Assembly (NCBI GenBank): GCA_016933215.1 | Contig: JAFGBH010000004.1 | Span: forward strand, 1 to 34,880 | Source: Deltaproteobacteria bacterium | GTDB taxonomy: Bacteria; Desulfobacterota; Syntrophia; Syntrophales; UBA2210 | Length of the DNA: 34,880 bases | Direction of reading: 5' to 3' | Shown here: positions 1 through 34,880 of the stretch, piece by piece | Position numbering within the stretch: position 1 is the stretch's first letter | Layout: each line of letters opens with the position of its first letter | The notes under the pieces: model-generated | What the model was told of the DNA's origin: nothing | What the model saw: only the letters and a program-made list of their open reading frames with translations | The model's database searches: none | Made by a program: the position numbers and the translations under genes

Positions 1-88
1 ATCTCCGACTGTTAAGGAAAATTTTATTTTTTATTCGCTCGCTAACCCCGCTGCAAGCAACGGGGAATGCGCTCGCTGTTCAGTTCAA
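1..88 (+). repeat. Dispersed intergenic repeat, copy A (cut by window edge)
   Basis: This stretch matches 16114-16201 at 87 of 88 positions; the only difference is at base 23. It contains the AACCCCG...CGGGG hairpin and ends in CAGTTCAA. The first third of the element, including the first hairpin seen in the 16087 copy, lies outside the window. Related but more diverged copies are at 7559-7768 and, inverted, at 28097-28210. Confidence 0.85.
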
Positions 89-325
89 ACAATTCGTATT
101 TCTGAGGTAATTTTCTCCTCTGCTTATCGTAATCGAAATAGTTCTTGACTATCCCTTTGTTCAGCATGTCTCCCGTGCTGATGACACATAAGTAAGACCT
201 ATTGGGGCTATATCAAATGGCAGTTTCTCAGGGAACAGAAGCGTTTGCCGAACAGACAGAGGAACATTTATACATTGCCTGAGAATGATTCCCTGGGGCA
301 CAACATATTTCTGAACAAAGAGTGC
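42..325 (-). pseudogene. Decayed coding remnant of unknown family
   Basis: Reading leftward, one frame from about 325 gives protein-like text, including LFVQKYVVPQGIILRQ and later LLFPEKLPFDIAPIGLTY. It runs out near 188. A one-base frame change then continues as VISTGDMLNKGIVKNYFDYD and on to KYELFELNSER. The stop codon at 44-42 lies inside the dispersed repeat, which supplies the last codons. An in-frame TGA at 328-326 precedes the first part. Residue composition looks like real coding sequence rather than chance, but no family was recognised. The broken frame and absence of a start codon suggest a dead 3' gene fragment. A sequencing error at the frame change is the main alternative. Apart from this remnant and the repeat I see nothing in 1-378. 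Confidence 0.4.
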
Positions 326-378
326 TCACCATTGATGAGATCGCAGGGTTAAATATATCCTAGCAGTTTGAACTCCCT

Positions 379-906
379 TCACTTTTTCCTCCCTCTGTAA
401 CCTGCTATTTCCCCCTTTGCATACCGTTTCGCCAGTTCTTTATAAATATCCGTTGCCATGGTGATTGCCGCAATATCTTCATCTCTCAGTTTTCGGATGA
501 GTTTGGCCGGTGACCCCATAACAAGCGATCTCGGCGGAAACTTTCTATCGTAAGGCACGAAGGTATTGGCACCAACGATACTGTAATCCCCTATCTCGGC
601 ATTCGTCATCACCGTGGAGTTCATTCCGATCATGACATTATTCCCGATCCTGCATCCGCGGATGACTGCACCATGACCGATCGTGACATTCTCACCGATT
701 TCGACATGTATCATCATATCGCTGTGAATAACGGCATTGTCCTGTATGTTCGTTTTGTTACCTATGGAGATCTTTCCCTCGTCACCGCGCAGAACGGCAT
801 TGAACCAGACGCTTGCGCCTTCCCCGATCTCAACGTCCCCGTAGATGCACGCACCTTCTGCCACAAAAACAGTCACATCCACCCGAGGTTCAGGTTTATC
901 AGACAC
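379..906 (-). CDS. Gamma-carbonic-anhydrase-like hexapeptide-repeat protein
   Basis: This 175-residue protein has the left-handed beta-helix hexapeptide pattern (IGEGASVWF, IGNKTNIQD, IGENVTIGH, IGNNVMIGM) and the length of the YrdA/PaaY/Cam family. Those proteins are cytoplasmic trimers that bind a metal between subunits. R40, D42, Q55 and D56 match conserved family positions. Of the three usual metal-ligand histidines, H61 and H78 are present, but the third (H of HGC, five residues after H78) is R83. Carbonic anhydrase activity is therefore doubtful, and a structural or CoA-related acyl role is possible. The start is GTG, directly after a G-rich Shine-Dalgarno run. The gene follows the DUF169 gene by 32 bases and is probably the last of that leftward group. 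Confidence 0.85.
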   Translation of the reverse strand: MSDKPEPRVDVTVFVAEGACIYGDVEIGEGASVWFNAVLRGDEGKISIGNKTNIQDNAVIHSDMMIHVEIGENVTIGHGAVIRGCRIGNNVMIGMNSTVMTNAEIGDYSIVGANTFVPYDRKFPPRSLVMGSPAKLIRKLRDEDIAAITMATDIYKELAKRYAKGEIAGYRGRKK

Positions 907-938
907 TACCCCCCCTTTTTTTTATAATTGAACCTTTA

Positions 939-1664
939 TCAGAAGTTTTTATATCCCCTCGCCTTTCTGAGATTCTTCCAGAATGGCTTGTAAAGAAAGC
1001 TCTTCCCGTCAAGCTGGCAAAGTTGTTCGAACATGGGTCTTGTAGCAGTAAAGGCAAGGATATCCTGCGGCAGATATTGACGCATGGCGATATCCGTGGT
1101 GCCGATAATTGCCTGGGGAATGTCAAAATCATCAAAGAGCGGAACAAGCTCCATACATCCTGAGCCGAAGGGCGCCAGAACGGGCGCCGGATCATCGGGG
1201 GCACGATCGTACTGGGCGCCAATCATAAGGGCGCTTAACTGGTCGGGATTTACAAAGAAGGTGATGCTCTTGAGATATTTATACTGGTCCTCACGAAGGG
1301 GACCCATCAGGATATTGGGATTTTCCGGGCTGTAAGGAGCCCTGTGGTCAATCCACTTCCCCATGAGTTCGCGTGAGGACTTTAAACCTTCCCCATCCAC
1401 AAGAAATTTCAGAAAATCTTCCCGGGAACGGGTTTCAATACCGAAGATCCAGTGGCCGCAGCCACCGCAGCCGTAATTATCCTTCGTTACGTGAAGCGTT
1501 TCTCCCCTCAGCCAGTTCTCATAAAAAGCAAAAACACAGATGTGTTTTTGTGGATCAGGTCTGACAAGCGGTGCAAAGGGTTTTGTCTCCGGCGCGTCGT
1601 AGAACCCGACAAGCGGAATGGTGAGATCTATCCTTGTAAGCAGATTTGAAGGGTCTGGTTGCAT
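939..1664 (-). CDS. DUF169 family protein
   Basis: This 241-residue protein matches the DUF169 (COG2043) family by its YDAPETKPFAP motif near residue 22, the CGGC pair at C66/C69 and the GSGC motif ending at C170. The conserved cysteines suggest metal or Fe-S binding, but no biochemical function is established for the family. No signal peptide or membrane segment is visible, so it is probably cytoplasmic. The ATG is preceded by AGAGAGG at rather long spacing. It is separated from the upstream flavoprotein gene by 178 bases containing a small hairpin, so it may be a separate unit with the gamma-CA gene. A second DUF169 gene begins at 34474. Confidence 0.8.
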   Translation of the reverse strand: MQPDPSNLLTRIDLTIPLVGFYDAPETKPFAPLVRPDPQKHICVFAFYENWLRGETLHVTKDNYGCGGCGHWIFGIETRSREDFLKFLVDGEGLKSSRELMGKWIDHRAPYSPENPNILMGPLREDQYKYLKSITFFVNPDQLSALMIGAQYDRAPDDPAPVLAPFGSGCMELVPLFDDFDIPQAIIGTTDIAMRQYLPQDILAFTATRPMFEQLCQLDGKSFLYKPFWKNLRKARGYKNF

Positions 1665-1768
1665 AATAATTTTACCTCTCTTATCGTGTACATTAATTCT
1701 ACCTTCGTAAAACAGTACAAATCAAATTAAAAGAATCAACTGTCTCTGTTGTTTGATACGTGCCTATT

Positions 1769-1786
1769 AATCCTGTCATCAGGATT
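1769..1786. terminator. Small hairpin between flavoprotein and DUF169 genes
   Basis: AATCCTG and CAGGATT form a perfect 7-bp stem with a 4-base loop, 57 bases downstream of the leftward gene ending at 1843. There is no clear T-run on either strand, so it may only be a weak terminator or a processing site. Confidence 0.3.
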
Positions 1787-1842
1787 TCCACTTCCGCGGT
1801 AATCATCGGGAGGACAGAAGCCAGGTTCTAACATTCAAGGCA

Positions 1843-2997
1843 TCACTTCGCGATTACATTTTCCGGAAGTCTTCTGGTGAGAATGTCAACGGCCTCTCCC
1901 ACCATTTCTTCGAGAACCTCTCCCGCCGGTTTTATTTCCTTTATAAGTCCCGATATCTGACCTGCGAGGCCTCCCACATATTCTCTTTCCTCGGCCTCGA
2001 TAAAACTCGCGATCAACGCCGAAGAGATCAAGACCTGGGCGGGAAAGGGGAGCGGATCGAGGCCCGAACCGGCCCACAAGTCGTGATATTTATTATAATT
2101 TGCCCTCAGTGTCTTACCGGTATAGGCGACACTCACCCTCGTATCCTCATCAGTTGACTCAAGAATTTTTTCCTTGTTAATATCCATGGCCCCACCCTCG
2201 GTTGTGGCGAGAAAACGGGTCCCGACCCAGACCCCCACACATCCCATGGCAAGTGCCGCGGCGAGTCCCCTTCCGTCACCGATGCCGCCCGCCGCCAGAA
2301 TCGGCACGGGTGATGCTGCATCGATTACCACGGGCAAGAGTGCCATCGTTCCTATTCTGCCTGTATGTCCCCCACCCTCATGACCCTGGGCCACGAGCAA
2401 ATCCACCCCTGATTCTGCCATCCGTCGCGCATTCTTTGAATTACCCGTAATCCCCAGTACCTTCATTCCTGCGGCATGGGCCTCCTCCACCATGAAGCCG
2501 GGATTCCCGAGGCCCGCACAAAAGAGCGGAACCTTTTCCTCCAGACAAACGTCAATAGCCTGGCGGGGTTTGAGTGTTGTTGTATTCATCGGTACCATTA
2601 TTTCCACGTCTGGAAGCCCCATCTCATCTTTGATCTTCCTGATCCAATTCTTATGCGACTCCGGTATGGTCTCCAGAATAGCGCTTAGGGGAATTTCCTT
2701 AATATCGCTCATTCCGGCATCGTCCCCCGAGATAATCTGTTTTGGCAGAAGAAGATCGACCCCGAAAGGTCTGTCAGTTTTTGCCTTGATTTCACGAATT
2801 GCCTCGCGCAGTTCATCCACCGTAAAGCCGCTTCCCCCCAGAACCCCGAGCCCGCCTGCCTCGGAAACTGCCACCACCAGTTCCACGGGAGACCCCGCCT
2901 TTTCACCGAGAAGTGTCGGCCCCATGCCAGCGCACAATACTGGGTATTCAATTCCGAGCATGTCACAGAGTTTCGTCCTCAGTATTCTCCTCTCCAT
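1843..2997 (-). CDS. NAD(P)H-dependent flavin oxidoreductase / nitronate monooxygenase family
   Basis: This 384-residue protein has the TIM-barrel layout of the nitronate monooxygenase (2-nitropropane dioxygenase)/FabK family. Its N-terminal region has YPVLCAGMGP, followed by SEAGGLGVLGG, then AQGHEGGGHTG carrying the usual active-site His. The FMN-phosphate-binding segment AAGGIGDGRGLAAALAMG is followed by GVWVGTRFLAT. Members oxidise nitronates or act as enoyl reductases or quinone reductases, so the substrate cannot be read from sequence. The ATG has a strong GGAGGG site, and the gene overlaps the 3' end of the upstream methyltransferase by 35 bases, which indicates co-transcription. In anaerobes a nitronate oxygenase reaction is unlikely, and an FMN reductase role is a reasonable alternative. 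Confidence 0.85.
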   Translation of the reverse strand: MERRILRTKLCDMLGIEYPVLCAGMGPTLLGEKAGSPVELVVAVSEAGGLGVLGGSGFTVDELREAIREIKAKTDRPFGVDLLLPKQIISGDDAGMSDIKEIPLSAILETIPESHKNWIRKIKDEMGLPDVEIMVPMNTTTLKPRQAIDVCLEEKVPLFCAGLGNPGFMVEEAHAAGMKVLGITGNSKNARRMAESGVDLLVAQGHEGGGHTGRIGTMALLPVVIDAASPVPILAAGGIGDGRGLAAALAMGCVGVWVGTRFLATTEGGAMDINKEKILESTDEDTRVSVAYTGKTLRANYNKYHDLWAGSGLDPLPFPAQVLISSALIASFIEAEEREYVGGLAGQISGLIKEIKPAGEVLEEMVGEAVDILTRRLPENVIAK

Positions 2998-3670
2998 TCT
3001 TCCCTCCTTCGATTTTCTTCCGCATTGAAAATATCGTTATTTTGTCTCTCACGACAATCGGCCGCTCGTCCATTCTCTCGCCCAGCAGCTCATTGATACT
3101 TCCAATAATGCTTCCGTTAGACCTGGAATCGCCGTAATGCTCGAAATGATACTCGTACAATTCTTCGCTATCTTCAAATACCCAGTTCTTGGTGAATGTT
3201 TCACAATGCTCGATATAAAATTGAGAATCATTGATAGCATCGAGGGCTCCTTCGATACCTTCTGTCTCGTCGGTAAAAAGATGGAAAAGTCGCTGAATCT
3301 CGCCGTCAAGTGCCGGTTCCAGAAGTATAAGCTGCCCTTCCCTTTTAAGCACCCTGTGGGCCTCGCGAAGGGCCTTCTCACAGTCCCGGTGATGATGAAG
3401 AGACATGGTAAACATCACGAGATCGAAGGATTCATTGTCGAATTCCAGGGTTTCCCCCGAGCCGACCCTGAAATCGACACCCTTGATATGCTCTCTCGCT
3501 TCGACGATACTTTGCCCGTCAGGATCGATGGCAACAAGGTCCCCGGCTTCTTCTGAAAGAAGTGCTGTCACCCTTCCATCGCCGCACCCCACTTCGAGGA
3601 CACGTTTGCCCTCCAGAGGTGTGCATCGCCGTATTATCCCGATCTCGACATTTTCTCTATCAAGTTCCAT
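2963..3670 (-). CDS. Class I SAM-dependent methyltransferase
   Basis: This 235-residue protein has a Rossmann methyltransferase fold. Motif I is VLEVGCGDGRV at residues 24-34, followed by an acidic beta-2 end (VAIDPD). FDLVMFTMSLHHH and LKREGQLILLEP form the UbiE/Methyltransf_11-type motifs. The C-terminal third is less typical and probably sets the substrate, which cannot be inferred. The start ATG at 3670 has only a weak ribosome site. The 62-base gap to the upstream Fe-S protein gene and the 35-base overlap with the next gene place it within one leftward transcription unit. The 3' end also covers the ribosome-binding site of the flavoprotein gene, suggesting translational coupling. Confidence 0.85.
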   Translation of the reverse strand: MELDRENVEIGIIRRCTPLEGKRVLEVGCGDGRVTALLSEEAGDLVAIDPDGQSIVEAREHIKGVDFRVGSGETLEFDNESFDLVMFTMSLHHHRDCEKALREAHRVLKREGQLILLEPALDGEIQRLFHLFTDETEGIEGALDAINDSQFYIEHCETFTKNWVFEDSEELYEYHFEHYGDSRSNGSIIGSINELLGERMDERPIVVRDKITIFSMRKKIEGGKNGEENTEDETL

Positions 3671-3732
3671 ACACCGTCTTATCGCCGCGTCCTTTCTGCA
3701 AACTTCCCCTGATTAAAGGAGCGGGATCATCC

Positions 3733-4773
3733 CTATTTAACTCCGTATCGTGTCCTGGTTTCCTCATCCAGAGAGGAGAAGTAGTCACGTGCCCCTTCGG
3801 GAGAAAGTGCCTCCAGTGACCCGTCAGGCTTCTGAACCACCACACCGCTTTCCGTCAACATTTTGTAACGCTTTTTTCTTACCCCTTTTTCCGGGTGACA
3901 GATGAGGGAGCAGTTTCCGCAGGTGAGATAGAGCGGCCTCCCCATCATCAGATGATAATGACCGCCTTCCATATCGGGCCATTTTTCATAGGCCTTGATG
4001 CTCTCTATGAGAAGGTCTCTGAATTCGCTCTCATCGTCGGGAATGGTGAAACGTCCCGGCGACCAGGTTGACCATTTACCCGAGGGATGCAGTCCCGTAA
4101 ACCCCCCGCAGACGTATTCGCATCTGAGATAACTTCGGCGCCTCGAATAGGTATATTTCACTCCTCCCATAGTCACGGTTGTCTTCTCTTCAGGAGACAT
4201 CATCCCCGACGCGCAGGATGCCATACATAATCTGCAACTATCGCAATAATTGTCTTGTGATAAGAGGGGTGGTGTCGGTTTAAGTTCCGCTGTGGTAATA
4301 ACACCTCCCAGAATAATGGCAGCGCCGTAACCTTTTGTAATAACATTTCCCGAAAGGCCGAAATGGCCAACTCCAGAGGCCACAGCGAGATATCGAAGCG
4401 AAATATCGGGCTTCATTTCGAGCATGCCGTACTCCGTATCGGTACGATAGACCTCATTCGCACAGAGGGGCATTGAAGCAATTCCCTTCTGCTCGAGATA
4501 TTTGGCAAGGTGCAGAGAGATACCGCCCGAGAGGGCATTTGTTTTCAGATTGTCCCGCTCGTGGGAGCGGCGGTTCCTTTTCGAGAGAAAGGGCTCGATA
4601 CAATCCTGATCCAGGGGGAGCGCGAAACTGATGGCGGACCGGGCCCCAGGCAAAACGTAGGTCAAATCTGTTGACGGGGGACCGCCGGCGAGGGTTTCAA
4701 TGGTGGCGATTCCGGCATAAACGGCACCTTCCTTCTTCACATAGTCGAGGACAAACCGGCTTAGATCTTCCAT
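3733..4773 (-). CDS. QueG-like double [4Fe-4S] cluster protein
   Basis: This 346-residue protein resembles the epoxyqueuosine-reductase/reductive-dehalogenase-like Fe-S family. The N-terminal half carries the LPGARSAISFALPL and SGVGHFGLSGNVIT segments. The Fe-S part has C177, C180, C183 and C187, then C218 and C222, and finally C285, C288 and C292 (CGNC...ICHPEKG). The last group plus a free Cys would serve a second cluster. True QueG has a CP after the first cluster; here it is CASG, and the 30-residue stretch between clusters is longer than usual. It is therefore probably a paralogue with another reductive role rather than the tRNA enzyme. No signal peptide is seen. A GGGAG site precedes the ATG, and the gene starts 26 bases after the hydrolase gene. 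Confidence 0.75.
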   Translation of the reverse strand: MEDLSRFVLDYVKKEGAVYAGIATIETLAGGPPSTDLTYVLPGARSAISFALPLDQDCIEPFLSKRNRRSHERDNLKTNALSGGISLHLAKYLEQKGIASMPLCANEVYRTDTEYGMLEMKPDISLRYLAVASGVGHFGLSGNVITKGYGAAIILGGVITTAELKPTPPLLSQDNYCDSCRLCMASCASGMMSPEEKTTVTMGGVKYTYSRRRSYLRCEYVCGGFTGLHPSGKWSTWSPGRFTIPDDESEFRDLLIESIKAYEKWPDMEGGHYHLMMGRPLYLTCGNCSLICHPEKGVRKKRYKMLTESGVVVQKPDGSLEALSPEGARDYFSSLDEETRTRYGVK

Positions 4774-4799
4774 TCTGACTCCCTTTCTTAAAGATTGTT

Positions 4800-5759
4800 T
4801 CAGTACATTTTTGCGCCAAAGAATTCCGATATCAACCGGTTAACCTCGTCCGGCTTTTCTTCATGGGCCGAATGTCCGCACTTTTCAAGAATAACCACAG
4901 AGGCATCGGGCATTATCTCCTTAAATTTCTGGGCCATGGCGGAATCAAGATAGAGGTCGTCCTCTCCCCATATAACCAGAGCAGGAGCTCCGATATGCGG
5001 CATTTCTTCTTCTGTCATTTTCAGGTCCTGATTCCGGATGGAGAGATACTGGGCTCTCCGGTTTTCAACATAGGTTAAGGGCGCCTTGATCTCACCGATC
5101 ATCTCGTCCGTGACAAGGGTCTTGTCAAAGAAGGCGTCTTCGAGTCCCGTCTTCACATCCTCCGTTGTAAAGAATTTTGAGAATAGTTCCCCGATCACGG
5201 GATAGGTGAAAAGCTTGAACGTTAGTCTCAGGGGAACATCCAGACCATTGGAATCAATGAGGACGAGTTTTTTCACCTTCCCGGGATTCCTGTAGGCAAA
5301 ATGAAGCACCCATGCCCCGCCGGAGGAATGCCCCACGATGTTTGCCTTCTCAATCCCCATCGTATTCATGAATTCCAGAAGAACGTCACTCATCATATCA
5401 AAATCGTAGGAAGGGTTCTTCAAGATGGGAGTGGTATAGCCGTTGCCGGGCATATCGAGCGTATAGACGGCAAAGCTCCGTGAAAGTAGAGAGACATTGT
5501 TTCTGTAAGAATAGAGCCACGCAGCGGCACCATGCACAAGAATTACCGGGGGTCCATTCCCCGAACGGGTATAATGAATCTTGAACCCCCCTGTGTTTAC
5601 AAACTGTGAATCAATGTTCTTGAGGTATGGTGAGCTATACTCACGGTCCTCGGCGGGAGTATAAAAATAAGCTGCATAATAAACGGCAGCACCGATCAGA
5701 CAAATGAGCAGTAAAGGTATAAGAATCAATGGCCCGAGAAATGATCGTCTCTTACTCAT
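4800..5759 (-). CDS. Alpha/beta hydrolase with N-terminal membrane anchor
   Basis: In this 319-residue protein, residues about 8-32 form a hydrophobic segment after MSKRR, giving a signal anchor or uncleaved signal. The catalytic domain thus probably faces the periplasm. The fold is the alpha/beta-hydrolase_1 type: oxyanion-hole HG at 76-77, DMPGNGYT loop, nucleophile elbow GHSSG with S145, acid loop WGEDDLYLD and C-terminal His in CGHSAHEEKP. Substrates of this family include esters, amides and haloalkanes, and none can be assigned here. A strong AGGAGG site precedes the ATG, and the next gene follows by 26 bases. It is the first gene of the leftward group. Confidence 0.85.
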   Translation of the reverse strand: MSKRRSFLGPLILIPLLLICLIGAAVYYAAYFYTPAEDREYSSPYLKNIDSQFVNTGGFKIHYTRSGNGPPVILVHGAAAWLYSYRNNVSLLSRSFAVYTLDMPGNGYTTPILKNPSYDFDMMSDVLLEFMNTMGIEKANIVGHSSGGAWVLHFAYRNPGKVKKLVLIDSNGLDVPLRLTFKLFTYPVIGELFSKFFTTEDVKTGLEDAFFDKTLVTDEMIGEIKAPLTYVENRRAQYLSIRNQDLKMTEEEMPHIGAPALVIWGEDDLYLDSAMAQKFKEIMPDASVVILEKCGHSAHEEKPDEVNRLISEFFGAKMY

Positions 5760-5891
5760 CGCTTCCTCCTTTGTTGTCTATTAACAAATAAACGGTCACC
5801 CTTTTCTTCATACCCTAAATGAAAGGAAAAAATCACTATTAAAAATAATGTGATGCGAATGAGAAAACAAAATCGCACTGATAATCTCAAG

Positions 5892-5944
5892 AAACAACAA
5901 ACCCTGCATCGAATCAGATCATAATCATGATCCGTGGGCAGGGT
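5892..5944 (-). terminator. Possible terminator in the 5760-6082 gap
   Basis: ACCCTGC (5901-5907) pairs with GCAGGGT (5938-5944). Reading leftward, the stem is followed by the T-rich stretch TTTGTTGTTT. This would end transcription of the binding-protein gene that stops at 6083. The rest of the 323-base gap 5760-6082 holds only AT-rich sequence and the upstream region of the hydrolase; I see no gene there. Confidence 0.35.
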
Positions 5945-6082
5945 CTGTTGTCTTTTCCCGTGAAATGTCAGGGACTGACCTCGAATTTCTTTAAAACATA
6001 CGGTGTCTCTTTACTACCTGCGATGTGTCTCCCCCTTTTCCCTTCTCTTACCACTCAGCAATTCGGCAAGAAGGCCTCTCTC

Positions 6083-7321
6083 TCAGTTATTTTCCCTGAA
6101 CATCCTGATTTCCTCTTCGGGCCGCCACGATTCAGCACCCTTGATGATAATCATGTTCTCATAAACGGGAAAGGGATACTTCGGGTCACGACCGAGCATG
6201 CCCACGTAGGAAGGGCAGTCGAGCTGATTGTCGATCTCCCGGAAGGTTAAATTACCCCGTGTCGTTTTTATCGTCAATCCCCTCATTACGTCCTTGATTT
6301 TTTCGCTGTCGATCGAGCCCGCGGCATCGATTCCCTGTTTCAGCGCATAGAGAGCATCGTATTCGAGAACTGCCCAGTCGCTCGGATATCGATCATACCG
6401 GGCTCTGAAATTCTCAACAAAATTACTCATGAGCATCACGTCCATGTGTGCGAAGAAGGGTGCACGACACACACCGATTACACCCCGTGGAAGCTGATAT
6501 CCCTGCTTCATAAGTTCGGTGACACTGATAAGGGATCCCTGGTAGGGGACTTTGTCAAAGAATCCGAGATATTTTGCCTGATTGAGCCAGTATTCGTTAT
6601 CCTTTGATGCGAGTGATCCGAACACAAAATCAGGTTCCTCTTTGAGAATTTTCATCGCATAGCGCGTAAACTCCGTTTCTCCGAGGGGAGGCCAGAATGC
6701 CTCTTTGAGTTCAAGCGTGGGAGCAACCTGTTTCAATATCTCGACAAAGCTTTTCTGAGTCGAATGACCCCACTCATAATCGGAGGCGAGTGTCACATAA
6801 TATTTCCACTTTTTATCTTTCGCCATCTTTTCAACGGCGAGCGCCACCGCCTTTGCCTGCATATAGCTGTTCGGGACGACAGAGTAGGTATAGGGGCTGA
6901 AATCCTTTTTAGTTATGTTTTCCGAATTACTGATAGCCGCTATGTGAAGAACCTTGTATTCACGGGTTATCGGTTTAATGGATAAAGCACAGTCGCTGGA
7001 ATAGGTGCCGAGGACACAGCGCACGTTATCGTCCACAATAAGTTCTCTGACCTTGTTTGCCGCCACATCGGCATTTGTCAAGGTGTCCCGCACGAAGAGT
7101 TTAATAGGATGCTTACCCAGGAATCCCCCCTGTGCATTAATCTCACCGACGGCAAGCCGTATTGCATCCAATCCATCCGTACTATAGAGGTTACCGGGAC
7201 CCGACAGCCCCAGAGCAACCCCCAGATTATACGGTTCTTCGGCACATGATTTCTGATCGACTATAAGTGTTATCGCGAAGATGAACGAAACGAAGATAAT
7301 GAAAAAAGTCTTATTCCTCAT
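6083..7321 (-). CDS. ABC transporter substrate-binding protein, branched-chain amino acid type
   Basis: This 412-residue periplasmic protein has an N-terminal signal peptide (MRNK, a hydrophobic run of about 17 residues, then a cleavage region ending near SCAEEP). It then has the type-I binding-protein fold (Peripla_BP_6): LGVALGLSGPG, GLDAIRLAVGEINAQGG and the LIVDDNVRCVLGTYSS hinge motif. This family delivers Leu/Ile/Val, amides, short acids or aromatic acids to LivHMGF-type permeases. I chose the ATG at 7321 because GGAGA lies just upstream and the signal peptide begins there; a longer frame extends to 7426. No permease or ATPase gene is adjacent, so it is an orphan binding protein. Confidence 0.88.
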   Translation of the reverse strand: MRNKTFFIIFVSFIFAITLIVDQKSCAEEPYNLGVALGLSGPGNLYSTDGLDAIRLAVGEINAQGGFLGKHPIKLFVRDTLTNADVAANKVRELIVDDNVRCVLGTYSSDCALSIKPITREYKVLHIAAISNSENITKKDFSPYTYSVVPNSYMQAKAVALAVEKMAKDKKWKYYVTLASDYEWGHSTQKSFVEILKQVAPTLELKEAFWPPLGETEFTRYAMKILKEEPDFVFGSLASKDNEYWLNQAKYLGFFDKVPYQGSLISVTELMKQGYQLPRGVIGVCRAPFFAHMDVMLMSNFVENFRARYDRYPSDWAVLEYDALYALKQGIDAAGSIDSEKIKDVMRGLTIKTTRGNLTFREIDNQLDCPSYVGMLGRDPKYPFPVYENMIIIKGAESWRPEEEIRMFRENN

Positions 7322-7388
7322 GACAAATCTCCTTTCCTGAATGAAATACAGAGAAAAGTCCGCCCTCCTGTTTCTATTAAGAGAATAC

Positions 7389-7416
7389 ATTAAGAATAAG
7401 AAATTACCACAGTCAA
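7389..7416 (-). promoter_or_regulatory. Candidate sigma-70 promoter for the binding-protein gene
   Basis: On the minus strand, TTGACT (7416-7411) is followed 16 bases later by CTTAAT (7394-7389). That matches -35 at five of six positions and -10 at four of six. It lies about 70 bases upstream of the start at 7321. Confidence 0.35.
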
Positions 7417-7558
7417 GGGAATACAATGAGAAGCTTTAGGAGTCTGTCTCAGAATCTCTTCGATACACAATCTTAAAAGGCACGGGTAATGACCTCTGGT
7501 AAGCTTTTCCCTTATAATTACTACAGTATGTCTTTATGCTACCTTTTAAGCATTTGTT

Positions 7559-7768
7559 GAAGCTCCCCGTAATCCCCTATAACTCCGACACATTTCAGGG
7601 AATCTCCAACTATTTAGTAAAACAGAAATCATTTTCTCTGTTTTTCTGACAGAAAAATAATTTTGTTAATGCACTTATTCTCTTTGCCGAGGTTAAGAAA
7701 TATTTTCATCTTCTATTCGGCCGCATTCCTCGCCTCATAAAGCGAGGAATGCCCGCTTTTCAGTTCAA
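7559..7768 (+). repeat. Dispersed intergenic repeat, copy B (diverged, enlarged)
   Basis: It begins with GAAGCTCCCCG and ends with CAGTTCAA like the full copy at 16087-16201, and keeps AATCTCC and ATTCGG..GC landmarks. It is about 95 bases longer internally. It contains a perfect 11-bp stem, GCATTCCTCGC (7723-7733) with GCGAGGAATGC (7742-7752), and a 17-base palindrome at 7641-7657. It lies just downstream of the leftward TRAP large-permease gene, where the stem could also help terminate transcription. Apart from this element and the promoter above, the 497-base gap 7322-7818 shows no gene. Confidence 0.6.
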
Positions 7769-7818
7769 AGATCATACTGTATTACATATCATGGCAACGG
7801 CACACATAACAACTCGAA

Positions 7819-9153
7819 TCAATCAACAATGAGGATGCCGGGCAACCACATTATCGCATCCGGGAATGCCGCACACACAGCGAGACCAATGAGCATCAGT
7901 ATGACAAAGGGAACGATTCCCCTGTACACCTTTCTGATATCGATCCTATCGGGATCAACGCCTTTAATATAGAAGAGGGCGTATCCGAAAGGTGGCGTGA
8001 GAAACGACGCCTGTAGGTTCACTGCCATCATAATGACAAACCAGATCGGGTCGAAACCGAACTGTTTGGCGATCGGCAGAAAGAGGGGAAAACAGATGAG
8101 GACAATTCCTATCCAGTCGATGAACATGCCCAGGAGGAAGACAATCGCCATCATGACCCAGAAAGTGCCCCATTTGCCCAATCCTAATCCCATGACAAAG
8201 TTCGTCACAACATCCCCGCCGCCGACGCCGAGAAAAACGCCGGTAAAGCAGGTGGCACCGCAGAGAATCATGATTACCATCGTATTGGTCTTTGCCGTTT
8301 GAATGACAGCCTTGTACAGTCCCTGCCATGTGAATTTCCTGTAGGCGATTACCATAAGAAAGGACAGAAAAGCTCCCACGCCCGAAGCCTCTGTCGGCGT
8401 GGCAATGCCGAAGAATATGGAGCCCAGGACACCGAGTATGAGAATCATGGGGGGGACGAGAGATTTTAAGACCATAAGGGCAACCTGCATATTGGTTACC
8501 TGTGCCCTCTCCTCCCTGCTTATGGGTGGTCCAAGCTCGGGCTTCATAAAACATCGTATTCCCACATATCCCATGTAAAGAGCGGAAAGGATGAATCCCG
8601 GAAAAACTGCTCCGGCAAACAATTTTCCCACGGAAAGCGTTGCCTGACTTGCCATGACCACGAGCATGATGCTGGGAGGAATCAGTATGCCAAGGGTCCC
8701 CCCGGCGCAGATAGAGCCATAGGACAACTCCTCATTGTATCCGTACTTTCTCATCATGGGTATGGCCAGAAGCCCCATGGTGACCACGGAAGCTCCGATA
8801 ATACCGGTACAGGCCGCAAAAATCGTGGAGACCGCAATAACTGCAAGCGCGATACCGCCCTTTGTTTGACCCAGCAAATACCGCAAGGCCTTGAAGAGAT
8901 CTTCAGCGACACCCGACTGATCAAGGAGCTGCGCCATGAATATGAAAAGTGGAATGGCCAGGAGGACATAGTTGTCCATCGTCCCCCATATCCTGTTCAT
9001 AAATATATAAAATACCGACGGACCCCAGCCTATCAATCCAAATATGACTGCTAATCCACCGAGAACAAAGGCAAGAGGGTGTCCCATGAAGAGGCCGATC
9101 AGAAGACCTGCAAACATGAGAACCGTAATAAGTTCAGGACTTATATCGATCAT
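7819..9153 (-). CDS. TRAP transporter large permease (DctM type)
   Basis: This 444-residue inner-membrane protein has about a dozen hydrophobic segments and DctM-family signatures: LGIGHPLAF-like start (FMGHPLAFVLGG), GTLGILIPPSIMLVVMA, ATPTEASGVGAF and LQASFLTPPFGYALFYIKGV. It is the Na+- or H+-coupled channel subunit of a tripartite ATP-independent periplasmic transporter. Motifs in the operon's binding protein suggest uptake of 2-oxo or other monocarboxylates. Its ATG overlaps the small-permease stop as ATGA, so the two are translationally coupled. It is the last gene of the operon, followed by repeat copy B. Length and motifs are normal for the family. Confidence 0.95.
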   Translation of the reverse strand: MIDISPELITVLMFAGLLIGLFMGHPLAFVLGGLAVIFGLIGWGPSVFYIFMNRIWGTMDNYVLLAIPLFIFMAQLLDQSGVAEDLFKALRYLLGQTKGGIALAVIAVSTIFAACTGIIGASVVTMGLLAIPMMRKYGYNEELSYGSICAGGTLGILIPPSIMLVVMASQATLSVGKLFAGAVFPGFILSALYMGYVGIRCFMKPELGPPISREERAQVTNMQVALMVLKSLVPPMILILGVLGSIFFGIATPTEASGVGAFLSFLMVIAYRKFTWQGLYKAVIQTAKTNTMVIMILCGATCFTGVFLGVGGGDVVTNFVMGLGLGKWGTFWVMMAIVFLLGMFIDWIGIVLICFPLFLPIAKQFGFDPIWFVIMMAVNLQASFLTPPFGYALFYIKGVDPDRIDIRKVYRGIVPFVILMLIGLAVCAAFPDAIMWLPGILIVD

Positions 9154-9659
9154 AGTTCAACCCCCTTAACGATGTAGATACGCTTAATGAATTCGGAAAT
9201 CCCCTGTATCACCAAGAGTATAAAGGATATGATGATAACCGTTTTTATTGGATACACCGGTGGCGCAAAGACACTCCACGTGGTCTCTTTCATCGCCCAG
9301 GAAGTTGCGGCGAAGGAATAACCCTGCCAGATGCATACGATACAGAAAGGGAAAAAGAACAAGGCGTAGCTTATCATGTCCACGACAGCCTTTTTCTTTT
9401 TAGAGAGAACCATGGTGAATACATCGACTGATACGTGTGAACTGTATAATAAGCCAAATCCGGCAACAATCATGAAATGGAGACCATAGAGTTGCTTGAG
9501 CACCTCAAAGCTCCAGATAGTCGGCGATCCGAAAAATCTGCGAAGAACGACTTCCATAACCGTCAGCAGAACAAGAGGTACGATGACCCAGCTGAAGATC
9601 CTCCCCGTCCACTCATTGATAGCGTCACAGAATCTTGATATCTTTTTTGCAAAATTCAT
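9150..9659 (-). CDS. TRAP transporter small permease (DctQ type)
   Basis: This 169-residue protein has four hydrophobic segments (about 20-42, 55-75, 95-118, 135-158) and the DctQ-type motif MEVVLRRFFGSPTIWSFEV after helix one. It pairs with the large subunit encoded by the next gene, which starts within its stop codon (ATGA at 9150-9153). I chose the ATG at 9659 because GGAGG lies six bases upstream; a longer frame to 9698 has no ribosome site. A 258-base gap with a hairpin separates it from the binding-protein gene. Confidence 0.9.
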   Translation of the reverse strand: MNFAKKISRFCDAINEWTGRIFSWVIVPLVLLTVMEVVLRRFFGSPTIWSFEVLKQLYGLHFMIVAGFGLLYSSHVSVDVFTMVLSKKKKAVVDMISYALFFFPFCIVCIWQGYSFAATSWAMKETTWSVFAPPVYPIKTVIIISFILLVIQGISEFIKRIYIVKGVEL

Positions 9660-9842
9660 AGGCACCTCCTTCCTGTGCCACCCATGCCGACGAGCCATAT
9701 CGGCATCATTCTATGATGTGTAAAACGTCTTACCGACACCCTTCATCCCTATTTTAACAAGAAACCGTCATTACAATAATTCAAGGATCACCTTGAACTA
9801 AATTTATTGAGATGAAGGTTATAAAATAGCAACCTCTGTTTT

Positions 9843-9892
9843 TGTTAAAAGGTGCAGGGGTCCCGGGCGAAGATGCCGAGGACCTCTACACC
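9843..9892 (-). terminator. Hairpin between TRAP binding-protein and permease genes
   Basis: On the minus strand, bases 9892-9880 and 9863-9851 pair over 13 positions with one mismatch and one G-T wobble. The loop is 16 bases, and the stem is followed by TTTTAACAAA. This position, after the binding-protein gene and before the permeases, fits partial termination or mRNA 3'-end protection giving more binding protein than permease. That role is inferred. Confidence 0.5.
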
Positions 9893-9917
9893 GATTATAA
9901 TGCAATTTCAAACAACG

Positions 9918-11012
9918 CTAATCAAGGTTCGGGTACTCCTTCGGATTAAATCCGAAACTGAAGGGAGCTTCCATGGACCGCCATTGTGCGAAATCCTTTT
10001 TAAACTGCATCTGAGATTTAATAGACTTTTTGAAAAGCGGATTATCCTTGGCTGTCTCTTCGGTATGAGCGTTTACCAGCTTCAGGACTCTGTCCAGAAC
10101 CGCGTCGTCATATCTGTTGATCTCAATCCCCTTGTCGATAAACTTCTGGGTGTATTCTATGGTGTCATAGTACTGGCCTGTGATAAATTTCACGCAGGCA
10201 GCCTTGGCCGCTAATCTGATATCCTTCTGCAGGTCTTCGTCCAACGAATCCCAGACTTTCTGGTTAATCATAACGCCCATGACGGATGCAGGCTGATGCC
10301 ATCCGGGAACGGCCCAGTATTTCGTCACTTCTCCGAAACCCATACCCCAGTCGCAGGAAGGGCTGCAGAACTCGGCAGCGTCGATAACGCCCTTTTGCAG
10401 GGCCTGATAAATTTCCTGACCCGACATGGCGATCTGCGCCGCTCCGAGATCTTTAAGGAGCTTGCCCTGTGTCTTACCGGACATCCTGATTTTCATGCCC
10501 TTGAGGTCTTCAAGTGACTTGACGGGTTTATTGCTGCGGATTCCACACTCCATGGGAGTGACACCTGTTACGAGGTACATCATTCCGAACTTCCCGTAAG
10601 CTTCCTCGTAAATTTTGTGGCCCTCACCACCGAAAATCCATACAAAATAATCCATAGGTGTCAGACCCATAGGATAAGAGCCAAGCGTGTCAAATACAGC
10701 GTCTTTTCCCGCCCAGTAGTTGGGCCAGTCGCCGGCAGCCTGAACTGTTCCCTTGCTTACCGCGTCAAACACCTCATATGAAGGCATCAATGTTCCACCG
10801 GTATAAAACTTAATCTCCAGACGCCCCTTGCAAAGCTGATTGACAGCTTCAACAAAGGCATAGTCTGCCCGAATCAGGTCGATTGAGGGTGGCCACGTGG
10901 ATGTCATCTTCCACTTGAGTACCTTCTGCGCAGCGATTGCGGGTGACGTTGCAAAAGCAAAACTAAAGACCAGCGCTATCGCCAAAGCCGTGATAAAAAT
11001 TTTTCTTCTCAT
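9918..11012 (-). CDS. TRAP transporter periplasmic substrate-binding protein (DctP, TakP-like subgroup)
   Basis: This 364-residue protein has a Sec signal peptide (MRRK, hydrophobic core, cleavage near AIAAQ). The mature part shows DctP features: WKMTSTWPPS, YTGGTLMPSYEVFDAVSKGT, the conserved Arg in PVKSLEDLKGMKIRMSG, and IDAAEFCSPSCDWGMGF plus PGWHQPAS. The last two resemble the COG4663 subgroup that includes the 2-oxoacid binder TakP. A carboxylate substrate is therefore likely, identity unknown. The ATG at 11012 is preferred over the TTG one codon upstream because GAGGAGG is well spaced. It is the first gene of the operon, behind a sigma-54 promoter. Confidence 0.93.
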   Translation of the reverse strand: MRRKIFITALAIALVFSFAFATSPAIAAQKVLKWKMTSTWPPSIDLIRADYAFVEAVNQLCKGRLEIKFYTGGTLMPSYEVFDAVSKGTVQAAGDWPNYWAGKDAVFDTLGSYPMGLTPMDYFVWIFGGEGHKIYEEAYGKFGMMYLVTGVTPMECGIRSNKPVKSLEDLKGMKIRMSGKTQGKLLKDLGAAQIAMSGQEIYQALQKGVIDAAEFCSPSCDWGMGFGEVTKYWAVPGWHQPASVMGVMINQKVWDSLDEDLQKDIRLAAKAACVKFITGQYYDTIEYTQKFIDKGIEINRYDDAVLDRVLKLVNAHTEETAKDNPLFKKSIKSQMQFKKDFAQWRSMEAPFSFGFNPKEYPNLD

Positions 11013-11077
11013 CAATGTACCTCCTCATTATATTTTGGGGTTGAATTGCATGAAACCACTCACGAGCATTTTGTTTT

Positions 11078-11092
11078 GCAATTTTCAGGCCA
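11078..11092 (-). promoter_or_regulatory. Sigma-54 (-24/-12) promoter of the TRAP operon
   Basis: Minus-strand TGGCCTGAAAATTGC matches the TGGCACG-N4-TTGC consensus except at two of the less critical positions. The invariant GG and GC are exactly spaced. The start of transcription would be near 11066, leaving a leader of about 55 bases before the ATG at 11012. A sigma-54 activator gene is divergent next to it. Confidence 0.75.
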
Positions 11093-11112
11093 GAATTTTT
11101 ATGAGCCGGGGT

Positions 11113-11140
11113 GAGCAAGAGGGTTCTTGCTCCTCAAGAA
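11113..11140. promoter_or_regulatory. Inverted-repeat cluster, candidate enhancer site for the sigma-54 activator
   Basis: GAGCAAGA (11113-11120) and TCTTGCTC (11125-11132) are perfect 8-base arms with a 4-base spacer. A second partner CAAGAA (11135-11140) pairs with TTCTTG (11124-11129). A further perfect 6-base inverted repeat, AAGAAA/TTTCTT, lies at 11167-11182. All are upstream of the TRAP sigma-54 promoter and between the divergent genes, as expected for activator binding sites. The first is closer to the promoter than most enhancer sites. Confidence 0.5.
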
Positions 11141-11275
11141 GTTGAACTATCGCAATTATTACCATGAAGAAAAATATTTCTTGACACATGGAGAGGACTA
11201 TATTTAAGTATTATAATTGATACATGTTGCTGTCCTGATACATTACCAGGGACTACAGATGAAGAGAGGTTGCTG

Positions 11276-12715
11276 ATGGCCGTAAAAAGAATGCCTTTTA
11301 AAAAACAAGCTATTACAGAACAAATTGAAATGTACTCGATGATCTTCGACAACATTCATGACGGTGTCATAGTAACCGATGCAGAAGGTTACGTTACCCA
11401 CTTTAACGAGCCCTATGGAAAGTTTCTCAAGATAAATCCCGAAGAACAGATCGGCAAGCACTGCACCGAGGTCGTTGAAAATACACGCATGCACATCGTT
11501 GCAAAGACTGGTAAACCCGAGATCAATACCTCTCACCTGATAATGGGGCAAAATATGGTGGTGCAGCGTATTCCGATTAAGAAGGATGGCAGGGTAATAG
11601 CGGTGTATGGCCAGGTAATGTTTAAGGATGTGAAAGACGTGGCAAAACTCGCAACGAGACTTTCTCTTTTAGAATCGAAGGTAAAGGAATATGAAAAGGA
11701 GCTTCTTACCCTTCGCTCGGCCCGCTATACCTTTGACAGCATTGTGGGTGTCAGCGAGGCTATCAGGGCACTAAAAAAAGAAGCGCTCAAGGCATCTGCC
11801 AATTTATTCCCTGTTTTGATAACGGGGGAAAGCGGCACGGGAAAGGAACTTTTTGTCCACGCAATTCACCATGCCAGCCCCCGAAGAATTTATCCTCTCG
11901 TTCGCATCAACTGCTCCGCCATTCCCAAAGAATTGATTGAATCAGAGCTCTTTGGATATGCCAAGGGTGCCTTCACCGGTGCAAGCGCGAGCGGCAAAAA
12001 AGGGAAATTTGAGTTGGCTGATCGCGGCACCATATTCCTCGATGAGATAGGGGATATGGCACTCGAAATGCAGCCGAAGCTCCTGCGAGTCCTTGAAGAG
12101 AAGGAATTCTCGCGGGTTGGCGGAACATCTGTCATTCGGTCCGATTTCAGACTTATTGCCGCCACAAATCAAAACCTGCATGAAATGATGCCGGAAAAGA
12201 GATTCAGAACGGACCTCTTTTACAGACTGAATGTCATATCGATTACTATTCCCCCTCTTCGTGAGAGAAGGGATGATATTATGCCTCTGGCAAAACATAT
12301 AGTAAAAAAGCTTACCGAAGAGGCAGATCTCAACGACGTGTCGATCGATTCCGAGTCTGAGGGAGTTCTGTATAATTATGACTGGCCCGGAAATGTCAGG
12401 GAGCTTCAAAATGTGCTCGAGCGGACGCTTTCTTCACTAGAGGGAAATATTATCCGTAGGGATGACCTCCCTTTTTACCTTTATAGAAAAACCTACGATA
12501 CAAATGGCCCCTTACGGGAGTCAAAGAGGCAGCTCTTACTGAAAGATGTCCAGGGAGATGCCGAAAGGCGTGCACTTCTTCGCGCGCTTAATAGTGCCGA
12601 CAACAATAAAAAAAGGGCGGCAGAGCTTCTGGGCATCCACCGGACACTCCTCTATAAGAAGATGAAAAAATACAATATACCGCTCACAAACAATAGGGAA
12701 AGCAACCGAGTGTAG
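11276..12715 (+). CDS. Sigma-54-dependent transcriptional activator, PAS-AAA+-Fis
   Basis: This 479-residue cytoplasmic regulator has a PAS domain at about 15-125 (IFDNIHDGVIVTDAEGYVTHFN...), a short coiled linker, and an AAA+ domain. The AAA+ domain has Walker A GESGTGKE at 184-191, sigma-54 contact loop GAFTGA at 231-236, Walker B IFLDE at 253-257 and the FRTDLFYRLNV arginine-finger region. A Fis-type helix-turn-helix occupies about 432-465. There is no receiver domain, so the input is probably a ligand or redox state sensed by the PAS domain. The ATG at 11276 follows GAGAGG; an upstream in-frame TTG is less likely. Divergence from the TRAP operon, its sigma-54 promoter and inverted repeats make that operon the expected target. 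It may also control the downstream MaoC/CoA-transferase genes. Confidence 0.95.
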   Translation: MAVKRMPFKKQAITEQIEMYSMIFDNIHDGVIVTDAEGYVTHFNEPYGKFLKINPEEQIGKHCTEVVENTRMHIVAKTGKPEINTSHLIMGQNMVVQRIPIKKDGRVIAVYGQVMFKDVKDVAKLATRLSLLESKVKEYEKELLTLRSARYTFDSIVGVSEAIRALKKEALKASANLFPVLITGESGTGKELFVHAIHHASPRRIYPLVRINCSAIPKELIESELFGYAKGAFTGASASGKKGKFELADRGTIFLDEIGDMALEMQPKLLRVLEEKEFSRVGGTSVIRSDFRLIAATNQNLHEMMPEKRFRTDLFYRLNVISITIPPLRERRDDIMPLAKHIVKKLTEEADLNDVSIDSESEGVLYNYDWPGNVRELQNVLERTLSSLEGNIIRRDDLPFYLYRKTYDTNGPLRESKRQLLLKDVQGDAERRALLRALNSADNNKKRAAELLGIHRTLLYKKMKKYNIPLTNNRESNRV

Positions 12716-12847
12716 ACTTACTGATACATCTCTCATCATATCGTCCCGTCTTGATTACCCTCTCATTGAAACACCTGGTATCGTCTAACTGAATAGATAG
12801 TGAATGTGTCTCGAACCAGCATGGTTTGCGGCAGGCCATCGTTATAA

Positions 12848-12862
12848 TGGCACGTTTTTTGA
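12848..12862 (+). promoter_or_regulatory. Possible sigma-54 promoter before the MaoC gene
   Basis: TGGCACG-TTTT-TTGA has a perfect -24 heptamer and correct spacing, but the -12 element reads GA where GC is nearly invariant. It lies 61 bases before the MaoC start. The C-to-A change could make it weak or inactive. Confidence 0.4.
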
Positions 12863-12922
12863 ATAATTATCGTTCCACGGTATTCTTTTCATCATTCAAC
12901 ATTTTCGCAAGGAGGCGGGTGT

Positions 12923-13345
12923 ATGAGCGGTAAGTCTATTGGGGAGCTGAGGCTGCGCGATAAGGCGGAGTTTGCGAAAACGATTTCCGAGACAGATATC
13001 TATCTCTATGCAGGAGTGACTGGAGATTTCAATCCGGCTCATATTAACGAGGCGTATGCAAAAGAAACCTTTTTTAAGACACGGATCGCTCACGGCATGC
13101 TCTCGGCGGGCTTCATTTCGATGGTAATCGGTACGAAGTTGCCGGGACCGGGGACTATTTACCTCGATCAGAGCCTTAAATTCCTGGCCCCGGTACGGAT
13201 CGGCGACACCATTACTGCCCGTGTCGAAGTTAGGGAAATCATGACCGAAAAAAACAAGGTACGACTCGGAACCGAATGCATCAACCAGGATGGAATTACG
13301 GTGCTGGAAGGTGAGGCGATAGTGAGTCCTCCTAAACCAGCATGA
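12923..13345 (+). CDS. MaoC-like (R)-specific enoyl-CoA hydratase
   Basis: This 140-residue single hot-dog domain has the length of PhaJ-type enzymes. The hydratase-2 motif is GDFNPAHINEAYA, with D35 and H40 as the catalytic pair, followed by RIAHGML and the FLAPVRIGDT strand. These enzymes add water to 2-enoyl-CoA to give (R)-3-hydroxyacyl-CoA in the cytoplasm. A GGAGG site precedes the ATG. The CoA-transferase gene follows 61 bases downstream on the same strand, suggesting that the pair handles the same short acyl-CoA. Specificity cannot be read from sequence. Confidence 0.88.
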   Translation: MSGKSIGELRLRDKAEFAKTISETDIYLYAGVTGDFNPAHINEAYAKETFFKTRIAHGMLSAGFISMVIGTKLPGPGTIYLDQSLKFLAPVRIGDTITARVEVREIMTEKNKVRLGTECINQDGITVLEGEAIVSPPKPA

Positions 13346-13406
13346 TACAAACCCCGTTATTGTGAGAACAGGTTGAGAAGGTTATATTTTCAACTGGAGG
13401 TACAAC

Positions 13407-15404
13407 ATGTCAATAAATGAGACCCCATCAAAAAAGGCGAGTGGTCATCCCGTTCTCCTTGGCACCATGCAGGCACGGAACAAGGTAGTAACAACAGAAG
13501 AGGCCATTCAACTTATAAATGATGGTGATACTATAGCAACCGGCGGCTTTGTCGGAATAGCTGTTGTCGAGGAAATTGCTGTCAAGATTGAAGAGCATTT
13601 TTTACGTAATCAAAGACCCAGAGATTTAACCCTCGTTTATGCTGCCGGTCAGGGAGATGGTGCGGAGAGAGGCTTGAACCACTTTGCCCATGAAGGTCTG
13701 TTACGAAGGGTTATAGGAGGTCACTGGGGTCTGGCACCAAAGCTGGGGAAAATGGCAATCGAAAACAAGATTATCGCCTATAACCTTCCCCAGGGTGTAA
13801 TATCTCATATGTTCAGGGATATAGCCGCCCATAGACCGCGAACCATTACAACAATAGGTTTAGGGACCTATGTCGACCCGCGACACGGGGGCGGGAAAAT
13901 AAATGATGCAACCACGGAAGATATTGTAGATCTGATCACTTTTGATGGTGTGGAGTATCTGGCATACAAACTCCTTCCAATAAATATAGCCCTTATCAGG
14001 GGTACGACTGCCGATTCAGAGGGCAACATTACTATGGAAAGAGAGGCGTTAACCATCGAAAACCTTGCTATTGCAATGGCCGCGAGAAATTCAGGCGGAT
14101 ATGTCATTGCCCAGGTTGAAAGGGTTGGCGAGAAGGGAACACTGAATTCCAGAGATGTGAAAATACCGGGTATTCTTGTCGATTGCGTCGTCGTTTCCAG
14201 ACCTGAAAACCATTGCCAGACCTTTGCGGAGGTTTATAATCCATCCTTCAGCGGCGAGGTAAAGATTCCATTACGATCAATGGCCCCGATGAAAATGGAT
14301 GCCAGAAAGATCATCGCACGGAGAGCTGCCTGTGAATTGGAGGCAAATGATATTGTAAACCTGGGAATCGGCATGCCCGAGGGCGTTGCCAATGTAGCCA
14401 ATGAGGAAAAAATTTCAAAGTATTTAACCCTGACTGCCGAGCCCGGCATCATTGGAGGTGTTCCTGCCGGGGGATTGAGCTTTGGGGCCGCAACAAACCC
14501 GGATTGCATCATAGACCAACCCTACCAGTTTGATTTCTATGATGGTGGCGGATTGGATATAACCTGCCTGGGAATGGCGCAGGCGGACAAGGACGGCAAT
14601 GTCAATGTCAGTAAGTTTGGGCCAAAGCTCGCCGGATGTGGGGGGTTCATCAATATCAGCCAGGCTGCGAAAAAGTGCATCTTTGTGGGCAACTTTACCG
14701 CGGGAGGATTGAAGGTTTCCGTAAGCGATCAGAAGCTCCACATAGAGCAGGAGGGCAAAACCAAGAAGTTTGTAAATCAGGTTGAACATATGACCTTTGG
14801 CGGAAAATACAGTGCCGAACAGGATCAATATGTACGGTATGTAACTGAACGATGCGTCTTCGCCTTGACCAGGGATGGATTGGAGCTTATCGAGATCGCC
14901 CCTGGCATTGATCTCGAGAAAGACATTCTTACCCTGATGGATTTTAAACCGGTTATAAAAGAACCACGTTTGATGGATGAACGGATATTCAATCCGGAAC
15001 AAATGGGCCTGGAACACGATCTTCTCAGCATACCCATGGATGAGCGCCTGACCTATTATCCCGAGGATAATATCTTCTTCGCAAACCTGGAAGGCTATCA
15101 TGTGAAAACAATCGAGCAGATACAAGAGATAGAGAATGCCGTGAGAAAAATTCTGGAACCAGTCGGTAAGAGGGTCTATACAATTGCCAACTATGACAAT
15201 TTCAATATCCTGCCGGACCTCATGGATGAGTATTCGGAGATGGTAAAGAGAGTCGTCGGGGATCTGTATGTCAACACGACGCGGTTTTCATCGAATGCCT
15301 TCGCACGGATGAAACTAACGGAAGCCCTCATGGAAAAGAAATTGATACCCCATATGTACGAGAGCAAAGAAGAAGCGCAAAAGGCGTTGAAATCTGAGGA
15401 ATAA
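13407..15404 (+). CDS. Propionate-CoA-transferase-type (class I) acyl-CoA transferase with C-terminal extension
   Basis: In this 665-residue protein the alpha and beta halves of class I CoA transferases are fused, as in Pct/YdiF. The alpha half is about 25-290 ([33 protein letters not shown]), and the beta half about 298-520. E345 in TAEPGIIGG is the expected catalytic Glu that forms the enzyme-CoA thioester. Reaction: transfer of CoA from one carboxylic-acid thioester to another. Pct proteins normally end near residue 520. Here about 140 further residues ([18 protein letters not shown] through [15 protein letters not shown]) form an extra domain of unknown role. GGAGG precedes the ATG. The gene lies between the MaoC and stress-protein genes. 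Confidence 0.9.
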
Positions 15405-15423
15405 CTTAAAATTATAATAAGTG

Positions 15424-15450
15424 TTGCATATGATTGAGAAGTACTATAAT
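15424..15450 (+). promoter_or_regulatory. Candidate sigma-70 promoter for the universal stress protein gene
   Basis: TTGCAT (15424-15429) is followed after 15 bases by a perfect TATAAT (15445-15450). The spacer is short, but GTTGCA one base upstream gives 16. It lies 40 bases before the ATG. Confidence 0.4.
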
Positions 15451-15490
15451 AAATTTTTTTCCTTAGGCAGAAACAGAAAGGAGAAATTTC

Positions 15491-16012
15491 ATGCCGCTTG
15501 AAATTAAAAAAATTCTTTACGCAACAGACCTGTCAAAACACGCCGCCTATGCCTTCCGCTTTGCGGTAGACATGGCAAAGAATCACAACGCTACAATATA
15601 CGTCTTGCATGTTGTCGAGAAGCTGCCACCATCTCATGAGGCATTTGTAGAGTATTACCTCGCAAAACAGGACGAAAAGCACCATCAAAAAATCGTGGCC
15701 GAATCCATTAAGCGCACCAAGAAAAGGATCGCAGCCTTTCGTGACAGAGAGATCGCCGATCACCCGGAAGTTATAAATAAGCAAGTTAAAATTGAAGTGA
15801 TCGAGGGATATCCCGTGGATGAGATCCTGACGAAGGCAAAAAAATACGATTGCGACGTCATCGTGATGGGAACCCACGGAAAGGGATTCGTGAGTCACAC
15901 TTTATTGGGTAGTGTGGCAGAAAGAGTGCTTCACCGGGCACACAAGGCGGTCATCGTTGTTCCTCTCCCCGAGGGAGAAACAGAGGCATCACTCCCCGAT
16001 TTTTATTTTTAA
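15491..16012 (+). CDS. Universal stress protein (UspA family)
   Basis: This 173-residue single Usp domain has KKILYATDLSKHAAYAF at the N-terminus with D13 in the nucleotide site. The C-terminal ATP-binding signature GTHGKGFVSHTLLGS (G-x2-G-x9-G-S) is followed by AERVLHRAHKAVIVV. The intact signature points to the ATP-binding subclass. The protein is cytoplasmic and dimeric by family, with roles in stress survival that remain general. AGGAGA precedes the ATG. It has its own likely promoter, and hairpins lie immediately downstream. The insert around residues 50-90 is slightly long and charged. Confidence 0.93.
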   Translation: MPLEIKKILYATDLSKHAAYAFRFAVDMAKNHNATIYVLHVVEKLPPSHEAFVEYYLAKQDEKHHQKIVAESIKRTKKRIAAFRDREIADHPEVINKQVKIEVIEGYPVDEILTKAKKYDCDVIVMGTHGKGFVSHTLLGSVAERVLHRAHKAVIVVPLPEGETEASLPDFYF

Positions 16013-16018
16013 TCGGGG
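15994..16018 (+). terminator. Hairpin overlapping the stress-protein stop codon
   Basis: CCCCGATT (15994-16001) pairs perfectly with AATCGGGG (16011-16018) across a T-rich loop that contains the stop codon. No T-run follows, so it may stabilise the 3' end rather than terminate. Confidence 0.4.
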
Positions 16019-16086
16019 CAATTTACCGATCCTTGCATCGGGGTTAAAAACCCCTGTCATTTCCTTATATGAGGGATTTTATTTTT

Positions 16087-16201
16087 GAAGCTCCCCGCAA
16101 CAAGTTGCGGGGAATCTCCGACTGTTAAGGAAAATGTTATTTTTTATTCGCTCGCTAACCCCGCTGCAAGCAACGGGGAATGCGCTCGCTGTTCAGTTCA
16201 A
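16087..16201 (+). repeat. Dispersed intergenic repeat, copy C (complete)
   Basis: This 115-base element runs from GAAGCTCCCC to CAGTTCAA. Hairpin 1 is CCCCGCAAC/GTTGCGGGG (16093-16101 and 16104-16112) with a 2-base loop. A conserved linker AATCTCCGACTGTTAAGG follows, then an AT-rich stretch and hairpin 2 (CCCCGCTGC with GCAACGGGG, one mismatch). Copy A at 1-88 is nearly identical over the shared part. It codes for nothing evident. It is probably a palindromic, non-autonomous repeat that also acts at gene 3' ends. Confidence 0.85.
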
Positions 16202-16211
16202 TGACCTTTCG

Positions 16212-16247
16212 ATACCCCGCCGCTCCCTGCGGCGGGGTATTTTATTA
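16212..16247 (+). terminator. Strong rho-independent terminator
   Basis: ATACCCCGCCGC (16212-16223) and GCGGCGGGGTAT (16229-16240) form a perfect 12-bp stem with a 5-base loop, followed by TTTATTA. It is the likely end point for the MaoC/CoA-transferase/stress-protein transcripts, 200 bases after the last stop codon. Confidence 0.75.
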
Positions 16248-16257
16248 GGGGCGTGGA

Positions 16258-16285
16258 GCGTCATAATGACGCATGACACGTCATT
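16258..16285. promoter_or_regulatory. Cluster of GCGTCA palindromes
   Basis: GCGTCAT-A-ATGACGC (16258-16272) is a perfect palindrome. It overlaps AATGACG/CGTCATT (16265-16271 and 16279-16285), with TGACACGTCA inside. Repeated CGTCA half-sites suggest a protein-binding site, but no promoter is evident next to it. Between here and about 16770 I see no convincing gene. Confidence 0.3.
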
Positions 16286-16773
16286 TTGATTCACTGCACG
16301 TAACTATTTGAATATAAACCAACAGCAGCTTTACCTTATCCCTGACTACGCCATTTAGGCACAAGGCATTCCTCCTTTGCAACCGTCCTTTGGCATGTAA
16401 ATCTCACAGAAACAGGACCGTCAGTCTTATGTTTCGTTTGCTTTTTCCAAGATTACCGGGTTTTGAAGCATAGTTATACCGTACATACATTGCAGCAATA
16501 TACCCATGCTTCGATTGTGGGTTCATCGTTATTGCCTTCTTTTTTCCTGTATCTATTATTACAAGTCATTGATCCTTTTTTAACGACCACTTCGGCAGCA
16601 TTTAATGTAATCCAATTCGATTCCCCTATAATTTCTTGACAAGTAGCAAAAATAATATAAAAAAGTAGCAGAATATTATTTAAGGAATACCGCACTATCT
16701 CTTTGGAACAACCAAAATCGTGCTTGTCCTCGGAAATAAAAAAGTTTGACGTGCCCTTTTTTCACGCGAAGGG

Positions 16774-16936
16774 TTGCAAAAGACAGAGAGTAATGCGGAA
16801 ATTAGTGTCTGCAAGAGTAGAGTATCTCCCCGGTAAAGTGGGCAGGGGCGATGGTAGTTGCAAAGAGTAGTGATTAAAGCCTCTCCTACCCGTATAATGA
16901 AAATGCAGCCCGGATCGGGGAGAGTAAATCCTCCCC
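16774..16936 (+). other. Structured leader-like region upstream of the LuxR-type gene
   Basis: Several stems can form in series. TTGCA(AAA)GACA at 16774-16785 pairs with TGTCTGCAA at 16806-16814, enclosing TAAT/ATTA. GGTAG and CTACC flank 16853-16890. GGGGAG (16917-16922) pairs with CTCCCC (16931-16936). A good -10 box, TATAAT, sits at 16893-16898 with only a weak -35. The upstream half could therefore be a structured RNA from an earlier promoter or regulatory DNA. No known riboswitch class was recognised. Confidence 0.3.
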
Positions 16937-16944
16937 CACCAATG

Positions 16945-16970
16945 CTATCTGGGGACATGTCTCCAGATAG
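16945..16970. promoter_or_regulatory. 26-bp near-perfect palindrome before the LuxR-type gene
   Basis: CTATCTGGGGACA (16945-16957) and TGTCTCCAGATAG (16958-16970) are reverse complements at 12 of 13 positions, with no spacer. It ends 48 bases before the ATG at 17019. It could be an operator for a dimeric regulator, possibly autoregulation, or a leader hairpin. Confidence 0.6.
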
Positions 16971-17018
16971 GGATGAAAGATTGATATTCCACAGCTTACT
17001 CTAATTAAGGAGATTCTT

Positions 17019-18233
17019 ATGGGAAAGAAAGGGAAGACCGAAAAAGACATGACGAGTGTGGTTATCATCGAAAAGGAAGGAACATTCCTGGAGCAGATCA
17101 AAGATGCAGTGGAGGGTGATCCCGGGTTGAAGATTATCGACGTGAGCGTTGACCTGCCGGGAGCGGCAGCTCTTATGAAAAAAATCAAAGAGGCACCCGA
17201 CGTGATCCTCGTTGGCTTTGACATCCTCAAAAAGGCGGCAGCCCGCGATGCCGGAACTCTTCTGAGGCTGAGAGAGAAAATGCCGGACACCAGGCTTATC
17301 GTCATGGTTGAGAGATATGCCGATGAAGAGATGTTCCGTATGATAAACGAGGGAATACGCGGCTTCTTCCTCAGGGGTACATCGCCAGGTCTTATCACAA
17401 AATGTATAAGGGTAGTGCAAGCCGGCGATATGTGGATAGAGAACGCCTTCGTTGCCAAGGTCTTTGAAGGGGTGTCGCGCCGTCATATGATGGAAAAAGG
17501 GCGAAAGGCCAAGGGACGCAAGATAAGGGTCGTCATTTTTGACGAGGACAGCGATTACGTGAAGAACCTGAAAAAAATCATAGGGGCAACTTCCGATATT
17601 GAGATCGCGGATGTGCGATGTGATATCAAGGGGACCACCGAGCTCATATTCAAAACAGAGGATCGGATCGATCTGATCCTCGTCAGCTTCAACATACTCA
17701 AAGATGTGGCAGCCTCGAACATGGAAACACTCATAAAGTTGAAGACAAAGCTGCCCGAAACCCGTCTGGTCGTCATGGGAGAGCGCTACGTGGAGGAAGA
17801 AATATTCCGCATGGTGAAGGAGGGAATACGGGGTTTCTTTGTCAAGAGTGATATTTCATCCGATTTCATAACAAAATGTGTGAGAGTCGTCGCGGCAGGA
17901 GAAATCTGGATGGGTGCGAAGCTCGTCGGAAGGGTGTTCGATGAATTCTCCCGCTACTACAGCGAGGCAGAGGGCGAACTCAGGTCGCCGTCGCCGGAAG
18001 ATATGGGCAAGCTGTCACTTCTCACGAAGAGAGAGCATGAACTGCTGGACCTTGTATCCAGAAGTCTCACGAACGAAGAGATAGCCGAACGCCTCTTCAT
18101 CAGTACAGAAACAGTAAAAACTCATGTACGAAACATATTTGAAAAGCTGGGTTCCAGAAACAGGGTGGAAGCCACCCTCCTCTATATAGGAGCGTCAGAC
18201 ATGCGGGAATTCAGCGTGCACGAGGCGCTCTGA
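17019..18233 (+). CDS. LuxR-type regulator with two tandem pseudo-receiver domains
   Basis: This 404-residue protein is laid out as receiver-like domain 1 (about 12-150), domain 2 (about 168-310) and a C-terminal LuxR/NarL helix-turn-helix (about 332-390: LTKREHELLDLVSRSLTNEEIAERLFIS, TVKTHVRNIFEKLGSRNR). The two receiver-like domains are clear internal duplicates (DTRLIVMVERYADEEMFRM versus ETRLVVMGERYVEEEIFRM; EGIRGFF in both). The phosphoacceptor Asp after beta-3 is G66 in domain 1 (VILVGFD) and S223 in domain 2 (LILVSFN). Domain 2 keeps the acidic cluster FDEDSD and K276. Activation by phosphorylation is therefore unlikely, and ligand binding or dimer control is inferred. A GGAG site precedes the ATG. 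No histidine kinase is adjacent. Confidence 0.9.
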   Translation: MGKKGKTEKDMTSVVIIEKEGTFLEQIKDAVEGDPGLKIIDVSVDLPGAAALMKKIKEAPDVILVGFDILKKAAARDAGTLLRLREKMPDTRLIVMVERYADEEMFRMINEGIRGFFLRGTSPGLITKCIRVVQAGDMWIENAFVAKVFEGVSRRHMMEKGRKAKGRKIRVVIFDEDSDYVKNLKKIIGATSDIEIADVRCDIKGTTELIFKTEDRIDLILVSFNILKDVAASNMETLIKLKTKLPETRLVVMGERYVEEEIFRMVKEGIRGFFVKSDISSDFITKCVRVVAAGEIWMGAKLVGRVFDEFSRYYSEAEGELRSPSPEDMGKLSLLTKREHELLDLVSRSLTNEEIAERLFISTETVKTHVRNIFEKLGSRNRVEATLLYIGASDMREFSVHEAL

Positions 18234-18244
18234 AAAATCATGCT

Positions 18245-18637
18245 CTACTGGAGACAGCGTTTGCTGCTCCAGCGACGCCGAAGTAAGGGGACATGCTTAA
18301 GGGCGGGGAGAGAGGCCCAGTAGATCACAAGACCAAGGGCATCGGCAGTGAGATCATACAACGAACACATGCGACCCGGCAGGAAGTACTGAATGATTTC
18401 GATAAATAAACCATACCCCAATAAAAGGGCCGTTTTTGAAAGATTCAATCGACTGTCGGGGAAGGAAAAATCTGCCAAAAGCGCCAACACATAGAACGCC
18501 AGAAGGTGACCCACTTTATCGTGAATGTCTTCTATCACAGGATAATGGATATAGGTCGTCGCAAGATAGGTAATCATTATCAGAGTCGCGAGGAGCGTGA
18601 GACGGAAACCTATAATATTTAATCGTGACAAACTCAT
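18245..18637 (-). CDS. VanZ-like membrane protein
   Basis: This 130-residue protein has three to four hydrophobic helices and the VanZ pattern: KVGHLLAFYVLALLADF after the first periplasmic loop, EIIQYFLPGRMCSLYDLTADALG, and a last helix followed by a basic tail. VanZ-like proteins are widespread inner-membrane proteins. Apart from the teicoplanin-resistance protein, their function is mostly unknown. The ribosome site is weak (AGGG, long spacing). The gene converges on the LuxR-type gene with an 11-base gap, and a hairpin lies across its last codons. Confidence 0.8.
   Translation of the reverse strand: MSLSRLNIIGFRLTLLATLIMITYLATTYIHYPVIEDIHDKVGHLLAFYVLALLADFSFPDSRLNLSKTALLLGYGLFIEIIQYFLPGRMCSLYDLTADALGLVIYWASLPALKHVPLLRRRWSSKRCLQ
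18248..18272 (-). terminator. Hairpin between convergent genes
   Basis: CTGGAG-A-CAGC (18248-18258) pairs with GCTG-CTCCAG (18263-18272), a 10-bp stem with one bulge and a 4-base loop. Leftward it is followed after nine bases by GATTTTTC, so it may terminate the VanZ-like transcript. No T-run exists rightward. Confidence 0.3.
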
Positions 18638-18706
18638 AGTGAAATTTACCCTGTCTTTTACTTAACTACCCACATGTATTGTATTAACGCCATCTGCCGG
18701 CTACAC

Positions 18707-19297
18707 TCAGTGTAATTCCCAGCAAATGAGGCCTAATTCCTCCGCGAGCCTTCCTGCCTCATCTTTCGTCAGATCGACCTCGACTTTGCCTCCGCCAGGA
18801 TGGGCGAGGATTAACCTGCAATTGTCACCCCTTTTTTCCAGGGAGAATTTTTTACCGGCAGGACACTTTACGGACTGGTCAACCCAGTCGTCGGGATTGA
18901 ACTCGGCAATCTGGATCAGAACCCCAAAGGCATATCGGGGATGGATAAACAATTCCTTCCATATCTCGCCCATATCGTTAAAACCGAAATAGGGGATATT
19001 GTGCTTTTCAAGGATCTTCCTTGCCTCATAAATATCGGGTGTTTCCAGGGTTATGTGGTGAACACCGCCATCTTTATCCTTCAAAAAGTTGGCGAGAAAA
19101 CTTTCATCGCCCGTGGGTTTCATGATCTCAAGTCGCGAGAGGTCACCCAGCGAATAGATATGCCAGTAAAAGTTCATCCCCGTATCGTTAAAGCCCACAC
19201 CGGGGATTGCCCCGAGAACGTCCCTGAAGAAATGTACCGCCTGCTCATGCTCCTCTTCTCTTACCGCAATTGATACATGGTCTATCCTTGATATCAT
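18707..19297 (-). CDS. VOC-family protein, methylmalonyl-CoA-epimerase-like
   Basis: This 196-residue protein has two glyoxalase/VOC repeats. Candidate metal ligands match methylmalonyl-CoA epimerase: H7 in RIDHVSIAV, E57 in RLEIMKP, H81 in HHITLET and E132 in IQIAEF. The region GVHHITLETPDIYEARKILE is typical of the epimerase, which interconverts (R)- and (S)-methylmalonyl-CoA in propionate metabolism. Epimerases end near 135-150 residues. Here about 50 further residues (WVDQSVKCPAGKK to the C-terminus) are added, so a different lyase or isomerase activity is possible. I chose the ATG at 19297 because AAGGAGG lies just upstream. No mutase gene is in the window. Confidence 0.75.
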   Translation of the reverse strand: MISRIDHVSIAVREEEHEQAVHFFRDVLGAIPGVGFNDTGMNFYWHIYSLGDLSRLEIMKPTGDESFLANFLKDKDGGVHHITLETPDIYEARKILEKHNIPYFGFNDMGEIWKELFIHPRYAFGVLIQIAEFNPDDWVDQSVKCPAGKKFSLEKRGDNCRLILAHPGGGKVEVDLTKDEAGRLAEELGLICWELH

Positions 19298-19432
19298 TTC
19301 GCCTCCTTCTTGACACGAACTCCTAAAGAAGATCAAGCCGATCTCTTAGCTAAGCAGCAAAGGTTTTGAAAATTAATAGCCTTATCAGGTCTTTTTATCA
19401 AGGTTTTTCAAAAATCGGTTGACTCATCGGGA

Positions 19433-19452
19433 CAGAAAGTGTCATTTTTCTG
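19433..19452. promoter_or_regulatory. Inverted repeat upstream of the crotonase-fold gene
   Basis: CAGAAA (19433-19438) and TTTCTG (19447-19452) are perfect arms 8 bases apart. They lie just after a TTGACT (19419-19424) that could be a -35 box lacking a good -10. It could be an operator for an acyl-CoA-responsive repressor, but this is weak. Confidence 0.2.
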
Positions 19453-19539
19453 ATGCAAAAATCCTGATTCCCGGGCAAGCCTCTCATCGGCTCTGAGCGA
19501 GGATCTCGAATATCAACATTGACGAAGGGGGATTTATTC

Positions 19540-20316
19540 ATGTATTTTGAAACGCTCCTTACAGGCAAGAAAGATCAGATCGGCACCATTTCTCTCAACC
19601 GCCCGAAGCAGTTCAACACCTTCAGCACGAAGATGGCGGAGGAACTGAACGAAGCCCTGATTCAAATGGAGGGGGACGAAGAAATCCGAGTCGTCATAGT
19701 CAAGGGTGAAGGGAAGGCCTTTTCCACGGGAATAGATGTCAGCGAGTTCGAGGGGAAAACAGCGTCTGAATATCACGCATGGATCAACCTCATGAACGAG
19801 ATGAATATGACCATCGCCTCCATGGGGAAACCGGTCATTGCCTCCATCCACGGATTCGCAGTGGCAAATGGTGCTGGCCTCCTGGCGGCAGCGGATTTTG
19901 CCATCGTGGCGGAAGGGACGAAGATCGGAACTTCGGCTATAAACGTGGGGCTGCTCTGCTCCGGGCCCATTATTCCCCTGAGTTATTCGCTCAGCAAAAA
20001 GAAGGCCCTGGAGATGCTTTTAAGCGGAGACATGATCGATGCGGTCGAAGCAGAACGCCTGGGAATTATCAATAGAGTGGTCCCTCTTGAAAAACTCGAT
20101 GAGGAAACACGTGCCTTTGCGGGCAAATTTATCGACAAAAGTCCCGTGGCGGTCCGGCTCGGGAAAAAATTCTACTATGAGATGATGGACATGACCTTCC
20201 GTCAGAAGTTTGCCCTCGCTGACGAGGTATTCGCACGGTTATGCATGACTGACGATGCCCGTGAAGGGGTGAGAGCGTTTCTGGAAAAGCGAAAGCCGGA
20301 ATGGAAGGGGCGGTAG
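19540..20316 (+). CDS. Crotonase-fold protein (ECHDC3-like) lacking hydratase glutamates
   Basis: This 258-residue protein has the enoyl-CoA hydratase/isomerase fold: RPKQFNTFS, the CoA-binding FSTGIDVSEF and the oxyanion-hole segment HGFAVANGAG. The two catalytic Glu of rat mitochondrial hydratase (E144 and E164) align with G113 (NGAGL) and A133 (TSAIN). Normal hydration is therefore not expected. INVGLLCSGP followed by KKALEMLLSGDMI closely resembles the ECHDC3-type subgroup, whose reaction is not established. The ATG at 19540 follows GAAGGGGGA; an upstream TTG is not needed. It converges with the acyl-CoA ligase operon, separated by 12 bases, and probably works with that pathway. Confidence 0.85.
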   Translation: MYFETLLTGKKDQIGTISLNRPKQFNTFSTKMAEELNEALIQMEGDEEIRVVIVKGEGKAFSTGIDVSEFEGKTASEYHAWINLMNEMNMTIASMGKPVIASIHGFAVANGAGLLAAADFAIVAEGTKIGTSAINVGLLCSGPIIPLSYSLSKKKALEMLLSGDMIDAVEAERLGIINRVVPLEKLDEETRAFAGKFIDKSPVAVRLGKKFYYEMMDMTFRQKFALADEVFARLCMTDDAREGVRAFLEKRKPEWKGR

Positions 20317-20345
20317 TCTCGGTTTTTCTCACCCTTCCTTTTCCG
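20303..20345 (+). terminator. Possible terminator after the crotonase-fold gene
   Basis: GGAAGGG (20303-20309) pairs with CCCTTCC (20332-20338) across a 22-base T-containing loop and is followed by TTTTCC. The right arm lies in the 3' end of the opposing ligase gene. The long loop makes this uncertain. Confidence 0.25.
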
Positions 20346-21906
20346 CATCATAGGTGTCTTTCGTCACACCGACGTCCTTCAGCTCATTTTTCTTTATCCT
20401 GAAGGTCTCTGTTCTCGGGAAGTCGTCAACGATTCGTATATACCTGGGAATGGCAAATTTAGCGAGTTTGTCCTGAAGAAATGCGAGCACTTCTTCAGGC
20501 GAGACTTCCATTCCCTCAACCAGACGGAGGGACACCATTATTTCGTCCTCCGTCATCTCCGATGGAACGGCATAGACGGCACACTCAAGAATTGCGGGAT
20601 GCTTCAGGATCACCTTTTCCACATCGTAGGCGGAAACGTTTTCGCCCCGTCTCCTCATCGAATCGGTGGCGCGGCCGACAAAATAAATATACCCCTCGTC
20701 ATCTTGATACATAAGATCGCCTGTATATTCCCAGTCACCTTTTGTTTTTTCCTTCGATGCATCAGGGTTTTTGTAATATTCGACCTTACCCTCAAGCTCC
20801 TTCGGAACATAGAAGAGAAGTTCCCCCACCTCACCTGCCTGAACCTCGTCGCCCTTTTCATCAACTATCTTGACGACGGAATTGAGAGGTTTTCCGACGG
20901 ATCCCTTGGGACCGTCACCGAAATTCATTATCAGGCCCGATCCGTCAATCGCGGCGTAGGCCTCCCATATTTTTATATTGAACCGCTGCTCAAAGGGAAC
21001 CCACATATCGGCGGGACACCCGGCCGATGTAATATGGTCAATTTTGTGGTCCCTTTCATGAGGTCTCTCGGGCTGTTTCATCAGTATCGGGATGATGGCG
21101 CCGATAGTGTTAAAGGTGGTGGCCTTTGAACGCCAGGCCTCCTCCCAGAAGGTGCTCGCGGAAAATCTCTTGCTGAGGGCCATGGTACAGCCTGAAATCA
21201 GCGACATGGTCGTCGTAATAAACAGGGCATTGCCATGAAAGAGAGGAAGGGCAGTATAATAAACGGAATCGGCCGGAAGGGCCAATTCCGCCAGTGGACG
21301 GATCCTGTCCACCACATTGTTGTTATAGCGGGAGATGACACCCTTCGGGAGTCCCGTTGTCCCAGATGTGTACATGAGAATAAGGATCGAATTTTCATCA
21401 AATTCGATATCGGGTTTCTGTGTCGAAACATCGTCGTCGTAGGCCCCCCGCAAATCGAGCAGACCTTCCGGAACGACAAAATCATCGGGCGCTTCAAGGG
21501 TGTTGACAAACACCTTCTCGATCTTGGGAGTGTTATCTTTCACGCTTTCGTAAAGCTCGATCAGGTCATAATCAACGACGAGAAATTTGGTATCGCTGTT
21601 ATCGATAATAAATGCGAGACCTTCCCCTCTCAATGCCGTGTTGACCGTATTGATATACATCCCGAGCTTCTGCATACCGAAGAAGACATCAAGGAACTGG
21701 GGAGAGTTGCTCATCAGAACGGCAAGGCCATTACCCGGTCTCGCCCCTTTCTTCAACAGATAATTGGCAACCCGGTTGGCATTCTCATCCATTTCCCGAA
21801 AACTGATAAAGCGATCTTCATAGACGAGATAGAGAAAGGGTTTGTCACCGAGTTTTTGTGCCTGATTCTCCAGTTCCGTCGCCCAGTTCGCTGCTCCTGC
21901 TCCCAT
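20329..21906 (-). CDS. AMP-dependent acyl-CoA ligase (CaiC-like)
   Basis: This 525-residue protein is an ANL-superfamily adenylating enzyme. The P-loop A3 motif is YTSGTTGLPKGV, followed by the ALPLFHGNAL region, the AYAAIDGSG substrate-pocket strand, YTGDLMYQDDEGYIYFVGRATDSMRRRGENVSAYDVE (A7-A8) and the C-terminal lid. The A10 motif normally reads P-x4-GK; here it is PRTETFR, placing R503 where the catalytic Lys of adenylation sits. The family includes crotonobetaine/carnitine-CoA ligase and acts on a carboxylic acid with ATP and CoA. The acid here is unknown. AGGAGG precedes the ATG. It is the last gene of the seven-gene leftward operon and would supply its acyl-CoA. Confidence 0.88.
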   Translation of the reverse strand: MGAGAANWATELENQAQKLGDKPFLYLVYEDRFISFREMDENANRVANYLLKKGARPGNGLAVLMSNSPQFLDVFFGMQKLGMYINTVNTALRGEGLAFIIDNSDTKFLVVDYDLIELYESVKDNTPKIEKVFVNTLEAPDDFVVPEGLLDLRGAYDDDVSTQKPDIEFDENSILILMYTSGTTGLPKGVISRYNNNVVDRIRPLAELALPADSVYYTALPLFHGNALFITTTMSLISGCTMALSKRFSASTFWEEAWRSKATTFNTIGAIIPILMKQPERPHERDHKIDHITSAGCPADMWVPFEQRFNIKIWEAYAAIDGSGLIMNFGDGPKGSVGKPLNSVVKIVDEKGDEVQAGEVGELLFYVPKELEGKVEYYKNPDASKEKTKGDWEYTGDLMYQDDEGYIYFVGRATDSMRRRGENVSAYDVEKVILKHPAILECAVYAVPSEMTEDEIMVSLRLVEGMEVSPEEVLAFLQDKLAKFAIPRYIRIVDDFPRTETFRIKKNELKDVGVTKDTYDAEKEG

Positions 21907-21980
21907 TTGCTCCTCCTTTTTGTCTCATCTCGCAATTTATACTATCCGGGATTTTTTATCGACAACGCACTCTTTCACCG

Positions 21981-22298
21981 TCAGAGTCGTGGCAGTTTCA
22001 CCTTGCCATGGTCGATGGTCTTGAAAAAGAGCGTACAGCGGTAGGGGGTCTTCATGCTGATGGCGTCTTTGGGGCAGATTGCCATGCAGTCCCCACAGAA
22101 AATGCATTCGTTTTCTCCCGGAGGTTTCATCTTTGGCTTTTTATCCTCCATGATAATGGTTCCCGCCGGACAGGCCTCGATGCATATCGCGCAGGCGTTG
22201 CACTTATCGTAATCGAACTCGACCTCTCCCGGTGATAGTTCTTCGATATTATCGTAGGTCGGTATGAAAATCCTTTCCTTGAGTGTTAGCTTACTCAT
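21981..22298 (-). CDS. 2[4Fe-4S] ferredoxin
   Basis: This 105-residue protein has two complete clusters: CNACAICIEACP (from about residue 33) and CIFCGDCMAICP (from about 65). An extra N-terminal stretch of about 25 residues and a C-terminal tail of about 20 complete it. It is a cytoplasmic one-electron carrier. Its gene is 12 bases after the nitroreductase gene and 74 before the ligase gene, so it probably passes electrons to or from the flavoproteins of this operon. The stretch between the clusters (TIIMEDKKPKMKPPGEN) is longer than in clostridial ferredoxins. Confidence 0.92.
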   Translation of the reverse strand: MSKLTLKERIFIPTYDNIEELSPGEVEFDYDKCNACAICIEACPAGTIIMEDKKPKMKPPGENECIFCGDCMAICPKDAISMKTPYRCTLFFKTIDHGKVKLPRL

Positions 22299-22310
22299 AA
22301 TGGTTCTCCT

Positions 22311-23045
22311 TTAATAAATGGTCTTTTTCGTTCCGTATTCGTACCAGTCGGTGGCATGCGTCTGCCTTCCCACCATGCCATCGGGTTCGCCTTTCGGCCA
22401 CCCTATGGCAATACTGTTGGCGAATTTATAGGGAAATTCTATGCCGAGACTCCTTCTCCATTTTCCTGTGTATTCAAATGCCGGCCTCACAAAGCCGACC
22501 CAGCAGGTCCCCAGCCCCATGCTGTGAGCCGCGAGAACCATATTCTGTCCCGCGATGCCGCAATCGAGGTCAGGATTTGAGACACCACGGACATCTTTGA
22601 AGATAAGTATTACCGTTGGCGCTCCGTGCCAGAGACCAAGTTTGCCCTCGGCAATAAGACAGGCGGCTCCCAGGGGAACCCAGTGAAGATCGTTGTACCG
22701 CAGTCGAGTCCAGAATTTTGTAAAGGGCCGCAGCCATTGGAACCCCTCCCTCCGGTAGTCCATTGTTACCCTGAGCATCTTACAGAGCTTTACCACCGTA
22801 TCGGCGATGCCGTTCATCATGTCCGGGTCACGGAGTACCACAAACTTCCAGGGCTGCGAGTTGCCAGCAGAGGGGGCAAATCTTCCCGCTTCGAGAATCC
22901 GTTTCACCATGAACTCGGGTACCTGTTCCTCTGTGTAAAGGCGTACGCTTCTGCGGCTCAGGATTATACGTTCCGTTTCGGTAAACTCGGTCTTTAATCT
23001 CGCCAATTGCTCGGCCTTGCTGATTTTCTTCGCTTTTACCGCCAT
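22311..23045 (-). CDS. Nitroreductase-family FMN flavoprotein
   Basis: This 244-residue protein has the nitroreductase fold: the N-terminal FMN-binding SRRSVRLYTEEQVPE, then GRFAPSAGNSQPWKFVVLRD, DCGIAGQNMVLAAHSMGLGTCWVGFV and C-terminal AIGWPKGEP. Members reduce nitro groups, enones and quinones, or dehalogenate or desaturate. With a ferredoxin gene 12 bases on and acyl-CoA dehydrogenases in the same operon, a role as ene-reductase or electron-transfer partner is inferred. About 30 residues around 115-145 (YRREGFQWLRPFTKFWTRL) are an insertion. I chose the ATG at 23045 because AGGGGGA lies just upstream; a longer frame has no site. Confidence 0.85.
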   Translation of the reverse strand: MAVKAKKISKAEQLARLKTEFTETERIILSRRSVRLYTEEQVPEFMVKRILEAGRFAPSAGNSQPWKFVVLRDPDMMNGIADTVVKLCKMLRVTMDYRREGFQWLRPFTKFWTRLRYNDLHWVPLGAACLIAEGKLGLWHGAPTVILIFKDVRGVSNPDLDCGIAGQNMVLAAHSMGLGTCWVGFVRPAFEYTGKWRRSLGIEFPYKFANSIAIGWPKGEPDGMVGRQTHATDWYEYGTKKTIY

Positions 23046-23064
23046 TTCTTTCCCCCTTCCGTGT

Positions 23065-24321
23065 CTACGATATCTTCTCCAGAATATGAACGGCCATTGC
23101 GGCCTCTCCCTGGCCGAGGAAACCACCGCCGTTTTCCGCAAAGGCTATCCTCGCATTCTCCACCTGCCGTTTACCCGCTTCGCCTCTCAAATGCGTCACC
23201 AGTTCATGAATCTGTGCCAACCCTGACGCCCCCACGGGATGACCGCGCGCGATTAACCCACCGCTCGGATTGACGGGCAGTTTTCCCCCGAGCGACGTTG
23301 CACCGCTCTCGGCAAAGGGCCCACCCTCGCCCAGAGAACAGAATCCCATCTGTTCGGTCTGGTAGAGCTCGCCAAAGGTGGTGGCATCATGAACTTCCGC
23401 CACATCAATATCATCGGGTCCGACGCCGGCCATTTCATAGGCCAGCCGTGCCGAGCGTGAACAGATATCGTTCTCCCGCTCCCTGTTTCCCGACTGTAGC
23501 ACCGAGGCTCGAATCCGAACCGCCCTTCTTCTGCCAATTTTTTTCAGGAAGCTTTCACTACAGATAATCGCTGCGGCAGCTCCGTCACCAATTGGTGCGC
23601 ACATGGAACGCGTCAGGGGATAGGCAACCTCCCTGTCGGCAAGGACCTCCTCAACGGTCAGGGGAAACGTATACTGGGCCAGGGGATTCAACGTGGAGTT
23701 GTTGTGCGCCTTTGAGGCAATAACGGCAAGCTGCCGCTGTGTCGTTCCGTATTCTTTCATGTGCATGCGGGCCCCGATTGCATAGAAATCCATAAATGCG
23801 GAATGGCCGCCAGCTTTTTCCTTTAGCGGTTTCTCACCCCTTTCCCGTGCCTCTTTTTCCTTTCTATTTTGCTCTTCCTCCTGAAATTTGCCTATCATTT
23901 CCATGGTCACTTCCACGTCAGTCCCCGTAATAAAACCCATCATGACCTTCTCTCGGTCCTCGCTGTAGAGCTTTTCCACACCGATTGCCAAAACGCAGTC
24001 GAAAATCCCCGCCTTGATGGCTGTCCACCCGCCATTCAGTGCGGTTGTCGCACCGGCACAGGCATTTTCAACGTTTATTATAGGAATTCCCTCGATACCG
24101 TTGGCCGAAAGGGCAACCTGCCCCCTGATGCAATGTTGAAAGGAATACATGCCCCAGGCGGAATTGGAAAACCAGGCAGCCTGAATGTCGTCACGAGTGA
24201 GGCCGCAATCCTTCAAGACGAGTTCAAGAACTTCGCCTGTGAGATCCTTTATGCTCCGCTCGAGATACTTGCCGAACTTGATCATCCCCGTCCCGATTAT
24301 GTAAACCTTCCCACCCATCAT
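23065..24321 (-). CDS. Thiolase family acetyltransferase (SCP2/lipid-thiolase type)
   Basis: This 418-residue protein has the thiolase fold. The nucleophile is C88 in NVENACAGATTALNGG, the HD motif is AEVHDATTFGE, and the NPSGGLIARGHPVGASG block has H361. The second catalytic Cys of classical thiolases (CxG near the C-terminus) is replaced by AFAENGGGFLGQG, as in many SCP-x-like members. Role: thiolytic cleavage of 3-oxoacyl-CoA, or a lyase/condensation variant, in the cytoplasm. It starts at ATG 24321 or the adjacent 24318; the latter is better spaced from the GGGGG site. It follows the SDR gene by 33 bases. Confidence 0.9.
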   Translation of the reverse strand: MMGGKVYIIGTGMIKFGKYLERSIKDLTGEVLELVLKDCGLTRDDIQAAWFSNSAWGMYSFQHCIRGQVALSANGIEGIPIINVENACAGATTALNGGWTAIKAGIFDCVLAIGVEKLYSEDREKVMMGFITGTDVEVTMEMIGKFQEEEQNRKEKEARERGEKPLKEKAGGHSAFMDFYAIGARMHMKEYGTTQRQLAVIASKAHNNSTLNPLAQYTFPLTVEEVLADREVAYPLTRSMCAPIGDGAAAAIICSESFLKKIGRRRAVRIRASVLQSGNRERENDICSRSARLAYEMAGVGPDDIDVAEVHDATTFGELYQTEQMGFCSLGEGGPFAESGATSLGGKLPVNPSGGLIARGHPVGASGLAQIHELVTHLRGEAGKRQVENARIAFAENGGGFLGQGEAAMAVHILEKIS

Positions 24322-24354
24322 TCCCCCTTTTTGCCCATCATTTTCAGTGGAATT

Positions 24355-25197
24355 CTATGTCAATCCCCATCGGGCCATCTTTAATGCCATCTCTCTAAAG
24401 GAACTGCGCCTGTTCATAAAGGCCATATTCTTGTAGTAGCGAGAAGGAGAAAACCTCTTCATCACCCACTGCACCTTTCCCACAACCTGCGGTATAAGAT
24501 AGAGCTTATTTTTCTCAACGGCTCTGACCGTCATCTCTGCAATTTTTTCCGCTGAAAGTCTCCCGTTTTCAAAGGCAGTTTCCGCAAACATTTTCTGAAA
24601 TTCATCGGTATAGCGCATCGTCTCAAGAAGATTGGTTTTAAAGAAGGTGGGACATACGACGGTAATACCGATATTGTGGGGCGCAAGCTCGCTTTTCAGT
24701 GTTTCCGAAAGTGAGATAATCGCCGCCTTTGTCACGTTATAGGAGGCCATTTCGGGAAGCGACACAAATCCCGCCGCCGAAGAAACATTGACGATATGTC
24801 CGCCTCCCTGAGACTTCATCCGGGGAACAAACTCATGACACCCGTAGAGCATTCCCCAGAAATTGGTGTTCACGATCCAGTGCCAGTCTTCCATGGGAAT
24901 GTCACCCACGATGCCCCCTGCGGCAACGCCGGCATTATTAACCAGAAGATCAATCCGATTCCACTTTTTAAAGGCAAAATCAGCCATGCGTCTGATATCG
25001 TCCAACTTCGTGACGTCACATTCAAAGGTCTCACCCTCGCCACCCGCCTTCTCAACCATTTCAAGGGTAATCTTCGATCCCGCCATATTGATATCGCTGA
25101 CGAGAATCCGCCATCCCCTTTTTGCAAGCGAAAGGGCAATTGCCCTTCCCAGACCCGATGCCGCCCCGGTAATCACGACGTTTTTTCGTTCATCCAT
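24355..25197 (-). CDS. Short-chain dehydrogenase/reductase
   Basis: This 280-residue classical SDR has the cofactor motif TGAASGLGRAIA from residue 10 and D35 at the end of beta-2 (LVSDINM), favouring NAD(H). It then has NNAG at 87-90, catalytic S139/S140 and Y153-x3-K157. The last 50 residues (VQWVMKRFSPSRYYKNMAFMN) are basic and aromatic and may touch membrane. In this operon it most likely oxidises 3-hydroxyacyl-CoA to 3-oxoacyl-CoA before the thiolase. Use on another alcohol is possible. It starts 29 bases after the shorter acyl-CoA dehydrogenase gene. Confidence 0.9.
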   Translation of the reverse strand: MDERKNVVITGAASGLGRAIALSLAKRGWRILVSDINMAGSKITLEMVEKAGGEGETFECDVTKLDDIRRMADFAFKKWNRIDLLVNNAGVAAGGIVGDIPMEDWHWIVNTNFWGMLYGCHEFVPRMKSQGGGHIVNVSSAAGFVSLPEMASYNVTKAAIISLSETLKSELAPHNIGITVVCPTFFKTNLLETMRYTDEFQKMFAETAFENGRLSAEKIAEMTVRAVEKNKLYLIPQVVGKVQWVMKRFSPSRYYKNMAFMNRRSSFREMALKMARWGLT

Positions 25198-25226
25198 ATC
25201 CTCACACCATTTGGCATCTGAAAAGA

Positions 25227-26360
25227 TTATCTATCGACACCATCTATTACCCTTTCAATGTATTTCAACCTCTTCATCGGCACCATTCCGAGAAGGGCCT
25301 GAACATGCTTGGCGTCGCGAAATCGCTTTTCCTGCCCGTAATCTTTCATGTAGCCGTAGCCACCGAGAAGCTGAATCCCGTCCGTGGTCAGGTCACAGGC
25401 CGCCCCCTGAATATAAATGGCAGAAGCCAGTGCATTTTGTTCCCACCCCGCTTCGTTTTCCTCTGCGGCCCGACAGGCCTGTCGAAGGGCCATCTCGGAA
25501 ACATTGATCGTGACGGCCATATTCGAGAGAATCATCCGCACCTCAGACCAGTTCACTATTTCCCTCCCACCCTGAAACCTCTCACGGCTATAGGCAAGGG
25601 CTTCATCAAAGGACCCCTTCATGATACCGGCAGACATTGCCGCCGCAGCAACATGCATCCTGTCGGCAGTCTTTTCAAAAGAAAGGTTCCCATCTCCTTC
25701 TTTCCCGACAAGGATACCCTCAACATCATTGAACTTCGTATCGACGGCGGGACAGGCGTGCAGTCCCAGGCTAAGGACCGGTTCGCTTCGTGTAATGTTT
25801 TTATCCGACAGGTCTACGAGGAAAAAAGAATACCCCCGCTCGCCCCTTACCTGAGCGGGAATGAGGCAATGACCGGCGATACCGCCGAGGACCACATATT
25901 CCAGCTCGCCGAAGAGTATATATTTGCTCTTTTCTTTTCTCGCATAGATCAGATGCGGTATCTCTGAGGGGTTGTTGAATGCGGGAAAGGCGATGAGAAA
26001 GTCCCCGGCATTGCCGGCATTTTTTGTGACCGATGCAAGGACTTTTGTACTCCCTGACTCCAATATTATCTGTTGTGCCACCGTCGTGGCAAATATGATG
26101 CCTCCCAGACTCGCGTCGACCCGGCAGATACTCTCGAGAATCACCGAGAGGGCGCCGATGCCCCGCCCGATACCGCCAAGCTCTTCCGGCAGGGTAATCC
26201 CGAGGAGTCCTATCTCATATGCCTTGTCGAGCACATCGCCAAAAAAAGGACCGAAGGGATAGGCATCATGTTCCTCCCTTTTCGAAGAGAGCTCCTTTGC
26301 CGCAAACTGTGCCGCCAGATCTTCAAAGGGTTTTAACTCTGCATTCATTGAAGCGATCAT
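25227..26360 (-). CDS. Acyl-CoA dehydrogenase, short form lacking the usual catalytic Glu
   Basis: This 377-residue flavoprotein of normal family length has an N-terminal LGITLPEELGGIGRGIG and a C-terminal QLLGGYGYMKDYGQEKRFRDAK for FAD binding and tetramer contacts. The position of the catalytic base in YEGT of medium-chain enzymes is L357 here (ALLGMVP). The alternative base position in helix G, as in isovaleryl-CoA dehydrogenase, holds Asp (TADRMHV). The central substrate-contact strand is also unusual (IAFPAFNNP instead of a TEP motif). It may thus be the non-catalytic half of a heteromer with the upstream dehydrogenase, 16 bases away. A GGAGGAAT site supports ATG at 26360. Confidence 0.88.
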   Translation of the reverse strand: MIASMNAELKPFEDLAAQFAAKELSSKREEHDAYPFGPFFGDVLDKAYEIGLLGITLPEELGGIGRGIGALSVILESICRVDASLGGIIFATTVAQQIILESGSTKVLASVTKNAGNAGDFLIAFPAFNNPSEIPHLIYARKEKSKYILFGELEYVVLGGIAGHCLIPAQVRGERGYSFFLVDLSDKNITRSEPVLSLGLHACPAVDTKFNDVEGILVGKEGDGNLSFEKTADRMHVAAAAMSAGIMKGSFDEALAYSRERFQGGREIVNWSEVRMILSNMAVTINVSEMALRQACRAAEENEAGWEQNALASAIYIQGAACDLTTDGIQLLGGYGYMKDYGQEKRFRDAKHVQALLGMVPMKRLKYIERVIDGVDR

Positions 26361-26376
26361 ATTCCTCCCTCCCTTT

Positions 26377-27879
26377 CTACTCTTGGAAAACCGCTACCTG
26401 CGGATAGGAACGACCGATGAGACATTTGAACAGATTCAACCGGTTCAGCTGGTTCGTCCCCTCGTAGATCTGAAGCAGCTTGGAATCTCTGAGACACTTC
26501 TCCGCCCTTCGGTCATGGCGAAGTCCCGCCTGTCCCATAATTTCCAGCGCCATCTGGCAGTTTTTGACACCCGCGTCGGTTCCGACAAATTTTGCGAGCG
26601 ATGCCCACCCCGATGTGCGGTGAATCTCGGAATCTGTCTGACCGTCAAGAGACATTTTTCGCATTAGCGAGGTTGCACGGGGCTTGTCAAGCCACGGGGA
26701 TATAACCTTGTCGGCGATAAAGCGTGGAAGGCATCTCGTGTAGTAATAGGTTGGCTTCCACTGGAGGGTTTTATAGAAACCGTACATTCCGTTCGCATAA
26801 TTGGTTTCCGCATAGGCGAGTCTCGAGACGGCCACATTTTTATACATCTCGGCGAGCATGGTTTGTGCCCATTCATGATTGATGAGGAGTTTTCCCTTCA
26901 CCTCCGTCTCCAGGGCAAATTTCAGGGCCTCCTCAAAGGCACCCCTGGCCACCCCCGTGCCAAAGGCGCCGACTCCCGCCCTGGTACCGGAGACGACGTA
27001 GTCAATCACCTGCATGGCCGTCTCTTTTGCCGAACGCGAAAGCGTGCCGTACTGATCAGGGTCGATGCACACATTCTCTTCGGGAATAAAGCAGTCCTCA
27101 AATATCAGCTCGCTGGCGGGGCATCCCTTTTGCCCCATTTTTCTCTCCTTCCTTCCAAAGGAGAAGCCCTTCGTTCCATTTTTTACCGCCAGGACAACGG
27201 TATTCTCCGACGGATTTTTGAGATCCGAATAGGCAATCAGTATATGCCATGTCGAGAGGTGGCCGTTTGATATGAATACCTTTCTCCCGTTTACGACATA
27301 TCCCCCGTCAACTTTTTCGGCATAACAGGTAACATCGCCCTTATCGACAAGATCAACTTCCTCGACATCGGTTCCCGCTCCCGGTTCCGTAATGGCAAGC
27401 GAAATCAGACAGGGATTTCCCTTTCTCTCCCCTTCGACCGTTTCCCTCGAGAGCTTATTGATAAGACGAGCATTCCACGTGGCAGAAAGGGTTGCCACAC
27501 CTAAATAATGGACGCCGATAAGATTTGCCATGCCGAGACAAGCGGAGGCTATTTCCTCGACAAAGAATGACATCGAACTCATACAATAACCCTTGCCGCC
27601 GAATATCTTCGGTATCCACAGGGTATAGAACCCCCATTCATTCGCCTTTTTCACGAAATCCCAGGCGAGAAACTCAGGATCTTCCTGGACTGTCTTGTCC
27701 AGCTCCAACGAATAGGGCCTGACCACCTCGTCATTAAATTTCCTTGCCAGGGCGACCACTTTTTTAGTCTCTTTTATAATTCCCTTCGGCTGCTTTGAGG
27801 TGGCCTGAAGACTGCACATAATATCATCAAACTTCGGCTCCCTCTCAAGGAACATCTCTATTTCCGACCCTGAGACCAT
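26377..27879 (-). CDS. Acyl-CoA dehydrogenase, long form
   Basis: This 500-residue protein is about 110 residues longer than the family norm. Classical motifs are intact: LAITEPGAGTDVEE (FAD/substrate loop), YVVNGRKVFISNG, and RDSKLLQIYEGTNQLNR with E473 as catalytic base. The added length is an N-terminal extension of about 30 residues and a stretch in the C-terminal helical domain (GMYGFYKTLQWKPTYYY to EIHRTSGW). It dehydrogenates an acyl-CoA to 2-enoyl-CoA, passing electrons to ETF or another acceptor. It is the first gene of the leftward operon, with a strong GGAGGGAG site, and is followed after 16 bases by a second, diverged dehydrogenase. Confidence 0.9.
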   Translation of the reverse strand: MVSGSEIEMFLEREPKFDDIMCSLQATSKQPKGIIKETKKVVALARKFNDEVVRPYSLELDKTVQEDPEFLAWDFVKKANEWGFYTLWIPKIFGGKGYCMSSMSFFVEEIASACLGMANLIGVHYLGVATLSATWNARLINKLSRETVEGERKGNPCLISLAITEPGAGTDVEEVDLVDKGDVTCYAEKVDGGYVVNGRKVFISNGHLSTWHILIAYSDLKNPSENTVVLAVKNGTKGFSFGRKERKMGQKGCPASELIFEDCFIPEENVCIDPDQYGTLSRSAKETAMQVIDYVVSGTRAGVGAFGTGVARGAFEEALKFALETEVKGKLLINHEWAQTMLAEMYKNVAVSRLAYAETNYANGMYGFYKTLQWKPTYYYTRCLPRFIADKVISPWLDKPRATSLMRKMSLDGQTDSEIHRTSGWASLAKFVGTDAGVKNCQMALEIMGQAGLRHDRRAEKCLRDSKLLQIYEGTNQLNRLNLFKCLIGRSYPQVAVFQE

Positions 27880-28096
27880 AACTCCCTCCTTCTAACGATA
27901 TTGGTATCCCTCGTTGAGATAGTATTATTTTCTTTACAGATTAGACATGGAGCATTTTCTTTAATGTGTTCAGGCTAATATGCTGATCGATAATCTCAGG
28001 AAATGCCCTTGACAGCTATTTTGGTTGAAATGTAGTGGAGCGCTCTTCTTGCCAGTAGGAAACTGTTATATATTCACCAAACAGGGCAAATCCCGC

Positions 28097-28210
28097 TTGA
28101 ACTGAGCAGCAATCGCTAACCCCGCCGCAAGTAACTGGATTAGCGGGCGAACAAAAATAAATTATTTCTTAACAGTCGGAGATCCCCCGCAATTTGCTGT
28201 GGGGAGCTTC
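28097..28210 (-). repeat. Dispersed intergenic repeat, copy D (inverted, diverged)
   Basis: Read leftward, it starts GAAGCTCCCC, keeps GATCTCCGACTGTTAAG, the AT-rich middle and the second CCCCG block, and ends CAGTTCAA. Both hairpins persist with changes. It lies between divergent genes, unlike copies A, B and C, which are close to 3' ends. The rest of the 548-base gap 27880-28427 shows AT-rich sequence and the upstream region of the acyl-CoA dehydrogenase operon, with no gene I can support. Confidence 0.7.
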
Positions 28211-28427
28211 TATTTCGCCTGATGCCTTGTTATTTTCTAATTACCACTACTGAGCGCATGAACATGAGAACATAAAAGTGTCGTGGAATGATAACGTTAA
28301 TGTAGTAAAGAGTTCTCACATCGTTGTCAAGGTTTTTACGCAAAAAGTGATCACCATTGACATGAACGTGTCCCTTCGGATAGTCTCGCGAGGATTCCTC
28401 TTATTCAAAACACAGGATGCAATAGAG

Positions 28428-28865
28428 ATGAATACCATTTACACCATAGGAACCAGCAACCGAAGGATCGAGGAATTTATTGATGTGCTGATCCGTTATA
28501 GAATCAGTCTCATCGTCGATGTGAGGAGCCTTCCCAAAAGCAGGTTTACCCATTTCAACCGGGGAAACCTCGATTCTTCTCTCTTAGAAAAGGGCATAGA
28601 GTATCGGTGGATGGGCGATATCTTGGGCGGTTTTCGCGCCGGCAGTTACGACACCTATACCAGATCGGAGGATTTTAAATATGGTCTCGCCCAGCTGGAG
28701 AAACTTGCCCGCGAAACACCCTCGGCAATTTGCTGTGCCGAGCGTTCACCCTGGGAATGTCACCGGCGTTTTATCGCCCGCGAGCTTGAGAGAAGAAACT
28801 GGTCGGTTTTACACATCCTCGATAAGGACCGCCTCTGGACTTATGAACAGAAAGAATTATTCTAA
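28428..28865 (+). CDS. DUF488 family protein
   Basis: This 145-residue protein has the DUF488 hallmarks: IYTIGTSNRRIEEFIDVL at the N-terminus, LIVDVRSLPKSRF, and the cysteine motif CAERSPWECHRRFIARELE. No reaction has been established for the family to my knowledge, although the conserved acidic, Arg and Cys/His residues suggest an enzyme. It is cytoplasmic. The ATG at 28428 is chosen because the family domain starts there and AGGA lies upstream. The frame stays open to 28278, but the added 50 residues do not look like the family. It appears to be transcribed alone. Confidence 0.85.
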   Translation: MNTIYTIGTSNRRIEEFIDVLIRYRISLIVDVRSLPKSRFTHFNRGNLDSSLLEKGIEYRWMGDILGGFRAGSYDTYTRSEDFKYGLAQLEKLARETPSAICCAERSPWECHRRFIARELERRNWSVLHILDKDRLWTYEQKELF

Positions 28866-28881
28866 AGTTGACGGCTTCGTA

Positions 28882-28901
28882 AATCCCTGCATGTCGGGAT
28901 T
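28882..28901 (+). terminator. Weak hairpin after the DUF488 gene
   Basis: AATCCC and GGGATT form a 6-bp stem with an 8-base loop, followed by ACTTTGC. It lies between the convergent DUF488 and beta-barrel genes. Bases just upstream (TTGACGGCTTCGTAAA) resemble an intergenic repeat I associate with deltaproteobacterial genomes, but only one copy is seen here. Confidence 0.25.
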
Positions 28902-28935
28902 ACTTTGCAACTGAATATGGGTTTTTGCGGGACTG

Positions 28936-30300
28936 TCAGAAGTAATAGGCAAGCCACATATAGGCACTCACAGCAGATTTAATCAGGATATCGGTGGGTG
29001 GTATCCTGAAACCGCCGTATTCCGTATCTTGTCCTCCATAGAATAAATTTCCGCCGCAGGTGAACTGAAGATCCTGGGTGACATCCCAGGCAAGGCGGGG
29101 CTGGAATATCCCCGACGGATCATCACAATTGTTGATTACCGTTACAAAGAGATTCACCAGTGGATGAACCTCCATCCTTACATGTCCCGCCAGGTACCAG
29201 CGACCGAGGGTAAATAATTCCCCACGGTCGAGACGCTCCGCAACGTCTCTATCCATAAGAGAATTAGAATACCTGTCGTCACCGAGGCCGTTGTAGAATA
29301 GCTCAAGAAAACCGTAGAAATTCTTTTTCTGCCAGACCCAGGAATAATCCATATTTGCGGCGAGAGAAGGGAAATCATTTTTATCACTTTTCTCGTCGAG
29401 GAGAGTCCACGTCGCATCGAGACGCCATGCTGCATCCCCCAGATATCCGGCAAATCCCACACCTACAACATCATCTTCAAAGTGGCGTGCAGCCATGATA
29501 TCGAACTCGGTCGTACCCCTCGCGAAGTGAATCTTTCCCGCGAGTGAGCTTTGGTCACTTTCCATATCTCCCGTCGAAGGGTCGCGCCTCGGCACATAGA
29601 GAAGCTGCAGATCAGAAGACCGGCCGAGAGAAAACTGCGCCGAGGCCATATCGTCCCCCACCTTGTATTCCCGCTCTATATCGGTAGGCGCAAAGGGATT
29701 GAAGAGATCCATCGGATTAAAAAGGAGTCCGTTTCCCCAGGTGACCGCCTGCCTTCCGAGACGTACCACGAATCTCTTTTTCTGAACCGTAAGGGAAAAA
29801 CGATCCAAACGGTGATAAAGGATACAATCGTCATCGTCGTATATTGCCTTCGTGAGATCCATCAGGCGGCGGTTGTCCTCGACTTCATGTCGTATATACC
29901 CCTCTTCGAAAACACCCGCGAAAAGCCGCGCAAGTTTCTTCTCTTTTCTTCTCAAATCTCCACCGGTGAGGATCATTTCATAGTGCGTGTCGAGATAGAG
30001 GGCTTCACCGAAATAGAGACGGTTTTTCAGGCGGCCTTCGGCGCTTCCGTCATAGGAGATCTCTGTCCCTGCGAACCGGTAAAAGGATTCGTCGTCAGGC
30101 CATGAGGCGACACCTCGGCACTTTATATATCCCCCCCATTCCGCCTCAATGTCACCGAAATAACCTTGCAAATGTGTCGATTTGTCCGGTGCGATGCTGT
30201 CTTCGGCCCATACAGCCGGTACTCCGGCGATTCCGAAGGCGAGCAACAGAATCAGTAAATATGGAATAATTATGAGAGATTTTGCGACAGGATTTCTCAC
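28936..30300 (-). CDS. Outer-membrane beta-barrel protein (DUF1302/porin-like)
   Basis: This 454-residue protein has a signal peptide (about 1-32, ending VWAED). Alternating amphipathic strands follow throughout, and the C-terminus ends in an aromatic strand, YMWLAYYF, as required for barrel insertion. The segment RLGRQAVTWGNGLLFNPMDLFNPFAPTD resembles DUF1302/alginate-export-type barrels. It starts at GTG 30300, seven bases after the ATPase stop, with AAGGA upstream; the signal peptide supports this start. As last gene of the five-gene operon it probably provides the outer-membrane exit or acceptor for material carried by the LolA-like protein. That role is inferred from context. Confidence 0.8.
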   Translation of the reverse strand: MRNPVAKSLIIIPYLLILLLAFGIAGVPAVWAEDSIAPDKSTHLQGYFGDIEAEWGGYIKCRGVASWPDDESFYRFAGTEISYDGSAEGRLKNRLYFGEALYLDTHYEMILTGGDLRRKEKKLARLFAGVFEEGYIRHEVEDNRRLMDLTKAIYDDDDCILYHRLDRFSLTVQKKRFVVRLGRQAVTWGNGLLFNPMDLFNPFAPTDIEREYKVGDDMASAQFSLGRSSDLQLLYVPRRDPSTGDMESDQSSLAGKIHFARGTTEFDIMAARHFEDDVVGVGFAGYLGDAAWRLDATWTLLDEKSDKNDFPSLAANMDYSWVWQKKNFYGFLELFYNGLGDDRYSNSLMDRDVAERLDRGELFTLGRWYLAGHVRMEVHPLVNLFVTVINNCDDPSGIFQPRLAWDVTQDLQFTCGGNLFYGGQDTEYGGFRIPPTDILIKSAVSAYMWLAYYF

Positions 30301-30307
30301 AACGGAA

Positions 30308-30994
30308 TCATTCCTTCACTTGGTCCTCGGCCACCAGACCGTCCCTGATCTGGACAAGTCGCCTCGCAAAATCCATCACCATTTTATCATGGGTTGAAAA
30401 GATAAAGGTCACACCTTTCTTCTCGTTCATCTCCCGCATCATCTCCAGTAGCCCCTCGCCGGATTTCGAATCAAGATTTGCCGTGGGTTCGTCGGCAAGC
30501 ACAATCGAGGGATTTGAGACAATGGCCCTGGCAACAGCAACCCGCTGCTGCTGCCCGCCCGACAGTTCGGCCGGACGCCGGTGGTAGAGCCCGTCAAGTC
30601 CGACATCGTCGAGAATGGCCGTCGCCCTCGACCGCCGCTCCGTCGGTGAAACACCCTGCAGGAGCATGACAAACTCCACATTTTCTAAGGCAGAGAGGAC
30701 AGGAATCAGATTATAGGCCTGAAATACGAACCCGATATTGTGGAGCCGAAGATTCGCAAGTTCGGTCTGATTCATCCGGTCGATCTGATTGCCGTTGACG
30801 GAGATGCTCCCCGCATCGGCATAGTCGAGACCGCCGATGATGTTCAACAGGGTCGTCTTTCCCGACCCGGAGGGTCCTGCAAGGGCGAGAAAGCCACCCT
30901 CTTCAATGGAGAGATCGACACCTCTTAAGGCATAGACTTCCACCTTCCCCTGTCGATAAATCTTTCTTACATCCCTGCATTCCACTATGTTCAT
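30308..30994 (-). CDS. ABC transporter ATPase, LolD/MacB type
   Basis: This 228-residue nucleotide-binding subunit has Walker A GPSGSGKTTLL (40-50), Q-loop FVFQAYNLIPVLSA, signature LSGGQQQRVAVARAI, Walker B IVLADEPTANLD and the H-loop FIFSTHD. The start pattern NIVECRDVRKIYRQGKVEVYALRGVDLSI is typical of LolD/MacB/FtsE-like ATPases that drive FtsX-type permeases by mechanotransmission rather than transport through the membrane. It lies 24 bases after the second permease gene. A GGGGGA site precedes the ATG. Family assignment is firm; cargo is unknown. Confidence 0.95.
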   Translation of the reverse strand: MNIVECRDVRKIYRQGKVEVYALRGVDLSIEEGGFLALAGPSGSGKTTLLNIIGGLDYADAGSISVNGNQIDRMNQTELANLRLHNIGFVFQAYNLIPVLSALENVEFVMLLQGVSPTERRSRATAILDDVGLDGLYHRRPAELSGGQQQRVAVARAIVSNPSIVLADEPTANLDSKSGEGLLEMMREMNEKKGVTFIFSTHDKMVMDFARRLVQIRDGLVAEDQVKE

Positions 30995-31018
30995 AAAGAG
31001 TTTCCCCCTGTTACCATC

Positions 31019-32242
31019 TCAGGTGCGGGCCATCGCCTCTACCGGCGTAAATCTGGCAGCCTTGATTGCCGGATAGGCACTGACCGCAATACCAAGGACA
31101 AGGACAACGAGGTTCGCCACAACAATATCTCTAATAATGATAACCGGATAGATTACCCGTGACATGCCGACAAATTCGAGCCCTTCGGAAAGTGCGGAAA
31201 GGTCGATACCGGTATCGGCGAGGGCATGGATACTGAGAAGACCGAGCCCGCTCCCGATGATCATGCCAAGGGTAAGGAGAAAAAATGATTCGGTCAGCAC
31301 CTCCTTCACAATCCACAAAGGCTTCATCCCCAGAGCCCGAAAGAGTCCGAATTCCCGTATACGCTCGAAGACGGCCATGAGAATCGTATTCACGATGCCG
31401 AACCCCATGGCGATAAAGATCACCAGGTACCAGATGTAGATAAACCAGTCGTACATCTTCAGGACCGCCGTGACAAGGGGGAGGAGCTCCCGCCATGTCT
31501 CAACTTCGTAAGAATCGGGAGGGATCACCTCCTTCAGATTATCGGCAACACTTTCCGCATCTTCATAATCGGCAAGAAGTATGGATATTTCGGAAATGCC
31601 GGCTCCCAGCTTCAGCATTTTCTGTGCCGCCCCTTTCGTGATAAAGGCATACTGCTTTTCGGTGGCCTCCATCTCTGCCCTGAAGACACCCCGTATTCTG
31701 AAGGCCCGCGAGGCGATGTCACGTTCCGTATCCTGCGACATGAAAACCAGCTTGCGGCCCAGTTTCGTCTCAAATTTGTCAACCAGGGCCTGCCCCACGA
31801 TGATCCCGTATTCATCACCGGCATCGAGATATTCCCCCTTGACCACCGCCTGTCCGATGAATGAGACTCCCGCCTCCCTCTCGGGATCGATTCCCACAAG
31901 GGTCAATCCGCCGGAGTGCCGTGCATTGTTGGCAATGGCATCGACACGAACGCGGGGAGACCACCTGGCATCTGAGGGAAGATACTCGGCAAGCAGGGCT
32001 TCCACCATTTCCGGTTCGTGCATGCTGTTTTCAATCACGGGGTCGTTCCGGAACCCCCTCTGATGTATCTGGATATGACCGGTCAGCGTCGCGATTCCGT
32101 TTTTCACCATCTGCGCGGAAACGCCACGCATCAATGCACCTAGAAAAATCATCGCCCAGACACCGATCACGACTGCCGTCATGATGACAATGGTCCGCCG
32201 GGGATTCCGCCATATGTTTCGCCACGCTAACTGAAGATACAT
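31019..32242 (-). CDS. FtsX/MacB-type ABC permease, second copy
   Basis: This 407-residue protein has one N-terminal helix after LAWRNIWRNPRRT, then a large periplasmic domain of about 220 residues (MacB_PCD type). Three C-terminal helices (about 270-300, 320-350, 370-400) give the 4-helix LolC/LolE layout, ending YPAIKAARFTPVEAMART. It is a paralogue of the next permease upstream (WRNIWRNPRR shared), so the two probably form a heterodimer like LolC-LolE. With the ATPase they would lift a lipid-linked substrate from the inner membrane to a periplasmic carrier. GGGAGA precedes the ATG. Confidence 0.9.
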   Translation of the reverse strand: MYLQLAWRNIWRNPRRTIVIMTAVVIGVWAMIFLGALMRGVSAQMVKNGIATLTGHIQIHQRGFRNDPVIENSMHEPEMVEALLAEYLPSDARWSPRVRVDAIANNARHSGGLTLVGIDPEREAGVSFIGQAVVKGEYLDAGDEYGIIVGQALVDKFETKLGRKLVFMSQDTERDIASRAFRIRGVFRAEMEATEKQYAFITKGAAQKMLKLGAGISEISILLADYEDAESVADNLKEVIPPDSYEVETWRELLPLVTAVLKMYDWFIYIWYLVIFIAMGFGIVNTILMAVFERIREFGLFRALGMKPLWIVKEVLTESFFLLTLGMIIGSGLGLLSIHALADTGIDLSALSEGLEFVGMSRVIYPVIIIRDIVVANLVVLVLGIAVSAYPAIKAARFTPVEAMART

Positions 32243-32255
32243 GCAAAGTCTCCCA

Positions 32256-33494
32256 TCACGCTGCCGTCATCGCTTCAACCGGCTTCAAACGGCGCACCTT
32301 AAGGGCAGGATAAAGGGCCGTCAGAAGAGTTATAACAAGGACGATTCCCGCTCCCACGGAAATTGAAAGAATCGAGAGCTTGGGATACATCCTTTCGGGC
32401 AACCCGTATTGACTCAGAAATTCCGAAGCCCCCGAGATCACTATACCGTGTACCTGAAAATACCAGGTAACCAGGCTCCCAAAGATTATTCCCATGATTA
32501 TACCGATAAGCGTAATCGTCACCGATTCAAAAATGAGGAATCTCATGAGCCTTCCCGGCGTGGTTCCCATCGCCAAGAGCACACCGAATTCCCTTGTCCT
32601 CTCGAAGATTGCCATCAAAAAGGTATTCAGAATACTGAAGGCAACCACGATGATCAGAATTGCGTACATGATAAGGGCGCTTACCAGGTCCATCTTAATC
32701 GACTGAACCAGGCCGGGCATAAGATCCATCCAGTCGAGAACCGCCATCGCTTTGTGGTCGTCCACGATTCTGATCCCTCGTTCCAGTTTCTCCTTTATCG
32801 TCTCAACATCATCAAGGGATCTGCCCAGCACCACCACTTCGTGGACGGCACCGCGCATGGAAAAGACCTCCTGAAAATATTCAAGGGGCATATGGATCGA
32901 TCTGCGGTCGAAGGTATCCTCACCCGATGAGAATATCCCCTTCACCGTGAGAACCGAGGCCGCAACGGAGCCGTCGCGGCCCTGACCCAGTATGACAAGT
33001 TCGTCTCCGATATCGGCCTTGAGATTTTCGGCGAGAAGTTCCCCCACCAGCGCAGTATTGCTATCGTTTTCCCCGAGGTATTCGCCCCGTCGTATGAGTT
33101 TCTGAAGCGTGGAAACCTTCGCCTCTTTTTCGGGATCGATTCCAATCAGCAATACTCCATAGGTCCTGTCTTCCGAAGAAACGAGGGTAAAGGCATTCGC
33201 GCGAACGGTATAGGCCTCAATCTCTGGAATATCTCCGAGAATTCGCGAGACTGCGTCCGGATCGGGCACCACCAGCCAGATGTCCATCCTGTCGCGATAT
33301 CCCTCTGCCTGGACCTGCACATGGCCGGTATGAACCTTGACCGCCGTATTAATCATCGTATCGTAGGAACCAAACTGCCAGGAGAGCATAAAGACGAGAA
33401 GCATGGTGGCAAAGACGATTGCGAGAATGGTGAGGATTGACCTCCTCGGGTTTCGCCATATGTTTCGCCATACCATCTTGATCTCGATCGACAA
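32256..33494 (-). CDS. FtsX/MacB-type ABC permease, first copy
   Basis: This 412-residue protein has the same 4-helix plan as the following gene: N-terminal VWRNIWRNPRRS, periplasmic MacB_PCD domain, FILNTFLMAIFERTREFGVLLAMG-type coupling helix region and final YPALKVRRLKPVEAMTAA. The start is TTG at 33494: AGGAGG lies eight bases upstream, and the next in-frame ATG (33476) has no site. It begins five bases after the LolA-like gene and ends 13 before its paralogue, so all are co-transcribed. Sequence divergence between the two copies suggests separate roles, one possibly docking the carrier. Confidence 0.9.
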   Translation of the reverse strand: MSIEIKMVWRNIWRNPRRSILTILAIVFATMLLVFMLSWQFGSYDTMINTAVKVHTGHVQVQAEGYRDRMDIWLVVPDPDAVSRILGDIPEIEAYTVRANAFTLVSSEDRTYGVLLIGIDPEKEAKVSTLQKLIRRGEYLGENDSNTALVGELLAENLKADIGDELVILGQGRDGSVAASVLTVKGIFSSGEDTFDRRSIHMPLEYFQEVFSMRGAVHEVVVLGRSLDDVETIKEKLERGIRIVDDHKAMAVLDWMDLMPGLVQSIKMDLVSALIMYAILIIVVAFSILNTFLMAIFERTREFGVLLAMGTTPGRLMRFLIFESVTITLIGIIMGIIFGSLVTWYFQVHGIVISGASEFLSQYGLPERMYPKLSILSISVGAGIVLVITLLTALYPALKVRRLKPVEAMTAA

Positions 33495-33499
33495 AAGGT

Positions 33500-34261
33500 C
33501 TACCTCCTCGGATTTTTCAGCGAAGAGATCGTGAAGAGATCATCGGGAAGGCTTTCCTCAAAGACGATCTCCCCGTAGTCAAGGACCGTGTATTCTTCCT
33601 CTTTATCGGTTTTCTGCATCTTCCATATCTTCGGGAAAAGCTTTCCGCCCAGCATCTGAATCTCCGTACCCGTCATGGCCTTGACGAGCAGAAGATCTTC
33701 ATCATAAAATTCCTGACTTAAGAATATGAGGTCCTCCCGAACCTTCAGTTTCTGCATACCCCAGACCACGGGGGCGTCGGGCTTCGGCATCGACGTAATC
33801 ACGTAGACCTTTTTGCCGTCATGAATCTCCGTCCCCGTTATCTTGTGTGTGTAATCCTCGATGATGCTGTCCGACTTTGCCAGATCGTTGTTCGAAAAAT
33901 CCGACCCCATCCAGGACTGGGACATCATGGAAGGGGGTAGTTTGATGACACGGTTTACCTTGGGATTAAACATCCACATCTCTTTGCCCCTTTTCAGGGT
34001 ACCGTTTCCGTTATCCTTTGGCGGTGCCACGATGGTAAAGAGGCTGTCTTTCTGCCCCTTGGTCCACGCCTTGATGGTGAGCGTTCTCTCCCAGCCGGGA
34101 CGGTGGATCGTCATATCGACTGTCGAAAAGGAGGCGTCTCCCCTGTAATAATTGACGGCATCCCTGACGAGATCCTCCACGTCTATTGCGTGCAGTGTTC
34201 CGCAAAAGAAGAAGAAACAGGCAACTATAAACGATAGAATCAGGGCAACCCTTTTTCTCAT
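33500..34261 (-). CDS. LolA-like outer-membrane lipoprotein-sorting protein
   Basis: This 253-residue protein has a signal peptide (MRKR, hydrophobic 5-20, cleavage near LHAID) followed by an LolA/LolB-like half-barrel (COG2834, LolA_like type). Motifs are FSTVDMTIHRPGWERTLTIKAW, APPKDNGNGTLKRGKEMWMFNP, the SMMSQSWMGSDFSNNDL segment and a C-terminal LPDDLFTISSL. In other genomes such proteins accompany RND/MMPL or ABC lipid exporters. No lipobox Cys is seen at the cleavage site, so it is likely soluble and periplasmic. ATG 34261 is chosen because the signal peptide starts there, after GGAAGGTGA. It is the first gene of the operon. Confidence 0.88.
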   Translation of the reverse strand: MRKRVALILSFIVACFFFFCGTLHAIDVEDLVRDAVNYYRGDASFSTVDMTIHRPGWERTLTIKAWTKGQKDSLFTIVAPPKDNGNGTLKRGKEMWMFNPKVNRVIKLPPSMMSQSWMGSDFSNNDLAKSDSIIEDYTHKITGTEIHDGKKVYVITSMPKPDAPVVWGMQKLKVREDLIFLSQEFYDEDLLLVKAMTGTEIQMLGGKLFPKIWKMQKTDKEEEYTVLDYGEIVFEESLPDDLFTISSLKNPRR

Positions 34262-34473
34262 GTATCTCACCTTCCCTTCCCGCGACACAAGCCTCATAAC
34301 GACGCGCGATCTCAAAAAACACCTCCATAATACGTGGCGATGAACAAAAGTTCCACTCTTTTTCTGTCGTGGAAAGACCACAGGTCACTCCGCGAGGTAG
34401 AGACGAATAAATTTCCCTTAGAGGTTTATGGAAAAGCTGTTATTATCGTGTCAAACACAAAAAAGGAGGAACC

Positions 34474-34880
34474 ATGAAAACACTGGAAGAATACAGGAAG
34501 GCAGGCAAGGATCTTTATACCCGGCTTCATCTCTCCACCTATCCGATAGCGATAAAATATATAAAGGATATGGATGAGGTACCCGAGGGGGTTGTGCAGC
34601 CCTCGGTATTCGGCCAGAAGCTGGCACTCTGTCAGGCCTTCACACAGTCACGACGTTGGGGAACACATATCGTGATGACCTCGGACGACAATTTCTGTAC
34701 ACCTGCCACGGCATTTCACGGGTGGGAGGAGATATCGGCGGAAGACCTGATCGAAAGTCAGGTCCGTCAGGGATGGCACAGCAACATCGAGGCGGAAACA
34801 AGGAGGATTGAAGGGGGATTGAATCTTCTGAAAAGCCATCGGGGAAAATACTGCGGCTTCATCTCTTCACCCCTTCCCGA
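34474..34880 (+). CDS. DUF169 family protein, 3' end outside window
   Basis: The first 135 codons of a rightward gene are present; no stop is reached before the window ends. The start MKTLEEYRKAGKDLYTRLHL, then STYPIAIKYI, LALCQAF and DNFCTPATAFHGW match DUF169 proteins, with candidate metal or cluster cysteines at C53 and C75. AAAGGAGG stands five bases before the ATG. It is divergent from the LolA-like operon across 212 bases. It is distinct from the DUF169 gene at 939, with which it shares the family layout but little direct sequence. Confidence 0.8.
   Translation, partial: MKTLEEYRKAGKDLYTRLHLSTYPIAIKYIKDMDEVPEGVVQPSVFGQKLALCQAFTQSRRWGTHIVMTSDDNFCTPATAFHGWEEISAEDLIESQVRQGWHSNIEAETRRIEGGLNLLKSHRGKYCGFISSPLP

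Follow-up and report, generated by a model that had tools for sequence, protein, structure and literature searches.

In regulators of the NarL type, dimerisation of the receivers is usually driven by phosphorylation. Related regulators with aspartate-less or pseudo-receiver domains (ALR/PsR) have the same receiver fold without the phosphoacceptor aspartate, with glycine (11%) and serine (15%) among the common replacements (PMC4395418, PMC12632262). In Streptomyces the atypical LuxR-type regulators BldM and WhiI form a heterodimer without phosphorylation (PMC4125116; PMC12632262), and in PleD, which consists of a receiver, a pseudo-receiver and a GGDEF domain, the pseudo-receiver is involved in dimerisation (PMC12632262). 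What switches pseudo-receivers in bacteria has yet to be settled (PMC12632262), and a literature search, judged by titles, returned nothing relevant on pseudo-receivers arranged in tandem with a LuxR domain. In this study we describe such an arrangement in a 34,880-nucleotide stretch of DNA from a deltaproteobacterium of the order Syntrophales (contig JAFGBH010000004.1, positions 1 to 34,880; the window). We find that the protein is a real, slightly unusual regulator and a natural fusion of two genes, known in its fused form from one assembly, which hints that its two receivers work as a pair controlled otherwise than by phosphorylation.

The regulator, 404 amino acids in length, is encoded by a single open reading frame on the forward strand (17019-18233), with a ribosome-binding site, AAGGAG, 6 bases before its ATG (17007-17012, +); a search of its own genome returned an open frame of 418 residues at this place, free of stop codons inside. 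It consists of two homologous receiver domains, the N-terminal one at residues 12-156 (17052-17486, +) and the C-terminal one at 17523-17960 (+; profile match G000:C53:17523-17960), joined by a linker and followed by a GerE/LuxR-type helix-turn-helix at residues 334-387 (18018-18179, +). The helix-turn-helix, the C-terminal domain expected of the NarL/FixJ family, is matched strongly by Pfam (PF00196, E 6.4e-18) and has solved homologues in NarL, VraR and DosR. The two receivers share 43% identity across 144 amino acids (E 4e-43), so their kinship is not a matter of chance. The N-terminal receiver has diverged too far for Pfam to recognise, a search with the 404-residue protein giving no match to it, and the C-terminal receiver falls below the cut-off (26.3 against 30.2 bits, residues 171-277). 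Their fold is nevertheless recognisable, for the N copy by its identity to the C copy and for the C copy by an AlphaFold model of residues 158-404 (mean pLDDT 77), in which it has receiver topology and resembles solved receiver domains with a VIA Z of about 14-16 (for instance RcsB 6zil, VIA Z 15.6, rmsd 2.1, 133 aligned residues). The full-length model is poor (pLDDT 59, pTM 0.37); its secondary structure agrees, and the packing of the receivers is unreadable in it.

Where the phosphoacceptor aspartate would be expected, the N-terminal receiver has Gly66 (codon 17214-17216, +) and the C-terminal receiver Ser223 (codon 17685-17687, +). The position of Gly66 follows from alignments to VraR/LiaR and to the receivers of its own genome, and that of Ser223 from a phmmer alignment to NarL (1a04); in the comparisons with NarL and VraR/LiaR, 'DLILVSFN' falls on 'DLILLDLN' and 'PDVILVGF' on 'PDVILMDL'. 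In the partial model Ser223 closes strand beta-3 (model residues 62-66), and in the low-confidence full-length model each of the two residues ends a beta-3 strand. A preliminary description of this DNA, made from its letters, had called the DNA-binding domain intact, the two receivers alike and both phosphoacceptor positions substituted by these same residues, and on all three points our results agree with it. As neither copy has the aspartate on which the N-terminal receiver of a NarL/FixJ regulator is phosphorylated, the protein is an offshoot of that family, not a canonical member.

A receiver profile (A1) searched in 155 genomes of the order sharply separates a small subfamily (E 1e-25 or better) from ordinary regulators, the next matches lying at 1e-14. 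The subfamily is present in 13 of these genomes, distributed over two families, and its named relatives belong to Syntrophales, Smithellaceae and unclassified Deltaproteobacteria; of 395 genomes sampled across the phylum, only G000 and G086 match the profile, both among those 13. The only member outside the order (L039) lies on a contig labelled Patescibacteria (RA.bin9), possibly misbinned. The window genome also has a single diverged receiver-LuxR paralogue with serine at the aspartate position, beside an M20-type gene (L002/L107). Beside the family of the window gene stands a sister group that includes Smithellaceae and in which one genome, G056, carries five paralogues (L096, L099, L100, L102 and L103), two of them on one contig.

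Across these domains, aligned with the read-through row of L032 serving as anchor only, the active site has been lost in different ways. All 11 receiver domains of the fused regulator and its nearest relatives lack the aspartate (glycine in 5, serine in 6), while the 16 domains of the sister group have aspartate (12) or glutamate (4) at that position; the first residue of the acidic pair, conversely, is acidic in 11 of 11 domains of the window family as against 0 of 16 in the sister group. The active-site threonine is replaced by glycine, valine, aspartate or serine, mostly glycine, in the 27 complete domains, and in the fused regulator by valine and glycine in its two copies, the N copy having in addition lysine at the second acidic position and arginine at the conserved lysine. 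Because none of the 27 complete domains has the aspartate together with an acidic-pair residue, phosphotransfer looks to have been abandoned throughout the subfamily and the sister group. The tree requires one change in the first acidic residue and two in the aspartate, and the sister group suggests an order in which a receiver active site decays, with the threonine going early, then the aspartate in one lineage and the metal-binding acids in the other. Control without aspartate phosphorylation, as proposed in the preliminary description, is thus supported by the residues of the window family, in which the loss of the aspartate is conserved. It is not conserved in the sister group, where homologues retaining the aspartate, of the kind named there as evidence against the proposal, do occur; these 12 domains do not, however, rescue ordinary phosphotransfer, since they lack both the acidic metal-binding pair and the threonine. 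By published definitions the domains of the subfamily are pseudo-receivers, and the two in the window are aspartate-less receivers.

The genomic context of the nearest relatives bears on the origin of the tandem arrangement. In four of them, all of one family (G009, G018, G017 and G016; loci L032, L033, L034 and L008), the two halves are neighbouring genes, the first for a stand-alone receiver of 156-164 amino acids with glycine at the aspartate position and the second for a receiver-LuxR protein of 245-248 amino acids with serine. The pairs are located between a gene that we take to encode an M20-type peptidase-like protein and genes that we read as rsmA-like and tsaD-like. When the junction and linker of the window gene (17487-17522, +) are aligned at the DNA level with the intergenic region of these four relatives, the intergenic stretch, including the stop codon and the second ribosome site, is found to be missing, and the old start codon of the second gene remains as Met158 (17490-17492); with its ribosome site deleted, an internal translation start at Met158 is unlikely. 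In the tree the N copies, including the N half of the window gene as an orthologue of the stand-alone genes, form one group (support 100/99) and the C copies another (94/93), each window half adjoining its counterpart in G009. Since four relatives have the copies as separate genes and the tree unites copies of one kind across genomes instead of the two copies of one genome, the duplication preceded the divergence of these genera, and the fusion of adjacent genes came last. The internal duplication within one gene that the preliminary description had read from the shared motifs is thereby ruled out.

On its 5' side the window gene is flanked by DNA homologous to that before the N gene of G009, so the unit has kept its promoter region in spite of different neighbours. 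The insertion site is not datable by synteny or an empty site, the CoA-transferase being differently flanked in G016 and the VanZ neighbour having no close counterpart. The window CoA-transferase (13407-15404, +, 665 amino acids) is itself matched in G016 and G011 over about residues 1-550, its C-terminal ~115-125 amino acids being unmatched. Upstream of the regulator, at 16945-16970, lies the 26-bp near-perfect palindrome CTATCTGGGGACATGTCTCCAGATAG, which the preliminary description had named as a site at which to test binding and which is real, with 12 of 13 pairs matching; it is the sole such 26-mer in the window, and the rest of the genome holds no further copy, even with up to 3 mismatches allowed. 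A clearly degraded version stands at the homologous position in front of the receiver gene of G009, and no palindrome with a score of 8 or more precedes any of 24 other subfamily members, so that an operator conserved across the subfamily is rejected. Judged from sequence, the palindrome is a fair candidate for an operator in autoregulation.

Other members of the subfamily have neighbours of a different kind. An exported protein of ~200 amino acids is encoded within about 2.2 kb of a regulator paralogue at four subfamily loci (L107:474-1076 (-), L092:5645-6256, L098:4845-5468 and L102:6805-7473), none of them beside the window gene. The family has a signal-like start and the motifs LSDxE..GFSxFT and WDxDWT, and one member gives a very weak Pfam match to DUF6160, below cut-off. 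Strong copies (E below 1e-50) are found in 9 of the 155 genomes, and 6 of these 9 also carry regulators of the subfamily (Fisher p 7e-6, without correction for relatedness), which suggests that surface or envelope functions are targets of some subfamily members, these being paralogues and not the window gene. A protein of ~178 amino acids without a Pfam match also lies near the regulators in four sister-group loci (L093:4440-4952, L095:775-1308, L098:3103-3675 and L102:3047-3580), just upstream in three of the four.

When neighbouring genes fuse, this is classically taken as a hint that their products are coupled physically or functionally, and the reading towards which we lean, with modest confidence, is that of an orphan NarL/FixJ-type regulator whose pseudo-receivers carry out no phosphotransfer and whose partner receiver is tethered in cis, the two being paired as a built-in heterodimer. 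An ancestral receiver-LuxR gene already lacking the aspartate would have been duplicated in tandem; one copy would have lost its DNA-binding domain, or may never have had one, giving the stand-alone partner receiver; and in the window lineage the adjacent pair would have fused. The two pseudo-receivers would then pack together as a heterodimer presenting the LuxR domain, and phosphorylation-driven dimerisation would be replaced by a partner receiver supplied first in trans and then in cis. The LuxR domain would bind a palindrome such as that at 16945-16970, probably in its own promoter, and its activity might depend on how strongly it is expressed, on the binding of a ligand or on a partner; the analysis turned up no target, ligand or partner of the fused regulator. 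A stronger version is possible, though we would not bet on it: the stand-alone pseudo-receiver and the pseudo-receiver-LuxR protein would be an obligate heterodimer, a phosphorylation-free device with a dedicated adaptor receiver, of which the fusion would be the same machine in cis, in a subfamily whose sister lineages would each have lost the opposite half of the active site. Because this small subfamily includes the split form as well as the fused one, the idea can be tested directly: if the receivers pair, the fused gene should be able to stand in for the two separate ones.

The residues that remain in the old active site bear on a ligand-sensing alternative, in which one or both receivers would bind a small molecule in the emptied phosphorylation pocket, as in JadR1 or RedZ, the second receiver providing a second site. 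In place of the catalytic residues all domains retain an arginine at T+2, two residues past the lost threonine (28 of 28), and an aromatic residue at K-3 (28 of 28), so the site is not random, and ligand-bound pseudo-receivers are known (PMC12632262); no biosynthetic cluster, however, is recognisable in common beside subfamily members, and we regard this explanation as unlikely, if worth keeping in view. We give a smaller chance to the N-terminal receiver being a functionless passenger or the fusion an artefact of assembly or sequencing. The fused form is seen in one genome only, an assembly of 102 contigs that has no second strain beside it against which to check for a local assembly error, and four of four relatives have two genes; yet the junction is clean, in frame and in the middle of a contig, and dN/dS against G009 is 0.22 for the N half and 0.20 for the C half, so that both receivers are maintained by purifying selection, which argues against decay.

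A redox switch, with a disulphide formed by the alpha-5 cysteine of each receiver controlling dimerisation as in RitR or HP1021, seems to us improbable. The cysteine occurs in 27 of 28 domains, whereas canonical relatives mostly have alanine there (a tryptophan follows alpha-5 in 27 of 27), and cysteine-based redox control is documented in other pseudo-receivers (PMC12632262), but the known sites lie elsewhere, in the linker of RitR and the alpha1-beta2 loop of HP1021, and a residue that is serine in one member may be a mere part of the core. Residual phosphorylation, with Ser223 modified by a serine kinase, is very improbable, for although the C copy of the fused regulator retains both acidic residues (DD1=D, DD2=E) and the lysine, all N copies have glycine at the phosphoacceptor position, the C copies of G017 and G018 have not kept the acidic pair and the threonine is lost.

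Compared with known systems, the fused regulator with its tethered partner receiver finds its best sequence and fold matches in the NarL/FixJ (LuxR-type) regulators NarL, VraR/LiaR and DesR, with which it shares the receiver fold and the GerE domain; it differs from them in having two receivers without the phosphoacceptor aspartate, no active-site threonine and an insertion after beta-3. From the ALR/PsR regulators it differs in carrying two such domains in tandem on one LuxR domain, made by the fusion of adjacent genes. PleD, the closest documented precedent for a receiver and a pseudo-receiver in tandem, likewise has two tandem receiver-fold domains, one of them a pseudo-receiver, but the other is still a true receiver and its output is enzymatic. 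The nearest documented precedent for atypical LuxR-type regulators pairing without phosphorylation is BldM-WhiI. There the partners are separate proteins, each with a DNA-binding domain, whereas the partner receiver in the window has no DNA-binding domain of its own and is fused, its pairing being hinted at by the gene fusion alone.
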